Under the pieces are notes generated by a model. The model was given only the letters and a program-made list of their open reading frames with translations, searched no databases and was not told the origin of the DNA. The position numbers and the translations under genes were made by a program. From Arthrobacter sp. 9AX (GTDB taxonomy: Bacteria; Actinomycetota; Actinomycetes; Actinomycetales; Micrococcaceae), in the NCBI RefSeq assembly GCF_902506095.1, contig NZ_LR733293.1, positions 3,347,089-3,411,088 of the forward strand: a stretch of DNA of 64,000 bases, written 5' to 3'. How positions within the stretch are numbered: position 1 is the first letter of the stretch; the number at the start of each line of letters is the position of its first letter. Shown here one piece after another: positions 1 through 64,000 of the stretch.

Positions 1-20
1 CGTTCACCCCACCCCCTTCC

Positions 21-1307
21 GTGGCCGCGCCCGCAACTGCCCGGGCCAGGACTGCCGGTGCCGGCACTTCGGCGGCCGCACCCGCAAAGCCGCGCTCCGC
101 CGTCGTTTTCGGTGTGATTGCGCTGGTGCTGATCGGGCTCAACCTGCGTGCGGGCATCACCGGGGCATCTGCACTGTTGCACGACCTTCAGACGGTCCTG
201 GGCTACGGGCCGCTGGTGGCGGCGGTCATTCCGTCCATCCCCACCCTGTGCTTTGCCGTGGCAGGCGCGGCCACCTCGTGGCTGACGGGCAAGCTGGGCG
301 TGGAGAAGGCCATCCTGTTGTCCCTTTCCATGCTGGCCGGCGGCCTCCTGCTCCGCGGGATCCCAGCCACCGGGATGCTGGTGCTGGGCAGCGTGGTGGG
401 TATGTCCGGGCTGGCGGTCTGCAATGTGGCGATGCCGTCCTTCATCCGGGAGCATTTCGCGCACCGGACTTCCCTGATGACGGCCGTGTACACGGTGACC
501 ATGACCACCGGCGCCACCGTGACCGCCGTCGCCGTGGTTCCGCTGGCACAGGCCCTCGGCTCGCCGTCCGCCGCCGTTGGTGCTATTGGAATCACTGCCG
601 TAGCGGCGTTCCTTGGCTTCCTTCCCGTGGCCCTGCACGCGCACTGGAACAGCACCCGTTCAGCGGCCCGGCACGTCTCCCCCTGGCCGCTGCTGCGGAC
701 CCGGAAGGGCCTTCTCCTGACCGCCATTTTCACGCTCCAGGCCCTGCTGGCCTACGCCCTGCTGAGCTGGTTCCCCTACATGCTGACCACCATGGGCATG
801 AACGCTTCGGACAGCGGGCTGATGTTCGGGCTGATGCAGCTGGTATCCGTTCCCGCGGGCATGCTGCTCATCGCCATCGGCTCGCGTCCCGGGATGCTTC
901 GCCCGGCGTTTTACCTGGTCAGCATCACCATGGCCGCGGGACTGGCGCTGCTGCTGGTCCTTCCGGTGGGGCTGGCTGTCATCCCCGCCGTGCTGCTGGG
1001 GTTCGGCCTGGGCATCTTCCCGCTGGTGATGGTGATGATCAGCCGCAGCGGGGCGAGCACGGCCGAGACCACGGCGCTGTCCACGCTGGCCCAGTCCAGC
1101 GGATACCTGCTCGCCACGGCGGGTCCCTTCGGCATGGGCCTGCTGCACAGCGCCACCGGCGGCTGGATCCTGCCGCTCGCGCTGCTGCTGGCCCTCTCAC
1201 TGGTCCAGATTGTGGTGGCGCACCTGATCACCGGCACGGCGATGTCCCGCGGTATGGCCGCGGCCGTCGCTGCCGCCGCCTCCTCCACCTCCGCTGAGAG
1301 GAAGTAG
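21..1307 (+). CDS. MFS permease, CynX/NimT-like
   Basis: Twelve-helix major facilitator superfamily permease, 428 residues from the GTG at 21, resembling the CynX/NimT (cyanate/nitroimidazole) group. Helix 1 carries the motif LNLRAGITG, typical of that group, and hydrophobic segments continue to about residue 410. The frame is open to the window edge, so the true start may lie upstream; the first 25 residues are Ala/Thr/Arg-rich and probably cytosolic. The GntR-type regulator begins 6 bp after the stop, so the two genes are probably cotranscribed and the regulator likely senses the transported compound. The substrate cannot be told from sequence. Confidence 0.85.
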   Translation: MAAPATARARTAGAGTSAAAPAKPRSAVVFGVIALVLIGLNLRAGITGASALLHDLQTVLGYGPLVAAVIPSIPTLCFAVAGAATSWLTGKLGVEKAILLSLSMLAGGLLLRGIPATGMLVLGSVVGMSGLAVCNVAMPSFIREHFAHRTSLMTAVYTVTMTTGATVTAVAVVPLAQALGSPSAAVGAIGITAVAAFLGFLPVALHAHWNSTRSAARHVSPWPLLRTRKGLLLTAIFTLQALLAYALLSWFPYMLTTMGMNASDSGLMFGLMQLVSVPAGMLLIAIGSRPGMLRPAFYLVSITMAAGLALLLVLPVGLAVIPAVLLGFGLGIFPLVMVMISRSGASTAETTALSTLAQSSGYLLATAGPFGMGLLHSATGGWILPLALLLALSLVQIVVAHLITGTAMSRGMAAAVAAAASSTSAERK

Positions 1308-1313
1308 GAACCG

Positions 1314-1994
1314 ATGGCGCTCAGCCCTTCCTACCGCCCGCCCCTTGCCGAGGAAATCACCGCCAAGCTGCGGGCCATGATCCAGTCCGGCGAGTGGCCC
1401 CTTCACCAGCGCATCCCCTCCGAGACCGGCCTGATGACTGGCCTGGGCGTTTCCCGGGGCACGCTCCGCGAGGCTATCAAGGCCCTGGCTCACAGCGGCA
1501 TGCTGGAAGTCCGCCGGGGTGACGGCACTTATGTCCGGGCCACCAGCGAGATCTCCGGCGCCGCCCGGCGCATGTACCAGGACCATACCGAGGCGCACAT
1601 CCTGGAGGTCCGGCTCGGCCTGGACACGCAGGCAGCCCGGCTGGCCGCGCGGAATGCCACGTCCGACGACGTCGCAGCCCTGCGTGCCCTCCTCAGTGAC
1701 CGCACCCGCGCCTGGAACACCGAAGACTATGAGGGCTGGGCCCGCGCGGACTGGGGCTTCCACGAGCGCGTGGCCCAGGCCTCCGGGAACCCGCTCCTGC
1801 ATGAGCTGTATGTCAGCTTCGGTGCAGTGGTCCATGAGGATTTGCTCCAGCAGTTGCGCCGGCCGGGATTCGACGGCCTCCAGCACGAGGGGCATGACCT
1901 CCTGCTCGCGGCCATTGAGCAGCGGGACGAGGACACGGCCGTGGCCACGGTGAACCGTAACCTGAACTCCTGCGCGGAATGGCTGGCGGCCTAA
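1314..1994 (+). CDS. GntR-family regulator, FCD (FadR) subfamily
   Basis: DNA-binding transcription factor, 226 residues. The N-terminal winged helix-turn-helix spans about residues 10-75 (LGVSRGTLREAIKAL is the recognition region) and an all-helical FCD ligand-binding domain spans about 90-215, with the conserved ExR (LEVRLGLDTQAARLAA) and acid/His positions that bind a metal and a carboxylate effector in this family. ATG start with GAGGAAGTAGGAA just upstream. It follows the MFS permease by 6 bp, consistent with local control of that transporter. The effector is unknown. Confidence 0.9.
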   Translation: MALSPSYRPPLAEEITAKLRAMIQSGEWPLHQRIPSETGLMTGLGVSRGTLREAIKALAHSGMLEVRRGDGTYVRATSEISGAARRMYQDHTEAHILEVRLGLDTQAARLAARNATSDDVAALRALLSDRTRAWNTEDYEGWARADWGFHERVAQASGNPLLHELYVSFGAVVHEDLLQQLRRPGFDGLQHEGHDLLLAAIEQRDEDTAVATVNRNLNSCAEWLAA

Positions 1995-2020
1995 CCCGGG
2001 GTTTCGCCACTCCCTAATCG

Positions 2021-2037
2021 GTCAGTAGGCTTACTAT
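2021..2037. promoter_or_regulatory. AGTA-GGCT-TACT palindrome upstream of AI-2E permease
   Basis: Imperfect palindrome (GTCAGTAGGCTTACTAT) 70 bp upstream of the permease start. It resembles sites at 4021, 50523, 54303 and 60901. The right half TACTAT could double as a -10 box. A protein that binds it is not known. Confidence 0.45.
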
Positions 2038-2106
2038 CTGACAAAGGTTATCCCCGGTGTGCGCAGCCGCACGCCAGGGGGACCCGCCGACGATTGAGGA
2101 GTCCCC

Positions 2107-3309
2107 ATGGCGCGATCACCACGCCTGACCGAAAAGTTGCCGGACACCGACACAACGCTGCCGCCGGACACCGCGGAGGAGGCGCCGCCCGCCGCTGCGA
2201 AGAAACGGGAAACGAAGCCGCCCGGTGCCCTGTGGGCTGACGGCCTGGGCCGCGTGGGCATCCGTTCAGCCCAGGTGCTGCTGATCCTGGCGGTTGCCGT
2301 GGTGTCCGTCTACGCGCTGATGCAGATCAAGCTCCTGGTAATCCCGGTCCTGATCGCCCTGATCCTGGCCGCGGCGATCGGGCCTTTCGTCAACATACTC
2401 CGCCGCCGCGGGCTTCCCGGCGGGGTGGCTACCGGGATCGCCTTCGTCGCACTGCTGGCGCTGCTCGCGGGAGTCGCCACCGTGATCTACTTTTCGGTCC
2501 GCAACCAGTGGGGCGAGCTGGCGCAGCAGGCGTCGTCGGGACTGGACGAGCTGGAGCAGTTCCTGCTGACCGGCCCGGTTCCCATCGAGCGGGAACAGCT
2601 GGACCAGGCGCGCGAGGGAATCGTGCAGTTCGCCACCAGCAGCCAAGTCCGATCCGGAGCCATTACCGGGCTGTCAGTGGTCACCGAATTCATCGCCGGA
2701 GCCAGCCTGATGGTGGTCATCCTGTTCTTCTTCCTCAAGGACGGCGCGAAAATCTGGAACTTCCTCATCCGGCCATTCAGTGGCCGCCGGGAAGCGAAGC
2801 TGCGCCGCGTGGGCAGCCGCACCCTCGAGGTGCTGGGCGGGTATGTCCGCGGCACCGCCATCGTGGCACTGGTGGATACCGTGGCCATCGGGGCGGCACT
2901 GCTGATCCTTCAGGTCCCGCTGGCCTTCCCGCTGGCCATCATCGTGTTCATTGGCGCGTTCGTCCCGCTGGTGGGCGCAACGGTGGCCGGAATCCTGGCG
3001 GCGCTGGTTGCCCTCGTGGCCAACGGGCCGGTGGTTGCGCTGATCGTGGTGGCCGTGGTGATTGCAGTCAACCAGCTTGAGGGCGACCTCCTGCAGCCGA
3101 TCGTGATGGGCAAGTCCCTGCAGCTCCACGCCCTGGTAATCCTCATGGCGCTGACGGCCGGGACCATCCTGGCCGGAATCGTCGGGGCCGTGCTCTCGGT
3201 GCCGCTGACCGCCGTTGCCTGGGCGATCATCCAGGTGTGGACGGCGGAGGATCCGAACCTGGCGGACATGAATCCGGACCTGCCCCCGGCGGGCACCAAA
3301 CCCGTCTAG
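2107..3309 (+). CDS. AI-2E family transporter (YdgH/PerM-type permease)
   Basis: Polytopic membrane protein of 400 residues in the AI-2E/PerM transporter family. A 50-residue charged cytosolic N-terminus is followed by helices at about 57-105 and 118-140, an extracytoplasmic helical segment at about 140-200, and a C-terminal hydrophobic block from 200 to 380 with the family pattern FFLKDG and the duplicated Gly-rich helices. Members export autoinducer-like or other small compounds, or act in Na+/H+ exchange; which applies here cannot be decided. ATG start with GAGGAG 7 bp upstream. It is a single-gene unit ended by a strong hairpin. Confidence 0.85.
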   Translation: MARSPRLTEKLPDTDTTLPPDTAEEAPPAAAKKRETKPPGALWADGLGRVGIRSAQVLLILAVAVVSVYALMQIKLLVIPVLIALILAAAIGPFVNILRRRGLPGGVATGIAFVALLALLAGVATVIYFSVRNQWGELAQQASSGLDELEQFLLTGPVPIEREQLDQAREGIVQFATSSQVRSGAITGLSVVTEFIAGASLMVVILFFFLKDGAKIWNFLIRPFSGRREAKLRRVGSRTLEVLGGYVRGTAIVALVDTVAIGAALLILQVPLAFPLAIIVFIGAFVPLVGATVAGILAALVALVANGPVVALIVVAVVIAVNQLEGDLLQPIVMGKSLQLHALVILMALTAGTILAGIVGAVLSVPLTAVAWAIIQVWTAEDPNLADMNPDLPPAGTKPV

Positions 3310-3329
3310 CTCCGCAGACCCCCTGGGGA

Positions 3330-3375
3330 CGTACGACGACGGTCCGGCACCTGGGTGCCGGACCGTCGACGTACG
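3330..3375. terminator. Bidirectional terminator hairpin
   Basis: Near-perfect inverted repeat: 14-bp perfect inner arms (GACGGTCCGGCACC at 3338-3351 and its complement at 3354-3367) with a 2-nt gap, extended by 8-bp outer arms with one mismatch. It lies between two convergent genes (stops at 3309 and 3407) and can serve both. Confidence 0.8.
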
Positions 3376-3406
3376 CTTTGCCTTGCCGCCGCCGCGGAAG
3401 CTTGAG

Positions 3407-3943
3407 CTATCCGCGCAGGCCGGCGAAAACGTTCTTGGGACGCTGCATTTCGCCGTGCTTGGCGCCGAGGATGACCACCAGGCCGGCGAACGCCGGGATG
3501 ACCCACTGCAGCACCTTGAGCTGCTGCTGCGCCGCCTTGAGTTCGTCCGATGCTCCCGGCCGCGGCTCGGTGGCACCTTCGGCGCCCTGGTCCGCAAGCT
3601 TCTCCACCTTCTTGCCAAGGATGCCGGAGTACAGCGTGACGCCGGCACCCGCCAAGGTCACGGCAGTCTTAATGACGGTGTCGCGCGCAACGCCGTCCTG
3701 ATTGGCGATGCGCTCCTTGTTCTCCCAGGCGATGGCGAGGTCCGCCACCAGGTGCGAGGCGAACGCCGCCGTCTGGAACGGTGCCCACTTCATCCAGCCC
3801 GCACTCGAGAGCCGGGTCCGTTCCGACGGGTCTTTGGCCGCCGCCGCTGCACCGTTCAGGCCGATGGCCCCCATCAGGGATCCACCGAACCATGCTGCTG
3901 CCGTCAGGTCGTGAACTGACCGGGCAATGAGATTTCCTGCCAT
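3407..3943 (-). CDS. Conserved small membrane protein, unknown function
   Basis: 178-residue protein with hydrophobic segments at about 14-40, 72-92, 102-125 and 148-165 and a short Ala/Gly-rich loop; it ends in the basic stretch AKHGEMQRPKNVFAGLRG. I do not recognise a characterised family. The ATG at 3943 is chosen because AGGAA sits 8-9 bp upstream; the ATG at 3952 would leave no spacing to that site. It is divergent from the gene at 4087, and the 143-bp gap contains the palindrome at 4021. Confidence 0.7.
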   Translation of the reverse strand: MAGNLIARSVHDLTAAAWFGGSLMGAIGLNGAAAAAKDPSERTRLSSAGWMKWAPFQTAAFASHLVADLAIAWENKERIANQDGVARDTVIKTAVTLAGAGVTLYSGILGKKVEKLADQGAEGATEPRPGASDELKAAQQQLKVLQWVIPAFAGLVVILGAKHGEMQRPKNVFAGLRG

Positions 3944-4020
3944 GATGTGCATTCCTAACGTTGAACTGGTTACAAAAGGCCCCACCTGGGACGTCACTTG
4001 CCATGTCCCATCGAGGTTAT

Positions 4021-4037
4021 GGTAAGCACACTTACTA
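4021..4037. promoter_or_regulatory. GTAAG-CACA-CTTAC palindrome in divergent promoter
   Basis: GGTAAGCACACTTACTA in the intergenic gap between the divergent genes starting at 3943 (minus) and 4087 (plus). It is the most symmetrical of the AGTA/TACT-type sites in the window and is well placed to control both genes. Confidence 0.5.
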
Positions 4038-4073
4038 ATATTACGAAAGCCCGTCTTGCGATGGCAGACCGCG

Positions 4074-4079
4074 TAATAT
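4074..4079 (+). promoter_or_regulatory. -10 box TAATAT, probable leaderless transcript
   Basis: TAATAT ends 7 nt before the ATG at 4087 and no ribosome-binding site is visible, so transcription would begin at or next to the start codon. A convincing -35 box is not seen. Confidence 0.4.
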
Positions 4080-4086
4080 CAACGGC

Positions 4087-4377
4087 ATGGGAACTACTGG
4101 GAGTTTGTTCGGCTGGGCATTTGGTGACCCTGCCCGCGAAGGTGAAGGAAAGTACGTGGAAGGGCTCCGGCGCGAGGCGTTCGGCAATGCCCGGGCCACT
4201 GCCGAAGCCAAGGGCGTGGCCGTGGTGCCCGGCTCGGAAGTCTTTACGGTGCTCAGCGGGCACGATTCCCTGGTGGAGCTGGACAACGCCCCCGGACAAC
4301 TTGTTGTCCGTTGCACAGTCCACGTCGAGGGACCCGGCGCGGAGAAGATCCGCGCCGAAGGGCCCATGAACGGCTGA
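4087..4377 (+). CDS. Hypothetical protein, 96 aa
   Basis: Small soluble protein with no recognised domain. The N-terminal half is charged and helical (EGKYVEGLRREAFGNARATAEAKG); the C-terminal half is predicted beta (VAVVPGSEVFTVLSG, QLVVRCTVHVEG). The stop is immediately followed by the start of the DUF1206 gene, so the two are translationally coupled. The start lacks a ribosome-binding site, in line with a leaderless message. Confidence 0.65.
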   Translation: MGTTGSLFGWAFGDPAREGEGKYVEGLRREAFGNARATAEAKGVAVVPGSEVFTVLSGHDSLVELDNAPGQLVVRCTVHVEGPGAEKIRAEGPMNG

Positions 4378-4380
4378 TTG

Positions 4381-5208
4381 ATGTCGGACAGCGAATCCAC
4401 CCTGAGCCAGGCTGCGGACGCCGTCGAGGAAGCCTCGAACCACCCGGCGCTCGACGTCCTGGCCCGGGCCGGGTTCGCCGTGATGGCCCTGCTGCACGTC
4501 ATTATCGGGGCCATCGCCATTGCTGTTGCCTTCGGCCAGCCCGGCGAAGCAGAACCCACGGGCGCCATTGAGCAGCTCGCCGCGAACGCCTGGGGACCGG
4601 TGGTGATGTGGGTCTGCGTCGCTTCGTGCCTTGGCCTGGCCCTGTGGCAGGCCAGCGAAGCCACCTTGCGGGCCCGCCGCCTGCCCCGCAAGGAGCGGGT
4701 TTCCAAGCTGATCTCCTCAGGCTTCCTGGCCATCGCCTACGGCAGCGTCGGCTTCAGCTTCGTCGGATTCGCCGTCGGCCTGCGGGGCGACTCCAGCGAG
4801 AGCACGCAGGATTTCAGCGCCTCGCTGATGGCCGCCCCCTGGGGGCCCTGGGCGTTGGTGGCGCTGGGCCTGACCATCATCGGCATCGGCATCTACTTCG
4901 TGTTCAAGGGCGTACGGCGCGGCTTCAAGGAAGAGCTTTTCCACTTTGACGGGACCCGGCGCGGCCGGCTGATCGATACCCTCGGCGTCACCGGCCATAT
5001 CTCAAAAGGGGCCGCTTTGGGCCTCACCGGGTTGCTCTTCGTCATTGCCGCCGCAAAGCACAGCCCCGAAGAGTCAACCGGACTGGACGGCAGCCTGAAA
5101 GCCCTCCGCGACCACCCGTTCGGCCCCTACCTGCTGGTGGCCATCGGGGCGGGGTTCATTGCGTACGGCATTTTCGCACTGATCCGGTCACGGTTCGGGC
5201 GGATGTAG
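4381..5208 (+). CDS. DUF1206 family membrane protein
   Basis: Integral membrane protein of 275 residues made of three DUF1206 repeats, each a pair of helices: about residues 18-75 (LDVLARAGFAVMALLHVIIG), 100-165 and 195-270. The family is common in actinobacteria and cyanobacteria and has no established function. The ATG at 4381 is used; a TTG directly before it is an alternative. It abuts the 96-aa gene upstream and is followed after 29 bp by the catalase-fold/SRPBCC fusion, so all three may form one transcript. Confidence 0.85.
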   Translation: MSDSESTLSQAADAVEEASNHPALDVLARAGFAVMALLHVIIGAIAIAVAFGQPGEAEPTGAIEQLAANAWGPVVMWVCVASCLGLALWQASEATLRARRLPRKERVSKLISSGFLAIAYGSVGFSFVGFAVGLRGDSSESTQDFSASLMAAPWGPWALVALGLTIIGIGIYFVFKGVRRGFKEELFHFDGTRRGRLIDTLGVTGHISKGAALGLTGLLFVIAAAKHSPEESTGLDGSLKALRDHPFGPYLLVAIGAGFIAYGIFALIRSRFGRM

Positions 5209-5237
5209 CTCCCTCCGTAAGTGGGTAGGAAGGAAAC

Positions 5238-6581
5238 ATGACGCACTTGCTGCAGGACCAGCGCTCCTCCCCCGGCGCCGCTCCCGGGGACGTTGCCCCC
5301 GGTTTCACTAAGACGGCGGGCCGTGGCTTGGCTGCCATGTTCCGGGTTCTCAAAGTGGCGCGGCCGGATCGGCCCATCCATCCGAAGGGGATCAGCCTGG
5401 CGGGCCAACTGATCCGGGCCGGGAACCCTGGAGAAGCGAGCGGGATTGACTGGCTGGACGCTGCGGGCACTGACAGCGTTGTGGCACGCTTCTCGCGTTC
5501 AGTGGGCTTGCCGGAGGGGCTTCCGGACGTGCTGGGCCTCGCACTGCGGGTCGCGCGGTCCGAGGGAAACATCTTGGAGGAGGCGCCCGACGGCGGCCCT
5601 TCGGACGGTGGGTCCGGCGGCAGTGCGGTGGCTGCAGGCAGTCCGCCCAGGTCCGGCGGCGTAGCCGACGTGCTGTTTGCCTCAACAGGCTGGCAACTCC
5701 CAGGCAGGTTCCTGCTCCAGCCCAAGCGCGACGTCGCCCCGGCCACCTTCAGCACCCTCATGCCCTACCGTGGCGGGAACGGGCCGGTGCTGCTGGGGCT
5801 CCGGACCCTCAACCTGCCAGCGGGCTCGGTCGCCTCCGGCAACTGGGTGCTCGGGCTCTACTGGGCAAAACCGTTGGGGCCCTGGCGGCAGTGCGGCGAA
5901 CTCCGGCTCCGCGCAGCCCCGGAACCGGCCGACACTCCCCTGCGCTTCAATCCGCTCGAAAACAAGCCAGACGGCGCGGAAGCCTATGCGTGGACACGCC
6001 GCCTGCGGGAGGACTCCTACCGGGCCGCGCAGCAACCTGCGCCGCCCGCCTCCCCGAGTGCCGGCGTCGTGCATCCCGCCGGAGAGCATCCACTGACTTC
6101 GGACAAACAGCCCAGCCCGGCCACCACAGGAAGGAACACCATGTCCACCGTGTCACAGCTGTTCACCACACCCGCCGCCGACGTCTGGCGGGTCATTGCC
6201 GACGGCTGGCTCTACTCCGGCTGGGTGGTGGGCGCCTCCCGGATCCGCGCAGTGGACGACACGTGGCCGCAGGCTGGTTCACGTCTCCACCACTCCGTCG
6301 GCGCCTGGCCTTTGGTAATTAATGACAGCACCCGGGTCATCGCCGCCGAACCCGGGAAGTCGCTGGAACTGGTGGCGCGCGGCTGGCCGCTGGGCGAGGC
6401 CAAAGTAGTCATCACCTTGCAGGACCAAGGCGACCAGTGCCTGGTGACCATGGCGGAGGACGCCATCCGAGGCCCCGGCAAGAAGGTCCCGAAAGTCCTG
6501 CGCGATCCCTTGATTACCGTCCGGAACCGCGAAACTCTCCAGCGGCTGGAGCTGATGGCCGCAGGCGGAGCCGGACGTTAA
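5238..6581 (+). CDS. Catalase-fold protein fused in frame to SRPBCC domain
   Basis: 447 residues in two parts. Residues 15-275 resemble the heme-less catalase-fold family (RPDRPIHPKGIS, then ARFSRSVGLPEGLPDVLGLALRV, comparable to the catalase RFS...G...RGFALR region) but lack an obvious distal His. Residues 302-440 are an SRPBCC/polyketide-cyclase-like lipid-binding domain (FTTPAADVWRVIADGWLYSGW). The join at residues 275-301 is a Pro/Ala-rich linker. An internal ATG at 6141 begins the SRPBCC domain and has a strong AGGAAGGA 5-6 bp upstream, exactly as for a separate gene, yet no stop intervenes. It may be translated both as a fusion and as a free domain. Confidence 0.75.
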   Translation: MTHLLQDQRSSPGAAPGDVAPGFTKTAGRGLAAMFRVLKVARPDRPIHPKGISLAGQLIRAGNPGEASGIDWLDAAGTDSVVARFSRSVGLPEGLPDVLGLALRVARSEGNILEEAPDGGPSDGGSGGSAVAAGSPPRSGGVADVLFASTGWQLPGRFLLQPKRDVAPATFSTLMPYRGGNGPVLLGLRTLNLPAGSVASGNWVLGLYWAKPLGPWRQCGELRLRAAPEPADTPLRFNPLENKPDGAEAYAWTRRLREDSYRAAQQPAPPASPSAGVVHPAGEHPLTSDKQPSPATTGRNTMSTVSQLFTTPAADVWRVIADGWLYSGWVVGASRIRAVDDTWPQAGSRLHHSVGAWPLVINDSTRVIAAEPGKSLELVARGWPLGEAKVVITLQDQGDQCLVTMAEDAIRGPGKKVPKVLRDPLITVRNRETLQRLELMAAGGAGR

Positions 6582-6660
6582 AGCAGCAACGCGTGGAGCC
6601 GCGTCCGCAGGTTCCCTGGCCGAGATGGCGAGGTTAGGGACGGACGCGGAGTGACTTCCA

Positions 6661-6685
6661 GCCCAATAAACGGTAGATATTGGGC
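6661..6685 (-). terminator. Hairpin after ferredoxin reductase gene
   Basis: GCCCAATA/TATTGGGC, perfect 8-bp arms with a 9-nt loop, 28 bp beyond the stop of the minus-strand reductase gene. No long T-run. A second, weaker inverted repeat (CCGCGTCCG/CGGACGCGG, 6599-6649) lies beyond it. Confidence 0.5.
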
Positions 6686-6712
6686 CGGAGGTGACCTCGC
6701 GTTGCAGTTGGA

Positions 6713-8179
6713 TCAAACCTGGGCGGCTACACCGTCACGGGAGATGTTGACCATGTCCTCGCGCGGCACCACCTTGATGCGCTCACGTTTGACCTCAACA
6801 CCGTTCGAGCCGCCGGCTTCGGTGGCTGCGGCACCGAGGGCCAGCTCGTGGGCGTCCAGCGCCAGCCAGCCTTCCCAGCTGGTGAACTTCACGCCGCGGC
6901 CGTCCAGGAGTTCCACAACGGCGTCTTCCGCAGGAACTGCGGCGACAGGCAGGTTTTCGCGGTCTTCCAGCAGGTAGGTGACGGTTTCGAGGGCGTCGCC
7001 CTTGGTGTGGCCGATCAGGCCGACGGGTCCGCGCTTGATCCAGCCCGTGGCGTAGATGCCCGGCACGTGGGTGCCCGAAGCGTCCAGGACGCGGCCGCCA
7101 TCGTTCGGGACCACACCCTTCTTGTGGTCGAACTCGATCTCCGGCAGCGCGGAACCGAAGTAGCCGATGGCGCGGTACACGGCCTGGACGGGGTAGTCCA
7201 CGAACTCGCCGGTGCCGCGGGCGTTGCCCGTGCCGTCCAGCTCGGTGCGCTCGAACTTGATGCCGGCCACCTTGCCCGGCGTCGCGGCGTCGTCATAGAT
7301 CTCCACCGGGCTGTGCAGGAAGTGCAGATGCAGGCGGCGGGAGGCCTTGAGCTCGGAGACGTCCTCGGGCTGCTCGGCGATCCAGTTGGTGAGCGTGCCC
7401 ACCATGGTCTTGGTCTGGTTGTTCGTCTGGATCTGGCGGTCCGATTCCTCGTCGAACTCGAAGTCCTCCGGATACAGGATGATGTCCACGTCCTTGGAGT
7501 GGGACAGCTCGCGCAGCTCCAGCGGGGTGAACTTGACCTGGGCGGGGCCGCGGCGGCCAAAGACGTGCACGTCGGTGACGGGCGAGGACTTCAGGCCGGC
7601 GTAGACGTTGTCCGGGATTTCGGAGACCAGGAGGTCGTCGGCGTGCTTGGACAGGACGCGGGCCACGTCCAGGGCCACGTTGCCGTTGCCGATCACGGCG
7701 ATTTCCTTGGCCTCCAGCGGCCATTCGCGCGGCACGTCAGGGTGGCCGTCGTACCAGGAGACGAAGTCCGCGCCGCCGTAGGAGCCGTCCAGCTCGATGC
7801 CGGGGATGTTCAGGTCCGCGTCCTTGATGGCGCCGGTGGCGAAGATGACGGCGTCGTAGTGGGTGCGCAGGTCCTCGATGGTGAGGTCCGTGCCGTAGTC
7901 CACGTTGCCGAAGAAGCGGATGTCGCCGCGGTCCAGGACCTTGTGCAGGGCGTTGACGATGCCCTTGATGCGGGGGTGGTCCGGGGCCACGCCGTAGCGG
8001 ATCAGGCCGTAGGGTGCCGGGTAGCGGTCAAAGAGGTCGATGCTCACGGTCAGCTCGCCGCTCTTAACGGCTTCGCTCTTGGTGAGGATGTCCGCGGCGT
8101 AGACGCCGGCCGGGCCGGAGCCCACGACGGCGACGCGCAGCGGACGGTCGGCAGAACCTACGGTGGTGCTTGGTGACAC
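6713..8179 (-). CDS. fprA: Ferredoxin/flavodoxin-NADP+ reductase, FprA type
   Basis: FAD- and NADP-binding reductase of the adrenodoxin-reductase/FprA class, 488 residues. The FAD dinucleotide fold is at residues 15-45 (VAVVGSGPAGVYAADIL), followed by the class motif RYPAPYGLIRYGVAPDHP; the NADP-binding fold is at about 165-185 (IAVIGNGNVALDVARVL) with the downstream FGRRGP; the C-terminal FAD contact is GIYATGWIKRGPVGLIGHTKGDA. It transfers electrons between NADPH and ferredoxin. It lies next to siroheme and sulfite-reductase genes, so it probably supplies reduced ferredoxin to Sir. GTG start with AAAAGGAA 7 bp upstream. No sulfur-type operator pair precedes it. Confidence 0.9.
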   Translation of the reverse strand: MSPSTTVGSADRPLRVAVVGSGPAGVYAADILTKSEAVKSGELTVSIDLFDRYPAPYGLIRYGVAPDHPRIKGIVNALHKVLDRGDIRFFGNVDYGTDLTIEDLRTHYDAVIFATGAIKDADLNIPGIELDGSYGGADFVSWYDGHPDVPREWPLEAKEIAVIGNGNVALDVARVLSKHADDLLVSEIPDNVYAGLKSSPVTDVHVFGRRGPAQVKFTPLELRELSHSKDVDIILYPEDFEFDEESDRQIQTNNQTKTMVGTLTNWIAEQPEDVSELKASRRLHLHFLHSPVEIYDDAATPGKVAGIKFERTELDGTGNARGTGEFVDYPVQAVYRAIGYFGSALPEIEFDHKKGVVPNDGGRVLDASGTHVPGIYATGWIKRGPVGLIGHTKGDALETVTYLLEDRENLPVAAVPAEDAVVELLDGRGVKFTSWEGWLALDAHELALGAAATEAGGSNGVEVKRERIKVVPREDMVNISRDGVAAQV

Positions 8180-8214
8180 GGCTGTGTTCCTTTTCTTCGT
8201 TCCGTCCCAACTGT

Positions 8215-8262
8215 GCAGCGCTAAGCGTCGTTATGAGGGGTCAAAACGACACTTGGCGCTGC
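8215..8262. repeat. REP-like palindrome, family A copy 1
   Basis: Imperfect inverted repeat with 18-nt arms (GCAGCGCTAAGCGTCGTT and AACGACACTTGGCGCTGC, 16 of 18 pairing) between cysG and fprA. It is related to the palindromes at 39963-40006 and, more loosely, 27501-27550. Confidence 0.6.
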
Positions 8263-8277
8263 CTGGTTGGGTGGGGG

Positions 8278-9540
8278 CTAGGTGGTGAGGACGGTCTTGC
8301 GGGGGCTGTTGGGAGTGGTGGTGCCGTAATCAGCAGTTTTGAAGTGCGGCGGTGCGAACGGGCTCACGCGCACCACGTCGCCGATGACGATGACTGCCGG
8401 GTTGGCCACACCGGCGGCTTCCGCCTGGTCCGCGATGGACCCGAGGGTGCCGATGGTGACGCGCTGGTTCGGCAGGTAACCGTTCTCCACGATACCAACC
8501 GGAGTGTCGGCGGGAAGGCCGGCTTTGCCCAGGGCGGACGCCGACTCACGCAGCTGGCCCACACCCATCAGCAGCACCACGGTGTGGTCCGGGCGGGCCG
8601 GAACCTCGGACAGTTCCTCGTGGCCGGTGACCACACTGAAGCCTTTGGCCAGGCCGCGGTGCGTTACCGGAATGCCGGCTGCGGCCGGGACAGAAATTGC
8701 GGACGTGACGCCGGAAACCACTTCCACCTCAACGCCGTGCTGCCGGCAGTATTCGGCTTCCTCGCCGCCGCGGCCCAGGACGTAGGGGTCCCCGCCCTTG
8801 AGCCGGACCACGCGGTGGCCCTTGAGGGCTTCCTCGACGAGGATCCGGTTGATGTCTGCCTGCGGCACCGGGTGGTGGCCGGGGGTCTTGCCCACTTCGA
8901 TGACGCGGACGTCGGGGGCGAGTTCGTTGAGGAGTCCGCGCGGGCCCAGGCGGTCCGCCACCACGACGTCGGCCTGGCCGAGGAGCCGGCGGCCGCGGAC
9001 GGTGATGAGGCCGGTGTCGCCGGGGCCGCCGCCTACCAGGGCGACAGATCCCCGGTGGGCCCGCTGGCGGCGGAGCGGGAGGTCACCGCTTTCGAGCGCG
9101 GTGGCAACGGCGTTCCGCAGGGCCATGGCGCGGCGCGGGTCTCCCCCGGCGTTCACGGCGATCTTGATGTCATCCACTTCGGCGACAGCAGGGGTCCAGG
9201 CGGCGGAGGCCTCGTGGTCTGAAGCATTGACGCACCACACCCGCTGAGCCTCGGCGTCGGCGGAAACCTGGGCGTCCACGGCGGGATCGCCGGTGGCGGT
9301 CTGGACAAACCAGACGCGGTCGACGTCGGACGGACGGTAGGTGCGCGGCTCCCAGGTGAGGAGCCCGGCGTCGGCCATTTCCTGGAGCGCGGCGGAGGCA
9401 ACCGGAGCCACGACGGTGACCCGGGCACCGGCGTCGAGCAGCCCCTTGGCGCGGCGCGCGGCGACGGGGCCGCCGCCCACCACCAGCACGGGGCGGCCGA
9501 GCAGCCGCAGTGCCGTGGGGTAAATATCCTGAATTGCCAT
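8278..9540 (-). CDS. cysG: Siroheme synthase (dehydrogenase plus methyltransferase)
   Basis: 420-residue two-domain enzyme. Residues 1-150 are the precorrin-2 dehydrogenase/ferrochelatase-like part with a Rossmann motif (VLVVGGGPVAARRAKGLL). Residues 163-405 are uroporphyrinogen-III C-methyltransferase (SUMT), with VALVGGGPGDTGLITVRG, the conserved VVRLKGGDPYVLGRGGEE and SGVTSAISVPAAAGIPVTHRG. It converts uroporphyrinogen III to siroheme precursors for the sulfite reductase at 18365. At 420 residues it is slightly shorter than the enterobacterial enzyme of about 457. Transcription probably starts at or next to the ATG: a TACCGT -10 box lies 6 nt upstream and a GTGAC-pair operator lies further up. 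Confidence 0.92.
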   Translation of the reverse strand: MAIQDIYPTALRLLGRPVLVVGGGPVAARRAKGLLDAGARVTVVAPVASAALQEMADAGLLTWEPRTYRPSDVDRVWFVQTATGDPAVDAQVSADAEAQRVWCVNASDHEASAAWTPAVAEVDDIKIAVNAGGDPRRAMALRNAVATALESGDLPLRRQRAHRGSVALVGGGPGDTGLITVRGRRLLGQADVVVADRLGPRGLLNELAPDVRVIEVGKTPGHHPVPQADINRILVEEALKGHRVVRLKGGDPYVLGRGGEEAEYCRQHGVEVEVVSGVTSAISVPAAAGIPVTHRGLAKGFSVVTGHEELSEVPARPDHTVVLLMGVGQLRESASALGKAGLPADTPVGIVENGYLPNQRVTIGTLGSIADQAEAAGVANPAVIVIGDVVRVSPFAPPHFKTADYGTTTPNSPRKTVLTT

Positions 9541-9546
9541 GAATCA

Positions 9547-9618
9547 ACGGTAGGGCCGCGTCACAATCGCCTACAAAGGCCGAGCAACAACAGGTCACGA
9601 AAGGTAACGCTGCGTCAC
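9547..9618 (-). promoter_or_regulatory. Sulfur-type promoter with GTGAC pair (cysG)
   Basis: Read on the minus strand: GTGAC (9618-9614), 15 bp, GTGAC (9598-9594), 17 bp, -35 TTGTAG (9576-9571), 18 bp, -10 TACCGT (9552-9547), 6 nt, ATG at 9540. The same geometry is present before ssuA-type and sir genes. The message would be leaderless. Confidence 0.7.
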
Positions 9619-9701
9619 ATTGCTGCCAGACGTGCCAAGCGGTAAGCGGACGGACCTCAGGGTGTGGAGATCCGCCCCTTATCCGGAGCCTTCCTTTGGC
9701 C

Positions 9702-9998
9702 CTACTTCACGGCGATGATTTCGATTGGCCTGATGTCGGGATCCTTGGCGAGCATGGCCGGGCCGTGTTCAGCCAGTGCAGCCGGAATGGCACCGTTGAG
9801 GTGAGCCTGCCTGTCCGCCTCGGTATCAAAGGTGTCGAAAATGCCGAAGGTGTTTTCGCTGACCCGGAAGGCATACCAGGTCCGGGTGCCTGGTTCGTTG
9901 TCCACGATCTCCCTGCCTCCGTTGAGGAAATCCCAGACTTCCTGTTCCTTCCCCGGCTTCGCCTCGACCATAGCCAGCAGTCCCAGTTTCGGTGCCAT
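9702..9998 (-). CDS. ABM-domain monooxygenase-like protein
   Basis: 98-residue antibiotic-biosynthesis-monooxygenase (dimeric alpha/beta barrel) protein of the putative quinol monooxygenase/YgiN type. The family pattern is seen in the N-terminal LAMVEAKPGKEQEVWDFL, the central WYAFRVSENTFGIFDTFDTEADRQAHLNG and the basic/acidic C-terminus. Such proteins oxidise quinols or other small aromatics, or act in their turnover, without cofactor. GAGGAGA lies 5-6 bp before the ATG. It sits between cysG and the sulfonate-type ABC operon but is separated from both by 160-260 bp, so a role in sulfur metabolism is only possible. Confidence 0.8.
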   Translation of the reverse strand: MAPKLGLLAMVEAKPGKEQEVWDFLNGGREIVDNEPGTRTWYAFRVSENTFGIFDTFDTEADRQAHLNGAIPAALAEHGPAMLAKDPDIRPIEIIAVK

Positions 9999-10187
9999 GG
10001 CTGTCTCCTCAAATTGATGGAACCGGGCGATACCGGCCTAAGCGCGAGTCTAGGCAGGGGGTCCGGGCCTGGCAAGGGTCCGCCGGTTCCACCGATCCGC
10101 TGCGGCACACAAAGCTGACGGTCATGGCGCCGGCCTGCCAGGCCTCGCCCAGCCGGGCGCGGCCTGGCCGGGCCTCGGCAAATCCCA

Positions 10188-10230
10188 ACAGCAGAGCCCA
10201 ACGGCGGGACTCGCCGTCGGGCTCTGCTGT
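10188..10230 (-). terminator. Hairpin after ABC permease gene
   Basis: 19-nt arms (10188-10206 and 10212-10230) with one mismatch and a 5-nt loop, starting ACAGCAGAGCCC. It lies 33 bp beyond the stop of the minus-strand ABC permease. The rest of the 264-bp gap to the ABM gene is GC-rich and holds nothing else recognised. Confidence 0.65.
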
Positions 10231-10262
10231 CAGGTTCTGCGCGGGTGACTGGAGCGGCAGCC

Positions 10263-11243
10263 TTAGCGGGTGCTCCCGGAAAGGAGGCCGCGGCTGCGGA
10301 GGAGCCGCTTCTCGATCGGCGCGAACACCAGCAGCTCGATCAGGATCCCAACGGCGAGGATCAGCAGGATTGCCGCCATCACCACTGTCATGTCGGACAG
10401 CTGCCGGCCCTGATCCAGCAGCGAGCCCAGGCCGAAGCCGATGGTGCCGCCCACCGCGATGATTTCCGCCGCCATGAGTGACCGCCAGGAGAACGCCCAG
10501 CCCTGCTTCAGCCCGCTCAGGTAGCCAGGCAGCGCAGCGGGAAGGATGATTTGCAGCGCCATCTGCAGCCGCGACGCACCCAGGACGGTGCCCACCCGGC
10601 GGTACTGCGGGGGGATTTGGTCCACACCGGAGATGAGCCCGTTGATGATGGACGGAATGGCGCCCATAAAGATCACGAAGTACACGGTGGCGTCGGTCAG
10701 GCCGAACCAGATGATGGCCGCCGGAACCCAGGCCACGGACGGGAGCACCTGCAGGCCGGAAATCAGCGGCCCGAAAGCCCGTCGCAGCGGAGCCACCTGG
10801 GCCAGCAGCAGGCCCACCGGAGTGGCGATGGCCACGCTGATCACAAACCCCACGAGCCCGCGCTGCATGGATGTCCAGACGGATTCCTGGAGCTTGCCCT
10901 CGTTCCAGAGCACACCCATCTGCGTCACCACGTCCAGCGGACCGGGCACCAGGTCGCGGCGCTTCACCCCGAGTGAGACGTAGAACTGCCAGATCAGCAC
11001 GAGGACCACCAGGGCGGCGATGGGCAGGAGCACCCGGCTCCAGTCGATCCGGTGCTTGCGGTCGGCGTCGGACTGCAGGGAGTCCAGGCCGGATTCAAGT
11101 TCCCGCAGGTCTTCCTTGCCGGTGGAAGCCCGCGTCAGGGCGGCGTGGATGTGCCGGGTTTCGGCGGGGTCGGTGATTGAGCCCGCCGAAACCCTGGTTT
11201 CGACAGGCTCAACCGCCGGATCAGATACGGAGTTACTTGGCAT
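10263..11243 (-). CDS. ABC transporter permease, sulfonate/nitrate type
   Basis: 326-residue inner-membrane permease of the SsuC/TauC/NrtB group. A long cytosolic N-terminus of about 75 residues precedes six helices; the EAA loop reads GTVLGASRLQMALQIILPAALPGYLSGL. The ATG at 11243 overlaps the ATPase stop by 11 bp, so the genes are translationally coupled. Residues 5-25 (VEPVETRVSAGSITDPAETR region) are encoded by a copy of a dispersed TTTCGACAGGCTC inverted repeat inserted in frame. It is the last gene of a binding protein-ATPase-permease operon; context suggests sulfonate or sulfate-ester uptake. Confidence 0.85.
   Translation of the reverse strand: MPSNSVSDPAVEPVETRVSAGSITDPAETRHIHAALTRASTGKEDLRELESGLDSLQSDADRKHRIDWSRVLLPIAALVVLVLIWQFYVSLGVKRRDLVPGPLDVVTQMGVLWNEGKLQESVWTSMQRGLVGFVISVAIATPVGLLLAQVAPLRRAFGPLISGLQVLPSVAWVPAAIIWFGLTDATVYFVIFMGAIPSIINGLISGVDQIPPQYRRVGTVLGASRLQMALQIILPAALPGYLSGLKQGWAFSWRSLMAAEIIAVGGTIGFGLGSLLDQGRQLSDMTVVMAAILLILAVGILIELLVFAPIEKRLLRSRGLLSGSTR
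11171..11219. repeat. Dispersed TTTCGACAGGCTC inverted repeat in coding sequence
   Basis: Two arms of about 23 nt separated by 2 nt; the right arm begins GGTTTCGACAGGCTCAACC and the left arm is its imperfect complement. It lies inside the 5' end of the ABC permease gene and keeps the frame. Related single arms occur at 18286 and 33364. Confidence 0.6.
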
Positions 11244-11958
11244 GGCGGCGAATCTCCTCACGCAGCCGGGCGGTGATGACCCCGGTCAGCTGGCCGGCGA
11301 GCCCGGCGTCGGTTCGGTGTTCCTCGGTGACGGCCCATTCCTGGACAACGCGGCCCGGGCGGGAGGACAGCAGCAGCACGCGCTGGCCCAGCCGGACGGC
11401 CTCGCGGACGTTGTGGGTCACGAAGACGATGGTGCGCCCGGTTTCCTTCCAGATACGCTCCAGTTCGTCGTGCAGCAGATCGCGGGTGATGGCGTCCAGT
11501 GCGGCGAACGGCTCGTCCATCAGCAGCAGCTGCCGGTCCTGGGCCAGCGACCGGGCCAGGGACACGCGCTGGCGCATGCCGCCGGACAGTTCGTGCGGTC
11601 GTTTGTCCCCGGCGGTGCCAAGATGCACCAGCTCGAGGAGCTCCTGCGCCTTCGCCTTGCGCTCGGCCTTGCCCATGCCGCGCAGCTTCAGCGCCAGTTC
11701 GATGTTCTCCCGTGCCGTGAGCCAGGGGAACAGGGCCGCGTCCTGGAACATAAACGCGGCACCGTCGCTGGGCACTTCGAGGGCGCCCGACGTCGGCGCT
11801 TCAAGTCCGGCGATGATGTTCAGCAGGGTGGATTTGCCGCAGCCGGAGGCACCGAGGAGGGCGACGAACTCGCCCTGGCCGATGTTGGCGTTGACGTCGT
11901 CCAGCACCGGGGCGCCGTCGCCGAAGCGCTTGCCCAGGTTTTCCAGTACGACTGGCAT
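11233..11958 (-). CDS. ABC transporter ATPase, SsuB/TauB type
   Basis: 241-residue nucleotide-binding subunit. Walker A GASGCGKST at residue 36, Q-loop FMFQDAALFPWL, signature LSGGMRQR, Walker B LLLMDEP and the switch histidine in VFVTHN are intact. The arrangement and lengths match SsuB/TauB/NrtD. It sits 30 bp after the binding-protein gene and overlaps the permease start by 11 bp. No FMNH2-dependent monooxygenase (ssuD/tauD) lies beside it, so the exact substrate remains open. Confidence 0.9.
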   Translation of the reverse strand: MPVVLENLGKRFGDGAPVLDDVNANIGQGEFVALLGASGCGKSTLLNIIAGLEAPTSGALEVPSDGAAFMFQDAALFPWLTARENIELALKLRGMGKAERKAKAQELLELVHLGTAGDKRPHELSGGMRQRVSLARSLAQDRQLLLMDEPFAALDAITRDLLHDELERIWKETGRTIVFVTHNVREAVRLGQRVLLLSSRPGRVVQEWAVTEEHRTDAGLAGQLTGVITARLREEIRRHAK

Positions 11959-11988
11959 AGTGCCGTCCTTACGTAGGTAGGTGAGGGA

Positions 11989-13152
11989 TCAGTTGTGGCC
12001 GAGGCCGGCAGCGGAGACCGGTTCCGTACCGCTGCCGGCGTCGTCGATGACGTCGTTCAGCGGGCGGAGGTCGAAGAGTCCGTTGATATCGGCCTGTTTG
12101 GTGGTGCCGGCCTCGACTCCGTCCTGCAGCAGCCGGGGGTAGCTGCCGGCGAGCGGGTCCAGGGTGAAGGTGATGTTGCTGAGGGCACGCGTGAGGACGT
12201 CGTCCGGAAGGGCTGCACCGGCTGATTCCTGCAGGGCGGCGTTGATGACGGCGGCCTTCTGGTCAGCGGGTTTTTCGTTTAGCCAGGCCACGGACTTCGC
12301 GTGGCCGGCCAGGAGCGCCTTCACCGTGTCGGGGTGGTCGGCCGCGAACTTCTGGTTCACGATCAGGACGGTCGTGGGGAACTCGCCGGGCTTGCCGGTA
12401 CCGGCACCGTCCCACAGATCCTTTTCGTCCACCAGCACCTTGGCGCCGGCTTGGAGCACCAGGCGTGAGGCCCAGGGCTCAGGCAACCAGGCGCCGTCGA
12501 GCTTTCCGTCCTGGAAGAGCTTCAGGGTCTGGGCGTTTTCGGTGGGATTGATGGCGACGTCGCCGCTGCCGTCAACATTGGTTTTGTACCCCTGGGCCGT
12601 GAGCCAGGCGCGCAGGGCGACATCCTGCGTACCGCCCAACTGCGGGGACGCAAGGGTTTTGCCCTTGAGGTCCGCGGCCGAGGTAATGCCGGGCTTGACT
12701 ACCAGCTGGGCGCCACGGGCAGCAGCCCCGGCGATGATCCTGACGGACTCGCCGCCGCTCTTGACGTACGAGTTGATGGCCGGGTTGGGGCCGATGTAGG
12801 CGGCGTCGATGGCCCCGGCATTAAGGGCCTCGATGGCAGCGGGACCGGCGTTGAAGGTTTCGGTGCTGAGAGCGGTGCTGCCCAGGGCCTCGGCGAGGAA
12901 GCCCTCCTTGATACCCACCAGGGCGGGGGCATGCGTTACGTTGCCAAAGTAGCCCAGCTTCAGTTCCGCAGCGGGGGTGGGTTCAACGGCCTGCGCCCCG
13001 GTATTGCGGGAAAGACCGGACGCCACCACGGCGCCTACGGCAATCAGCAGGACCAGCCCGATGGCCAGGGCTGCCTCGATGGCACGCTTGCGCTGGGGAA
13101 CAGCGCTTTCGCCTGCCACGATGCGGGTCATCCCGGGCTTGGAACTAGTCAT
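11989..13152 (-). CDS. ABC substrate-binding protein, SsuA/NrtT/TauA-like
   Basis: 387-residue exported binding protein. Residues 24-46 form a single hydrophobic anchor (AIEAALAIGLVLLIAVGAVVA) preceded by basic residues; no lipobox Cys is visible, so it is membrane-anchored or cleaved. The mature part is the periplasmic-binding type II fold of the SsuA/TauA class: LKLGYFGNVTHAPALVGIKEGF, then AGAIDAAYIGPNPAINSYVKS and GTQDVALRAWL. ATG at 13152 is chosen because a TATGGT -10 box ends 6 nt before it, implying a leaderless message, and an operator pair lies upstream at the same spacing as for cysG and sir. That promoter supports a sulfur-source role. Confidence 0.85.
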   Translation of the reverse strand: MTSSKPGMTRIVAGESAVPQRKRAIEAALAIGLVLLIAVGAVVASGLSRNTGAQAVEPTPAAELKLGYFGNVTHAPALVGIKEGFLAEALGSTALSTETFNAGPAAIEALNAGAIDAAYIGPNPAINSYVKSGGESVRIIAGAAARGAQLVVKPGITSAADLKGKTLASPQLGGTQDVALRAWLTAQGYKTNVDGSGDVAINPTENAQTLKLFQDGKLDGAWLPEPWASRLVLQAGAKVLVDEKDLWDGAGTGKPGEFPTTVLIVNQKFAADHPDTVKALLAGHAKSVAWLNEKPADQKAAVINAALQESAGAALPDDVLTRALSNITFTLDPLAGSYPRLLQDGVEAGTTKQADINGLFDLRPLNDVIDDAGSGTEPVSAAGLGHN

Positions 13153-13158
13153 TGTTTC

Positions 13159-13229
13159 ACCATAGGGAGTGGCCCTGGGCCGTTCAATGAAGCGGAAACG
13201 GGGGGTCACGAAGGTTCATTTGGCGTCAC
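13159..13229 (-). promoter_or_regulatory. Sulfur-type promoter with GTGAC pair (ABC operon)
   Basis: Read on the minus strand: GTGAC (13229-13225), 15 bp, GTGAC (13209-13205), 17 bp, -35 TTGAAC (13187-13182), 17 bp, -10 TATGGT (13164-13159), 6 nt, ATG at 13152. It matches the cysG and sir promoters in order and spacing. Confidence 0.7.
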
Positions 13230-13285
13230 ATTCCTAGACAACCTGCGCACCACTGGGGCCCGTTTTCACTGCTGCCGGAAGATTC

Positions 13286-13374
13286 GAGTACTGACTACTC
13301 GTGCGTTCCCGGTGCCCCGCCGCGTAGCGTCCATAAAAGTCCTGCTGGGGAGGCTCATAAGTGAATTGACTTAT
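13286..13374 (+). promoter_or_regulatory. Two palindromes upstream of HPt-like gene
   Basis: GAGTA-CTGAC-TACTC (13286-13300) and ATAAGT-GAATTG-ACTTAT (13357-13374) lie in the 307-bp gap between the divergent ABC binding-protein and HPt-like genes. The first fits the AGTA-n-TACT pattern seen elsewhere in the window, including upstream of the second HPt-like gene. Confidence 0.4.
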
Positions 13375-13459
13375 AGGGGCCGGTCATGGGTGTTCAGCTT
13401 TGCAGGCATTTCCGTCATGTTGTGGTGTCCGGCGCCGGGGCTGCTTGCGGGTGGCGGCG

Positions 13460-13870
13460 GTGACCCCGAACAGCGGTTACGCACCCCTCCTTGACCCTTC
13501 GGTGCTGGAGCGGCTGCGGGAAGAACTCGACGACGATGAGGGCGTCTGGAAGGTGTTCGTGCAGAACTTCATCACGTACCTGCCGGAACGGAATGAGAAA
13601 CTGAGGCAGGCCCTGACCACCGGGGACGTCACGGGCTCCATGGATGCCGTCCTCAGCCTCAAGACGTCCTGCCAAATGGTGGGGGCCGAGCGGCTCGCCG
13701 GCCTGGCCTTCGACCTGGAGCAGGCCCTGCGCCATGACATCCTCAACACCGATCCCGCTGTGGCGCTTCCACACCTTGCCGCGGCACACCTCCGCAGGAT
13801 CAAGCAATGCAGCCGGCAGACCACCTATCTCCTCCAGGCCGCCCTGCAGAAGAGACCCGATTTCGGCTGA
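13460..13870 (+). CDS. Degenerate HPt-domain protein (His replaced by Leu), copy 1
   Basis: 136 residues, all helical, matching the histidine phosphotransfer (HPt) fold: LDPSVLERLREELDDDEGVWKVFVQNFITYLPERNEKLRQAL, then DAVLSLKTSCQMVGAERLAGLAFDLEQAL. In canonical HPt domains the second block is H-x-(L/I)-K-G-S; here it reads L-S-L-K-T-S, so the phosphorylated His is Leu. The gene at 54341 is a paralog with the same substitution. The GTG at 13460 is used because the protein then aligns end to end with the paralog. No response regulator or kinase lies adjacent. It may act as a non-phosphorylated adaptor; that is inference. Confidence 0.75.
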   Translation: MTPNSGYAPLLDPSVLERLREELDDDEGVWKVFVQNFITYLPERNEKLRQALTTGDVTGSMDAVLSLKTSCQMVGAERLAGLAFDLEQALRHDILNTDPAVALPHLAAAHLRRIKQCSRQTTYLLQAALQKRPDFG

Positions 13871-13887
13871 GCGCCTCCTGAGCGCCT

Positions 13888-15054
13888 TCAGTTGCCTTTG
13901 ACGTTAATTAATTGCCGCAGCTTGTGGCGGACCTTCACGAGGTCGGCGGCGTCCTGCATCACCTGGTCGATAGGTTTGTAGGCGGCCGGAATTTCGTCGA
14001 TGAATGCCTCCGACGCCCGGAATTCGATCCCGCGCATGGCCTGCTTCAGCTCCTCCAGGGTGAAGGTTTTGCGGGCAGCGTTGCGTGAGTACTCCCGGCC
14101 GGCCCCGTGCGGGGAGGAGTTCAGCGATGCCGGGTTGCCCAGGCCTTCCACCACGTACGACGCCGTCCCCATGGATCCGGGGATCAGTCCCGGGTCGCCG
14201 GGGCCGGCCTGGATGGCGCCCTTCCGGGACACCCACACGGACCTGCCGTAATGCGTTTCCTGCTGGGTGAAGTTGTGATGGCAGTTGATCCGTTCGCGTT
14301 CGTGCACCCGGCCGCCCACCCAGCGGCCGAACTGTGCGCTGACGCGGTCCATCATTTCCTCACGGTTCAGGAGCGCGAACTGCTGGGCCCACCGCAGCTC
14401 CTTGATATACGCATCGAACTGGGGTGTGCCTTCGTCAAGGTAGGCGAGGTCAGGGTGGGGCAGGCGGACCTGGTTCTTCCGCGACACGTGCTGGGCGACG
14501 CCGATGTGGTGCTGGGCGATCTTGTTGCCGATGCCGCGTGACCCTGAGTGCAGGAACAGCCAGACGGCGTCGGCTTCGTCGGCGCAGACCTCGATGAAGT
14601 GGTTGCCCGAGCCAAGCGAGCCCAGCTGCAGCTCCCATTTCGCCACGTACTGGGCCGGATTGAACCCGGCTTTCGCGGCCAGCGCCTTCAGTTCGGCGAT
14701 CCGCGGTCCGGCGGTGGGCAGCACGGTTCGGTTGTTGTGGCCGGCGGAGAGTGGGACGGCGCGCTCGATGTCCTCGCGCAGCCGCCGCCGGTCCTCGGGG
14801 AGGTCCTTGACTGAGTATTGGGTCCGGACGGCGATCATGCCGCAGCCGATGTCCACGCCCACCGCCGCGGGGACGATCGCGTGCAGCGTGGGAATCACCG
14901 AGCCCACGGTGGCGCCTTTGCCCAGATGGGCGTCGGGCATGAGGGCCAGGTGCGGGTAGATAAACGGCAAACCGGCGGTCATCACAGCCTGCTCCCGGGT
15001 CTGGGGGTCCAGGATCGACGCCCAGTTGAGCAGCTTGCTGTTGATGGTTTCCAT
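13888..15054 (-). CDS. rtcB: RtcB RNA-splicing ligase
   Basis: 388-residue RtcB-family RNA ligase, which joins 2',3'-cyclic phosphate and 5'-OH RNA ends using GTP and Mn2+. Conserved elements in order: MPDAHLGKGATVGSV, the metal Cys in VGVDIGCGMIAV, GSLGSGNHFIEV, HSGSRGIGNKIA, CHHNFTQQE, SRKGAIQA, GSMGTASYVVEG and the HGAGR segment that carries the guanylylated His. Residue count is close to the short bacterial form. Start is ATG at 15054 with GGAGG 6 bp upstream. No archease or RtcA gene is adjacent; the cys operon lies upstream on the same strand, separated by a hairpin. Confidence 0.95.
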   Translation of the reverse strand: METINSKLLNWASILDPQTREQAVMTAGLPFIYPHLALMPDAHLGKGATVGSVIPTLHAIVPAAVGVDIGCGMIAVRTQYSVKDLPEDRRRLREDIERAVPLSAGHNNRTVLPTAGPRIAELKALAAKAGFNPAQYVAKWELQLGSLGSGNHFIEVCADEADAVWLFLHSGSRGIGNKIAQHHIGVAQHVSRKNQVRLPHPDLAYLDEGTPQFDAYIKELRWAQQFALLNREEMMDRVSAQFGRWVGGRVHERERINCHHNFTQQETHYGRSVWVSRKGAIQAGPGDPGLIPGSMGTASYVVEGLGNPASLNSSPHGAGREYSRNAARKTFTLEELKQAMRGIEFRASEAFIDEIPAAYKPIDQVMQDAADLVKVRHKLRQLINVKGN

Positions 15055-15144
15055 GCGCCGCCTCCGCTGCCGGATGAGGACTACCGTGGATCCAAGGCTA
15101 ACCCCTGCGGCGAGGGCGGGCGGTAACGCAGCCGTTAACAGCGA

Positions 15145-15206
15145 AATCGCCGGAACGGTGCGGGGACGCCGTGACTTTACGGCGGTTTCGCAGCGTTCCG
15201 GCGATT
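15145..15206 (-). terminator. Cruciform-like hairpin after cysN
   Basis: Perfect 13-bp arms (AATCGCCGGAACG at 15145-15157, complement at 15194-15206) enclosing a second small stem (GCCGT/ACGGC). It starts 10 bp beyond the cysN stop on the minus strand and separates the cys operon from rtcB. Confidence 0.6.
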
Positions 15207-15216
15207 CCGGCGACAA

Positions 15217-16623
15217 CTAGATGCTGTAGCGCTCGTCCTCGTGGTCGCCCGGGTGGTCCTTGACCAGGCCGGCGGCCAGCGTGTTGCCGTCCAGCGGATC
15301 GATCACCAGGAACGCGCCGGTGCGGCGGTGGTGCAGGTAGTTCTCCAGCGGCAGCGGCGCGGCGAGCCGGAGCTGCGCGTGGCCGATATCGTTCAGTTCC
15401 AGGGTGGACGCGGCCTCCAGCTTGAAGGTGGCCAGGTCCAGCTTGCCGTTGACGTTGCGGACCAGCGCCTGCACCGTGCGGGTGCCGTGCTTGACCAGGA
15501 CCTTGGCGCCTTCACGCAGCGGCTTCGGGGACAGCCAGCACAGCGATGCGTACAGGTCGGCCGAGGCTTCCCGGACGGTGCCGGCGGCGGCGATCGTGTC
15601 ACCGCGGGCGACGTCGAATTCCTCAGCCAGGCGGATGGCTACGGACTGCGGGGCGGCCGCTTCCTCCAGCGAGGCTCCGGCGAAGTCGATGCCGGTGACC
15701 GTCGTGGTGCGGGGAGCCTGGCCGGGGGTCAGGACAGCGACTTTGTCCCCCACCTTGACCGAGCCCTCGGTGATCTGGCCGGCATAGGCGCGGTAGTCGC
15801 GGTAGGCCTCCACGTCCAGGCCGGCGGCCACGGCGTCGGGGGCCAGGGCGCCCTGCGGCCGGATGACCAGCTGGACCGGGAAACGGAAGCTCTCCAGGTG
15901 GCTTTCGAGTTCGTCGGCGGCCGGGAGGGTCTCGAGGACCTCCAGCAGCGCGGGACCGGTGTACCAGGGGGTGCGCTCCGAGCGCTCCACCACGTTGTCG
16001 CCGTCCAGCGCGGACACCGGGACCACCAGGAGGTCGGTGATTCCGTCCGAACCCAGGCCCAGCTCGCGGCCCACCTGCTGCACGTCGGCTTCAATCCCGC
16101 GGAACACGGACTCGCTGAAGTCCACCAGGTCGATCTTGTTGACGGCCACGATCACGTGCGCCACCCGCAGCAGCTGCAGCACGGACAGGTGCCGGCGGGT
16201 CTGCTCGAGCACACCCTTGCGGGCGTCAATGAGTACGACGACGGCATCCGCCGTGGACGCGCCCGTCACCGTGTTCTTGGTGTACTGAACGTGCCCGGGG
16301 CAGTCGGCCAGGATGAAGCTGCGGCGGTCCGTGGCGAAGTAGCGGTAGGCCACGTCGATGGTGATGCCCTGCTCGCGCTCGGCACGCAGGCCATCGGTCA
16401 GCAGGGCCAGGTCGATGCCGCCCTTTTCCCCGCCGAACCCGCGGTCCGCGGAGGTGCGGGCAACGGCGTCGAGCGTGTCAGCCAGGATGGCCTTGGAATC
16501 GTGAAGGAGGCGGCCCACCAAAGTGGACTTCCCGTCGTCCACCGATCCTGCGGTGGCGAACCGGAAGAGCGTAGTGGGCAGGGCTGTTTCCAGGTCCGCC
16601 GGGAGAACTGCTTCGGTGGTCAT
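15217..16623 (-). CDS. cysN: Sulfate adenylyltransferase GTPase subunit
   Basis: 468-residue translation-factor-like GTPase that, with CysD, makes adenylyl sulfate from sulfate and ATP. G-domain motifs: G1 ATAGSVDDGKSTLVGRLLHD near residue 24, G3 DCPGHVQY, G4 NKID; then two EF-Tu-like beta barrels (from about 245). No C-terminal APS kinase domain is present, as expected when APS is reduced directly by the 4Fe-4S CysH. The ATG directly follows the cysD stop with no gap, so translation is coupled. Last gene of sir-cysH-cysD-cysN. Confidence 0.95.
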   Translation of the reverse strand: MTTEAVLPADLETALPTTLFRFATAGSVDDGKSTLVGRLLHDSKAILADTLDAVARTSADRGFGGEKGGIDLALLTDGLRAEREQGITIDVAYRYFATDRRSFILADCPGHVQYTKNTVTGASTADAVVVLIDARKGVLEQTRRHLSVLQLLRVAHVIVAVNKIDLVDFSESVFRGIEADVQQVGRELGLGSDGITDLLVVPVSALDGDNVVERSERTPWYTGPALLEVLETLPAADELESHLESFRFPVQLVIRPQGALAPDAVAAGLDVEAYRDYRAYAGQITEGSVKVGDKVAVLTPGQAPRTTTVTGIDFAGASLEEAAAPQSVAIRLAEEFDVARGDTIAAAGTVREASADLYASLCWLSPKPLREGAKVLVKHGTRTVQALVRNVNGKLDLATFKLEAASTLELNDIGHAQLRLAAPLPLENYLHHRRTGAFLVIDPLDGNTLAAGLVKDHPGDHEDERYSI

Positions 16624-17571
16624 TTAGAAATACCCGTCCTTCTTGCGGTCTTCCATGGCGGCCTCGGAGATGCGGTCATCTGCACGGGTGGCGCCACGTT
16701 CGGTCAGGGTGGAGGCGGCAACTTCAACGACGACGTCGGACACGGTGTACGCGTCGGACTCCACCGCGCCGGTGCAGGACATGTCCCCCACCGTGCGGTA
16801 GCGGACGGTCTTGGTGATGACTTCCTCGTGCGGCAGCGGCAGGGACACCTCGCCCACCGCGCGCCACATGCCGTCGCGGGCAAAGACCTCGCGCTCGTGG
16901 GCGTAGTACAGGCCGGGCAGCTCGATGTTCTCGCGCTCGATGTAGCGCCAGATGTCCAGCTCGGTCCAGTTGCTGATGGGGAACGCGCGGACGTGCTGGC
17001 CCACGGTGTGGCGGCCGTTGTACAGGTTCCACAGCTCGGGGCGCTGGTTGCGCGGGTCCCACTGGCCGAACTCGTCACGCAGGCTCAGGATGCGCTCCTT
17101 GGCGCGGGCCTTGTCCTCGTCGCGGCGGCCGCCGCCGAACACGGCGTCGAACTTGTTGGACTGGATGGCGTCCAGCAGCGGAACGGTCTGCAGCGGGTTG
17201 CGGGTGCCGTCGGCACGCTCGGCGAGCTCACCGCGGTCGATGAACTCCTGCACGGAGCCCACCACCAGCTTCAGGCCCAGCCGCTCAACGGTGCGGTCGC
17301 GGAACTCGATGACCTCGGGGAAGTTGTGGCCCGTGTCCACGTGCAGCACGGGGAACGGAACCTTGCCGGGCCAGAACGCCTTGGTAGCCAGGTGCAGCAT
17401 CACCACGGAGTCCTTGCCGCCGGAGAACAGCAGCGCGGGCTTCTCGAACTCGGCAACAACCTCGCGGATGATGTGGATGGCCTCGGACTCGAGGGTGTCC
17501 AGGCTGCTCAGTCGGGTTGAGACGGCGGAGTCGGTCACCTGGGTAGTCTCCTCGGTTAGGAAAGTGCTCAT
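16624..17571 (-). CDS. cysD: Sulfate adenylyltransferase small subunit
   Basis: 315-residue N-type ATP pyrophosphatase subunit of sulfate adenylyltransferase. The PP-loop SGGKDSVVMLHLA lies at about residue 48, followed by FPVLHVDTGHNFPEVIEFRD; the later GGGRRDEDKARAKERILSLRDEFGQWDP and WTELDIWRYIERENIELP blocks are diagnostic of CysD rather than CysH. The ATG at 17571 overlaps the cysH stop as ATGA. The 3' end abuts cysN. Confidence 0.95.
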   Translation of the reverse strand: MSTFLTEETTQVTDSAVSTRLSSLDTLESEAIHIIREVVAEFEKPALLFSGGKDSVVMLHLATKAFWPGKVPFPVLHVDTGHNFPEVIEFRDRTVERLGLKLVVGSVQEFIDRGELAERADGTRNPLQTVPLLDAIQSNKFDAVFGGGRRDEDKARAKERILSLRDEFGQWDPRNQRPELWNLYNGRHTVGQHVRAFPISNWTELDIWRYIERENIELPGLYYAHEREVFARDGMWRAVGEVSLPLPHEEVITKTVRYRTVGDMSCTGAVESDAYTVSDVVVEVAASTLTERGATRADDRISEAAMEDRKKDGYF

Positions 17572-18368
17572 ACGTGTAGTCCGCATTCTGTCTTGTCGGT
17601 GCCTGCCCAGCGGCCTGCACGGGGATCGTCTCCGGGCGCTACCTTGCGGGTGCAGGGCTGGCAGCCAATGGACGGGTAGCCCTGGGAAAGCAGCGGGTTG
17701 ACGGGCAGGAGGTTGTCATCGGAGTACTGGACCAACTGGTCGAACGTCCACGCAGCCACCGGGTTGACCTTGACCAGGCCGTTGGCCTCGTCCCAGGTCA
17801 CCAGCGGCGTGTTGGTGCGGGTGGGTGCCTCGTCGCGGCGGACGCCGGTGAACCAGAGTTCGTAGCCGGACAGGGTGCGGCGCAGCGGAGCCACTTTGCG
17901 CAGGGCGCAGCACTGGGCCGCATCGCGGGCGAAGAGGTCCTTGCCCAGGAGCCGGTCCTGCTGTTCCACAGTATTTTCGGGCAGCAGGTCCACCACGTTG
18001 ACGCGGAGGTTCGCGGCCACCTCGTCGCGCGTGGCGTAGGTTTCCGGGAAGTGGTAGCCGGTCTCCAGGAAGAGGACGTCGACGCCGGGCATCTGGTCGG
18101 CGACCAAGGCCGGCAGGACGGCGTCGGCCATGGAGCAGGCGACGGCCACCGAAGGAAGATCGAAGTTGCGCTCCACCCAGGCGATCACATCGCGGGCCGG
18201 GGCGTCCCAGCCGAGCTCGGCAGCGCCGGCCTCGGCGAGGGCCTTCAGTTCTTCCTTGGAACGGAGCTTGGGGGTTTCCGCGGCCTTGGTTTCGACGAGC
18301 TCAACTACCGTCGCCGCTGCCTCGGCCGGCGCAACTACCGGGTCAACTCCGAGTGCGTGCTTACTCAC
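17568..18368 (-). CDS. cysH: Adenylyl-sulfate (APS) reductase, 4Fe-4S type
   Basis: 266-residue thioredoxin-dependent reductase that converts APS to sulfite. Two Cys pairs, AAQCCALRKV and IGCQPCTRKVAPGDDPRAGRW, are the 4Fe-4S ligands of the APS-specific form, and the catalytic Cys is in the C-terminal TECGLHV. Start is GTG at 18368, overlapping the sir stop as GTGA. The N-terminal 45 residues are an Ala/Glu-rich extension, part of which (VVELVETK) is encoded by a copy of the dispersed TTTCGACNNGCTC element. Confidence 0.93.
   Translation of the reverse strand: MSKHALGVDPVVAPAEAAATVVELVETKAAETPKLRSKEELKALAEAGAAELGWDAPARDVIAWVERNFDLPSVAVACSMADAVLPALVADQMPGVDVLFLETGYHFPETYATRDEVAANLRVNVVDLLPENTVEQQDRLLGKDLFARDAAQCCALRKVAPLRRTLSGYELWFTGVRRDEAPTRTNTPLVTWDEANGLVKVNPVAAWTFDQLVQYSDDNLLPVNPLLSQGYPSIGCQPCTRKVAPGDDPRAGRWAGTDKTECGLHV
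18286..18313. repeat. Dispersed TTTCGACNNGCTC element within cysH
   Basis: TTGGTTTCGACGAGCTCAAC with following ACCG matches one arm of the element at 11171. It lies in frame in the 5' end of cysH and encodes VVELVETK, comparable with VEPVETR in the ABC permease. Confidence 0.5.
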
Positions 18369-20110
18369 TGCAGGGCCTCCTCGTCTGCTGCGTGGGCCCA
18401 TTCCGCAAAGGTCTGGCCTTCGGCGCGCTGGGCCACGAAGGTGCGGACTACACGCTCCACGTAGTCGGGCAGGTCGTCAACGTACACCTTGAGGCCGCGG
18501 ACGGTGCGTCCCAGGCCTGCTTCCTCGCGGTCCTTGGAAGCCAGCCCTCCGCCCAGGTGGACCTGGAAACCCGGGGAGGGGTCGCCGTCGGGCGTTGGCA
18601 GCATCATGCCCTTAAGTCCGATGTCCGCGGTCTGGATGCGGGCGCAGGAGTTGGGGCAGCCGTTGATGTGCAGGGACAGCGCGTGCGGCAGTTCGCCGGA
18701 CTCGGCGAGGTCGGCGAGGCGGCGTTCCAGCTCGGCCACGGCGGTGGCGGCCGTGTGCTTCGTCTCCACGATGGCCAGCTTGCAGTACTCGATGCCGGTG
18801 CAGGCGATGGTGCCGCGGCGGAACACGGACGGGCGGGCGGACAGGCCCAGCGCGTCCAGCTCTGCCACGAGCGGCTCCACCTGGTCCTTCTCGACGTCCA
18901 GGACCACCAGCTTCTGGTGCGGGGTGGTGCGCAGGCGGTAGGAGCCGCGGGCCTCGAGGGTGTCAGCGAGCTTGACCAGCGCGGCGCCGGACAGGCGGCC
19001 GGCCAGCGGGGTGGCACCGATGAAGAACTTGCCGTCCTTCTGCTCGTGCACGCCGATGTGGTCCCCGGGGGTGGTGGGCTTGGGCGCGGCCGGGCCGTCG
19101 GCCAGCTTGTACCCCAGGTATTCGTCCTCGAGGATCTGGCGGAACTTCTCCGGACCCCAGTCGGCCATCAGGAACTTCAGGCGCGCCTTGGTGCGCATGC
19201 GCCGGTAGCCGTAGTCGCGGAAGATGCTGGTGACGCCGAGCCACACGTCGGCGGCCTGCTCGGGCTTCACGAAGGCACCCAGGCGCTTACCGAGCATCGG
19301 GTTGGTGGACAGCGCGCCGCCGGCCCAGAGGTCGTAGCCGATGCCGAGTTCGGGGTGCTTGACACCGACGAGGGCGAAGTCGTTGATCTCGTGGACCACG
19401 TCCTGGCTGGGGTGGCCGGTGATCGCGGTCTTGTACTTGCGGGGCAGGTTGGACAGCAGCGGGTTGCCGATGAACCGCTCCCCCAGCTCCGCGATGAGCG
19501 GCGTGGGGTCGATGATCTCGTCCTTGGCGATGCCGGCCACGGGTGAGCCCAGGATGACGCGGGGAACGTCGCCGCAGGCTTCGGTGGTGGACAGGCCAAC
19601 ACCTTCCAGGCGGGTCCAGATCTCGGGGATGTCCTCCACCCGGATCCAGTGCAGCTGGATGTTCTGGCGGTCGGTGAGGTCCGCCGAGTCGCGGGCGAAG
19701 TCCACGGAGATCTGGCCGATGACGCGCAGTTGCTCGGTGGTGAGCGCGCCGCCGTCGATCCGCACGCGCAGCATGAAGTATTTGTCCTCGAGCTCGTGCG
19801 GCTCAAGGGTTGCGGTCTTGCCGCCGTCGATCCCGGGCTTGCGCTGGGTGTACAGGCCCCACCAGCGGAACCGGCCGTGCAGGTCCTGGCCGGGGATGGC
19901 GTCGAAGCCTTCTTTGGAGTAGATGGTCTCGATACGCTCGCGCACGTTAAGGCCGTCGTCTTCCTGTTTCCAGGTTTCGTTGGCGTTCAGGGGCGTTTTG
20001 CCGTCCACTTTCCACTGCCCGTGCGGTTTCGCGGCGGGTCGGGACGGGCGGGCCGGGCGCTTCGGGGCGGCGCTGTCCGCGGACGCTCCGGCTAGAGCTG
20101 TATCAGTCAT
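18365..20110 (-). CDS. sir: Sulfite reductase, ferredoxin type
   Basis: 581-residue siroheme/4Fe-4S reductase, duplicated ferrodoxin-like half domains plus catalytic halves (NirA/Sir family). The ligand motifs TGIEYCKLAIVETK (Cys-x5-Cys type region) and NGCPNSCARIQTADIGL coordinate the coupled cluster and siroheme; RWWGLYTQRKPGIDGG and SVDFARDSADLTDRQNIQLHW are typical family blocks. It reduces sulfite to sulfide with ferredoxin. A nitrite-reductase role cannot be excluded by sequence alone, but the overlap with cysH and the sulfur promoter favour sulfite. Preceded by a leaderless-type promoter whose operator overlaps the 3' end of cbiX. Confidence 0.9.
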   Translation of the reverse strand: MTDTALAGASADSAAPKRPARPSRPAAKPHGQWKVDGKTPLNANETWKQEDDGLNVRERIETIYSKEGFDAIPGQDLHGRFRWWGLYTQRKPGIDGGKTATLEPHELEDKYFMLRVRIDGGALTTEQLRVIGQISVDFARDSADLTDRQNIQLHWIRVEDIPEIWTRLEGVGLSTTEACGDVPRVILGSPVAGIAKDEIIDPTPLIAELGERFIGNPLLSNLPRKYKTAITGHPSQDVVHEINDFALVGVKHPELGIGYDLWAGGALSTNPMLGKRLGAFVKPEQAADVWLGVTSIFRDYGYRRMRTKARLKFLMADWGPEKFRQILEDEYLGYKLADGPAAPKPTTPGDHIGVHEQKDGKFFIGATPLAGRLSGAALVKLADTLEARGSYRLRTTPHQKLVVLDVEKDQVEPLVAELDALGLSARPSVFRRGTIACTGIEYCKLAIVETKHTAATAVAELERRLADLAESGELPHALSLHINGCPNSCARIQTADIGLKGMMLPTPDGDPSPGFQVHLGGGLASKDREEAGLGRTVRGLKVYVDDLPDYVERVVRTFVAQRAEGQTFAEWAHAADEEALQ

Positions 20111-20116
20111 GCATCG

Positions 20117-20188
20117 ACTGTAGGTCCCTGCCGAATAGCGTCACAAAGGCCCGGAAACGTTGAGTCACCTAGGGAAATATTTCGTCAC
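20117..20188 (-). promoter_or_regulatory. Sulfur-type promoter with GTGAC pair (sir-cysHDN)
   Basis: Read on the minus strand: GTGAC (20188-20184), 15 bp, GTGAC (20168-20164), 17 bp, -35 TTGTGA (20146-20141), 18 bp, -10 TACAGT (20122-20117), 6 nt, ATG at 20110. The distal part lies inside the end of cbiX, so sir can be transcribed independently. Confidence 0.7.
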
Positions 20189-21067
20189 GAAACGCCGTAT
20201 GGCCTTGAAGTAGCCACCCTCCTGTGCATCGTTGGGTTGCGCTGCGGGAGCCTTGGGTGCTCCGGCTGGGCCTTGAGCTGGTGCTTGGCCGGGCGCTTCA
20301 GCGGGTGCCTGGGCGGGCTCCGCGGCGGCGGCTTCGCTGGCCTTCGCGACAGCGGCGTCATACCGTTCGAGGGCGATCTCAGCCAGCGCTGGTGACGGCA
20401 GCAGTGGTTCGGTCACGACGTCGGCCCCTGCCTTGGCGAGCTGGTCATGAAAGTAGCCCGGCGCCAGGAGGTACGAGGCAACCACCACGCGGCCGCCGAC
20501 GTCGACAGCCCCCGCGGACTCCCCTGCCCCGGCACCTCCTTCCAGTTCCTCGCGAAGCATCGCGACGGCGTCGGGCACTGACGGCTTGGCGGAGGCACCA
20601 TAGGCGGCCACCATCCGGTTGGACCGCAGCTCCTGAAGCTGGCCCAGCAGCTCCTCGACGCTCACGGCAGCCTTGGGGTTGGACGAACCGGCAGCGGCGA
20701 GGACGATCACGTCGTTGTCCGTGACACCGGCTTCGCGCAGCCGTTGGTCCAGCAGGGCGGCCAGGCGTGGATCCGGACCCAGCGGGGCGGCGGCAGCACT
20801 GCCGGGCCGGCTCTTCACGGCCCGCGCGATGTCCACCTTCACGTGGTATCCCACGCTGAGCAGCAGCGGCACAACAACGGCGGACTCCCCTGCCGGCAGC
20901 CCCGCCACCACGTCCACCAGGTCCGGCTGCTGGACGTCCACGTAGGCTTCGCGGACGTCGAGGCCCGGGCGGAGCGCGGCGATGGCGCCGCGCAGGGCGT
21001 TGACCTCCGCAGCGCCCTGTGTGTTGGACGTCCCATGGGCGCAGGCGATCATGATGGGGCTGTTCAT
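20165..21067 (-). CDS. Sirohydrochlorin chelatase-like protein (CbiX) with C-terminal tail
   Basis: 300 residues. Residues 1-235 form a CbiX/SirB class II chelatase with two tandem half-domains: IACAHGTSNTQGAAEVNALRG (metal-site His10), VVPLLLSVGYHVKVDI (second His), and the degenerate second half VVVASYLLAPGYFHDQLAKAGAD. It likely inserts Fe2+ into sirohydrochlorin for siroheme. Residues 236-283 are an Ala/Pro/Gln low-complexity linker and the last 17 (GGYFKAIRRFVTKYFPR) form a basic amphipathic helix, not part of the known fold; a membrane-contact or partner-binding role is conceivable. The gene sits 54 bp upstream of sir. Confidence 0.85.
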   Translation of the reverse strand: MNSPIMIACAHGTSNTQGAAEVNALRGAIAALRPGLDVREAYVDVQQPDLVDVVAGLPAGESAVVVPLLLSVGYHVKVDIARAVKSRPGSAAAAPLGPDPRLAALLDQRLREAGVTDNDVIVLAAAGSSNPKAAVSVEELLGQLQELRSNRMVAAYGASAKPSVPDAVAMLREELEGGAGAGESAGAVDVGGRVVVASYLLAPGYFHDQLAKAGADVVTEPLLPSPALAEIALERYDAAVAKASEAAAAEPAQAPAEAPGQAPAQGPAGAPKAPAAQPNDAQEGGYFKAIRRFVTKYFPR

Positions 21068-21127
21068 AGGGGCTAGCGTAACGTTGGAGCCGCCCTGTCC
21101 GCCCTCTTTGAATTACTGGGACGCTCA

Positions 21128-21796
21128 ATGACCTTCGCCTTTGACAACGTGCCGGTGTGGCTGGATCTGCTGGGCGTCTTCTTCTTCGCTGTCTCGGGTT
21201 CGCTGCTCGCGGCGCGCAAGCAGATCGACATTGTTGGATCTCTGCTGCTGGCTTCACTGGTGGGCCTGGGCGGCGGCGTGATCCGCGACATCATCCTTGC
21301 CGTTGTTCCGGCAGCCTTCACCAATCCCGCGTACCTCGTGCCGCCGCTGCTGGCCACGGTCCTGGTGTACTTCCTGTTCTCCAGCGTCCAGCGCTATACC
21401 TCGCTGCTGACCCTGTTCGACGCCGGCGGCCTGGCTTTGTTCTGCATGACCGGCACGTTGAAGGCGCTGGCCACCGGCCTGAATCCGGTGGCGTCGGTGC
21501 TCCTGGGCGTAACGACGGCGGTGGGCGGGGGCTTGCTGCGCGATGTCACCGCCAACGAGGTTCCGGAGCTGTTCAATCCCAAAGACATCTACGCCCTGCC
21601 GGCCTTCCTGGGAGCCGCAATGACAGCCATCCTGTGGGTGTTTGGCGTGTTCAACGTGCTGACGGCGGCAGTCATCGCCGCCATGGTGTTCACGTTCCGG
21701 GTCCTGGCCTGGCGGCGGTCCTGGCAGGCTCCACTCGCCGTTCGCGGGTGGCACCGGGCAGGGACGGACAGCGGCGAATCGAGGGGCCGGGATTAG
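21128..21796 (+). CDS. TRIC-family cation channel (YadS/UPF0126)
   Basis: 222-residue membrane protein of the prokaryotic trimeric intracellular cation channel family. Two repeated three-helix units each carry the Gly-rich kinked motif: SLVGLGGGVIRDIIL (about residues 39-53) and TTAVGGGLLRDVTANEVP (about 125-142). The last 25 residues are basic and cytosolic. Members conduct monovalent cations; physiological role in bacteria is uncertain. It starts 60 bp from the divergent cbiX gene. Confidence 0.9.
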   Translation: MTFAFDNVPVWLDLLGVFFFAVSGSLLAARKQIDIVGSLLLASLVGLGGGVIRDIILAVVPAAFTNPAYLVPPLLATVLVYFLFSSVQRYTSLLTLFDAGGLALFCMTGTLKALATGLNPVASVLLGVTTAVGGGLLRDVTANEVPELFNPKDIYALPAFLGAAMTAILWVFGVFNVLTAAVIAAMVFTFRVLAWRRSWQAPLAVRGWHRAGTDSGESRGRD

Positions 21797-21809
21797 CTAG
21801 GATATGAGC

Positions 21810-22235
21810 ATGACTGACATGTTCCTCGAGAAATTCCGTGCGCTTGTTCCGAAGTATCTCGAGGATGAATGGCAGGAAGAGGACGGCCTGTCCGCCGAAG
21901 AGCTGGACAAGGCCCTGGCGGACCACCAATTCGAGATTCCGCTGGTCCTTCGCGAGTTCTACCTGGCCATTGGTGGCTGCGAGGACCTGATGGAGGCGTA
22001 CCACTACTTCTGGGACCCGGACGAGCTCGAAGTTGATGACGAGGGCTTCCTGATGTTCCTCGAGGATGAGGAAGAGGAGTACACCTGGGGCTTCCGGGTG
22101 GGCGACCTCGGCGTCCCGGACCCCATTGTGTACCGGCGCAACAACGCCCGCGGGCAGTGGAAGTCCGAGGAAGGCACGTTCTCGGAGTTCGTGTTCGACA
22201 TGTTCGAATGGGCCTTCGAGGACGACGAAGACTAG
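21810..22235 (+). CDS. SMI1/KNR4 (SUKH)-like acidic protein
   Basis: 141 residues, strongly acidic (ends EDDED; EDEEEEYTWGF in the middle). The order LSAEELDKALADHQFEIPLVLREFYLAIGG, then YHYFWDPDELEVDDEGFLMFLEDEEEEYTWGF, resembles the SMI1/KNR4 superfamily used both in cell regulation and as immunity proteins of polymorphic toxins. The ATG at 21810 has AGGA at 7-bp spacing; an upstream ATG at 21804 is too close. No toxin gene lies beside it, so an orphan immunity gene or a housekeeping family member are both possible. Confidence 0.6.
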   Translation: MTDMFLEKFRALVPKYLEDEWQEEDGLSAEELDKALADHQFEIPLVLREFYLAIGGCEDLMEAYHYFWDPDELEVDDEGFLMFLEDEEEEYTWGFRVGDLGVPDPIVYRRNNARGQWKSEEGTFSEFVFDMFEWAFEDDED

Positions 22236-22430
22236 GTTCCCGCTGGCCGCTTGCTTCTGGCTTTCTCCTTCTTGACCTGTCGCGGCTCCAGCTGGGTGCC
22301 GCCGTCGATCTCCACAATCAGGAAACCCTCCAGGAGGAAGTCCACGATCCCGATTCCAGGAAATTCCACCTGCGTCTCGGTGTGGATACCCCCGCTGCGG
22401 AACAGGTATGGCGGTGCTTCCCGGCGGGTC
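22232..22430 (-). pseudogene. Truncated DUF559 (Vsr-like endonuclease-fold) fragment
   Basis: The frame encodes FRSGGIHTETQVEFPG, then GIVDFLLEGFLIVEIDGGTQLEPRQVKK, matching the central strands of DUF559 proteins (very-short-patch-repair-like endonuclease fold). The normal continuation after RQVKKDRxR (remaining strand and helix) is missing and replaced by EKARSKRPAGT, and no matching N-terminal domain lies upstream. It appears truncated at both ends and is probably a decaying remnant. Confidence 0.6.
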
Positions 22431-22546
22431 GTGGCAACCCGCGGGCCTTTCACCGGTGGACCGGGTAAGAGGTGGGGAGATTCAGCAGTAAAAACTTTTG
22501 ACACTGCCAGTAACAAGGGACTTGCGCCTTGTGACAAAACTGTCAT

Positions 22547-22683
22547 AGACTGTTCATGGATCCGCTAAACGCCTCCGGCGGGTCTGATGCGAACGGAGAG
22601 ATAGCCTCGGTTCACAGCAACATATGACTCGTATTGTTGCTGCGGACCGGGGCTGTCCCGTTTAAGCGCGGAGAACAAAAGCA
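22547..22683. other. Non-coding gap with small inverted repeats
   Basis: The stretch 22431-22729 has no convincing gene. It contains a moderately AT-rich promoter-like segment (around 22500-22555), a CTCCG/CGGAG pairing (22572-22600) and CAGCAACA/TGTTGCTG arms (near 22616 and 22634). These could fold into a short RNA on the plus strand, but no known RNA family was recognised. Confidence 0.3.
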
Positions 22684-22715
22684 GAAGCCCGGCACCATCT
22701 TCGGGGCCGGGCTTC
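22684..22715 (-). terminator. Rho-independent-like terminator after prenyl synthase
   Basis: GAAGCCCGGC (22684-22693) pairs with GCCGGGCTTC (22706-22715), loop 12 nt; on the minus strand it is followed by TGCTTTTGTTC. It lies 15 bp beyond the stop of the prenyl diphosphate synthase gene. Confidence 0.75.
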
Positions 22716-22729
22716 CACAAAAACAGGAA

Positions 22730-23830
22730 TCAGCTGGCGCGGTCCACCACGGCCACCGCGAAGTTGGACAGCGATTCCTTGACTACACCGTCCGGCAGCG
22801 GGGCGAGGGCGGCGATGGCTTCGTTGGCCCACTGCCGCGCCACCACCCAGGACTCGGCCGTCACCGGGTGCTCGCGCAGGCCTGCAACAGCTTGGGCCAG
22901 GGCTTCGTCGGAGGTCAGATCGCCGTCGATCAGCTTCAGGAGTTCGACGGCGGACTGGTCACCATCCAGGGCAGCCTTGCGCAGGAGCAGCACCGGCAAG
23001 GTGGGAACGCCTTCGCGCAGGTCCGTGCCCGGGGACTTCCCGGACTTGACCTTGATGCCGGTGACGTCGATGACGTCGTCGGCCAGCTGGAAGGCCACGC
23101 CCACCTTCTCGCCATACTCCACCAGCACGGACTCGAACGCGGGATCGGCTCCTGCGAAGATGGCCCCGAGCTGTCCGGAAGCAGCAACCAGGGACCCGGT
23201 CTTGTCCGCAATCACGGAAAGGTAGTGCTCCACGGGATCCTCATCCGGGCGCGGCCCCACGGTCTCATGCAGCTGGCCAAGGCACAGCCGCTCGAACGTG
23301 CGGGCCTGGATGCCCAGGGCGCGTGAGCCAAGTTCGGACACCAGGATGGAGGCGCGCGCGAAGATCAGGTCGCCGGTCAGGACGGCCACGGAGTTGCCCC
23401 ACACCTCATGCGCCGTGGGTGCACCACGGCGGAACGGCGCGGAGTCCATCACGTCGTCGTGATACAGGGTGGCAAGGTGCGTCAGTTCAACCACGACGGC
23501 GGCCTGCACCACTGCGGGCAACGAGGCGTCGCCGAGGTGTGCACAGAGGAGCGTCAGCAGGGGCCGGATGCGCTTGCCGCCGGCTTCCACCAGGTGGCGC
23601 GACGTTGCGTCAGCCAGCGGATCCGAGTTGGCGATGGCTTCGCGGAGCTTCTTCTCCACCCGGGCCAGGTTGTTGGTGATCGCCGGTCCCAGCTCGGCAT
23701 CCCCGGCGATAGCGGCGAACCCTGCGGGGAGCTGCAGGCCGGTGGCGATGGCGGTGGTGTTGAGGCTGGGTTCGGAGTCCGGCAGGCCGTGCCCGGCGTG
23801 CGTCCAGCTGTGGTCTGCGGAGTTGGTCAC
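22730..23830 (-). CDS. Long-chain polyprenyl diphosphate synthase (menaquinone side chain)
   Basis: 366-residue all-helical trans-prenyltransferase. First Asp-rich motif LYHDDVMDSAPFRRGAPTAH and second motif FQLADDVIDVTG are both intact and bind Mg-diphosphate; GGKRIRPLLTLL is the conserved substrate loop. It condenses isopentenyl diphosphate onto an allylic primer. Position directly after menJ and menG indicates that the product (heptaprenyl to decaprenyl) becomes the menaquinone tail; chain length cannot be read safely. The GTG start overlaps the menJ stop as GTGA. The first 45 residues are a poorly conserved extension. Confidence 0.9.
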   Translation of the reverse strand: MTNSADHSWTHAGHGLPDSEPSLNTTAIATGLQLPAGFAAIAGDAELGPAITNNLARVEKKLREAIANSDPLADATSRHLVEAGGKRIRPLLTLLCAHLGDASLPAVVQAAVVVELTHLATLYHDDVMDSAPFRRGAPTAHEVWGNSVAVLTGDLIFARASILVSELGSRALGIQARTFERLCLGQLHETVGPRPDEDPVEHYLSVIADKTGSLVAASGQLGAIFAGADPAFESVLVEYGEKVGVAFQLADDVIDVTGIKVKSGKSPGTDLREGVPTLPVLLLRKAALDGDQSAVELLKLIDGDLTSDEALAQAVAGLREHPVTAESWVVARQWANEAIAALAPLPDGVVKESLSNFAVAVVDRAS

Positions 23831-25158
23831 GGGTTAACCCTAACTTTTTGTTGCGGATACCGCTGATTCGAGGCCGACGGTGTATTGGATGTGGCCGGAA
23901 CCAGCGACTCCAGGACGCGGATCGCCCGGTCCTCGAAGCCCTTGGCTGAGGGGTCCGTGAGGTTGGCGAGGAGCCGGACCACGAAGCGCATCAGGACAGG
24001 AATCGGCATCCCGGTCCGCAGCGCCAGCTTCATCACCGCGGGCTTGCCGATCAGTGCCGCGAACGCCCGGCCCAGGGTGAAGTGCGACCCCCACTGCTCC
24101 CGGACGTAGTCCGCGTACCGCGAAAGGTGCGCATCGGCGTCGTACGTTCCACCCGAAGAAGCCGAGCGGGAGGAGGCGTCGATAATGAACTCAGCGGCGA
24201 AACGTGCGGACTCCATGGCGTAGGAGATGCCCTCGCCGTTGAACGGGGAAACCATGCCGCCGGCGTCACCAAGCAATAGCAGGCCGGGCGAGTAATGCGG
24301 CGTGCGGTTGAAGCCCATAGGCAGCGCGGCCCCGCGGATTTCGCCCACCTGGTTCTCCGGCGTGAAGCCCCACTCCGCGGGCATGCCGGCGGTCCATTCG
24401 CGCAGGACCTGCTTGTAGTCAAGCTTGCCGAACTCCCTGGACGAATTCAGGATGCCCAGGCCCACGTTGGACGTGCCGTCGCCGACGCCGAACACCCAGC
24501 CGTAGCCGGGCAGCAGTTTGCCGTCGCGGCCGGGGAGCTCCAGCCAGCCTTCCATCCAGTCATCGTTGGTGCGCTGCGAAGTGAAGTAGGTCCGGACGGC
24601 CACACCGATGGGGCGGTCGTCGCGCTTCTGGATGCCGAGGGACACGGCAGTACGCGTGGAGTTGCCGTCCGCGGCGAGGACGACGTCGGCCCTGAACTCG
24701 TGCGCGTGGCCCGTCTTGCGTCCGGACTCGTCAAGGAGCGCTGCGCGGACGCCGGTAACCCGGCCGTCGGCGTTCCGCAGCGCCTCGGTGACGCTGTGCC
24801 GTTCAAGGATCACCGCACCGGCGGCCTGGGCATGCCGGGCCAGTTCCTCGTCGAAACCGAGCCGGGTGCGGATCAGGCCGTACTCCGGGAAGTCCGATAC
24901 CTCCGGCCAGGGAAGCTCGATGGTGCGGCCGCCGGCGATCAGGCGCAGGCCCTTGTTGCGGCGCCAGCCCTCGTTCTCCGGGTGCGGCAGGCCAAGTTTC
25001 TGGATTTCCCGGACGGCGCGCGGGGTGAGGCCGTCGCCGCAGACCTTCTCCCGCGGGAAGCTCGTCTTCTCCAAAACGGTGACGTCGATGCCCGCCCTGG
25101 CAAGGTAGTACGCGGCGGTGGAGCCGGCCGGCCCCGCGCCGACAATCAGTACCTTCAC
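23827..25158 (-). CDS. menJ: FAD-dependent geranylgeranyl/menaquinone reductase
   Basis: 443-residue flavoprotein of the geranylgeranyl reductase family. FAD fold at the N-terminus (KVLIVGAGPAGSTAAYYLARAG), the family block SFPREKVCGDGLTPRAV, DVVLAADGNSTRTAVSLG, and the second FAD motif GLLLLGDAGGMVSPFNGEGISYAMESAR. In actinobacteria the enzyme next to menG saturates one isoprene unit of menaquinone (MenJ), and the gene order menG-menJ-prenyl synthase supports that reading. Starts 3 bp after menG and overlaps the next gene. Confidence 0.85.
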   Translation of the reverse strand: MKVLIVGAGPAGSTAAYYLARAGIDVTVLEKTSFPREKVCGDGLTPRAVREIQKLGLPHPENEGWRRNKGLRLIAGGRTIELPWPEVSDFPEYGLIRTRLGFDEELARHAQAAGAVILERHSVTEALRNADGRVTGVRAALLDESGRKTGHAHEFRADVVLAADGNSTRTAVSLGIQKRDDRPIGVAVRTYFTSQRTNDDWMEGWLELPGRDGKLLPGYGWVFGVGDGTSNVGLGILNSSREFGKLDYKQVLREWTAGMPAEWGFTPENQVGEIRGAALPMGFNRTPHYSPGLLLLGDAGGMVSPFNGEGISYAMESARFAAEFIIDASSRSASSGGTYDADAHLSRYADYVREQWGSHFTLGRAFAALIGKPAVMKLALRTGMPIPVLMRFVVRLLANLTDPSAKGFEDRAIRVLESLVPATSNTPSASNQRYPQQKVRVNP

Positions 25159-25161
25159 AGG

Positions 25162-25941
25162 TCAGCGGGTGATGTTGCGGCGCAGCTTGGCCACCGGGCC
25201 CTTGTGCGCGGCGATGGCGGCAGCGGCGTTCCCTGCGTCCGGCCCTGCCGGCTTGTACGCGCGGTGGACGGCCACGATGCCACCGGTGAGGTTGCGGTAG
25301 GTGACCTTCTCCCAGCCGCTCTCCTGCAGCCAGGCGGCCAGGTGGTCCTGGTCCGGCCAGGCGCGGATTGACTCGGCGAGGTAGACGTAGGCGTCGGGGT
25401 TGGAGGCGACCTTCACCGCGATGGCCGGCAGGGCGCGCATGAGGTATTCGGTGTACATGGTCCGCCAGAGCGGCACCACCGGCTGGGAGAATTCGGCGAT
25501 GACCAGGCGCCCGCCGGGCTTGGTGACGCGGAGCATCTCCTGGAGCGCCTTCTTGGGCTCGTTAACGTTGCGCAGCCCGAACGAAATGGTGGTGGCGTCA
25601 AAGGTGTTGTCCGCGAACGGCAGGTTGGTGGCGTCACCGGCGATGAAGTCGATGTCCGGGCGGCGGCGCTTGCCCACCTTGAGCATGCCCAGGGAGAAGT
25701 CGCACGCCACCACATCAATCCCGGCGTCGGCATATGGCTCGCTGGATGTGCCGGTACCGGCAGCCAGGTCCAGGACGCGCTGCCCCTTGGACACTTCCAT
25801 GGCCTCCACCACAACCTTGCGCCAGCGGCGGGTCTGCCCCATCGAGAGGACATCGTTGACGACGTCGTATTTCGGTGCGACGTCGTCAAACATCGTGGCT
25901 ACTTCGTCCGGACGCTTATCCAAGGATGCTCGGTTCACCAT
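25162..25941 (-). CDS. menG: Demethylmenaquinone methyltransferase
   Basis: 259-residue SAM-dependent methyltransferase (UbiE/MenG). Motifs: [25 protein letters not shown] at the N-terminus, the SAM site [37 protein letters not shown] and [19 protein letters not shown]. It adds the ring methyl group in the last step of menaquinone synthesis. Divergent from menF (start at 26101), so the 160-bp gap holds both promoters. Confidence 0.93.
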
Positions 25942-26100
25942 GACATTGTCTCAAATGTTCAGGTGGGTCCGGACCAAGCCGGCTTCCGCCACACCGGGGC
26001 CTGGCCTGCGGCGTTGGTCCGGGCGGTTCGGGGGTCCCGGCTGCTCCCCTGCTTCGTCGTAACCGGCCCCACCAGTAAAAAGGAGTACCGTGGAGCAATC

Positions 26101-27501
26101 ATGACCAGCACGTTCCGCACCTTGACAGTCCCCCTCGATGGCCAACAATTCGCCGGGGGGCTGCCGTCGTTTTTGGTCCGGGACGACCTCCTCTGCTGGA
26201 CCCGCCGAGAGGCAGGACTGGTCGGCTTCGGCGAGATCGCCCGCTTCACGGCCACGGGCCCCGAGCGTTTCCTCGAGGCCGATATCTGGTGGCGCCACCT
26301 GGTCCTCGAGGCGGACATCGCCGACTCCGTGGAGCTCCCCGGCACGGGCCCTGTGGCCTTCGGCTCCTTCGCCTTCTCCAAAACCTCTGCCCACGAGTCA
26401 CGCCTGATCGTGCCCGAAATAGTTGTGGGGGTCCGGGACGGCCGGGTATGGCTCACCCAGTTAACGTTCGACGACGGCCCCCTCACCGAGGCGGGCGCCC
26501 TCGCCGCCCTGGAGCACTGGCTCCGCAGCGGCACCCCGGCAGTCCAGCCGGCGGGACGGACGACGGCGGCAGCGGACTTGGCCGGCGCCGTCACCTCCGG
26601 CAACGTCCCCGCCCAGGCGGGCGGCGCCGTCGTACGCCCCCTGCCCCTTGCTGCCGGGGCAACCCTGCACACAGGATCGCTTAGCGAGGAAGACTGGAAG
26701 GCGGCAGTTGCCGCCGGGGTGGCCGAGATCCGGACCGGGTCGCTGGAGAAGCTGGTGCTCGCGCGCGACATCGTGGCAACGGTGCCCACCGGCGTCAACG
26801 CCGCGAAAGTGCTCCGCGAACTCGCCGGGCGGTACCGCGAATGTTGGACATACGGCGTGGACGGCCTGGTGGGCGCGACGCCGGAGATGCTGATCCAGGT
26901 GGAGGGCCGTACCGCGCAGGCGCGCGTGCTGGCCGGAACCCTGGACCGCCGCGACGCGCACGGTGAGGACGGACTCCCCATGGACTACGCCACGAGGGTA
27001 CTGGCGGGGTCGGAGAAGCAGCGGCACGAGCACGAGATCGCCATTCAGTCGCTGACCACCCAGCTCGCGCCGTTCTCCGAGGCGATGAACGCCCATGACG
27101 AGCCGTTCATCCTGGAGCTGCCCAACGTGTGGCACCTGGCCTCGGACGTGAAGGCTGAACTGGCTGAGATAGAAGGGCACGTGCCCACCTGCCTGGCGCT
27201 GATCAACGCCCTGCACCCCACTGCCGCTGTCTGCGGAACGCCCACCCAGGTTGCCGGAGCCCTGATCCGGAAGCTGGAGCACCTGGACCGGGGGCCCTAC
27301 GCCGGACCGGTGGGCTGGCTGGACGCAGCCGGAAACGGCGAATGGGGCATCGCGCTGCGCGGCGCCGTGATCGAAGGCCCCGACACGGTGCGGCTGTATG
27401 CCGGCTGCGGAATAGTTGACGGCTCGCAGCCCGAGGCCGAGCTCGCAGAAACCTGGGCCAAGTTCCGGCCGATGCTGGAAGCGCTCGGGATCAAGAACTA
27501 G
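26101..27501 (+). CDS. menF: Isochorismate synthase
   Basis: 466-residue chorismate-binding enzyme that isomerises chorismate to isochorismate, the entry step to menaquinone. C-terminal catalytic domain from about residue 200: IRTGSLEKLVLARDIVATVP, ATPEMLIQVEG, VLAGTLDRR, LPNVWHLASDVKAEL, and INALHPTAAVCGTPTQVA, followed by DRGPYAGPVGWLDAAGNGEWGIALRGA. The ATG at 26101 has GGAG about 5 bp upstream. The N-terminal 190 residues are variable. Menaquinone rather than siderophore use is inferred from menG, menJ, menD and menC nearby. Confidence 0.92.
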   Translation: MTSTFRTLTVPLDGQQFAGGLPSFLVRDDLLCWTRREAGLVGFGEIARFTATGPERFLEADIWWRHLVLEADIADSVELPGTGPVAFGSFAFSKTSAHESRLIVPEIVVGVRDGRVWLTQLTFDDGPLTEAGALAALEHWLRSGTPAVQPAGRTTAAADLAGAVTSGNVPAQAGGAVVRPLPLAAGATLHTGSLSEEDWKAAVAAGVAEIRTGSLEKLVLARDIVATVPTGVNAAKVLRELAGRYRECWTYGVDGLVGATPEMLIQVEGRTAQARVLAGTLDRRDAHGEDGLPMDYATRVLAGSEKQRHEHEIAIQSLTTQLAPFSEAMNAHDEPFILELPNVWHLASDVKAELAEIEGHVPTCLALINALHPTAAVCGTPTQVAGALIRKLEHLDRGPYAGPVGWLDAAGNGEWGIALRGAVIEGPDTVRLYAGCGIVDGSQPEAELAETWAKFRPMLEALGIKN

Positions 27502-27550
27502 GCAGCGCGATGTGTCGTTTTCGCAGTTCAGAGCCCCACATCGTGCTGCC
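27501..27550. repeat. REP-like palindrome after menF
   Basis: Arms GGCAGCGCGATGTG (27501-27514) and CACATCGTGCTGCC (27537-27550), 13 of 14 pairing, loop 22 nt with TGTCGTTTT. It directly follows the menF stop and may also act as a terminator. Loosely related to family A at 8215 and 39963. Confidence 0.5.
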
Positions 27551-27613
27551 CGCTTGGGAGCGTCCGGCACCGGAGACAGCTCTGCCTCGCCTAGGCTTGA
27601 AAACAGGAGTAAT

Positions 27614-27637
27614 TTAGTTATCCAATAGTGAAACTAA
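27614..27637 (+). promoter_or_regulatory. Palindrome upstream of amino-acid ABC operon
   Basis: TTAGTT and AACTAA arms with a 12-bp centre, inside an AT-rich 120-bp leader (27590-27722), unusual for this GC-rich window. An AGTA-CCGCA-TACT element lies further down at 27688-27700. Candidate operator/promoter for the SBP-permease-ATPase operon. Confidence 0.35.
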
Positions 27638-27722
27638 GTTTCCTGTGATGCACATCTCTTATTGGGCGCTACACTATGAACCGATTTAGTACCGCATACT
27701 CCTGCAACAAAAGGTAAGAAAC

Positions 27723-28526
27723 ATGCAGCTCAAGTCCCTGGCCACGGCCACAATGACCGCCAAGGCAGCAGCACTTTTCGCCGTTGGCGCACTAACCCTC
27801 ACGGCCTGCGGCGGCGGAAGCGCAACTCCGGCAGCCTCTGAAGGCGGCGTCCAGCTCATCAACTCCGGCAAGCTCACCGTCTGCTCGGACATCCCCTATG
27901 AGCCGTTCGAATTCGACAAGGACGGCCAGACGGTCGGCTTCGATGTGGACATCGCCAAGGAACTCGCCAAGGACTTTGGCGCCGAACTGAGCATCGTGGA
28001 CAGCTCCTTCGAAGCCATCGAGACCGGTACCGCCCTCACGCAGTGCGATCTCGGCATCTCCTCCATCTCCATCACGGACACCCGCAAGGCCGTGATGGAC
28101 TTCTCCACCCCGTACCTCGACGACGACCTCGCACTCGTGGCCAGCGACAGCTCCGGCATCAAGAGCCTGGACGATGCCAAGGGCAAGAAGGTGGGTGTCC
28201 AGCAGGCCACCACCGGCGCCGATTACGCCCAAAAGGAGGGCATCGACGCGCAGCAGTTCGAGGACACCGGCCTCCTGGTGCAGGCACTCGAAGCCGGCAC
28301 CATCGACGCCGCCCTGGGCAACCAGTCCGTCCTGGGCTACGCCATCAAGGACCAGCCGAAGTTCAAGAGCGTTGAGGACTTTGCCACCGGCGAACAGCTG
28401 GGCATCTCCATCAAGAAGGGCAACACCGCCATGGCAGAGAAGGTCAACGGCACCCTCAAGCGCCTGACCGATGACGGCTCGCTGGAGAAGTTCAAGACCA
28501 CCTGGTTCGGCGAAACCGCCAAGTAG
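27723..28526 (+). CDS. Amino-acid ABC transporter substrate-binding lipoprotein
   Basis: 267-residue exported lipoprotein: basic N-terminus, hydrophobic stretch and lipobox LTAC at residues 24-27. The mature part is the SBP_bac_3 family: GKLTVCSDIPYEPFEFDKDGQTVGFDVDIAKELAKDFG, CDLGISSISITDTRKAVMDFSTPYLDDDLALV, and DAALGNQSVLGYAI. It delivers a polar amino acid to the permease at 28673. The preference (glutamate, cystine, others) cannot be fixed. A hairpin in the 146-bp gap to the permease gene may raise the binding protein above the other subunits. Confidence 0.9.
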   Translation: MQLKSLATATMTAKAAALFAVGALTLTACGGGSATPAASEGGVQLINSGKLTVCSDIPYEPFEFDKDGQTVGFDVDIAKELAKDFGAELSIVDSSFEAIETGTALTQCDLGISSISITDTRKAVMDFSTPYLDDDLALVASDSSGIKSLDDAKGKKVGVQQATTGADYAQKEGIDAQQFEDTGLLVQALEAGTIDAALGNQSVLGYAIKDQPKFKSVEDFATGEQLGISIKKGNTAMAEKVNGTLKRLTDDGSLEKFKTTWFGETAK

Positions 28527-28600
28527 CCACCCACCTGTAGTCGCCGTGGAGGCCTGGGGCTCCCCCGCCCTGGCACCGTTTCGGCCCAGAGAACTACGCA

Positions 28601-28647
28601 GCAGGGGCCCCGGACCGGGCTGTACGCAGACCGTCCGGGGCCTCTGC
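28601..28647 (+). terminator. Intercistronic hairpin between SBP and permease genes
   Basis: Arms GCAGGGGCCCCGGAC (28601-28615) and GTCCGGGGCCTCTGC (28633-28647), 14 of 15 pairing, loop 17 nt, no T-run. Probably an attenuating or mRNA-stabilising hairpin that lets the binding protein be made in excess. Confidence 0.55.
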
Positions 28648-28672
28648 CACGCACAACGAATGTGAGCACCCC

Positions 28673-29464
28673 ATGGCAATGACCGCACGTCAGCGAGCCA
28701 GAGTAAGCCTCTATGTCCAGGCCGGAATCTTTGTGGTGGCCATCGCCGCGCTGATCCTGGCCACCGACTGGAAGACCATCGGCAACAGCGTCTTCAACTT
28801 CGCCAAGATCGGGCCGATGTTCCCCGGCATCTTCACCACCGGCCTGGTGAACACCCTCATCTACACGGTCCTCGGCTTCGTGGTGGGCCTCTCGGGCGGC
28901 CTGCTGCTGGCCCTGATGAAGCTCTCCAGCTTCCCGCTCTACCGCTGGATCGCCACCGGCTACATTGAATTCTTCCGCGGCATCCCCGCCCTGCTGGTGT
29001 TCATCGCCTTCGGCTACGGCGTGCCGCTGGCGTTCGGCGTCTCGTGGAACATCACCCTGGTGGTGATGCTGTCCCTCGGCATCGTGGCCTCCGCGTACAT
29101 CGCCGAGACCCTCCGCGCCGGCCTGCAGGCAGTGCCTAAGGGTCAGCTCGAAGCGGCCCGGTCCCTGGGCATGCCGCAGTGGCGGGCCATGGTGACCATC
29201 GTGATCCCGCAGGCCTTCCGTATCGTCCTGCCGCCGCTCACCAACGAGGTCATCCTGCTCACCAAGGACTCCTCGCTGATCTACGTCCTGGGCCTCACCG
29301 CTTCGCAGTACGAGCTCACCAAGTTCGGCCGGGACGGTATCTCCAGCCTGGGTGCCGGGCTCACCCCGCTCCTGGTAGCCGGCGCCTTCTACCTGGTGAT
29401 CACCATCCCGCTGAGCCTCCTGGCCCGGAAGTTCGAAAGCCGCTCCGCGCGGACCAAGCGATAG
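28673..29464 (+). CDS. Amino-acid ABC transporter permease
   Basis: 263-residue permease of the HisM/GlnP type. A TM helix at 17-37 precedes the core of about five helices; the cytoplasmic EAA loop is AETLRAGLQAVPKGQLEAARSLGMPQWRAMVTIVIPQAFRIVLPPL, strongly conserved in polar amino-acid uptake systems. The single permease gene suggests a homodimer. Followed after 13 bp by the ATPase gene. Confidence 0.92.
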   Translation: MAMTARQRARVSLYVQAGIFVVAIAALILATDWKTIGNSVFNFAKIGPMFPGIFTTGLVNTLIYTVLGFVVGLSGGLLLALMKLSSFPLYRWIATGYIEFFRGIPALLVFIAFGYGVPLAFGVSWNITLVVMLSLGIVASAYIAETLRAGLQAVPKGQLEAARSLGMPQWRAMVTIVIPQAFRIVLPPLTNEVILLTKDSSLIYVLGLTASQYELTKFGRDGISSLGAGLTPLLVAGAFYLVITIPLSLLARKFESRSARTKR

Positions 29465-29477
29465 GCAGGCAAGCTAA

Positions 29478-30281
29478 ATGAACGACGTCGTAAACAACTC
29501 CCGCGGCGGAACGGCAACAGTGCACGCCGCCGGTGTGTCCATCACGGACCTGCGCAAATCCTACGGAACGAACGAGGTGCTCAAAGGCATCAGCCTGGAC
29601 GTGGCGCCGGGCGAAGTGGTGTGCCTGATCGGGCCCTCCGGCTCCGGCAAGTCCACCCTCCTGCGCTGCGTCAACCTGCTCGAGCAACCCAACCAGGGCA
29701 GCATCCACGTGGGCGGTTTCGAAGCCACCGACCCCGATGTGGACATCGACAAGATGCGCCGCAAGGTGGGCATGGTGTTCCAGCAGTTCAACCTCTTCCC
29801 GCACCTGGACGCCAAGCGCAACTGCTCCATCGCGCAGGTCAAGGTCCTTAAGCGCTCCCAGGCCGAGGCGGACAAAGTATCCCTGCACAACCTTGAGCGT
29901 GTGGGTCTGGGCCACCTCGCGGACCGGTTCCCGGACCAGCTGTCCGGCGGCCAGCAGCAGCGCGTGGCCATTGCCCGGGCGCTCAGCATGGACCCCGAGC
30001 TCATGCTCTTCGACGAGCCCACCTCCGCCCTGGACCCCGAAACGGTGGGCGATGTCCTCTCCGTCATGCGTAACCTCGCCAAGGAGGGCATGACCATGCT
30101 GGTGGTCACCCACGAGATGGGCTTCGCCCGCGAAGTGGCGGACCGTGTGGTGTTTATGGACGGCGGCGTTGTGGTGGAGGAAGGCGTGGCCGAGCAGGTC
30201 ATTGCCGCCCCCGCGCAGCCGCGCACCAAGGAGTTCCTGCGCCGCGTGCTCGACCCGACCCACATCGAGATCGAGGAATAG
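29478..30281 (+). CDS. Amino-acid ABC transporter ATPase
   Basis: 267-residue GlnQ/HisP-type ATPase. Walker [15 protein letters not shown]-loop [12 protein letters not shown], signature [15 protein letters not shown], Walker [15 protein letters not shown] and H-loop [11 protein letters not shown] are intact. Residues 1-18 are an extra N-terminal stretch. Last gene of the three-gene operon; a terminator follows. Confidence 0.93.
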
Positions 30282-30341
30282 ACGCGCTCCGGCCGCCGCT
30301 GCTGCTGTTGCTCTGACGACGCGCAGCTGACGCCGCGCAAT

Positions 30342-30381
30342 AGCCCTGTCGTACCCACATCCGGGCAGCGACAGGGCTTTT
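30342..30381 (+). terminator. Rho-independent terminator of the amino-acid ABC operon
   Basis: Perfect 10-bp stem AGCCCTGTCG/CGACAGGGCT (30342-30351, 30369-30378), loop 17 nt, followed by TTT. It lies 61 bp beyond the ATPase stop. Confidence 0.85.
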
Positions 30382-30525
30382 GCGCGTCGAAAGTGAAGTT
30401 GCGTGTCGCCAACCTGGCCTTTACTTGTATCTCGGGGCGAGCCGACAATGGGTCCAACGGCAGCGTCCGCCGGATCAGCGGCGGAACTGCCGGTCCCGCA
30501 GGCAAACCCCGCGCAGGAGCGATCC

Positions 30526-31353
30526 ATGAACCAGCGGACCTACCCATCCGGCGTGCCGTGCTGGATCGACACGGAGCAACCCGACGTTGATGCCGCCGCT
30601 GAGTTCTACGCGGGACTTTTCGGCTGGACGTTCGAGGACGTGATGCCGCCGGGCGCGACGGGCCGCTATCTGATAGCACGGCTCGGGGGCAGGGACGTTG
30701 CGGGCCTGGGCAGCGGGCAGGAGGGAACCACGGCGTGGAACACCTACGTAGCAGTGGACGACGCCGATGCTGCAGTTCCACGCCTCGTGGCGGCCGGTGC
30801 CAGCCTCCTGTCCGCGCCAGCGGATGCCGGGGAAGGCGGCCGCAGCGCGGCGATGGTGGACCCGGACGGCGCCGCATTCCGCCTCTGGCAGGCGAAGCGC
30901 CGTCCAGGGGCCCAGCTGGCAAATCAGCCGGGGACCTGGAATTTCAGCGATCTCCACACCCCGAACCCCGAGGCCGCCATGGCCTTCTACGGAAAAGCGT
31001 TCGGCTGGCAGGTGGACGACATCGGCTACGGGCTTATGGTCCGCCGCCCCGGCTACGGCGACCACCTCGAAGCGACAGTCGACCCGGACATCAGGGCACG
31101 GCAGTCGACGTTCCCCGCCCCCGCAGGCTTTGAGGACGCGGTCGCCTGGATCGTAGCCAGCTCCTCCGACGAACCACCGCACTGGCACGTCACGTTCACC
31201 GTTGCAGACAGGGACCGGACCGTGGCAGAGGCCGGGCGGCTGGGCGCTGAGGTTATTCGGCAGGACGACACCGATTGGACGCGCGAGGCACTGATCCGGG
31301 ACCCGCAGGGAGCGGTATTCAGCACCAGCCAGTTCACTCCCCCGGGCGGTTAG
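30526..31353 (+). CDS. VOC-family protein with two glyoxalase-like domains
   Basis: 275 residues, two tandem vicinal-oxygen-chelate modules (about 8-130 and 140-270): GVPCWIDTEQPDVDAAAEFYAGLFGWTFED and GTWNFSDLHTPNPEAAMAFYGKAFGWQVDD. This layout matches the actinobacterial CFP30B-like group, whose reaction is not established. Start ATG at 30526 with AGGAG 5-6 bp upstream. It is convergent with menD. Confidence 0.85.
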   Translation: MNQRTYPSGVPCWIDTEQPDVDAAAEFYAGLFGWTFEDVMPPGATGRYLIARLGGRDVAGLGSGQEGTTAWNTYVAVDDADAAVPRLVAAGASLLSAPADAGEGGRSAAMVDPDGAAFRLWQAKRRPGAQLANQPGTWNFSDLHTPNPEAAMAFYGKAFGWQVDDIGYGLMVRRPGYGDHLEATVDPDIRARQSTFPAPAGFEDAVAWIVASSSDEPPHWHVTFTVADRDRTVAEAGRLGAEVIRQDDTDWTREALIRDPQGAVFSTSQFTPPGG

Positions 31354-31379
31354 CACCCTGTCACGCGGGCGGACCTAGG

Positions 31380-33143
31380 CTAGCGCGCGAGCACTCCCCC
31401 AACGGCAGCGGCGACGGCGCCCTTAATCCGGGCATGCAGGGCGCGCAGGCCGCTGCGGTCCGCGCGGACCTCAAGGATAGTGCGGCCCTCCACGGGTTGG
31501 CCGAGCGCTTCGGCGAGTGCCGCCGTCGTACTGACTGAGACATGCCCGACGCCGTACGCTGCGGCAAGTGCCGCGATGTCCACTGTGTGCGGGGTGCCGA
31601 AGAGGCGTTCGACGGCGTCGCCGTACGTTCCAGCCTCCCGCACCGCGCCATGTTCCAGCAGGTCGAAGATGGCACCGCCGGAGTCGTTGAGGACCACGAT
31701 CCGCAGCTGCGGCTGCTCTTCCCCGGCGCCCAGGAGCAGGCCCCCGGCGTCGTGCAGGAAGGTGACGTCGCCAAGGAGGACGGTGGTTTCCTGCCGGCCG
31801 CCGAGGGCGATGCCGGTGGCGGTGGAAACGGTGCCGTCGATCCCTGCGAGGCCCCGGTTGGCATAGACCGTGGCGGCGGGGTCCGGGGCGGGCAGGCCGG
31901 CCAGGTCCGCGTCGCGGATGCCGTTCGAGGAGCCGAGCACCAACTGCCCGCGGGCGTGCTTCCAGACGAGCGATGCCACCGCCGGTCCGGTGGCCGGCGC
32001 GTCTTCGGCCAGGACAAGGTCCAGTGCGTGCTGCGCGGCAGAACCGGCGAGCAGCCACGTATCCAGCCAGTCAGACGGGCCCCGGCCGGCAAAATCGGCG
32101 AGGTCGGCGAGGTCTTCCAGGGGAAGTTCGGTGCGCCGTCCGGGCTCATACCAGGCCACCGGAACCGGCTGGTACAACGCGGACGGCACGTCCGCCCGGG
32201 CCAGGAGCGCAGCAACCGGGCGGGACAGCGTGGGCCGGCCGAACAGCACCACGCGCTCGATCGGCTGCCCTGCGCCAGGCCCGAAGTGCTCCAGCAGCAG
32301 CCGGTACGGTCCCACCGCATTCGGCCCGAAACGCGCGTTCGAGGACGGCTCCGCCAGCAGCGGCAGGCCATGGGCGCGGGCGAAAGCCTCGGCGACGGGA
32401 CCGGCGTCGTGACCGGCCAACACCACGGTCCGGCGCTCGGGCAGGTCCGTCGAAGCAGGCGGCAGGTTCATGATGAGCGGCTCGGTGCCGATGCGGTACC
32501 GCGGCCGTCCGGCAGGCACCGGCAACCGGTCCGACGGCGCCGGAACCAGCGGATCCCGGAACGCAAGGTTGAGCTGCACCGGGCCCGGGGGGAAATCCGG
32601 GAATGCGCCGGTGGCGGCGGAAAGGCCAGTGTGGACGGCCCGTTCGGGGTTGGAGCCGGCGGGGATGTCGACGGCGAACCGCACCTGGTCGCCGAAGATG
32701 TCCGGCTGGACGGTGGTCTGGTTGGCGCCCGTTCCGCGGAGCTCGTCAGGGCGGTCGGCGGACAGGACGATCAGCGGAACCGCCGCGTGGTTGGCCTCCA
32801 TCACCGCCGGCAGCAGGTTGCCCACGGCGGTTCCGGACGTGGTGAGCACCGCCGCGGGCGATCCTGTGGACAGCGCCAGCCCCAGTGCCGTAAACCCGGC
32901 GGAGCGCTCGTCAATCCGGACCAGAAGCTCCACCCTGCCCTGGGCCGAGGCGTCCGCCAGTGCGTACGCCATGGGGGCGGACCGCGAACCCGGCGAGACC
33001 ACCACGTGCTGCACGCCGCCGTCGAGCAGCGCTTCGACGACCATCCGTGCGGATGCCAAGGCACTCAAGGGGGCCGCTGTGTCAGAAGAATCTGCGCCGG
33101 AAGTGTGGGCGGCGTCAGGGGCGGGGTCGTTCAGCGAAGTCAC
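31380..33143 (-). CDS. menD: SEPHCHC synthase
   Basis: About 587-residue thiamine-diphosphate enzyme that adds succinyl semialdehyde to isochorismate. N-terminal pyrimidine domain with VVVSPGSRSAPMAYALAD and DERSAGFTALGLALSTGSPAAVLTTSGTAVGNLLPAV; C-terminal diphosphate domain with ANRGLAGIDGTVSTATGIALG, VLLGDVTFLHDAGGL and VVLNDSGGAIFDLLEHG. The GTG at 33143 is the likeliest start, but the frame is open to 33197 and a clear ribosome-binding site is lacking. The presumed leader overlaps the 32-bp repeat array at 33167. Confidence 0.92.
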   Translation of the reverse strand: MTSLNDPAPDAAHTSGADSSDTAAPLSALASARMVVEALLDGGVQHVVVSPGSRSAPMAYALADASAQGRVELLVRIDERSAGFTALGLALSTGSPAAVLTTSGTAVGNLLPAVMEANHAAVPLIVLSADRPDELRGTGANQTTVQPDIFGDQVRFAVDIPAGSNPERAVHTGLSAATGAFPDFPPGPVQLNLAFRDPLVPAPSDRLPVPAGRPRYRIGTEPLIMNLPPASTDLPERRTVVLAGHDAGPVAEAFARAHGLPLLAEPSSNARFGPNAVGPYRLLLEHFGPGAGQPIERVVLFGRPTLSRPVAALLARADVPSALYQPVPVAWYEPGRRTELPLEDLADLADFAGRGPSDWLDTWLLAGSAAQHALDLVLAEDAPATGPAVASLVWKHARGQLVLGSSNGIRDADLAGLPAPDPAATVYANRGLAGIDGTVSTATGIALGGRQETTVLLGDVTFLHDAGGLLLGAGEEQPQLRIVVLNDSGGAIFDLLEHGAVREAGTYGDAVERLFGTPHTVDIAALAAAYGVGHVSVSTTAALAEALGQPVEGRTILEVRADRSGLRALHARIKGAVAAAVGGVLAR

Positions 33144-33166
33144 CAAACCAGTCTGCCACCCCCGAC

Positions 33167-33360
33167 GCCCCATCACTTCCCGCACGAAAACACCCAACGC
33201 CCCATCACTTCCTGCACCACCCCGCCTCGACGCTCCATCACTTGATGCACGTTAACCCGGAACGCTCTATCACTCTCCTGAAGAGAGTGATAGAGCGTTC
33301 CGATTATTCCTGCGGTATGTGAGAGAGCATCCTGGATTTACCCGCGTTAAGTGAGAGAGC
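33167..33360. repeat. Two-armed 32-bp-period repeat array around a perfect palindrome
   Basis: Short units (consensus AAGTGATRGRGC) recur every 32-33 bp: four in reverse orientation at 33167, 33199, 33232 and 33264, three in forward orientation at 33286, 33319 and 33350. The centre is a perfect 20-bp inverted repeat (33258-33277 and 33283-33302, 5-nt loop). It fills the gap between menD and phoX. Only the 12-bp core is conserved. Confidence 0.75.
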
Positions 33361-33363
33361 GTT

Positions 33364-33388
33364 GGATTTCGACAGGCTCGATCACCGG
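33364..33388. repeat. Dispersed TTTCGACAGGCTC element beyond phoX
   Basis: ATTTCGACAGGCTCGATCAC, one arm of the element also present at 11171 and 18286. It lies between the repeat array and the phoX stop. Confidence 0.5.
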
Positions 33389-33395
33389 GACGAAC

Positions 33396-35465
33396 CTAGC
33401 CGCGGAATACCTGGACCACGGCGGGACGCGGCGCGCGCACCTGGCCGCGGGCCGGCGTCGTACCTGCCGGGACGTAGTCCGGGAAGTAGGAGTTCGGCGC
33501 CTCAAAGGTGCCCTCCTCGCCCGGGTGCTGGACGGCCACGAACACGGTCCGTTCCTCGTCATGGATGATGGGTCCGCAGGTCTCGGCATCGCGCGGAACG
33601 GCGAGGAACTGCTCCACCTTGCCGCGCTCAGCGCCATCCAGGGTGACCTTGAAGAGCCCGTCGTTGTAGCCGATGGTGGACGGCGCGCCGTCGGTGGAGA
33701 TCCAAAGGTTGCCCACTGAGTCGAACGCGAGGTTGTCCGGGCAGGAGATGGGCGAGACCTTGTCCGCCGGGAACCCCGAGAAGTAGGTGGCGCGGGGCAG
33801 GGCCGGGTCACCGCAGACCAGCAGGAGGTTCCAGTTGAACGTGGTGGAGGCCTGGTCGCCCCGTTCAGTGATTTCCACGATGTGGCCGTCACGGTTCTGG
33901 TTGCGCGGGTTGACTTCCGTGGCGGCCTCGCTGGAACCGGTGCCACGGTTGGTGTTGTTGGTGCAGGCCACGTAGACCTTGCCGGTGTGCAGGCTGGGCT
34001 GGACGTCCTCGCAGCGGTCCATCTTGGTTGGACCTACCTTGTCTGCGGCCAGGCGGGTGTACACCAGGACCTCTTCGACGGACATCCCGGCCACGGCGGA
34101 CTTGCCGCCGACCACCAGGGGCAGCCATTCGCCCGAGCCGTCGAACACGCCGTCGGCGGGCACGGCCCCGGTCCCGGTGATTTCGGCGGCAGGTGAGTTG
34201 CCGGTGAACATGGCCACGTACAGGTCGCCCTCGGACAGCAGCCCCATGTTGTGCTTGCGGTCGCCCTCGCGGTACTTGTCCTTGGAGACGAACTTGTAGA
34301 GGTAGTCGAAGCGCTCGTCGTCACCCATGTACGCCACCACGTGCCCGGATTCGGCCACGATCACGTTGGCGCCCTCGTGCTTGAAGCGGCCCATGGCGGA
34401 GTGCTTCTTCGGGGTGGAAGTGGGGTCGAAGGGGTCCACCTCCACGATCCAGCCGAAGCGGTTGGCTTCATTTTCGTAGCCGGCATTGCGGGTGTCGAAG
34501 CGCTTGTCGTCAAGTTCCCAGAGGCGGGCTGTGGGCTTGCTGGTGAGCCCGTAGCGCTTGTCCGCTGCGGATGTTCCCGGCGAGACGAAGTAGCCGTTGA
34601 AGTTTTCTTCGCCGGAGAGGATGGTGCCCCATGGGGTGGTGCCGCCGGAGCAGTTGCCGAACGTCCCCTTGATGGACTTGCCGGTGGGGTCCGCCACGGT
34701 CTTGGTGAGAGCCGAGCCGGCCACCGGTCCGGTCAGTTCGTAGGTGGTGTCGGAGAGGAAGCGGCGGTTCAGCGGCGCGCCCTTGACGTAGCTCCAGGGC
34801 TTGGTGGCGTTCTTGCGCTCCAGTTCCACCACGGCCAGGCCGTGCGCTGCGCGTCCGATGGCGCGGGTCTCCACGGCGTCATACCCGGCCGGGACCATGA
34901 TGTTCTCGTTGGTGTACTCGTGGTTGGTGAACAGCACGGCGCGGCGGCCCTTGCTGTCCGGGATCTCCACGATGTCCGTGTAGTCATTGTTGTAGCCGAA
35001 TTGGCGGGCCTGGGCGGCTGCCGTCTGCTTGTTCAGGTCGAAGTCCGGCGAGTCGTTGAAGAGCGGGTCGCCCCACCGGATGATGGGCTGCCAGGTGAAT
35101 CCCTCGGGAACGGTGAAAGCATCCACCGCCTTGTCCACCGGTTTGATGGCCGTGAACTGCAGCTTGGACTTGCCGAAGCCTTCCTTCGCAGCCTTGGACA
35201 GGCCCGCAGCACTGGCCGGTTCGGCGGAGGTCACCGCGCTTCCAAGGACGACGGCGAGGGCACCGGCGGCACCGAAGCCCAGGGCGGCGCGGCGGGACAT
35301 GGTGGCGGAGGCGATGTCGCGGAAGTAGCTGTTGGAGCTGGTGTTGCAGACGTCGCCGGCGCAGGCGTTGTCGCACTTCAGCGCGCAGGTGACGGCACTG
35401 CGGTTGCCCTTGGTGTGGCCGAGCATCGGCAGCAGCGGAAATTTACGGGCAGTCGTTTCAGACAT
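33396..35465 (-). CDS. PhoX-family phosphatase (DUF839), Tat-exported
   Basis: 689 residues. A twin-arginine signal (SRRAALGFGAAGALAVVLG) sits at about residues 57-76, after an N-terminal extension with a Cys cluster (CDNACAGDVC). The rest is the PhoX beta-propeller family: GYNNDYTDIVEIP, VLFTNHEYTNENIM, NCSGGTTPWGTILSGEENFNGYF, and MGRFKHEGANVIVAESGHVVAYMGDDERFDYLYKFVS, containing the Arg/Glu ligands of the Fe-Ca cofactor. Likely an extracytoplasmic phosphomonoesterase for phosphate scavenging. Intergenic repeats of the same AGTGATAGAGC family flank the gene on both sides. Confidence 0.9.
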   Translation of the reverse strand: MSETTARKFPLLPMLGHTKGNRSAVTCALKCDNACAGDVCNTSSNSYFRDIASATMSRRAALGFGAAGALAVVLGSAVTSAEPASAAGLSKAAKEGFGKSKLQFTAIKPVDKAVDAFTVPEGFTWQPIIRWGDPLFNDSPDFDLNKQTAAAQARQFGYNNDYTDIVEIPDSKGRRAVLFTNHEYTNENIMVPAGYDAVETRAIGRAAHGLAVVELERKNATKPWSYVKGAPLNRRFLSDTTYELTGPVAGSALTKTVADPTGKSIKGTFGNCSGGTTPWGTILSGEENFNGYFVSPGTSAADKRYGLTSKPTARLWELDDKRFDTRNAGYENEANRFGWIVEVDPFDPTSTPKKHSAMGRFKHEGANVIVAESGHVVAYMGDDERFDYLYKFVSKDKYREGDRKHNMGLLSEGDLYVAMFTGNSPAAEITGTGAVPADGVFDGSGEWLPLVVGGKSAVAGMSVEEVLVYTRLAADKVGPTKMDRCEDVQPSLHTGKVYVACTNNTNRGTGSSEAATEVNPRNQNRDGHIVEITERGDQASTTFNWNLLLVCGDPALPRATYFSGFPADKVSPISCPDNLAFDSVGNLWISTDGAPSTIGYNDGLFKVTLDGAERGKVEQFLAVPRDAETCGPIIHDEERTVFVAVQHPGEEGTFEAPNSYFPDYVPAGTTPARGQVRAPRPAVVQVFRG

Positions 35466-35605
35466 GGGGGCCTTCCAAGATGTTTCTATGAGGTCCCGCC
35501 CACCCTGTCAGTGAATTTCTACATCAAGTAGTCAGGAAGGTGAAGTTCCGGCTAACCCCGCGTGACCTGCGGGAATGTGATGGCGCGTCCTAAAAAAGCC
35601 ACATC

Positions 35606-35668
35606 AAGTGATAGAGCGTTCGATAAATACCCGCGATAAGCGATAGAGCGTCGCAGGAAAAGAGAGCG
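35606..35668. repeat. AGTGATAGAGC repeats upstream of phoX
   Basis: Two units 32 bp apart (CAAGTGATAGAGCGTT at 35605, AAGCGATAGAGCGT at 35638) and a shortened third (AGAGAGCGT near 35661). Same family and period as the array at 33167-33360. It occupies the 203-bp gap between phoX and menC. Confidence 0.6.
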
Positions 35669-36673
35669 TCACTGGGGGGTCAGGAACGCGTGGACGCGGG
35701 CCAGCCGGGCCAGCCACCAGTCGCGACGTTCGGCGGAAGCCGCGTACTGCTCAAGCAGCCCGGAATCGGCGGACACGTGGCGGAGGCGGATGGCGCCGTC
35801 GTCGGCCACCAGCGGATCCGTGGTGATGTCCGATTCGAACAGGGACACGGTCCCCAACCCGCACGCGTACGGCAGCTCGGGCAGCGCGGCCGCCAGGGCA
35901 AGGCCCGCGCGGATCCCCACGGAGGTGTCCAACGCGGAACTGACGACGGCGGGCAGCCCGGCCTGAGCCACGATGTCCAGGGCGCGCCGCACTCCGCCGA
36001 GCGGGGCCACCTTGACCACGATCAGGTCCGCCGCGCCTGCCCGGGCCACCTTCAGGGGGTCCGTTTCCTTGCGGACGCTTTCATCCGCGGCGATCAGCAC
36101 CGGGGTGCCCGCGGCCTGCAGCGCGCGCCGCACCTCGGCCAGTCCGTCGATGGTGGGGACGGGCTGCTCGGCGTATTCAAGCCCGACGCCGGCGAGCCGG
36201 GTGAGTGCCTCGATGGCAGCAGGGACGTCCCAGCCGCCGTTCGCATCCACCCGGATGGTGGCGTCCGGGAGGGCGGAGCGGACCGCGGCGAGGCGGGCGG
36301 CGTCGTCGTCGAGCGTCTGTCCCTGTTCGGCGACCTTCACCTTGACGGCGTCCACCCGGCCAAAGCGCGCCAGGATCCCGGGCACGCGCCCGGCGGCTAC
36401 GGCGGGGACGGTGGCGTTGACCGGGACAACCGTCCTCAGCGGCTCCGGAAACCCTTCCCAGCCCGCCTCGATCGCGGACGCCAGCCAGCGGGAGGCCTCG
36501 GCATCGCCATACTCCGGGAAGGGGCAGAACTCGCCCCAGCCCGCCGGGCCGCGCAGCAGCAGGGACTCACGCGCCATGATGCCGCGGAACTTCACGCGCA
36601 TCGGCAGGCTGACCACGTGCGCTCTGGCCAGCAGGTCCTCAAGGGCGGGCAGGGGCGGTGCGGCGGCGGGCAT
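35669..36673 (-). CDS. menC: o-Succinylbenzoate synthase
   Basis: 334-residue enolase-superfamily dehydratase that forms o-succinylbenzoate in menaquinone synthesis. The barrel residues are seen in VDAVKVKVAEQG (catalytic Lys pair), IRVDANGGWDVPAAIEAL (first metal Asp), LEYAEQPVPTIDGLAEV (Glu), and IAADESVRKETDP (Asp/Glu). Start ATG at 36673; a further upstream GTG would overlap corA. MenC follows corA by 38 bp on the same strand. Confidence 0.92.
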   Translation of the reverse strand: MPAAAPPLPALEDLLARAHVVSLPMRVKFRGIMARESLLLRGPAGWGEFCPFPEYGDAEASRWLASAIEAGWEGFPEPLRTVVPVNATVPAVAAGRVPGILARFGRVDAVKVKVAEQGQTLDDDAARLAAVRSALPDATIRVDANGGWDVPAAIEALTRLAGVGLEYAEQPVPTIDGLAEVRRALQAAGTPVLIAADESVRKETDPLKVARAGAADLIVVKVAPLGGVRRALDIVAQAGLPAVVSSALDTSVGIRAGLALAAALPELPYACGLGTVSLFESDITTDPLVADDGAIRLRHVSADSGLLEQYAASAERRDWWLARLARVHAFLTPQ

Positions 36674-36711
36674 GGACCCACTGTACAAGCGGGCGCCCGC
36701 GGTTACGGCCG

Positions 36712-37728
36712 CTAGATCCACTTGTTGTGCTTGAACGTCAGGTACAGGGCAGAACCCATAACGAACATCAGGCCCAGGGCGAACGGGTAGCCAAAAAGCC
36801 AGTTGAGCTCGGGCATGTCACGAAAATTCATGCCGTAAATCGAGGCGACGAGGGTGGGCGCGAACAGAATGGCAGCCCACGAGGAGATCCGCTTGACCTG
36901 TTCGTTCTGCGCGTAGCTGGACTCGGTGAGGAGGCGCATTTCGTCATTCTGCCGCTGCGCAACCAGGGCCGCGTTGACGGCGAGCGCGTTCTGCAGCAGG
37001 GCCCGGAAGGATGCCACGCGCTCGTTAAGCCGCAGCACGTGGTCCAGAACGTCACGGAAATGGTCCTGCAGTTCCGGGTCCGGCACCCGCTCCGGCGTTC
37101 CGGCCATCAGTTCCTGCAGGATGCCCGCCAGCGGGCTGGTGGCGCGCTGGAAGGTGATCACCTGGCGGGACAGTTCGTAGATCCGGCGGGAAACATCCGG
37201 GTCGGCGCCGAAGAGGTCGTCCTCGATCTCGTCGATGTCGTTCTCGAGCCCCGCCGCCACCGGCTCGTACTCGTCCACCACCTGGTCCAGGATGCCGTAG
37301 AGGACAGCGTCCGGGCCCAGCGCCAGGAACTCCGGCATCCCCTCCATCCGGCGGCGCACCTTGGCCAGGTCCGGGGATTCGGCGTGCCGGACCGTCACCA
37401 CATACTCCTGCCCCACAAAAACGTGGATCTCGCCGAAGTCCACCTTCTCCACGTCGTCCAGGTAGCGGGCCGGCCGCAGGACCAGGAACACGCATTCGCC
37501 GTAGTGCTCCAGCTTGGCGCGCTGGTGCCCGGAGAGGGCGTCCTCCACGGCCAGGGGGTTCAGGTCGAACTCCTCTGCCACGGACTGAAGTTCCTCAGGA
37601 TCGGGCCGGTACAGGCCGATCCAGGCCATGCCCTCGCGCTGGCGGAGCACGAAGTAGGTTTCGTCCAGGCTTCCGGGGTCCTCCGTCCGCCGTCCGTCCA
37701 CGTATACGGCGTTATCGATGATGGTCAT
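36712..37728 (-). CDS. corA: CorA-family magnesium/cobalt transporter
   Basis: 338-residue CorA channel. Long cytosolic N-terminal domain (1-270) with a coiled stalk helix (LNERVASFRALLQNALAVNAALVAQRQNDEMRLL), then TM1 and TM2 at the C-terminus with the invariant YGMNFRDMPELNW (GMN ion-selectivity motif) between them and the basic end FKHNKWI. Carries Mg2+ passively. Unlinked in function to the menaquinone genes. Confidence 0.95.
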   Translation of the reverse strand: MTIIDNAVYVDGRRTEDPGSLDETYFVLRQREGMAWIGLYRPDPEELQSVAEEFDLNPLAVEDALSGHQRAKLEHYGECVFLVLRPARYLDDVEKVDFGEIHVFVGQEYVVTVRHAESPDLAKVRRRMEGMPEFLALGPDAVLYGILDQVVDEYEPVAAGLENDIDEIEDDLFGADPDVSRRIYELSRQVITFQRATSPLAGILQELMAGTPERVPDPELQDHFRDVLDHVLRLNERVASFRALLQNALAVNAALVAQRQNDEMRLLTESSYAQNEQVKRISSWAAILFAPTLVASIYGMNFRDMPELNWLFGYPFALGLMFVMGSALYLTFKHNKWI

Positions 37729-37871
37729 TGCCCGCCTCCTTCGTTGAACACGGCCGCTCCTTCTATTCGGGAGGATTCGGTGCCCTCAAGCCCGCGCAAG
37801 CCCATGGTTCCTTTGATCCGCACACTACTCAGGTTCACGGTTTTGGGAAGCACCCCTTCAATTTCATATCC

Positions 37872-37881
37872 ATATCGATAT
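37872..37881 (+). promoter_or_regulatory. ATATCGATAT palindrome, candidate ArsR operator
   Basis: Perfect 10-bp palindrome inside an AT-rich run (CATATCCATATCGATATATG), 11 bp before the ATG of the ArsR-type regulator. Position fits an autoregulatory operator overlapping the promoter. Confidence 0.5.
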
Positions 37882-37892
37882 ATGATTGGGAC

Positions 37893-38234
37893 ATGGCACG
37901 GGCGGCAACAACGGCAGATGCATTCAACGCGGTGGCCGAGCCCCGGCGGCGGGAAATCCTGGACGCCCTCAGCCAAGCCGAGCGGCCGGTCAACGAACTG
38001 GTGGAGCTGCTGGGCCTCGCACAACCGCACGTGTCACGCCACTTGCGGGTCCTGCGCGAGGTGGGGGCCGTCGTCGTCCGTGACAAAGGCCGGCAGCGCG
38101 TCTACCGGCTGAACCCGCAGGCACTCAAGCCCATTCATGACTGGGTTTCCAGCTACCAGCACCTCTGGGAGGAGCGGCTCGAGCTGCTGGAGGATGTCCT
38201 GGCGGACCTCAAAGACGAAGAAACGCACGGTTAA
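37893..38234 (+). CDS. ArsR-family regulator without metal-site Cys
   Basis: 113-residue winged helix-turn-helix protein: FNAVAEPRRREILDALSQAERPVNELVELLGLAQPHVSRHLRVLREVGAVVVRDKGRQRVYRLNP. There are no Cys residues, so it is not a classical metal sensor; it belongs to the group paired with AHSA1/SRPBCC genes. The ATG at 37893 follows a short leader with a palindrome. The AHSA1-like gene starts 11 bp downstream and is surely cotranscribed. Confidence 0.88.
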   Translation: MARAATTADAFNAVAEPRRREILDALSQAERPVNELVELLGLAQPHVSRHLRVLREVGAVVVRDKGRQRVYRLNPQALKPIHDWVSSYQHLWEERLELLEDVLADLKDEETHG

Positions 38235-38245
38235 GGAGCAAGGCA

Positions 38246-38746
38246 ATGGCACACACCAGCACCATGGACGTCAGCTTCCCCAGCGACGAGGAAATCCTGA
38301 TCACCCGCACGGTCAACGCGCCGCCGCACCTCGTTTACAAAGCCTGGACCACGCCGGACCTCGTCAGGAGGTGGTGGCCCGGCAGGCGCGGCGAGATGAC
38401 TGTGGCGGAGATGGATTTCCGCGTGGGCGGGGCCTGGCGGTACGTGATGGTGGCCCACGGGGACTTCGAGGTGGCCTTCCATGGCACGTACCGGGACATT
38501 GTGCCCAACGAGCGGATCGTCCACACCGAAATCATGGAGATGCCGGATACCCCGCCGGACAGCGAGGAAGGCGCCGTGGTCAGTACGGTCACGTTTGAAG
38601 CGGCCGACGGCGGCACTACCCTGGTCAGCATCCGCACCAATGCGGGAAGCAAGGAAGTCCGAGACATGATTGCCCAGTCCGGCATGGAAGGCGGCGTGCG
38701 CGAGCAGTTCGAGATCATCGAGGAGCTGGCGGCCGGGCTCTCCTGA
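38246..38746 (+). CDS. AHSA1/SRPBCC domain protein
   Basis: 166-residue START-like (SRPBCC) protein of the activator-of-Hsp90-ATPase-1 C-terminal type: TRTVNAPPHLVYKAWTTPDLVRRWWPG, MDFRVGGAWRYVMVAHGDFEVAFHGTYRDIVPNERIVHTE, TLVSIRTNAGS. The hydrophobic cavity presumably binds a small ligand. AAGGAG lies 7 bp before the ATG. The pairing with an ArsR regulator is very common in bacteria, but the biological role is unknown. Confidence 0.88.
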   Translation: MAHTSTMDVSFPSDEEILITRTVNAPPHLVYKAWTTPDLVRRWWPGRRGEMTVAEMDFRVGGAWRYVMVAHGDFEVAFHGTYRDIVPNERIVHTEIMEMPDTPPDSEEGAVVSTVTFEAADGGTTLVSIRTNAGSKEVRDMIAQSGMEGGVREQFEIIEELAAGLS

Positions 38747-38781
38747 GCTTTCCTGCGCGTGCAGCGGCTACACTCGCTGAC

Positions 38782-39960
38782 GTGACCGTCTCCGGCCTTG
38801 CCACCCGCTCCTCCTCCGCCCCGCTGTACGCCGCCGGCTTCGTCACGGCCTTCGGGGCGCACAGCATCGCGGCTGGCCTGGGCGCGCAGAGTGGCAACAT
38901 CGGCCTGACGCTGCTGAACCTGGGCATCCTCCTGGCGCTGTACGACATCTCTGAGGTTTTCCTCAAACCGGTGTTCGGTGCCCTCAGTGACCGCGTCGGC
39001 GCCAAACCGGTGATTGTTGGCGGTCTGGTGGCGTTCGCCGTGCTGTCCCTGATTGGGCTGTGGGCAGCCGATCCGCTCATGCTGGCGCTGGCCCGGCTGG
39101 GGCAGGGCGCGGCGGCGTCAGCATTCTCCCCGGCATCGTCAGCCATGGTGGCCCGGCTGGCCCGCGGCGGACGGGCCGGCACCTATTTTGGCCGGTACGG
39201 ATCCTGGAAGAGTTTGGGCTACATCATTGGTCCTCTCCTCGGCGCGGGCCTCATTCTGGCGGGCGGGTTCCCGCTGCTGTTCGGCTCCCTCTCCGCCCTC
39301 GCTGTTGTTACCGCTGTGTGGGTGATGGCTGCGGTGCCGCACCTGGAGCCGCTCCCGCGCCAGCGGTATACGGTGATGGACCTGGCGCGGCAGGTGGGCG
39401 AACGCCGGTTCCTGGTGCCCACACTGGTGCTGGCTGCCTCCACGGCTGCGCTGGGCGCCGCCGTCGGTTTCCTTCCCGCGCTGGCCACCCGGCACGGGAT
39501 GGGGGCGCTCGCGGGAACTGCCGCCGTGAGCGTCCTCGCGGCCGGCTCCGTGTTGGTCCAGCCGTGGATGGGCCGTCTGCGGGACAGCCACCGCGTCACG
39601 GACAACAGGGGCACGACGGCGGGCCTGCTGTTAATTGCCGCGGGCGTCGGCCTGCTGGCGGTTGCCCCTGGCGTGGTCACCATTTTTGTTTCCGCGGCTT
39701 TGATCGGTGCGGGCATCGGCGCTGTCACGCCGCTCGGGTTCGCCCATCTGGCGGACACCACGCCGCCGGAGCGGATGGGCCGGACCATGGGCTCCGCGGA
39801 ACTGGGGCGGGAACTGGGCGACGCCGGCGGGCCGCTGCTGGTGGGCGGCATCGCTACCCTCACGGCCCTGCCGTTCGGGCTCGGTGCCCTTGCCCTGCTC
39901 GTCGCGGCGGCGGGCATCCCCCGCCTCTCCCCGGTCCCGCGCCCCCTGCCGCCCCACTAG
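38782..39960 (+). CDS. MFS transporter
   Basis: 392-residue 12-helix permease. Motif A is seen in the 2-3 loop (KPVFGALSDRVGAKPVIVGG) and a second copy region around residue 190. Weak similarity to multidrug/sugar efflux permeases; substrate not known. GTG start 35 bp after the AHSA1 stop, so it may be read through from that operon. It ends at the REP-like element at 39963. Confidence 0.82.
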   Translation: MTVSGLATRSSSAPLYAAGFVTAFGAHSIAAGLGAQSGNIGLTLLNLGILLALYDISEVFLKPVFGALSDRVGAKPVIVGGLVAFAVLSLIGLWAADPLMLALARLGQGAAASAFSPASSAMVARLARGGRAGTYFGRYGSWKSLGYIIGPLLGAGLILAGGFPLLFGSLSALAVVTAVWVMAAVPHLEPLPRQRYTVMDLARQVGERRFLVPTLVLAASTAALGAAVGFLPALATRHGMGALAGTAAVSVLAAGSVLVQPWMGRLRDSHRVTDNRGTTAGLLLIAAGVGLLAVAPGVVTIFVSAALIGAGIGAVTPLGFAHLADTTPPERMGRTMGSAELGRELGDAGGPLLVGGIATLTALPFGLGALALLVAAAGIPRLSPVPRPLPPH

Positions 39961-39962
39961 GT

Positions 39963-40006
39963 AGCGCCAAGTGCCGTCTTGACGCTCCAAACCGACACTT
40001 AGCGCT
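39963..40006. repeat. REP-like palindrome, family A copy 2
   Basis: Arms AGCGCCAAGTGCCGT (39963-39977) and ACCGACACTTAGCGCT (39991-40006); imperfect pairing. Sequence closely matches the element at 8215-8262 (AGCGCTAAG...ACACTTGGCGCT). It lies between the MFS and PAP2 genes. Confidence 0.6.
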
Positions 40007-40068
40007 ATTCAGTTGTAGGCAGCAGCCCGGTGCGGCGGGCTCCCAGCTTTTTGTGACACCCTTAACCG

Positions 40069-40974
40069 GTGACGATTTCCCGCCAAACCTCCAGCAGGAC
40101 ACCCAGCAGACCCGCACCGGGCTCGGCTGTCCTGTTCGTGCTTGCCACGCTGGCCTGCATTGCCGGTTTGATCGCCACATACCACTTCTTCGTCCAGACC
40201 ACTACGGGCCAGTTCATCGATGAATCCGCGCTGGTGGAGGCCGTTGATATCCACGGGCCCGCCGGTAAGGCGAGCACCAGGTTCCTGGACCTGCTGCCCA
40301 CCATCTCACTGGTGATGGCCGCCGTCGTGGTCCTGTTCGTCACGGTGATCCGCAAGCACTGGACCGAGGCGGGCATCGCCGTGGCGGCCTGCATCGGCGC
40401 CAACATCGCCACCCAGGTGCTCAAGGATGTGCTGCCGGCGCGGCCGGACAAGGGCGTGGTGACGCTGGAGCTGAACTCGCTGCCGTCCGGACACACCACC
40501 CTGGCGGCGTCGGCCGCGGCTGCGGTGTTCCTGATGGCCTCCCCGCGCTGGCGGCCCATGGCAGGCTTCGTGGGCGGCACCTTCGCCATCGCCTCCGGAG
40601 TGTCCACGCTGATCAACCAGTGGCACCGGCCGGCCGACGTCGTGGCGGCGTTCCTCCTGGTGGGCGCGTTCATGGTTCCGGCGGGTTGGCTGATCATCCG
40701 GCGCGGGATGTGGAATGCGTGGGACGGGTTCGGCGGGCATGTGGGCTCGGCCCGGATCTGGCTGACGCTGCCGGTGGTGATCGGGCTGGCGTCCGCGGCG
40801 GTGGCGGTGTATTCGCTGGTCCGGATCGCGCCGGGGCCCTGGCAGGAAGCCAGCACCACCAACTATTTCTGGGCCGGGATCTCGCTGATCGTCATCGCCG
40901 GGTACCTGGCCACCGTGGCCACCACGGCCCTGTTCGCCTTCGCCGCCCGACGGCGGGACTCAGCCAGGCGCTGA
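40069..40974 (+). CDS. PAP2-family membrane phosphatase
   Basis: 301-residue type 2 phosphatidic acid phosphatase-like protein with about six or seven helices. Signature residues: KDVLPARPDKG (K...RP), LPSGHTTLAASAAA (SGH), and STLINQWHRPADVVAAF (Rxxx H...D region). These dephosphorylate lipid phosphates such as undecaprenyl diphosphate outside the membrane. The C-terminal 100 residues add three more helices. GTG start. A separate LssY_C protein, elsewhere often fused to PAP2, is encoded at 43235. Confidence 0.88.
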   Translation: MTISRQTSSRTPSRPAPGSAVLFVLATLACIAGLIATYHFFVQTTTGQFIDESALVEAVDIHGPAGKASTRFLDLLPTISLVMAAVVVLFVTVIRKHWTEAGIAVAACIGANIATQVLKDVLPARPDKGVVTLELNSLPSGHTTLAASAAAAVFLMASPRWRPMAGFVGGTFAIASGVSTLINQWHRPADVVAAFLLVGAFMVPAGWLIIRRGMWNAWDGFGGHVGSARIWLTLPVVIGLASAAVAVYSLVRIAPGPWQEASTTNYFWAGISLIVIAGYLATVATTALFAFAARRRDSARR

Positions 40975-41228
40975 CGGTCACCTCCGTCCCAGTGCGGGCG
41001 ACCAAAAGCATCGGTTCGTCACCGGGAGTCCCAGCGTCGTCACGCGGCGCAACGGAGTCTCCGTCCCCTCCCGTGACACTGACCTGCGCAAACGTCGAAG
41101 AACTCTTGACAAAACCTTGACGGATTACCCCGGCGTAATTTGAGCCGCGTCTACCAAGCTATTCCCATCGGAGCCGCTAAGGCTCACAGAGTCTCAGCGG
41201 AACACCGCACAAACTTTAGGGGCACATC

Positions 41229-41702
41229 ATGGGCAAGGTCGCAGGACGTAAGAAGCGCATCATCGGCACCACCATCGCACTGGTGGCCATCAGCGGCGGC
41301 GCCGCGTTCGCCTACTGGACCGCCACGGGCAGCGCGGACACCACCACCAAGGCGGGCGCCTCCAAGAACTTCACCGTCACCAGCTCGGTTGCCGGTGACC
41401 CGCTGTCACCCAACGGCCCCACCAAGACGGCCACATTTACGGTGACCAACCCGGGCACCGGCGTCCAGAAGCTCAGCACGGTCACCGCCGCTGTGGCAGG
41501 TGCGAACGGCGCCGAGTGGACCGCTGTCACCGGATGCTCGGCTGCCGACTTCAAGGTTGGCACTCCCGTCTTCACCCAGACCGAGATCAAGGCCGGCGAG
41601 TCCGTAACCGGCACCGTAACGCTTCAGATGGTCGACCGCCCCGGTGTCAACCAAGACGGTTGCCAGGGGGCGGACGTGCCACTGCACATCGCGGCCAGCT
41701 GA
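41229..41702 (+). CDS. Exported protein with SipW-type signal peptide
   Basis: 157 residues. The N-terminus (KKRIIGTTIALVAISGGAAFAYWTATGSA) is the alternate signal peptide processed by SipW-like signal peptidases, with the diagnostic FAYWT after the hydrophobic core. The mature part is a small all-beta domain (TFTVTNPGTGVQKLSTVTAAV; two Cys, in TGCSAADFKVG and QDGCQGADVP) like TasA/camelysin-type or other wall-exported beta sandwiches. A 254-bp gap upstream contains TTGACA (41106) and TAATTT (41136), badly spaced as a standard promoter. No SipW gene is nearby. Confidence 0.8.
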   Translation: MGKVAGRKKRIIGTTIALVAISGGAAFAYWTATGSADTTTKAGASKNFTVTSSVAGDPLSPNGPTKTATFTVTNPGTGVQKLSTVTAAVAGANGAEWTAVTGCSAADFKVGTPVFTQTEIKAGESVTGTVTLQMVDRPGVNQDGCQGADVPLHIAAS

Positions 41703-41807
41703 AGAGGCCCAGGGATCACACTCCTGAAACAGTCCATCAGCTTCATAGCCCCTTGGTGATGAAGTCCGCCTGACAGCTACCAAGCCCGACTTTTCCGGAA
41801 GGTTCCC

Positions 41808-43229
41808 GTGCCCGCAGTCGCCAGCTCCCCCGAAGCCACCCCCCGGCTTCCGCGGGAGCTGGTTCCGGTTTACCGGGCGTTGCGCGCCAGCGCCCTGGCC
41901 GTTGCCATCCTCCTGGTTGCCGCGTTGATCAGCGCCGAGCCGGCGTCCGCCTTCTGGCGCGCCAGCGGATCAGGAAGTACGACGGCAGCCGTCGCCACGC
42001 TGCTTCCGCCCACCAACGTTTCGGTGCCCGCAAGCAGCAACTCCAATGTCACCGTCAGCTGGACAGGACCCGGCGGCAGCGTGCTTCCCACGGGTTACTA
42101 CATCACCCGGATCACCGGTTCCACGGTTGTGGCCGCCTGCGGCTCCAGCCTTGCGGCCCCGGTCGCGGCCACCACCTGCACTGACATCTCCGTCCCGGAA
42201 GGCACGCACCGGTACCAGGTCACCGCAGTCCACCGCTCGTGGACTGCACCTGGACCGGTGAGCGGCAATGTGGCGGTGACCAGCATCCGCGATCTTTCGT
42301 TCGACTCGCAGCCGTCCCCCGTGGTGACGGCCGGTTCGCCCGTCTCGTCCTTTGACATTCAGCTACGGACCATCTTTGGCTTTCCGGTCCGCGAACGGGG
42401 AGTCCCTGTCACCGTTAGCTTGGGAGCGAACCCGGTCGGCGGAACTTTGTCTGGGCAGGCCACTGCCGTCACAGACAGTGGGGGCACCGCCTCGTTCAGT
42501 GGCCTCTCAATCGACAAGGCCGGAGCGGGCTACACCCTCATTGCATCGAGCCCGGGTTACGCCGGCATTGCGAGCAAAACCTTCACAGTTGTTCCGGCGG
42601 CAGCTGCCAAACTCGTTGTCACCGGTGGAACCGCCCTCACCGGCCCGGCCTCCAACAAGGCCACCCTTGGCCCGGTGACAGTGCAACGCCAGGATGCTTA
42701 CGGCAACCCTGTAACTGCCGAAATATCCAATATCTCCCTCGCCACGAGCTCCGCCGCATCCTCCATCTTTGCTGCAACGGCGAACGGCGCCATGGTCACC
42801 GCTGTCACTATCCCTGCAGGTTCCTCATCGGCGTCGTTCTTCTACGCGAACACGAAGGCCGGCACCGCAACGATCACAGTCGCCTCGAACGGACTGGCAG
42901 CTCCCACACCGATAACAGCCACCATCACCGCCGCAACGCCGAGCAGTCTGCAGTTCGGAGCCATGGGTTCGAACATAAAAAGGAACCAGCTCATCACGCC
43001 CTCCGTGGCTGTCAGCATCCTGGATGCTTACGGCAATGCGACAGAAGCAGGCCAGGTTTCGCTGCAGTCCATGTGCAACCTCAAAGGCACACTCAGTCAA
43101 CCAGGGACTGCGGGCCTGGCATCGTTCCCCGATCTTCTGATCGTGGGCAGCGGAAATTTCGCAAGTTGCACCCTGACTGCCACCAGCGGCACCCTTTCCG
43201 TTACCAGCACATCCTTCACGTTGAACTGA
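41808..43229 (+). CDS. Exported multi-domain Ig/FN3-like protein with SipW-type signal
   Basis: 473 residues. A hydrophobic signal at 25-48 ends in SAEPASAFWRASGSGS, again a SipW-like processing context. Residues 60-150 resemble a fibronectin-III domain (LPPTNVSVPASSNSNVTVSWTG). Three Big-type Ig-like repeats follow (about 165-265, 268-375, 385-473), the last two sharing DAYGNP/DAYGNA. Base composition drops in AT-skewed third positions in the last 500 bp, unlike neighbours. Probably a cell-surface adhesive or matrix protein partnered with the 157-aa protein 105 bp upstream; the GTG start is provisional. Confidence 0.75.
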   Translation: MPAVASSPEATPRLPRELVPVYRALRASALAVAILLVAALISAEPASAFWRASGSGSTTAAVATLLPPTNVSVPASSNSNVTVSWTGPGGSVLPTGYYITRITGSTVVAACGSSLAAPVAATTCTDISVPEGTHRYQVTAVHRSWTAPGPVSGNVAVTSIRDLSFDSQPSPVVTAGSPVSSFDIQLRTIFGFPVRERGVPVTVSLGANPVGGTLSGQATAVTDSGGTASFSGLSIDKAGAGYTLIASSPGYAGIASKTFTVVPAAAAKLVVTGGTALTGPASNKATLGPVTVQRQDAYGNPVTAEISNISLATSSAASSIFAATANGAMVTAVTIPAGSSSASFFYANTKAGTATITVASNGLAAPTPITATITAATPSSLQFGAMGSNIKRNQLITPSVAVSILDAYGNATEAGQVSLQSMCNLKGTLSQPGTAGLASFPDLLIVGSGNFASCTLTATSGTLSVTSTSFTLN

Positions 43230-43234
43230 CCGCT

Positions 43235-44128
43235 TTATGCCCTCCGAAGCCGCTCCGGTGGGTACAGGTCGATGATGGGCAGGTGCCCGTCCGTGCGGAT
43301 GGCGTCACCGCCGCCGTTGCGGTGGTGGTAGCCGCTGGAGTAGTTGAGGATGGTGTGCACCGATTCCACAGCGTTGGCGGAGCGGAGTGTTTCGATGATG
43401 AAATCGCGTTCCTCGTCCGTGCGGTCGGCGATCTTATGGGTGATCTGGAACGTGAACAGGGACAGGCCTACGCTTCGGTCATAGGTCCCGGCCCCCACCC
43501 AATCCACGGCGAGCCCTCCAGGGAGCCGCCATCCGGGCGGGCACTGCCAGAACCGGACGTGGTGCCGTTTCCGGGGATTTCCGTCGATTTCACGCTGGAA
43601 GGCGAGGTCCTGCCTGTGACCGAACACGTACAGCGAGCTCACCGGGGCGGCCGGGTAGCTGCGGCCCAGGACGGTGGACGTCAGCGTATGCCAGGCGGTG
43701 GCAGGCGTGATGGGATCGGCCTCCACCCAGCCGGCCGTCAGCATGGCCTGGCGCAGCTCTTCCTTGGGGCCCACCACGGCGAGGTTCACGGGATCGCCCA
43801 GGACGCCGTCGCCCGTTCTTGTCCGTCCGATGAAGTAGTCCGGGATATACAGCCCGCTGAGGATCTTGTGGATGCGCGGCAACAGTGCGTAGGCCAGGAT
43901 CAGCCAGACGGGCAGGAACACCCACGCCTGCTCGGGGCCGCGCGAAAGCCGGGCGAGCAGGAAATAGTAGACGGCCCAGCCCACGGCAATGGTCACCAGC
44001 AGGTACAGCAGCCGCTGCAGGACCGCCAGGACGGTGGCCCACCTGCTTTGCCTGCGCACCACCGGGCTGCTGGAACGTGAGTGGTCCGGCTCCTCCGGAA
44101 CAGCCCGCTCCCCGGCAGTGGACGCCAC
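43235..44128 (-). CDS. LssY C-terminal-domain membrane protein
   Basis: 297 residues. Two hydrophobic segments (about residues 30-55 and 65-85) precede a soluble LssY_C domain: VNLAVVGPKEELRQAMLTAGWVEADPIT, VSSLYVFGHRQDLAFQREIDGNPRKRHHVRFW, and DERDFIIETLR. In many bacteria this domain is fused to a PAP2 phosphatase; here PAP2 is a separate gene 2.3 kb away on the other strand. The GTG at 44128 is chosen for AAAGGAG at 7-bp spacing; an upstream ATG at 44182 is less likely. Confidence 0.8.
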   Translation of the reverse strand: MASTAGERAVPEEPDHSRSSSPVVRRQSRWATVLAVLQRLLYLLVTIAVGWAVYYFLLARLSRGPEQAWVFLPVWLILAYALLPRIHKILSGLYIPDYFIGRTRTGDGVLGDPVNLAVVGPKEELRQAMLTAGWVEADPITPATAWHTLTSTVLGRSYPAAPVSSLYVFGHRQDLAFQREIDGNPRKRHHVRFWQCPPGWRLPGGLAVDWVGAGTYDRSVGLSLFTFQITHKIADRTDEERDFIIETLRSANAVESVHTILNYSSGYHHRNGGGDAIRTDGHLPIIDLYPPERLRRA

Positions 44129-44235
44129 AGGGCTTCTCCTTTCGGCGACGGCACGAACCAACACTCTATCCAACCGCTCCACAGGGCACCCCCAAACGCC
44201 GTTGTCCGGATTGTCCTGCGGAGCGGTGGCACCAG

Positions 44236-44583
44236 CTACGCAGTGGTGTGTTCAGTGCCTGCCCTGACGGCTTCGCGCCGCCGGTCCAGCTCGGCTGTCA
44301 CCAGGTCAAGCAATTCCCGGGCGGGCTCGGAGAGCTGATGTTCGCGGCCCGGATGGCCCCGATGGAGGCACTGCAGCAGCGCGTGCCGGATCCGTTCCAG
44401 TTCGCGCGAGGGCACCTTGGGCCACCGGCGGAACAGTTCCTGGACGGCTTTGGGCCGGATCGCGGCGGGCAAGGGTTCGATGCCTGGTTCATGCCGCCTC
44501 GCATGGGTTCCCGGCGCAACACCATGGTGCGGGCGGGTTCCGTGGACAGGGACGTGCAAGGAATTGAGGGAAATGGAAGCCAC
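44236..44583 (-). CDS. Small helical hypothetical protein
   Basis: 115 residues, no recognised family. The last 80 residues are rich in Arg/Glu/Leu and helical (AVQELFRRWPKVPSRELERIRHALLQCLH, SEPARELLDLVTAELDRRREAV). GTG start has GGAGG at 5-bp spacing, which supports the gene. It lies between the LssY_C gene and the hydrolase on the same strand. Confidence 0.55.
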   Translation of the reverse strand: MASISLNSLHVPVHGTRPHHGVAPGTHARRHEPGIEPLPAAIRPKAVQELFRRWPKVPSRELERIRHALLQCLHRGHPGREHQLSEPARELLDLVTAELDRRREAVRAGTEHTTA

Positions 44584-44680
44584 GGTGACCTCCAGGAAAT
44601 ATCGACGGGAAGCCTACTGCATGACTCCTTCCAGAATACTGAGGGTGCTGTGTCGGCTCAAGGATCCGGCTACGCAGGGT

Positions 44681-45382
44681 TCACGCAGGAAGGTTCAGCT
44701 GCTCCACGATGATCCGTGCCGTCTCGGAGTCCCCCAGGATCCGGAAGTGCCCGGCGGTGGGCAACTCGATATTGGTGGCACCCGGCAGGACGCTCCCCTC
44801 CGGGATGTGCGGATCGAACGGACCGTAAATGGACGTGATCCGGCTGTTGATGGTCTCCTCGCGTGCGAGTTGGAGCGTCAACGCGTTGCGGGGGGAAAAG
44901 ATCCGGAGGCTGGGCAGCAGCATGTACCGGGCATAACGCGAGCCTGAGAAGGGCGTGCACACGGCGACCATCCGCTCGATCCGGCGCTCCGGGTCAAGGT
45001 TCAGCATGGTGTACTTCCCGATCAGCCCGCCCTTGCTGTGCGCCACGATCGCGGCATCGCGCAGGCCCGCCTCCTCCAGGTGCTGCGCCACCACCCGGGC
45101 CGCGGCGGGGACGTCCAGTTTGTTGCGCTGCAAAACCGTCACCACGTGGACGGGATGGCCGGCGTCGTGGATCCGTTGGATGAGCGGCAGCATGAACTGC
45201 CAGTTTTCGTACACGCCGGGGATGATCACCACGGGGGTCCCGTTGCCCTGGTGGAACGAACCGGGCTGTACGCGGGACAGCACGCCGCGGACCTGCCAGC
45301 CGGCAGCATAAAGGTAGTCCTGCAGCCACCACGCGCCTTTTTGCACCGCGCTGATGCGGGTGGGCGTGCCCGTTTCACTCAT
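44681..45382 (-). CDS. Alpha/beta hydrolase (lipase/esterase-like)
   Basis: 233-residue serine hydrolase: oxyanion-region PVVIIPGVYENWQFM, nucleophile elbow IVAHSKGGLIGKY (S in AHSKG), Asp near IYGPFDPHIPEGS, and catalytic His in ELPTAGHFRILGD. Resembles the PGAP1-like/lipase class 2 group. No signal peptide. ATG at 45382; the frame continues upstream without support. A small inverted repeat (CCCCGTTGCTC, 45403) separates it from the MFS gene. Confidence 0.8.
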   Translation of the reverse strand: MSETGTPTRISAVQKGAWWLQDYLYAAGWQVRGVLSRVQPGSFHQGNGTPVVIIPGVYENWQFMLPLIQRIHDAGHPVHVVTVLQRNKLDVPAAARVVAQHLEEAGLRDAAIVAHSKGGLIGKYTMLNLDPERRIERMVAVCTPFSGSRYARYMLLPSLRIFSPRNALTLQLAREETINSRITSIYGPFDPHIPEGSVLPGATNIELPTAGHFRILGDSETARIIVEQLNLPA

Positions 45383-45402
45383 CTGTTGAGGATAGCCCCA
45401 CA

Positions 45403-45470
45403 CCCCGTTGCTCCAGCATTTTTGGTCCCCAAACCGCCGGTTGGGCACCGTAACTGATAGAGCAACGGGG
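45403..45470. repeat. Inverted repeat CCCCGTTGCTC with GATAGAGC core
   Basis: Arms CCCCGTTGCTC (45403-45413) and GAGCAACGGGG (45460-45470), loop 46 nt. The right arm is preceded by ACTGATAGAGC, echoing the AGTGATAGAGC repeats at 33 and 35 kb. Confidence 0.5.
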
Positions 45471-45475
45471 GAACC

Positions 45476-46693
45476 TCAGTAGTTCCGGCGGTGCTTCAGG
45501 CGGGGAATCACGACGGCGAACACGGCTGCCGCCGCGAACCCCAGGATGCCGGTGGCTGAGATCCCCGCCCCCAGGGAGGCGAGGGCCGTCACCCCGGAGA
45601 GCAACACGGGCCCGGCGGTGGACCCGGCGTCGGCCATAAACCGCCACAAGCCCAGGAACTGGCCGCGGCCCCGGTCGGGAGAGAAGTCCGCCCCAAGGGT
45701 CATTACCAGCCCCGAACTGATGCCGTTCCCGAACCCAATCAGCAGCGCAGCGAGCAGCAGGCCCATAAAGGACCCGGTCAACGGGATCAGCAGCAGCGCG
45801 GCGCCCATCAGCAGCGTGGACGGGACAGCCACAAACTGCCGGCCTTTCCGGTCCATCAGCTTGCCCGCCGGGTAGAACACCAGCATGTCAATGGCCCCGG
45901 ACAAACCATAAATCAGGGAAGCGGAGCTGGCATCCATGCCCAGGTGGTCCGCCCACAACGGGATGACCACCTGGCGCGAGGAGCGCAGCGCGCTCAGCAG
46001 CAGGATCCCCACCCCCACGCTCAAGAACACCCCGGCGTGCGAGACCGCCACGCTGCGCAGCGTCGGCTCCGGCCCCTTGTGGCCGCCGTCGCGCGTTTCC
46101 GCCATCTCCAGGTCCGGGATGGTGAGGGACAGCAGCGCGGCGGCAGCCATGGCCACCACACCCACCCAGTACGCGCCGCCGATCCCGGAAAACTGCATCA
46201 CGGCAGCCCCCAGGAACGGCCCGATGAACACACCGATCCGGTTCACCCCGCCCAGCGTGGACAGGGCCCGTGCCCGGAACTCCACGGGGACGGCTTCGGT
46301 GAGGTATTTTTGCCGCGCCAGGCCGAACACCGCTCCGGACATTCCGACGACGGCCATTGCCACCGCAAGCAGCCATAGGCCGTTGGGGATCAGGGAGGAC
46401 AGCCCGGCCGCGGCGAGCGCCAGGCCGGCGGCGACAGCGGCGGCCACGATGGCCCAGCGTTCCCCGAATTTCAGCGTCACCAGGGATGCAGGCAGATTAA
46501 AGAACCACGAGCCCAGCCCAATCAGCGTGACGATCAAAGCGGCCAGCGCCACGGACGCGCCAAGGTCGCGGGCTGTCAGCGCCACCACCGGCAGGATGGC
46601 TCCCTGGCCGATCCCGAAAAGCAACGTGGGGCCGAATGCGGCCAATGCGATGGCGCGCAGGCTGAAGGGCTGTGGATCGTCGGGGGAACTCAT
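45476..46693 (-). CDS. MFS transporter
   Basis: 405-residue 12-helix permease. Helix 1 block AAFGPTLLFGIGQGAILPVVAL and motif A-like loops around residues 75 and 275 (YPAGKLMDRKGRQFVAVP) are present. Substrate unknown. ATG at 46693 is the first start consistent with the hydrophobic profile. Divergent from the 113-aa gene at 46831. Confidence 0.82.
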   Translation of the reverse strand: MSSPDDPQPFSLRAIALAAFGPTLLFGIGQGAILPVVALTARDLGASVALAALIVTLIGLGSWFFNLPASLVTLKFGERWAIVAAAVAAGLALAAAGLSSLIPNGLWLLAVAMAVVGMSGAVFGLARQKYLTEAVPVEFRARALSTLGGVNRIGVFIGPFLGAAVMQFSGIGGAYWVGVVAMAAAALLSLTIPDLEMAETRDGGHKGPEPTLRSVAVSHAGVFLSVGVGILLLSALRSSRQVVIPLWADHLGMDASSASLIYGLSGAIDMLVFYPAGKLMDRKGRQFVAVPSTLLMGAALLLIPLTGSFMGLLLAALLIGFGNGISSGLVMTLGADFSPDRGRGQFLGLWRFMADAGSTAGPVLLSGVTALASLGAGISATGILGFAAAAVFAVVIPRLKHRRNY

Positions 46694-46830
46694 CAGATTG
46701 ATCCTAGGGCGGGTGGCAGCAGGAGACGGAAAACCAAAGATTTGGGGGTCACAAAACCCTTGCAAAGGACTACCGTTTGCTTTATGGGGTGCTGATTCGC
46801 GCGCCCAAGGCCAAAGGGGAGGTTCATTCA

Positions 46831-47172
46831 ATGGGTGAAGTGTGGATCCGCACGCTCGGCAACGGGTTGGTCCGGGCAGACAAAGTCACCGAAATTACAT
46901 CAACCCGGGGATCCCTCCATGAGGACCAGGGGTATTTGCTGAAGGTCATCGTGGATGCCAAGAGCCACGCCCTAATCGACGACGGCGAACTGCAGGGAAC
47001 CCTGCGCGAGCGGCTCGAGTACGCCCGGCATGTTGAGGACGCCCTGCTGCTTGCCATGGACGAGGCCCGGGACAGCGGCGCATCCGTGGTCATCTCCTAC
47101 GAGCCGGAGCGCGAGCGCTGGTCCTCGGCACCGGTCTCAGTGTTAACAGGAAAGCTTCCCGAGGTGGTGTGA
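46831..47172 (+). CDS. Conserved hypothetical, 113 aa
   Basis: Soluble protein without recognised domain: MGEVWIRTLGNGLVRADKV, then YLLKVIVDAKSHALIDD and a helical AMDEARDSGASVVISYEPER. GGGGAGG at 9-bp spacing supports the ATG. Single-gene unit in a divergent arrangement with the MFS gene. Confidence 0.6.
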   Translation: MGEVWIRTLGNGLVRADKVTEITSTRGSLHEDQGYLLKVIVDAKSHALIDDGELQGTLRERLEYARHVEDALLLAMDEARDSGASVVISYEPERERWSSAPVSVLTGKLPEVV

Positions 47173-47374
47173 GCCCCGCGGAACGTACAGGGCCGGAGAG
47201 TTCGACGGCGGCTGGCGGCTGGGTGCCGCAGGCCGCAGTCGCTTGTTGGCAGGGTTCGTTGCGGCCGTTACAGGCGCAGCATCTGTCACAACGCAAGCAT
47301 CTCCAAACGGTGTAATAAATACGTAACTGTTGCGTGCATCACATTCTGCCCCTACTCTGGTTGAGGCTTAAGAA

Positions 47375-47758
47375 ATGGGCCAACGCAAGAAGCTGCAGCG
47401 TCGCAGCCAATGCAGGGGAAGGCTTTACATCTTGAATTCCAAGCTCAACATTGTTGTCCGTGTAGATCTCGATCATGCGAAAGCTCTGGTGATTGCAAAG
47501 GGGCATGTCACCGTGCACAGCGTCAATGCTTTATATGTAGTGGTTAAGCGCGCCAATTCCATCAGGCAGGGCCTGGACCTGAAGTTGGACATCTCCCACG
47601 CCCTGGTGGATGACGAGGCACTGGAGCAGCTGCAAGCCTGCTCCGAGACCCATCACCTGCCGGCAAAAATCGATCCGTCCCAGAAGCCGTGCGCTATCAG
47701 CGTCCTGGCACCGCGCCGCGGGCATACTGGCGCAAGGCCGGCACTGATCGCCGCATAG
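47375..47758 (+). CDS. Hypothetical protein, 127 aa
   Basis: Unrecognised basic protein. Central part is predicted alternating strand/helix (LNSKLNIVVRVDLDHAKALVIAKGHVTVHSVNALYVVVKRAN), loosely STAS-like in rhythm, followed by a helix (DDEALEQLQAC). GAGG lies 9 bp before the ATG. The 202-bp upstream gap is AT-rich near 47310-47350 and may hold the promoter. Lower GC than the surrounding genes. Confidence 0.5.
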   Translation: MGQRKKLQRRSQCRGRLYILNSKLNIVVRVDLDHAKALVIAKGHVTVHSVNALYVVVKRANSIRQGLDLKLDISHALVDDEALEQLQACSETHHLPAKIDPSQKPCAISVLAPRRGHTGARPALIAA

Positions 47759-47905
47759 GGCGTCCAGGCCCCAGCATCCGCAGCGTCCAATGATCGGGCC
47801 AGGATGTTCGGCGGAACACTCTTTCCTATCAGACTTTCCACGGGCTGGAAGTGCAGCTGTATCCGAATAGACGGGTAGCCGCACTCCCAGTCTGGTGGAA
47901 ACCCC

Positions 47906-49666
47906 TTATGCGCCGGCCCGCTCGTCCCGGGTGTGCGCGTCCAGCCATTCCTTCAGCGCCGGGGCCGGCAGCGGGCGGGCGAAGTGGAACCCCTGGGCGA
48001 GGTCGCAGCCCATGTCCTTGAGCGTCTGCACCTGACCGGAGGTTTCCACACCCTCGGCAACGGCCCGGATGCCCACAGCGTGCGCCAGGTCGATGCAGCT
48101 CCCCACAATCGCGGAATCACCGGAGTCCGATCCCAGTCCATTGATGAATGACCGGTCGATCTTCAGTTCGTCGATGGGGAATTTCTTCAGGTAGGTCAGG
48201 CTCGAGTAGCCCGTGCCGAAGTCGTCCACGGCGAGGCCCACGCCCAGGTTCTTCAGCGCCGTGAGCGAGTCCAGCGCACCGCCGGGGTCTGCCATCAGGG
48301 CCGTTTCGGTGATCTCCAGCAGCAGGTGCGAGGAATCGATTCCGCGCAACCGGAGCGCGTCTTCCACCATGGTCACCAGCCCGGGATCACTGAGCTGGCG
48401 GGCGGACAGGTTGACGGCGAAATCAAGGTCCGCACCGCGGCGGCTTTCCCGGCGCCAGTTGTCAGCCTGCCGGAGCGTTTCGCCCAGGACCCAGGCGCCA
48501 AGTGGACGGACCAACCCGGATTCTTCGGCCATGGTGATGAATTCCGACGGCGGCAGCAGGCCCCGTGTTGGATGCTGCCACCTGACCAGTGCCTCCACGC
48601 CCGTGGCGCGGCCGGTGTGCAGGTCGATGCGCGGCTGGTAGTGCACCCGGAGGGCACCGTCGTTGATTCCGCGGCGCAGCTCGCCCAGCGCCCGGAGCCG
48701 GTCCACGGTGTAGTCAGACTCGGCAGGCTGGTGCAGTTCCCAGCGGCTGCGTCCCAGTTCCTTGGCCCGGTACATTGCGATGTCGGCCCGGCGGACCAGG
48801 TCTTCAGGGGTTTCATCATCATCCCCGTTGACGGCGACTCCGATGCTCGCGGACGTAACGATTTCCAGTCCTTCGATCAGGATGGGCGTCTTGAGGATCT
48901 CCAGCAGCCCGGCTGCCAGGCCAGTTGCCTCGCGGGAGCCGGCGAAGGAGTCCACCACCACGAACTCGTCACCGGACAGCCGGGCCACGATGCCGGTTCC
49001 CGGAACGGCCGCCCTCAGGCGGTTCGCCACCGAAACCAGGAGATCGTCCCCGGCCGCGTGGCCCAGGCTGTCGTTGACGGCCTTGAAGTGGTCCAGGTCG
49101 ATGAACAGGACGGCCAGCCCGCCGCCCGCCGGTACCGCGTCCAGCTTCGCCTTCAGCCCAGCCCTGTTGGGCAGGCCGGTCAGTGCGTCGTGCAGGGCCA
49201 GGTGCTGGAGTTCCTTTTCCGCCTGCGCGCGCCGGGCTTCTGCTTCTTCGGCTGCCCGGAGCGCGGAGACCAGTTCCCTTTCGTACATCCGCCGTTCATG
49301 GGCACTGAAAATGATGACGCGGACACTGGCAGGCTCCTGCCCTGAGCCGGGTGACCGTGATGCCGAGAGCAGCGCCGCCCGCCGCCCGCCGTCTGCCGCA
49401 ATGATCTCAACGGCGATCTCGGACACTGCGCCATTAATGCCCAGTTGGGGAATGCAGTGCGTCGAGTACAGGATCTGGTCCCCAACAGGCATCAGGGACT
49501 GCAGCTTGGACCCCACCAGCCCGGAACGGCTGTAACCCGTCCAGCGCACAAAGGTTTCGTTGACCGCGGTGATGCGTCCGGCGTCGTCCGTTATCAGATA
49601 CCCGCACGGCGCCTGGTGGAACAGCGCCTCAAAATGGTCCGGGTCCGGCCCGCCGGGTCCTGTCAC
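47906..49666 (-). CDS. PAS-GGDEF-EAL c-di-GMP turnover protein
   Basis: 586 residues. PAS sensor at about 8-125 (FHQAPCGYLITDDAGRITAVNETFVRWTGYS), a short coiled linker, GGDEF domain at about 165-320 and EAL domain at about 330-575. The GGDEF active-site loop reads RLSGDEF (first Gly to Ser) with DSLGHAAGDDLL intact; EAL has GVEALVRWQHP, NLSARQL, DDFGTGYSSLTYLKKFPIDELKIDRSFI. Both cyclase and phosphodiesterase activities are possible. The GTG start overlaps the stop of the RsbQ-like gene as GTGA. Its PAS resembles those that partner RsbQ in stress-signal proteins. Confidence 0.9.
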   Translation of the reverse strand: MTGPGGPDPDHFEALFHQAPCGYLITDDAGRITAVNETFVRWTGYSRSGLVGSKLQSLMPVGDQILYSTHCIPQLGINGAVSEIAVEIIAADGGRRAALLSASRSPGSGQEPASVRVIIFSAHERRMYERELVSALRAAEEAEARRAQAEKELQHLALHDALTGLPNRAGLKAKLDAVPAGGGLAVLFIDLDHFKAVNDSLGHAAGDDLLVSVANRLRAAVPGTGIVARLSGDEFVVVDSFAGSREATGLAAGLLEILKTPILIEGLEIVTSASIGVAVNGDDDETPEDLVRRADIAMYRAKELGRSRWELHQPAESDYTVDRLRALGELRRGINDGALRVHYQPRIDLHTGRATGVEALVRWQHPTRGLLPPSEFITMAEESGLVRPLGAWVLGETLRQADNWRRESRRGADLDFAVNLSARQLSDPGLVTMVEDALRLRGIDSSHLLLEITETALMADPGGALDSLTALKNLGVGLAVDDFGTGYSSLTYLKKFPIDELKIDRSFINGLGSDSGDSAIVGSCIDLAHAVGIRAVAEGVETSGQVQTLKDMGCDLAQGFHFARPLPAPALKEWLDAHTRDERAGA

Positions 49667-50499
49667 GGACTGCCCGAAAGGTAGTTCAGGATTGCTTGGG
49701 CCGTGTCCTGCGGCGCGCTGACATGCGGGCAGTGTCCGGTGGCCTGAAGCTGCACCAGCGTGCTGTGCGCCAGGTGCCGGTGCACATAGGAACCCACTTC
49801 AGGCGGCGCGAGCAGGTCCTCGGAGCACTGCAGGACCAGGCTGTCCGTTCCCACCTGGTCCAGTATGTTCCGGGTGTCCGAGAGGAAGGTGACCCGTGCG
49901 AAGTGGCTCGCGATGGCGGGATCGGTGCGGCAGAAGCTGCTCCGGAGTTCCTCCGAGAGCTCAGGGTCCTCGGGATTGCCCATGGCCATCGGAGCCAGTG
50001 CCTCGGCCCAGGCGAAGTAGTTGCTGTCCAGGGATGCCAGCAGGCCCTCAATGTCCTCCTTCGAGAATCCGCCCACGTAGCCATGGGCGGGGTCGTTGGT
50101 GTAGCGCGGGGAGGGTGCCACCAGGACCAGCCGGGAGAACCGCTCAGGTTCCTGCGCAGCAGCGATCACCCCCACCATTGCGCTGACGCTGTGGGCCACC
50201 AGGATGACGTCCTTCAGGTCCAGGGCTTCGCAGATTTCCAGTAGATCCGCCGCGTAGCCAGCCAGCGACCCGTACTTTTCCCGGTCATAGGCCTCCACGT
50301 CCGAGCGGCCCGCGCCAACGTTGTCAAAGAGCACCAGCCGGTGGGTATCGGAGAAGTAGGGCACGAGCCTGCGCCACATCGCCTGGTCGCAGCCGTAGCC
50401 GTGGGCAAACAGCATCACCGGCCCGTCCGCCCGGCCGGACACGGTAACGTTGTTCCGGCGGATCACCGGTGAAACTGCTGACGCGACGGCTTCGACCAT
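49663..50499 (-). CDS. RsbQ-like alpha/beta hydrolase
   Basis: 278-residue hydrolase of the RsbQ/KAI2/D14 group. Hallmarks: FAHGYGCDQAMWRRLVPYF, VLFDNVGAGRSDVEAYDREKYGSLAGYA, nucleophile LVAHSVSAMVGVIAA, LVAPSPRYTNDPAHGYVGGFSKEDI, and catalytic His in TGHCPHVSAP. In Bacillus, RsbQ works with the PAS domain of RsbP to signal energy stress, presumably by acting on a small ligand. Here the coupled partner (GTGA overlap) is a PAS-GGDEF-EAL protein instead of a PP2C phosphatase. A palindrome (AGTA-GGGT-TACT) lies 24 bp upstream of the ATG. Confidence 0.9.
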   Translation of the reverse strand: MVEAVASAVSPVIRRNNVTVSGRADGPVMLFAHGYGCDQAMWRRLVPYFSDTHRLVLFDNVGAGRSDVEAYDREKYGSLAGYAADLLEICEALDLKDVILVAHSVSAMVGVIAAAQEPERFSRLVLVAPSPRYTNDPAHGYVGGFSKEDIEGLLASLDSNYFAWAEALAPMAMGNPEDPELSEELRSSFCRTDPAIASHFARVTFLSDTRNILDQVGTDSLVLQCSEDLLAPPEVGSYVHRHLAHSTLVQLQATGHCPHVSAPQDTAQAILNYLSGSP

Positions 50500-50522
50500 G
50501 CCTCACGGACCCCCAAAGATAA

Positions 50523-50535
50523 TAAGTAGGGTTAC
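50523..50535 (-). promoter_or_regulatory. AGTA-GGGT-TACT palindrome upstream of RsbQ-like gene
   Basis: AAGTAGGGTTACT, 24 bp upstream of the ATG at 50499; on the minus strand it is followed by TTATTATC, a possible -10 box. Same class as sites at 2021, 4021, 54303 and 60901. Confidence 0.45.
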
Positions 50536-50610
50536 TTTGCGTTTGCTCAGATACTAGCGTCGGCGGGTCCCTGAATCCTAGGACCGGCCCAGGATTGATG
50601 GAATCTTGAC

Positions 50611-52071
50611 CTAGCCGATGATGGGGCGTTCCTCCGGCAGCCGGAACAGGCGCGGCCGGGCCGAGAGGGCCAGGGCTGACGCCACCGTCACCGTCCCGAT
50701 ACGGCCCGTGAACATCAATGCCATCAGCACCCACTCAGCGGACGGGGGCAGGTGGTACGTGATGCCGGTGCTCATGCCCACTGTGCCGAACGCGGAGATG
50801 GATTCGAACAGGACCTTCTCCAGGCTGTAGTCGGTGAACATCAGCAGCAGCATGGTCCCGATCACCACAGCGGCGATCCCCAGCAGTGCCACGGACAGGG
50901 CCTGCCGCTGGGAAGAGGAACTGACAGACCGGTGGGCGATGGTCACCTGGTCACGGCCGCGGACTTCGTTCCAGATGGCGAAGCCAAGTACCAGGAAGGT
51001 GGTGATCTTGATGCCGCCGGCGGTGCCGGCACTGCCGCCGCCGATGAACATCAGGATGTTGGTGACCATCAGCGTTTCCGGGGCCGCGGCGCCGTAGTCG
51101 ATGCTGTTGAACCCGGCGGTGCGGGGAAAGACGCTGCCGGCGAAGGAGCCCAGGATCTTGCCGGTCAACGAGAGGTGGCCCAACGTCTCGTTCCGGTTCC
51201 ATTCGAACGCCGCGAACAGCACCATCCCGGCGATCAGGAGGAACAGCGTTCCGTAGACAGTCAAGCGCAGGTGCACGGACCAGTTCCGGGGCCTGGTCTC
51301 GCCCCGGACCAACTGGATGATCACCGGGAAACCGAGCCCGCCGGCGATGATGGCCAGGCAGATGGGCGTGATGATCCACGGGTCCTCCGCGAAGCCGACG
51401 AGGTTGTTGCTGTAGACCGAGAAGCCGGCGTTGTTAAAGGCGGAGACAGCGTGGAAGATCCCGTGCCAGAGCGCAGTGCCGGGGTTTTGGTCATAGGCGA
51501 TCCAGAACCGGATCGAGAGGACCAGCGCTGTCGCGGCTTCGAACGTGAGCATGATCCGCGCCACCCGGAGCAGCACCGCCCGGACATCGCCCAGGTTAAG
51601 GGTGTGGGTTTCGGACTGGGCCACGAGCTGGCCGCGGAGGCCGATGCTTTTGCGGACCAGCAGCGCCAGGAGGGTGGCAAGGGTCATGATGCCGAACCCG
51701 CCCACCTGGATCAGCGCCAGGATGACCACGTGCCCGAACGGGGTCCAAAACGTTGCCGTGTCCACGGTGATCAGGCCCGTCACGCACACGGCGGAAACGG
51801 AGGTGAACAGTGCGTCCATGAATGCCCCGGCGTCGGGGTCGGTGCGTGACGCCGGGAGCATCAGCAGTGCCGCCCCGATGATGATGACCATCAGGAAGGC
51901 AACGGGAACTGCCCTGACCGGGTGGGACAGTGCCCGCCGGATGAAGTTTTCCTTGCCGCCGCCGTTGTCGTTCCGGGCGTCCCGGAGCATTTTTTGGATG
52001 GCGGCCACGCTGGAAGCGTCGGGGCCCGGGGTGGCGGGTGCCGGCGTCGGGACGCTCCTTCGCAGGCTCAT
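50611..52071 (-). CDS. TrkH/KtrB-family potassium uptake protein
   Basis: 486-residue channel-like K+ translocating subunit with four M1-P-M2 units. Pore loops: [45 protein letters not shown], and [16 protein letters not shown], each with the single selectivity Gly. N-terminal 50 residues are cytosolic. The ATG overlaps the APC-permease stop as ATGA, so the two are cotranslated. No TrkA/KtrA regulatory gene lies within the window. Confidence 0.93.
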
Positions 52072-54050
52072 CCCACGTGGATGCCCGGGCGCCCGTCAGG
52101 GTCCGGTTCATTCTCGCGGATGATTTCGCGGACCACCGGGGCGGTATCGCCGCGGCCCAGGAGCAGGTAGCGCATGAGGTGGGCCAGCGGGTTGCCCTCG
52201 GACCATTCGAAATAGGCGTGCGGCTTGACGCCGGTACCGTCCCGCAGGGCCAGCAGGATGGCAGCGATGGCGTTCGGAGCGGCGGGGCTGGAGGCCCGCA
52301 GGACCCGGTGGCCTCCCACTTCGACGCCGCGGACCTGCAGGGTGTCGCTGAACTCGGACGGGTCGGTGATGTCGATTTCCAGGAAGATGACATCCGCCGA
52401 GCCGGGTACGGGGTTGTTCTCCCGCTGCACAGCTTCCTTATCCGTGTACTCGGCGGAATCGCGGGCCTGGGGTTTGTTGGCGATGAGGTTGATCCGGCCG
52501 TCGTAGTCCAGGGTGTCGCTGATGAAGCGGCGCGCTTCGTCGTCGAACTCTATGCTGTCCACGCGCAGCTCGGTGGTCCGGCTGATGCGCGAGACGAGGG
52601 AGACCGCCACGATGCCCAGGATAAAGAAGCCGGAGATGGCCAGGCCGTCCGGTTTTTCGATGACGTTGGCGGCCAGGGCATAGAGCATCACCAGGGTCAG
52701 CACGGTGAAGCCGATGGAGGCGGCGCGCTGCTTGCGGCGGATCGCGGAGATGGTCACGGCGATGGCACCGGAGACCATCATGGCCAGGATTCCGGTGGCG
52801 TAAGCGCCGGCCTGGGCGTTCACGTCGGCGTTGAAGCCGATGGTGATCAGGATGCTGATGGCTGTGTAGACCAGCACCACGGGCCGGACGGCGCGTGACC
52901 AGTCCGGGGCCATGCCGTAGGAGGGCAGGTAGCGGGGAACGATGTTGATCAGGCCGGCCATGGCGGACGCGCCGGCGAACCACAGGATCAGGATGCTGCT
53001 GACGTCGTAGACCGAGCCGAAGCCGTTGCCGAGGTGTTCGTGGGCCAGGTACGCGAGGGCACGGCCGTTGGCCTCTCCCCCGGCCTGGAATTGCTCGGCG
53101 GGGATCAGGACGGTGGTGACGAAGCTGCTGCCCAGCAGGTAGACGCTCATGATGAGCGCCGCCGTCGTCAACAGCTTGCGGGTGTTGCGCACCCGGTTGG
53201 CCAGTTTCTCCGCGGGGGTGCCGCCCTCGGCGGCTACCAGGGGCATCATGCTGACGCCGGTCTCGAAGCCGGAGAGGCCCAGGACGAGCAGCGGAAAGGC
53301 CATCAGGGCGGGACCGAGGATTCCGCCGAAACCGCCCCCGGAGGAGGTCAGGGCTTCGGTCCAGTTATTGAGGGCGCCGGGCGTGGCCAGGATTTCCGCG
53401 ATGCCGGCGCCGATGATGATGGCGTTCAGTACCAGGAACACGGCCACCAGGGGAATCGCGACGGCCACGGCTTCCGAAAAGCCCAACAGGAAGACTGCGC
53501 CAAGAACCAGGAGAAGGAACACCGTGATGGGCACCGCCTGGCCTTCCAGGAACGGCGGCAGGTAAGGGTTCTCGAGCAGGTGCACCGTGGCATCGGCGGC
53601 CGAGAGGGTGATGGTGATGATCCACGAGGTGGCCACGAAGCCGAGCAGCACCAGCACAAAGACCTTGCCCCGCCAGAACGGCAGGAGCCGTTCGAGCATG
53701 GCCACGGATCCCTGCCCGTGCGGGCTTTCCTCCGCCACGCGCCGGTACATGGGGAGCATGCCCAGGAGGGTCAGTGCGACGATGAGCAAGGTGGCGAGCG
53801 GGGACAGGGCGCCGGCGGCGAGTGCGGCGATGCCGGGCAGGTAGGACAGGGTGGAGAAGTAGTCCACGCCGGTCAGGCACATAACCTTCCACCAGCTCTG
53901 CTGCGGGGCGTGGGCCTCGTTGGCTTCGGGACCCACAGGCTGGCTGACCCGGTGTTCCAGCAGCCACTTGGTCAACGGGCTGCGGGGTTCCGTGGCAAGT
54001 TCCGGGTTGGGAACGATGGCGGGAAGGGAAGACCGGGCGGAAGCCGTCAA
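52068..54050 (-). CDS. APC-superfamily permease with C-terminal cytosolic domain
   Basis: 660 residues. An APC-type core of about 12 helices spans residues 50-500 ([24 protein letters not shown] is helix 1), followed by a soluble C-terminal domain of about 160 residues ([32 protein letters not shown]). Similar large APC proteins include amino-acid and potassium permeases; the coupled TrkH gene makes a potassium-related role plausible. The start is uncertain: TTG at 54050 gives the full frame but has a weak ribosome-binding site. A 290-bp non-coding region with hairpins lies upstream. Confidence 0.8.
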
Positions 54051-54240
54051 GGACGTGTCTTTCTTTGGTGCCCGTTACCGGCACAAGTTCCCCGGTTCCA
54101 GGCGCGACGCTGTGCTGATAACTAACGGAGCCTAGCACCGGGCCAATCGCCTCCCGGGGCCAATTCCGGGGATCTTAACGCTTTCTTAACGCCCCTCCTG
54201 ACAGGCGGGCGGGCGCCGACCCGGACTGACATCGGGTACC
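54051..54240 (-). promoter_or_regulatory. Structured leader upstream of APC/TrkH operon
   Basis: On the minus strand this gap contains a GTGCC/GGCAC stem near 54068-54086, a TGGAACCGGGGAAC stretch (rc of 54087-54100 region) and a GGCTCCGTTAGTTATCAGCAC segment. The pieces suggest a structured 5' leader, but it lacks the later GACAGCTAAC block of a c-di-AMP riboswitch, so no family is assigned. Confidence 0.35.
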
Positions 54241-54302
54241 CCTTACTAGTGCTTCCAGCCTGCCGTTGGGAGTAACCTTGAGGCAGTCTCTGCTGGGGGA
54301 AA

Positions 54303-54317
54303 AGTAGGGTCTACTTG
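54303..54317 (+). promoter_or_regulatory. AAGTAG-GGT-CTACTT palindrome upstream of second HPt-like gene
   Basis: Perfect 6-bp arms with a 3-bp centre, 24 bp before the ATG at 54341. Same AGTA/TACT class as the sites before the RsbQ-like gene and others; same 24-bp distance as at 50523. Confidence 0.5.
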
Positions 54318-54340
54318 GCGGAAGTGATGGCGGGACAACG

Positions 54341-54811
54341 ATGACTCACTCCAACGGCTCCATCCTGCCGTTCCTCGACAGGACCGTACTGGACAGGCTC
54401 CGCGCGGACCTCGAGGACCATGAAGGCGTGTGGAAAGCACTCGTCCAAGCCTTCATCGAACGCCTGCCCTACCGGGTGGAACGGCTGCGCCTGGCCCTGG
54501 CTGCAGGCGACTTTCCCGCCGCCATGGATGCCGTGCTCAGCCTCAAGATCTCCAGCCAGAGGCTCGGCGGCGAACGCCTGGCGGACCTTGCTCAGGGCCT
54601 GCAGATGGAGCTGCACAACAGCCCCGGCACCGAGCACGCCCTCACCCTGCCGCAGCTGGCCGAAGCCCATCTGGAACCGCTGAGGTCCTGCGGCAGCCAC
54701 ACCGCCTACCTCCTGCAGGCCCACCTCGAGGGGCGCCGCTCGTCCACCCCCGAGCTTTCGTCTGCCCTCCGTCTGGCAGGCTTTCCCACGCAGGTGTCCG
54801 CCCCGGAGTAG
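54341..54811 (+). CDS. Degenerate HPt-domain protein (His replaced by Leu), copy 2
   Basis: 156 residues, paralog of the gene at 13460: FLDRTVLDRLRADLEDHEGVWKALVQAFIERLPYRVERLRLAL, DAVLSLKISSQRLGGERLADLAQGLQ. The canonical HPt block H-x-L-K-G-S is L-S-L-K-I-S here, so the phosphoacceptor His is absent in both copies. The C-terminal 35 residues (GRRSSTPELSSALRLAGFPTQVSAPE) are an extra tail. Single gene; palindrome upstream. Confidence 0.75.
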   Translation: MTHSNGSILPFLDRTVLDRLRADLEDHEGVWKALVQAFIERLPYRVERLRLALAAGDFPAAMDAVLSLKISSQRLGGERLADLAQGLQMELHNSPGTEHALTLPQLAEAHLEPLRSCGSHTAYLLQAHLEGRRSSTPELSSALRLAGFPTQVSAPE

Positions 54812-54832
54812 CCCGGTGGCTGAGCGGCGCGC

Positions 54833-55039
54833 TCAGTCCTCGGTGAACTCCAGCAAATCGCCCGGCTGGCAGTTAAGGACGCGGCACATGGCCTCCAGCG
54901 TGCTGAAACGGACCGCCTTCGCCCGTCCGTTCTTGAGGACTGCCACGTTGGCCGGCGTAAGGCCCACGCGCTCGGCGAACTCACCCACGCTCATTTTCTG
55001 CTTTGCCAGTTCGACATCGATGCGCACCACGATGGGCAT
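54833..55039 (-). CDS. Small XRE/Cro-like HTH regulator
   Basis: 68-residue helix-turn-helix protein of the YozG type: RIDVELAKQKMSVGEFAERVGLTPANVAVLKNGRAKAVRFSTLEAMCRVLNCQPGDLLEF. The ATG at 55039 overlaps the stop of the DUF2975 gene as TGATG. Such HTH/DUF2975 pairs are widespread; the membrane protein is thought to modulate the regulator, with no known signal. Confidence 0.9.
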   Translation of the reverse strand: MPIVVRIDVELAKQKMSVGEFAERVGLTPANVAVLKNGRAKAVRFSTLEAMCRVLNCQPGDLLEFTED

Positions 55040-55518
55040 CAGATCACCGCTTCCAGGTCCGAGCGGAGGTCCGCGGCCTGCCGGAGCAGGGCGCGGAGCA
55101 CCACCACCACCAGGCCGACGGCGGCACCGGCCGTCAGCATCAGGACCAGCAGGAGCGGCATGCCGGGATCGTCCGCGTTGAGCACCACAATGGCGAAGAA
55201 CACGGCGAGCATGGTCCAGGCAGCCGCAATGGCCCACATGATGGCGTCCACCCACACAAAGGCCTGCCGGCTGAAGATCTGGTCGCGCCGGACCATGGTG
55301 AGCAGCTTCCAGGTACTCACGATCACCACCTGGACGCAGGCCAGTTCAAGGATGGCGAAGACGGTAAGCGGCCACTGCAGGTAGGCCCGCTCCGGATCCT
55401 CGGCCGCCATGTGGGCAAACTGGCCCGGCATGGACATGACCTGGAAAAGGAGCAACAGGAGGAACGCCGCCACCAGGACGATCCGGAGGGCGACGACGGC
55501 CAGACTTGTGATCTTCAT
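55039..55518 (-). CDS. DUF2975 family membrane protein
   Basis: 159 residues, four predicted helices (about 7-30, 45-75, 88-115, 122-148), with the family pattern DQIFSRQAFVWVDAIMWAIAAAWTML. First gene of a two-gene unit with the HTH regulator. ACCTATCG occurs twice in the divergent gap (55538 and 55586) and may be a binding site for that regulator. Confidence 0.88.
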   Translation of the reverse strand: MKITSLAVVALRIVLVAAFLLLLLFQVMSMPGQFAHMAAEDPERAYLQWPLTVFAILELACVQVVIVSTWKLLTMVRRDQIFSRQAFVWVDAIMWAIAAAWTMLAVFFAIVVLNADDPGMPLLLVLMLTAGAAVGLVVVVLRALLRQAADLRSDLEAVI

Positions 55519-55670
55519 GCATCGAGTTTCAGTTGTTACCTATCGAAAGTCAATTGATGTCTCACCTTGCCATCGTTCTGACGGTACCTATCGCCGGCGG
55601 CGATTGTGCTGTTATCTGGTCCGTAGGCGTGAATTCCACGCCCTAATCCGGTCTATGGAAGGAACCCACC

Positions 55671-56501
55671 ATGGCTACCTGGCTCATCACAGGATGCTCC
55701 ACCGGACTCGGCCGGGCACTCGCCCAGGCGGTGCTCACCCACGGGCACAACGCCGTGGCCACAGCCCGCGACGGCGCCTCCGTGCAGGACCTCGCCGAGG
55801 CTTTCCCCGAGACGGCCCTTGCCCTGCCCCTCGACGTCACGGACCGCGCCCAAATCAACTCGGTGGTGCATCAGGCGAAGGAACGCTTCGGCAGCGTCGA
55901 CGTCCTGGTCAACAACGCCGGCTACGGGTACCGGGCAGCTGTGGAGGAGGCGGACGACGCCGATGTGCGGCAATTGTTCGACACGAACGTTTTCGGCGCC
56001 GTGGACATGATCAAGGCAGTCCTTCCGGACATGCGCGCGAGGAGGTCCGGGGCCATCGTGAATATCTCCTCGATCGGAGCGCGCATCACACCCGCCGGGT
56101 CCGGCTACTACTCAGCCACGAAGGCTGCACTGGAGGGCATCTCAGGCTCGCTCCGCCGGGAAGTGGAGCCGCTGGGCATCAGCGTCACGGTCATCGAGCC
56201 AGGTGCATTCCGCACCGATTTCGCCGGCCGCTCATTGACCCAGTCGGCGTCCCCGATCGGTGATTACGCTGAGACGGCCGGGAAGCGGCGCAAGGAGAAC
56301 GACACCATGGACGGCAACCAGCCGGGTGATCCGGCAAAGGCCGCCGAAGCGATCCTGGCCATCGTGGACAGTCCCAACCCGCCGTCGCTCGTTGTGCTGG
56401 GCGAGGACGCCTTCGGCGCCTTTGCCGCCGTGGCCGACGCCCACCGCGCGGAACTGGACCAGTGGCGGGACCTTAGCCTCAGCACCGGCCTGGACAACTA
56501 G
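55671..56501 (+). CDS. Short-chain dehydrogenase/reductase
   Basis: 276-residue classical-type SDR: cofactor motif ITGCSTGLGRALAQAV, NNAGYGYRAAVEEA, catalytic Ser in NISSIGARITPAGSGYYSATKAALEG (Tyr and Lys of YxxxK), then PGAFRTDF. Likely NADP(H)-dependent; substrate unknown. GGAAGG lies 6-8 bp before the ATG. Divergent from the DUF2975 gene, convergent with the molybdopterin operon. Confidence 0.88.
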   Translation: MATWLITGCSTGLGRALAQAVLTHGHNAVATARDGASVQDLAEAFPETALALPLDVTDRAQINSVVHQAKERFGSVDVLVNNAGYGYRAAVEEADDADVRQLFDTNVFGAVDMIKAVLPDMRARRSGAIVNISSIGARITPAGSGYYSATKAALEGISGSLRREVEPLGISVTVIEPGAFRTDFAGRSLTQSASPIGDYAETAGKRRKENDTMDGNQPGDPAKAAEAILAIVDSPNPPSLVVLGEDAFGAFAAVADAHRAELDQWRDLSLSTGLDN

Positions 56502-56534
56502 GCCGGACTGCACCGCCGGCGGCGGGGAGCCGGG

Positions 56535-57209
56535 CTACCCCGTCGCGGCGGTGTCGTCGTGGGCAGCGCCGACGGGCTTGGACTCGGGTGAACCGCGCTG
56601 GCGGAGGTAGATGGACAGCACCACCATGGATCCGACGGCGAGGAACTCCGACTGCCAGTTCTGCAGCGTGCGGTTCCAGAAGTCCGCGGACACCACGTAC
56701 TCCGCCCAGGAAACGGGCTGCTGGAAGTCAGCCAGCTGTTCCTCGTTGTAGGCGCTGGTGCCGGCGACGGACTGGACCAGCCAGCACAGGAGGAAGATCA
56801 GTCCCATCGTCATGCCCAGCGAGTTGGAATAGAGCGTGCGCCGCCAGCCCGATACCTTGGCCCAGGCCGGCGACTTTTCGTTGCTGTATTCGCCCACCAG
56901 CTGGTCCTTGTCCGACTCGGTTCCGGGCTGGTCAAGCTCTTTCGATTCTGGCGAGCCCTTTTGGACCAGCCAGATCGTGGCGAGGATGTAGAGCAGGAAC
57001 TGCAGGTATTCGGACTGCCAGTTCTCTGCCACGTCCACCGCAAAATGGGAGGAGGTGAGGTATTGGCCCAGGCTGATCTCCTCAAGCCCGGCGGTCACCT
57101 GCTCCTGGTTGAACAGGGCGTGGCCGGTCAGTCCCTGCCCCAGCAGGGCGAGGAGGAAGATCAGCCCGAAAAACAGGCTCAGTCCGTTGTTCCTCAGTGC
57201 TTTTTTCAC
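56535..57209 (-). CDS. DUF6766-like membrane protein
   Basis: 224 residues with two similar halves, each a helix pair separated by an extracytoplasmic loop: NNGLSLFFGLIFLLALLGQGLTGH... and NSLGMTMGLIFLLCWLVQSVAGTSAYN..., each followed by LAVDVAENWQSEYLQFLLY or NRTLQNWQSEFLAVGSMVVLS. This resembles DUF6766, of unknown function. GTG start with AGGACGG upstream. Last gene of the six-gene molybdopterin operon, 12 bp after the 27-aa ORF. Confidence 0.8.
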   Translation of the reverse strand: MKKALRNNGLSLFFGLIFLLALLGQGLTGHALFNQEQVTAGLEEISLGQYLTSSHFAVDVAENWQSEYLQFLLYILATIWLVQKGSPESKELDQPGTESDKDQLVGEYSNEKSPAWAKVSGWRRTLYSNSLGMTMGLIFLLCWLVQSVAGTSAYNEEQLADFQQPVSWAEYVVSADFWNRTLQNWQSEFLAVGSMVVLSIYLRQRGSPESKPVGAAHDDTAATG

Positions 57210-57221
57210 CGTTCAACCGTC

Positions 57222-57305
57222 CTATCCGTGCACCAGTCCGACGACGAGCATGTACGCCAGTCCGCCGAAGATCAGGATCAGGTACAGGGCAAAGCTCCAA
57301 CGCAT
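57222..57305 (-). CDS. 27-aa single-helix membrane peptide
   Basis: Short ORF starting MRWSFALYLILIFGG and ending LVHG. It is almost entirely one transmembrane helix. GGGAGG lies 9 bp upstream, inside the end of the preceding lipoprotein gene, and the ORF sits 2 bp after that gene's stop and 12 bp before the next gene, consistent with real translation. Function unknown; possibly a subunit or anchor of the neighbouring membrane proteins. Confidence 0.6.
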   Translation of the reverse strand: MRWSFALYLILIFGGLAYMLVVGLVHG

Positions 57306-57307
57306 GA

Positions 57308-57727
57308 CTAATTACCTCCCACTTCGCAGGTGTAGGGCGCGTCACCGTTCGGTGTGCACCCGGCCGCCGTGATTTTCCAGCCGCCCTCGGCATTGGCCAG
57401 GAACACTGCGGCGTTCTCGAATTCCACGAAAGCGCCGCGGCCGTAGATTTCGGTGCGTGTCACTGCTCCCGGCTCCTGGATGTGCGCGGACCGCAGGTGG
57501 TCCTCGCACGTGCTTTCCTGTTCCTGGGCCGTCTTCTCGCGGGTATCGGATTTCAGCATGCTGCAGGCGGACGACCAGTCCGACGCGCTCACGGCCTGGT
57601 GGAAGGTCTGCGCTGCGTCGGCAGCACCGGTTCCTTCAGGGGCGCACCCGCACACGCCCATCAGGGCCGCTATGCCGGCCGCGGCCAGAACGTACGTGCC
57701 GGGCTTCCGATGTGTCAGCGGAACCAT
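57308..57727 (-). CDS. Small lipoprotein
   Basis: 139 residues. Signal with lipobox VCGC at about residues 25-28, then a NTF2-like or DUF4878-like small domain (ADAAQTFHQAVSASDWSSACSMLKSDTREKTAQEQESTCEDHLRSA ... FVEFENAAVFLANAEGGWKITAAGC). Strong ribosome-binding site (GGAGGAGGA, 5 bp). It overlaps the 60-aa gene by 13 bp. Extracytoplasmic, presumably facing the same compartment as the membrane proteins of this operon. Confidence 0.8.
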   Translation of the reverse strand: MVPLTHRKPGTYVLAAAGIAALMGVCGCAPEGTGAADAAQTFHQAVSASDWSSACSMLKSDTREKTAQEQESTCEDHLRSAHIQEPGAVTRTEIYGRGAFVEFENAAVFLANAEGGWKITAAGCTPNGDAPYTCEVGGN

Positions 57728-57897
57728 GTCAGTCCTCCTCCTTCCGGGGGGCGGATGCCAAAAAGGACATTCAGCCCCCAGCCCACCGTGGTGATGAGTA
57801 GAATCGCGCCGGCCATGGACGCCAGTTCGGCAGGACTGGTCAGGATGCCAAAGGCACCTCGTCTGTTGCGGCTCGGGGGAATTTCCATGGCAGTCAT
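57715..57897 (-). CDS. 60-aa single-helix membrane protein
   Basis: 60 residues with one TM helix (ELASMAGAILLITTVGWGLNVLF) after a basic N-terminus. The ATG overlaps the stop of the upstream gene as ATGA and the 3' end overlaps the lipoprotein start. No recognised family. Its compact coupling with both neighbours argues that it is a real component of the molybdopterin operon. Confidence 0.65.
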   Translation of the reverse strand: MTAMEIPPSRNRRGAFGILTSPAELASMAGAILLITTVGWGLNVLFGIRPPEGGGLTWFR

Positions 57898-58355
57898 TCG
57901 GCCACGATCAGGGCTTGGGGTGCGGCTTGTTTCATGCGGGTGGACAGCCACTCGAGCTGGGTTTTCGTCTCGGCCTCGCAGCGGGTGACCACACCGATGA
58001 GCTCCGCGTCCCGAAGTCCCTGGGCGGCCTGTTTCACCATGGTCCAGGTGATGTCCACCAGGGACCCCAGCAGGTAGAGGTCCTGCAGGTCGCGCAGCAG
58101 CCCCACAGCTCCTGACCGCGTGCTGGACAGCCCATCGGCGTGCAGCCGCTCCGGCTCGTCGTCCTTGTCCACCTCGCCGTAGCGCTCCACGATGGGCTGC
58201 AGGGCCCGTTCGTGTTTTTCGCACTGATCGGCCAGGGCGCGGCACAGGAAATACACGTCCGGCTCGTCCCCGTGCCCGTCGGCCACCTGCCGGAAGGATT
58301 CCGCCAGCGTGTGTTCGCAGCGGTGGAGGAGGCCCAGGTAGACGGGAAGCTTCAT
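57894..58355 (-). CDS. Ferritin-like/four-helix protein, operon partner of Mo-oxidoreductase
   Basis: 153 residues, all helical, four-helix-bundle pattern with His/Glu positions (LHRCEHTLAESF, ALADQCEKHERAL, ETKTQLEWLSTR) suggestive of a metal-binding or hemerythrin-like bundle. No annotated family is certain. GGAGGAG at 3-bp spacing; ATGA overlap with the upstream enzyme gene. Probably a maturation chaperone or electron/redox partner for the molybdoenzyme; that is inference. Confidence 0.65.
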   Translation of the reverse strand: MKLPVYLGLLHRCEHTLAESFRQVADGHGDEPDVYFLCRALADQCEKHERALQPIVERYGEVDKDDEPERLHADGLSSTRSGAVGLLRDLQDLYLLGSLVDITWTMVKQAAQGLRDAELIGVVTRCEAETKTQLEWLSTRMKQAAPQALIVAE

Positions 58356-60835
58356 GACTCCTCCTTGCCGGGAGCCGCAGCCTGCGGTTCAGCCGGGGCG
58401 ATCGTCTCGCTCACTTCACCCGCTGCCCCGCCCGCCGTCGCCGGAACCCGTCCGGCTCGGGCCGGCCGGGATGCCGTGGTGGTGGGTGCCGGTGCCGGAC
58501 CGGTGGCGTCCGCGACTTTGGTGACCCGCACGGCGGCCGTCTTGAACACGGGCTGTTTCGAAACCGGGTCCCATTCCGTCAAGGTCAGCTCGTTGGCCGC
58601 CGTCGGATGCTGTTCCGGGTCTTCGCCCTCATGGTCATCCCAGTATCCGTAGTGGAAGGGGGCGAAGACGGTGCCGGTGCGGACGCCGGCGATCCGGACG
58701 GGGGCGAACAGGTGACCGCGGCGGGACTCGACCCGGACCTGGTCGCCCTCCCGGAGCTTCAGGCTCTCGGCATCACCCGGGGACATCTCCACCCACATGG
58801 ACGGGGCGGCATCGTGCAGCTGCGGCGCGCGGCCGGTCTTGGTGCGGGTGTGGAAATGGTAGGCGGTCCGTCCCGTGGTGTAGCGCAAGGGGTACTCGCC
58901 GTCAGGGGTTTCATGCGCCCCCTGGTACGGCGCCGTTTTGAAAATGGCCCGACCGTTGGGTGCCATCGCCTTGAACGCCTGAGGGCCAACAGACGCCCCG
59001 GTGGTCAGGTCGTGGCCGTAGTCTTCGGTGTCTTCACCGTGGGTGGGGAAAGTCCCATCGCCGTAAAGCCGGTCGGTTCCGTCCGGATGCTCATCGTTGA
59101 CCGGCCACGGGATGCCGCTGCCGCCACGCAACCGCTCGTAGCTGAGGCCTGTGTAGTCGCAGGGCCTGCCCCTGCTGCATTCCCGCCAGGCATTGAAACC
59201 GTCCTCGGGGCCCTCCCAATCGAGCAGCGGGCCGCCGGAGTTGGTGCGAAAATCCATCCGCCGCGAATACTCCAGGAAGATCTGCAGGTCGCTCCGGGCC
59301 TGGCCCGGCGGTTCCACCGCCTGCTCGGACAGGTGGACCGTACGGTTGACGTTGGTGAACGTCCCCGTTTTTTCACCCCAGGCCGCGGCGGGCAGGACAA
59401 CGTCGGCATACTTCGTGGTCTCGGTCATGTAGAGGTCCTGCACCACCAGGAAAAGGTCCGGTTTGGAAAGGATCCCGCGGATCCGCGGCAGTTGGGGCAT
59501 CGACACCGCAGGGTTCGTGGCAGAGATCCACAGGAATTTGATGGAGCCCTGCTCGGCATACCGGAAGATCTGGGCTGCGTGGGTGGGCGGTGCCCAGTGC
59601 GAGATAACCAGCTCGTCCACGTCCCACAGTTCGGCCAACTCCTTGATGTGCTCCGGGTTCTCCCAGTTGCGGAAGCCCGGCAGATCGCCGTCGGCCCCTG
59701 CCTCGCGGGTGTTCTGCGCGGTGGGCTGGCCGTTCATCTGCAGGATGCCGCAGCCGGGCTGGCCTATCATGCCGCGCAGCAGGTGCAGGTTGTTGACCTG
59801 GCAGGAGGAGGCGGTGGCCTGGCTGGACTGGTAGAAACCCTGCAGCACGGTGGAGAGCACCCTTCGGGAAGTGCCGAAAATCCTCGCCGCCTCCACCACG
59901 GCGGACGCGTCCACCCCGCATTCGGCGGCCACGGCCTCGGGCGTCCACTGCTCGATCTGGTCCGCCAGGTCCTCGAAGCGCAGGGTGTGGCTGGCGATGT
60001 ACTCCTCATCGATCCAGCCGTTGCGGATCACCTCACGGACCAGCCCATGCATCAATGCAAGGTTGGTTCCCGGCCGCACGGGCAGGTGGACGTCCGCGTG
60101 CCGGGCCACTTCGGTGGGGCGGGGGTCCACACACACCACCAGCGGCTTGTCCGGCCCGGAAATCCGGTCCAGGACCCGCGCCCAGAGCACCGTCTGGGTT
60201 TCGGCCATGTTGTGGCCGTAGAGGAAGATCGCATCGCACTCGTCAATGTCCGTGTAACTGCCGGGCTGGCCGTCGGAGCCGAACGACTCCTTCATCGCCG
60301 CCGCCGCCGTGGCCGTGCAGAGCCGGGTGTTGCCGTCCATATGCGGGGTGCCGAGGCCGGCCTTGCCGATGACGCCCAGGGCGTAGTACTCCTCCAGGAA
60401 CAACTGGCCAGAGGTATAGAAGCCGTGGCTCAGCGGCCCCTTTTCCTGCAGCAGTGCCTTGCTGCGGGACACGATCCGCCCCATGGCGGTGTCCCAGTCG
60501 GTCTCCACCAGTTCGCCGTTTTCGCGGATCAGGGGCCGGGCCAGCCGGTCCTTGTTGCTGACGCCCTGCCACGAGGCGAAGAGCCCTTTCGGACCCAGCC
60601 GGCCGTGGTTGACGCGGTCCGCCGCCCGCCCCCTCACGCCCACCATGGCACCGTCCTTGACCGCGATGTCGATGCCGCAGCCGTTGCTGCACAGGACGCA
60701 GGCCGACTGTACCCAGCGGTCCACGTCCTGTCCGGTCAGCCCCTTGGCGAGGACCTGGTCCACCCGTACCGGCCACTGCTCCCCCTGGGCGTACGGCGTC
60801 CGCGTTCCCCAAATGTCAGCAATCCGGTCCACCAT
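58352..60835 (-). CDS. Molybdopterin (bis-MGD) oxidoreductase with incomplete Fe-S motif
   Basis: 827-residue enzyme of the NapA/NarB/formate-dehydrogenase superfamily. Fe-S site: CVLCSNGCGIDI gives three ligands; the position of the fourth Cys reads GRLGPKG where NapA-type proteins have RLCPKG, so the cluster ligand is missing. Mo-ligand region TRLCTATAAAAMKESF has a Cys. C-terminal MGD domain spans about 640-770 (PLRYTTGRTAYHFHTRTKTGRAP, ESRRGHLFAPVRIAG, FAPFHYGYWDD); the last 55 residues are Ala/Pro-rich. No signal peptide, so cytosolic. Reaction unknown. First gene of a six-gene operon. Confidence 0.85.
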   Translation of the reverse strand: MVDRIADIWGTRTPYAQGEQWPVRVDQVLAKGLTGQDVDRWVQSACVLCSNGCGIDIAVKDGAMVGVRGRAADRVNHGRLGPKGLFASWQGVSNKDRLARPLIRENGELVETDWDTAMGRIVSRSKALLQEKGPLSHGFYTSGQLFLEEYYALGVIGKAGLGTPHMDGNTRLCTATAAAAMKESFGSDGQPGSYTDIDECDAIFLYGHNMAETQTVLWARVLDRISGPDKPLVVCVDPRPTEVARHADVHLPVRPGTNLALMHGLVREVIRNGWIDEEYIASHTLRFEDLADQIEQWTPEAVAAECGVDASAVVEAARIFGTSRRVLSTVLQGFYQSSQATASSCQVNNLHLLRGMIGQPGCGILQMNGQPTAQNTREAGADGDLPGFRNWENPEHIKELAELWDVDELVISHWAPPTHAAQIFRYAEQGSIKFLWISATNPAVSMPQLPRIRGILSKPDLFLVVQDLYMTETTKYADVVLPAAAWGEKTGTFTNVNRTVHLSEQAVEPPGQARSDLQIFLEYSRRMDFRTNSGGPLLDWEGPEDGFNAWRECSRGRPCDYTGLSYERLRGGSGIPWPVNDEHPDGTDRLYGDGTFPTHGEDTEDYGHDLTTGASVGPQAFKAMAPNGRAIFKTAPYQGAHETPDGEYPLRYTTGRTAYHFHTRTKTGRAPQLHDAAPSMWVEMSPGDAESLKLREGDQVRVESRRGHLFAPVRIAGVRTGTVFAPFHYGYWDDHEGEDPEQHPTAANELTLTEWDPVSKQPVFKTAAVRVTKVADATGPAPAPTTTASRPARAGRVPATAGGAAGEVSETIAPAEPQAAAPGKEES

Positions 60836-60900
60836 GGAGGTTTCCCTTCGATCCGCAGTTGCAGGCCAGCCCTTCGGTGGACCGATCTTTCTCCCACAAT

Positions 60901-60916
60901 AGTAAGCACGCTGACT
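60901..60916. promoter_or_regulatory. AGTAAGC-n-GCTGACT palindrome between Mo operon and kinase
   Basis: AGTAAGCACGCTGACT in the 208-bp gap between the divergent molybdopterin operon (start 60835) and histidine kinase (start 61044), with TATTATC directly after it on the plus strand and TTACTAT on the minus strand. One mismatch from symmetry. Matches the site at 4021. Confidence 0.5.
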
Positions 60917-61043
60917 ATTATCTACTCTGGCCCGCCGGCAGCCTTGCGGGGCCGAGGCAGGCGGCGTAATGCTTTATCCGGGAAAGGAGGCAGCCAGTAG
61001 GCTTCAGAAGATACTGACCTGTTGGGCAGGATTAGGGGGAAGT

Positions 61044-62714
61044 ATGTTTTTCGAGTCGGTCGCGCGTTACTTCCGGACGCTGGGCGCCAGGGGCCAAACG
61101 GTGATGTTCCAGCTTCCGCTGTCCATCACCATGCTGCTTGTGGTGGTGCTGGCTGCGCTGCTGCATCCAAATTTCCGATGGACCGAAGCATTCCTGTTCA
61201 CCCTGGCAGGCCATCTCGTCTTACTTGCCGCCTGCGCGCTGATCCCCTGGGAGCGGCTGCCGGAACGGGCGACCCTCACCATCCCCGTCCTGGACTGCCT
61301 CGCCATAGGCCTGACCCGTGAAGCAGGCGACCAGTACCTTGCGGTGCTGAGTTTCCTGCTCCTGTTTCCTGTCGCGTGGCTGTCCTACGGCCCGCGCCGC
61401 AGTGGGATGGGCATCGCAGTACTGGCCGCCCTGCTGAGCGTCGCACTGCCACCGGCAATCCTCGGCACGGGCTACACCAGCGCCGCCTTCATCCGCATTG
61501 TGCTCCTGACGGTCATCCTCGGAGCCATGGCCCTCATCATTCATGGGGTGGCCAATGCGCTCTGCCGGCATCGCTCGATGCTCGAAGCACAGGAAGCCGA
61601 GGTGCGGCGGCTGCTGGCGGCCAGCGAAGACCGCGAGCGGCTGCTCTCCACTGTCGTGGACACAGTCAGCGTCACCGTCTGCGCACTCGACGATCATGGC
61701 CGAACCATCCTCACCAACCAGCGCCAAGGGAGCCACCCCGCCGGAGCCATCTGCGCAGAGCAACCCGCTGAGGGACGCGCGGACTTCCCGGTGTACGGCG
61801 TGGACCGGAAACAGCTCCTTCCCCGGGAACGGCACCCGCGCACCCGCGCCGCCCGGGGTGAGGCCTTCACCGACGAACTGCTCTGGATCGGCAGCGGATC
61901 CAGCCAGCGCGCATACTCGGCCACCTGCCGGCTGATCAAGAATCCGGACGGCCGGCACGCCGGCGCCGTCCTGGCCCTGACGGACGTCACCGCGCTGATG
62001 GAGGCGCTCTCCGCCAAGGACCAGTTTGTGGCAAGCGTCTCCCATGAGCTCAGGACGCCGCTGACGTCCATCCTGGGCTACCTTGCCCTGGCCCTTGACG
62101 ACGAGGGCCTGGATCCGGACCTCGAACACTGCCTGGGTGTGGCAAAACGCAACGCCGAACGCCTCCTGACCCTGGTGGGCGACCTGCTCACTACCGCATC
62201 CGGCACGGTGACCGTCAGTCCCCGCCCGGCGGACCTTGCCGAGGTGGCCGCCCACAGCGTCGAAGCCGCGCAGCCACGTGCCAGGGCCGGCGGCGTCACT
62301 CTCAACCTGGAAACCGGCGGTCCCGCCACCGGGAGGTTCGATCCCGACCGGATGGGGCAGGTCATCGACAACCTGGTATCCAACGCCATCAAATACACCC
62401 CCGACGGCGGCACAGTCACCGTCCGCGTCAGCACCACGGGGGACAACCTTCGGTGCCAGGTGGCCGACACCGGCGCCGGGATGACCGAAGAGGACCTCGC
62501 CCAGGCCTTCACCCGGTTCTTCCGCACTGCCAAAGCCCACTCCTCAGCCATTCCCGGCGCCGGCCTGGGGCTCGCGATCACCAGGGCCATCGTCGAAAAC
62601 CACCGCGGCAACATCGCCCTCGCCAGCACGCACGGAAAAGGAACGACGGTCACCGTGACCCTGCCGGACGCGGACGCGCTGGCCAGGACGCTGGTATCCG
62701 CCTCCGGGACTTGA
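61044..62714 (+). CDS. Sensor histidine kinase, orphan
   Basis: 556-residue membrane kinase. Five or six N-terminal helices (residues 20-170) form an integral membrane sensor without a large external loop, then a PAS-like region (about 195-325; TVVDTVSVTVCALDDHGRTILTNQ), the H-box ASVSHELRTPLTSILGYLALAL at 335, and the ATPase domain with VIDNLVSNAIKYTPDGG, VADTGAGM and GAGLGLAITRAIVENHRG. The ATG at 61044 has AGGGGGA at 3-4 bp. No response regulator is adjacent, so its partner lies elsewhere. Confidence 0.9.
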   Translation: MFFESVARYFRTLGARGQTVMFQLPLSITMLLVVVLAALLHPNFRWTEAFLFTLAGHLVLLAACALIPWERLPERATLTIPVLDCLAIGLTREAGDQYLAVLSFLLLFPVAWLSYGPRRSGMGIAVLAALLSVALPPAILGTGYTSAAFIRIVLLTVILGAMALIIHGVANALCRHRSMLEAQEAEVRRLLAASEDRERLLSTVVDTVSVTVCALDDHGRTILTNQRQGSHPAGAICAEQPAEGRADFPVYGVDRKQLLPRERHPRTRAARGEAFTDELLWIGSGSSQRAYSATCRLIKNPDGRHAGAVLALTDVTALMEALSAKDQFVASVSHELRTPLTSILGYLALALDDEGLDPDLEHCLGVAKRNAERLLTLVGDLLTTASGTVTVSPRPADLAEVAAHSVEAAQPRARAGGVTLNLETGGPATGRFDPDRMGQVIDNLVSNAIKYTPDGGTVTVRVSTTGDNLRCQVADTGAGMTEEDLAQAFTRFFRTAKAHSSAIPGAGLGLAITRAIVENHRGNIALASTHGKGTTVTVTLPDADALARTLVSASGT

Positions 62715-63024
62715 GCCACTCTTGAGCAAGACTTGCCCGTTTCCGCCCAGACTCTTGAGGAAGCGCGTGCACAGTATTCCGTGTAAGGCCAAAAACGCGA
62801 GGCAACTGCAAACCGGGATCTGGGCCCGGTAGCGCCAAGGCCTTGATCGGAGTAACAACCGAGTCTCATGGCTTGGCGGCGCTAAGCAGCTGGCACCGCC
62901 AAGCCAGTCCCTCCCCGGCGGTTCCGCAGCGCACGCACTCCAACGGTCTACCTAAATCCTCCTTTTCGGTAGTCCTAAATGGAGTTATCGTCTTCGCAGT
63001 ACCCCCGATCACGAGGACGAGACG
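62715..63024. other. 310-bp intergenic region upstream of mntH
   Basis: No gene seen. It contains a REP-like stretch near 62830-62887 (AGCGCC...GGCGCT, family A remnants) and, closer to mntH, two direct TA-N2-CCTAAAT-like copies (CTACCTAAATCC at 62948 and TAGTCCTAAATGG at 62971) that could bind a Mn2+ or iron regulator. Confidence 0.35.
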
Positions 63025-64000
63025 ATGGTTGCGCGGACCTTGCAAAAACCTCCGTTGACCGGCCGCCGATGGTCACGGCTGCTGCTGATGGGGCCCGCCT
63101 TCGTGGCGGCCATCGCCTACGTGGATCCAGGGAACGTAGCGGCCAACCTGACCGCAGGCGCCAACTACGGCTACCTCCTCGTGTGGGTTCTTGTGGCCGC
63201 CAATGCGATGGCGGTACTGGTGCAGTACCAGTCCGCCAAACTCGGGTTGGCCACGGGACTGAGCCTCCCCGAGATCCTGGGAAAGCGCCTCGGCAACGGC
63301 AAGCGGCGCCTGTACTGGCTGCAGGCGGAAGTGGTTGCCGGTGCGACGGACATGGCAGAGGTCATCGGTGGTGCGGTGGCCTTGAACCTGCTGTTCGGGC
63401 TTCCACTGCTGGCCGGGGGCCTTCTTATCGGCCTGGCATCGATGCTGCTGCTGGCTCTGCAGACCGCGCGGGGCCAGAAATCTTTCGAGTATGCGATCCT
63501 GACGCTGCTGGGAGTCATCGCGGTGGGGTTTATGTCCGGGCTTTTCGTCAACCCGCCCGATGGACCCAGCACCCTGGGCGGCCTGGTCCCCAGGTTCGAG
63601 GGGACGGATACCGTCCTGCTGGCGGCCAGCATGCTCGGAGCAACGGTTATGCCGCACGCCATCTACCTGCATTCGGCGCTGGCCCGGGACCGGCACGGCT
63701 TCCCGGAGGACCCCGCCGTGCGGACCCGGCTGATCCGGGCTACCCGGTTCGACGTCGCCGGCGCCCTCATGCTGGCCGGGGTAGTGAACATTGCCATGCT
63801 CCTGTTGGCTGCTTCCAGCCTGCGCGGCATTGAAGGGACGGACACCATTGCCGGTGCCCACGCCGCTGTATCGACGGCGCTGGGTCCGGTCATCGGAGTG
63901 GTGTTCGCGGTGGGGCTGCTGGCTTCCGGCCTGGCCTCCACCTCAGTGGGCTGCTACGCCGGTGCCACCATCATGGGCGGCCTCCTGAAGTTCCGGGTGC
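63025..64000 (+). CDS. mntH: Nramp divalent metal transporter (partial, runs off end)
   Basis: At least 325 residues of an Nramp/MntH proton-coupled Mn2+/Fe2+ importer, cut by the window end. Helix 1 has the signature AAIAYVDPGNVAANL; helix 6 has SMLGATVMPHAIYLHSALA, both contributing to the metal site (DPGN and MPH). GAGGA lies 8 bp before the ATG at 63025. Upstream direct repeats may reflect metal-dependent control. Confidence 0.93.
   Translation, partial: MVARTLQKPPLTGRRWSRLLLMGPAFVAAIAYVDPGNVAANLTAGANYGYLLVWVLVAANAMAVLVQYQSAKLGLATGLSLPEILGKRLGNGKRRLYWLQAEVVAGATDMAEVIGGAVALNLLFGLPLLAGGLLIGLASMLLLALQTARGQKSFEYAILTLLGVIAVGFMSGLFVNPPDGPSTLGGLVPRFEGTDTVLLAASMLGATVMPHAIYLHSALARDRHGFPEDPAVRTRLIRATRFDVAGALMLAGVVNIAMLLLAASSLRGIEGTDTIAGAHAAVSTALGPVIGVVFAVGLLASGLASTSVGCYAGATIMGGLLKFRV

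Follow-up and report, generated by a model that had tools for sequence, protein, structure and literature searches.

An RsbQ-family hydrolase gene overlapping a PAS-GGDEF-EAL gene in Arthrobacter, and its sister clade of hydrolases without the partner

The window (the whole stretch of 64,000 nucleotides of Arthrobacter sp. 9AX analyzed here) carries two overlapping genes on the minus strand, for a hydrolase and a PAS-GGDEF-EAL protein, with promoter-like elements and a palindrome upstream:

50574..50582, minus strand: -35-like CCTAGGATT (0–1 mismatch at 10/18 paired and 31/36 orphan loci)
50548..50556, minus strand: -10-like TAGTATCTG, 17 nt downstream of CCTAGGATT (0–1 mismatch at 16/18 paired and 4/36 orphan loci)
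50524..50537, no strand assigned: 5′-leader palindrome AAGTAGGGTTACTT (kept by only a minority of the orthologues)
49663..50499, minus strand: RsbQ-family alpha/beta hydrolase, 278 aa (ORF and family match)
50188–50190, 49816–49818 and 49732–49734, minus strand: triad Ser104, Asp228 and His256 of the window hydrolase
49663..49666, minus strand: GTGA stop/start overlap of the hydrolase and PAS-GGDEF-EAL genes (same offset in 18/18 and 16/16 relatives)
47906..49666, minus strand: PAS-GGDEF-EAL protein, 586 aa, probable c-di-GMP cyclase/phosphodiesterase (Pfam domains)
49304..49633, minus strand: RsbP-type PAS domain, residues about 12–121 (Pfam, AlphaFold2 model, class positions)
49433–49486, minus strand: F-alpha helix, residues about 61–78, expected hydrolase contact by analogy with B. 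subtilis
49193..49303, minus strand: predicted long linker helix from PAS to GGDEF, residues 122–158 (37 residues; AlphaFold2 model)
48743..49198, minus strand: GGDEF domain, motif SGDEF, without an RxxD I-site at the usual place (Pfam 9.6e-38 and motif check)
47972..48682, minus strand: EAL domain, complete for the seven motifs examined (Pfam 2.6e-75, motif check, structure match)

The original prediction of an RsbQ homolog overlapping a PAS-GGDEF-EAL gene by GTGA is borne out: both open reading frames lie at these coordinates, and the domains and the RsbQ match were computed. The hydrolase gene is directly upstream of a gene with the PAS as its most N-terminal domain, an arrangement that is among the criteria for the RsbQ-PAS module (Nadezhdin et al. 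2011). Among 198 genomes of the genus, the 4-base overlap is present in 18/18 PAS-GGDEF-EAL pairs and 16/16 PAS-GGDEF pairs (34/34 in total). Since an overlap of 4 bases recurs in every pair of both kinds, it is not due to chance.

Residues 9–275 of the hydrolase match B. subtilis RsbQ (1wom, E 3.6e-89), its best solved match, ahead of KAI2/D14 (302 bits vs. about 197 bits). By similarity and intact triad, it belongs to the RsbQ family, and it is not closer to the KAI2/D14 receptors than to RsbQ. The triad columns are invariant across all usable rows (18 paired, 36 orphan, 16 group C, and 54 other hydrolases). Tyr133 occupies the pocket position of KAI2 Tyr124. To go by the title of Melville's 2024 work, butenolides are reportedly perceived by RsbQ.

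The PAS domain has a Pfam match (2.6e-8) above the cut-off, as do GGDEF and EAL. Class residues were placed by spacing from the class Cys10, with the positions given in the available part of the text of PMC3183031 rather than by alignment to an RsbP sequence. With this placement, C10, L13, Q53, and E72 are identical, L48, C56, and Y59 have the plausible replacements M, Y, and H, and F55 and P86 differ (L and A). P62, outside the nine class residues, is also identical. The F55 position is L, M, V, or I in 45/46 GGDEF-class PAS domains. The end of the domain reads, by eye, FSAHERR, and thus lacks the DIT end. For B. subtilis, the available part of PMC3183031 describes a contact between RsbQ and the PAS that is lost, along with signalling, in the F55A mutant. 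Hydrolase and PAS co-diverge, with r 0.79 over 80 pairs (kinship included) against a top value of 0.11 in 500 permutations.

The output is GGDEF-EAL and not the PPM phosphatase of the RsbQP pair proper. Where the signature has GG(D/E)EF, 17/18 orthologues read SGDEF and one AGDEF. The EAL phosphodiesterase motifs (EAL, N, E, DDFGTG, K, E, Q) are complete in 15/18 group A proteins, the window included, and the best EAL-only structures match the window EAL at target TM 0.91–0.96 (ranks 14–18). The AlphaFold2 model of the whole protein has a mean pLDDT of 85.4, and its domain arrangement is uncertain (pTM 0.48, full-length matches superposing poorly). Proteins of the sister group C are PAS-GGDEF without EAL, and SGDEF is read in 15/16 (L068 and L078 are broken frames). 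The window genome has 6 GGDEF places; a search of it for PilZ returned no match.

We consider that the pair probably forms a bipartite RsbQ-PAS sensor acting on a c-di-GMP enzyme. The ligand that enters the RsbQ pocket would be small and hydrophobic, with a butenolide or a different lactone or ester as plausible candidates; the Ser-His-Asp triad would bind it and might slowly cleave it. With its ligand in place, the hydrolase would then contact the F-alpha helix of the PAS in a PAS-GGDEF-EAL dimer, and the change would travel through the 37-residue linker helix to shift the balance between c-di-GMP synthesis (SGDEF) and breakdown (EAL). This reading rests on RsbQ as best solved match, the invariant triad, the mostly kept PAS class positions, the co-divergence and the 34/34 overlap, together with helix 122–158, the intact EAL motifs and EAL structure matches, the RsbQ-PAS contact in B. 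subtilis (in the available text) and the butenolide title. Leu at F55, Ala at P86, the genome without a PilZ match, and the pTM of 0.48 speak against it; besides, proteins of the PAS-GGDEF-EAL type are frequent, and what that part matches is independent of RsbQ.

A narrower version of this sensor, not exclusive of it, takes the output as phosphodiesterase only: SGDEF would have decayed into a switch that binds GTP, and the hydrolase would control nothing but c-di-GMP breakdown. SGDEF itself, the missing I-site, the complete EAL motifs, and the phosphodiesterases among the close structural matches fit such an output. However, in group C, which has SGDEF without EAL, SGDEF probably works as an output, and we regard the narrower version as rather unlikely. 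Because the sister group uses SGDEF without EAL, we lean, from the sequences, toward a live cyclase in the GGDEF, and likewise toward an active EAL; the net direction may be either.

The bipartite sensor has published counterparts. In the available part of their survey, Nadezhdin et al. (2011; PMC3183031) describe RsbQ with an RsbP-type PAS whose fused output is a phosphatase, a kinase, or a diguanylate cyclase; the cyclases occur in Gram-positives and Gram-negatives, and three of them have an EAL. The words Arthrobacter and Actinobacteria are absent from the main text of PMC3183031 as available. The claim of the same input with a different output is well backed by the RsbP-like PAS, the kept gene order, and this survey, and has been in print since 2011. 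As for the cue, the same source calls that of the RsbQ-PAS input mysterious, and its discussion describes the energy-stress link as lacking experimental support even in Bacillus. The 55 loci listed here from order and phylum searches, a part of all matches, comprise 20 with GGDEF and/or EAL, 17 PPM, 3 histidine kinases, and 15 without class. The 80 named loci, the best 80 of 575, include 33 PPM, 15 kinases, 3 GGDEF-EAL, and 29 without class (the orphans L162–L164 among them). These classes were assigned by permissive motif searches of the longest frame nearby, and a locus without class need not lack an output.

With B. subtilis RsbQ-RsbP (the sigma-B energy branch), the window shares a hydrolase upstream of a protein with an N-terminal RsbP-type PAS, the triad, the hPCG motif, and the F-alpha region; it differs in having GGDEF-EAL instead of a PPM phosphatase, Leu instead of F55, and c-di-GMP instead of sigma-B as presumed target. 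The RsbQ-PAS-diguanylate cyclase class, for example Psychromonas ingrahamii A1SX34 (cyclase and phosphodiesterase), has the same module and output type in the available part of the source, but the route to the output in A1SX34 runs through another PAS that is unrelated to the first, whereas the window protein has one PAS and a long helix. RbdA (PA0861) and DosP have the PAS-GGDEF-EAL domain order in common with it. Their PAS differs from that of the window, and we know of no hydrolase partner for either. The plant receptors KAI2/D14 (karrikin, strigolactone) are alike in hydrolase family, pocket, and triad. They act with plant signalling partners and, to our knowledge, without PAS. KAI2 possibly arose by transfer of a bacterial RsbQ, according to the available part of PMC10504578. 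In Moorella MtG, a sigma-B-type sensor partner likewise feeds a diguanylate cyclase, but it is RsbT plus an RsbU-type domain and not a hydrolase plus PAS (PMC12143880, available part).

Upstream, the pattern CCTAGGATT-N14-22-TAGTATCTG occurs at exactly one place in the genome, at the hydrolase gene, so no wider regulon was found. The palindrome had been thought common to other regulatory genes; AAGTAGGGTTACTT is indeed present upstream, yet the window has no second exact site. Genome-wide, the exact pattern lies at 3 places vs. 4 for the reversed control, and at 0–1 mismatch it lies upstream of 4/18 paired orthologues and 0/36 orphans. In its favor, shuffled upstream regions of the 18 paired loci give a fraction of 0.0 at 0–1 mismatch, and with up to two mismatches there are 11 window sites vs. 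1.8 expected (10/11 having two). We rejected AAGTAGGGTTACTT as a regulon motif on the exact-site counts, no better than control, and the few orthologues. Among 18-mers starting at every third position of 50505–50550, none has a second copy in the window at ≤4 mismatches. A second palindrome, AATCCTAGGATT, has one window match with 2 mismatches, no more than chance.

The expected pairing in close relatives stands at all 18 paired-clade loci, but the partner is lost in a sister clade. These orphans form one clade, occur in 38/198 genomes of the genus (two copies beside the paired one in the window genome), and group with the paired clade in a "quick" tree (long branches outside the genus, no branch order inside the A+B group, L148 left out as too short). 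A search with the window PAS (E ≤ 0.001) came back empty for 27 of 28 orphan-only genomes, though more distant RsbP-type PAS could escape it, as the query was the window's own. In 8/36 orphans, a remnant of the PAS gene outscores all 108 control windows. The other 28 do not reach this level, which leaves those 8, along with the tree and the shared promoter box, as the evidence for partner loss. After the stop point comes TGAC in 27/36 orphans and 17/18 paired loci.

The orphans are under purifying selection, with dN/dS of 0.156 vs. 0.155 for paired copies (NG86 pairwise, not tree-based). Their synonymous divergence is below that of paired copies or the control gene in 36/36 genome pairs; in the 8 pairs with G000, which has two orphans, the lower-dS copy was taken, favoring a low orphan value. 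G175 (truncated), G099:C6 (broken), and G137 (contig-end fragments) were left out of dN/dS and orphan tables, and L028 and L033 dropped as repeats of L101 and L102. At the KAI2 Tyr124 pocket position, 36/36 usable orphans have His, and 86/88 other hydrolases Tyr. Nine positions are fixed in orphans (133, 206, 229, 44, 73, 107, 123, 127, 220); they are correlated by descent, and Tyr133His counts as one event, not 36. Positions 206 and 229 adjoin pocket or catalytic residues, a less clear case.

About half of the orphans have flanks without a counterpart at any other orphan, although flanks of about 1.3 kb or less, for loci known with 1.5-kb margins only, favor "unmatched." Flanks are shared at 15 loci on the upstream side or 17 on the downstream side, a pattern expected from vertical descent or from a single preferred site. 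The phages collection held no orphan match, and in viral contigs four stretches fit a pattern, none a relative. One orphan relative (89%) is on a conjugative Arthrobacter plasmid record, taken as G023's own contig and so not an independent case. A search scoring two candidates per genome found no empty site; its flank matches are a separate thiolase-like gene (67–75% identity) without the cassette. The sharp left ends of the orphan unit may partly be alignment end effects.

Tentatively, and at somewhat less than even weight, we propose that one RsbQ lineage of this genus separated from the PAS-GGDEF-EAL protein it was paired with and turned into a self-sufficient unit of ~1 kb, which has a promoter of its own, a single gene, and a scrap of the former partner, and which has dispersed horizontally. 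It would have kept triad and full purifying selection and changed its pocket at the position of KAI2 Tyr124, which separates plant-receptor ligand classes; it would be a bacterial counterpart of solitary KAI2/D14, working without PAS on a ligand different from that of the paired enzyme.

The orphans also bear on the sensor reading of the pair. Their persistence under purifying selection where the window PAS finds no match indicates that a hydrolase can be useful alone, and this, with the non-aromatic residue at F55, would suit an ordinary metabolic esterase or lactonase merely co-expressed with the c-di-GMP enzyme, the PAS sensing something else directly. Against that stand the conserved overlap, RsbQ-PAS neighbours across order and phylum, the co-divergence, the RsbP-like PAS, and the published B. 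subtilis contact (PMC3183031, available part), which make it unlikely. It is very improbable that a single PAS-GGDEF-EAL protein takes input in trans from every hydrolase of its genome, orphans included, and gains a wider ligand range in this way: the window genome has one such partner and three hydrolases, and 10/38 orphan genomes have the pair, but 28/38 do not, nearly all of them without a window-PAS match.

A two-gene RsbQ-PAS sensor with c-di-GMP output is of a known kind; a sister hydrolase kept and spread without its partner is more unusual. The pair would add another RsbQ-PAS input coupled to a c-di-GMP enzyme, in culturable soil bacteria (Arthrobacter relatives). With the orphan clade, nature has run the experiment of taking the PAS away from the hydrolase, and, if the proposal holds, this lineage would separate two published models, the hydrolase as enzyme and as PAS-bound sensor. 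If orphans hydrolyse or bind butenolides, RsbQ/KAI2 signalling would be separable from catalysis, and comparing paired and orphan pockets could lead to the ligand.

The window pair consists of two overlapping reading frames, and the coordinates, the Pfam domains and the GTGA overlap agree with the original prediction:

49663-50499, minus strand: open reading frame of 278 amino acids, RsbQ-family hydrolase (Pfam Abhydrolase_1)
47906-49666, minus strand: open reading frame of 586 amino acids, PAS-GGDEF-EAL protein (Pfam PAS, GGDEF, EAL)

The hydrolase, with a catalytic triad of Ser104, Asp228 and His256, is nearer to B. subtilis RsbQ (1wom, its best solved match, 302 bits) than to plant KAI2 (about 197 bits). 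In the partner, the cyclase motif is SGDEF, the motif check gave no RxxD I-site in the GGDEF domain, and 7/7 of the EAL motifs checked are present. The AlphaFold2 model of the partner (39-sequence alignment; mean pLDDT 85.4, pTM 0.48) shows a PAS-like fold and the two catalytic domains, along with a helix over residues 122-158, the domain arrangement being uncertain. The best Foldseek matches are DosP, PA0575, PA0861 (PAS-GGDEF-EAL) and MorA.

Nadezhdin, Brody and Price (2011) described 45 RsbQ/PAS pairs with PPM, histidine kinase or diguanylate cyclase outputs, three of the cyclases carrying an EAL domain (PMC3183031). A 2025 eLife paper restates the coupling of the module to cyclases and predicts RsbQ to lie between PAS and linker (PMC12143880). 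The window pair adds a member to the 2011 class; the RsbQ/PAS-GGDEF-EAL finding is real and the class is already published. In the open-access papers searched, we found none on Arthrobacter RsbQ or on orphans, that is, RsbQ genes without a PAS partner.

In B. subtilis, the F55A substitution in the PAS F-alpha helix abolishes RsbQ binding and signalling (PMC3183031). Matched to RsbP numbering by spacing from the class cysteine, the PAS residues correspond as follows (window = RsbP):

C21 = C10, L24 = L13, M59 = L48, Q64 = Q53, L66 = F55
Y67 = C56, H70 = Y59, P73 = P62, E83 = E72, A97 = P86
49469-49471: F55-equivalent PAS position (window residue 66)

The contact F55 of RsbP is Leu66 in the window PAS. 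Since this position is aliphatic (L, M, V or I) in 45/46 GGDEF-class PAS domains and Y, H or F in 17/17 PPM-class ones, the contact residue varies with the output class.

An RsbQ-family gene (E <= 1e-30) occurs in 61 of the 198 genomes of the genus. In group A, the clade of the window, the hydrolases of the other 17 genomes are 70-86% identical to the window gene, and PAS-GGDEF-EAL comes next in all 18 (the output frame of G099 stops short of EAL). In group C, a sister set of paired loci (43-52% identity), PAS-GGDEF without EAL comes next in 16 genomes, with broken frames at L068 and L078; one genome, G168, has both groups. The search for the pair in other genomes, proposed with the original prediction, shows the 4-base overlap kept at 18/18 group A and 16/16 group C loci. 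The gene was found (E <= 1e-40, the window's own counted) in 37/297 genomes of the order and 24/396 of the phylum; by motifs, the partners at 55 such loci are GGDEF/EAL (20), PPM phosphatase (17) and histidine kinase (3), with 15 unclassed. Over 80 pairs, the distances between hydrolases track those between PAS domains (r 0.79, shared ancestry included; maximum of 500 permutations 0.11). In Arthrobacter gallicola and A. pullicola, a PAS-histidine kinase (L172 and L186, both 4307-5899; Pfam HisKA, HATPase_c) follows RsbQ. The 2011 survey has kinase outputs in Gram-negatives (PMC3183031), whereas these two loci put that output in Gram-positive bacteria. On a contig titled Vibrio cholerae strain 35D (L165; 68% G+C), GGDEF and EAL motifs follow an RsbQ that shares 64% identity with that of the window; the record is probably mislabelled or contaminated.

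The expected pairing in close relatives stands at the 18/18 group A loci but has been lost in the orphan clade. Orphans are found in 38/198 genomes (28 orphan-only, 10 also with group A), the gene being broken in G099, in fragments in G137 and truncated in G175. The window genome has two, 71-72% identical to the window gene and with no PAS gene behind:

L009, 7076-7900 (C5:4191075): orphan RsbQ, PAS remnant downstream
L010, 7452-8288 (C5:4003451): orphan RsbQ

The window PAS, as query, matched 37 of the same 198 genomes (33 with a pair and four more weakly) and gave no match in 27/28 orphan-only genomes, though a more distant RsbP-type PAS could escape; the exception is a weak match in G175. 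A tree of 124 hydrolases places all 36 usable orphans in a single clade (SH-aLRT 100), nested with group A (SH-aLRT 100), the branch order inside that group not being settled. A single partner loss explains this clade, because a partner is present in most of group C and of the outer relatives too. The remnant after the L009 orphan covers 37 residues of a PAS start (58% identity), and 8/36 orphans resemble the PAS start of group A more closely than any of 108 control windows does.

Median pairwise dN/dS (NG86) is 0.156 in orphans (625/630 pairs with usable dS), 0.155 in group A (137/153) and 0.201 in group C (107/120), and the triad is invariant. Judged from the sequences, the orphans as a group are not decaying. 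Nine genomes have both an orphan and a group A gene; among these, the orphans show a lower dS than group A in 36/36 pairs, and a lower dS than the control, a gene for a TrkH-like transporter found in all nine, in 36/36 pairs (medians 0.26 vs 0.65). With a 4.1-kb query around one orphan, the others align over no more than about 0.8-1.0 kb, the left end mostly sharp. Upstream flanks are unlike any other orphan locus in 16/36 cases (largest cluster 15 loci), downstream flanks in 19/38 (largest cluster 17). An orphan relative (89% identity) lies on a conjugative Arthrobacter plasmid record, judged by length the G023 contig. A unit of about 1 kb likely spread horizontally, with some loci inherited in place.

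At nine alignment positions, orphans and group A each have a nearly fixed residue of their own. The clearest case is position 133, which is Tyr in 18/18 group A, 16/16 group C and 52/54 other sequences, and His in 36/36 orphans. It aligns with KAI2 Tyr124, which lines the active-site cavity and is the sole cavity aromatic to distinguish the two receptors, being Tyr in KAI2 and Phe in D14 (PMC3548789); Y124 and F124 types are defined in asterid KAI2 (PMC11350264). Leu229 is replaced by Arg in 35/36 orphans and 1/18 group A sequences; this is D-loop position 218 of KAI2, divergent between pea KAI2A and KAI2B (PMC8837635). Because each is one ancestral change, the two hint at a new ligand and do not prove it.

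Upstream of the window pair are:

50524-50537: palindrome AAGTAGGGTTACTT
50548-50556: promoter-like box TAGTATCTG, kept at 16/18 group A loci
50574-50582: promoter-like box CCTAGGATT, kept at 10/18 group A loci
50611-52071: TrkH-like potassium transporter, directly upstream

The palindrome had been said to recur at other regulatory genes; its exact pattern has three places genome-wide vs four for the reversed control. At 0-1 mismatch it lies upstream at 4/18 group A loci, more than in shuffled upstream regions (fraction 0.0), but these loci are related. The promoter-like pair, spaced by 17 bases, is better kept. The TrkH-like gene is likewise just upstream in G183, a few kb away in a different arrangement in G070 and G061, and far off or on another contig in G063 and G123; since its location varies, it is outside the module.

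Most likely, the hydrolase would bind a small ligand and, so loaded, act on the PAS domain, the change being relayed through the linker helix to GGDEF-EAL. By the title of their paper, Melville et al. reportedly found that RsbQ perceives butenolides, which are for this reason our best guess for the ligand. That paper is cited in a review (PMC13192556). The 2011 discussion terms the RsbQ cue mysterious and the energy-sensing assumption without experimental support (PMC3183031). GGDEF is found at six places in the window genome. PilZ gave no match in it (control matches in 5/14 genomes), and the c-di-GMP reader must therefore be another protein. The orphan clade renders the old question about RsbQ, catalysis or contact, directly testable.
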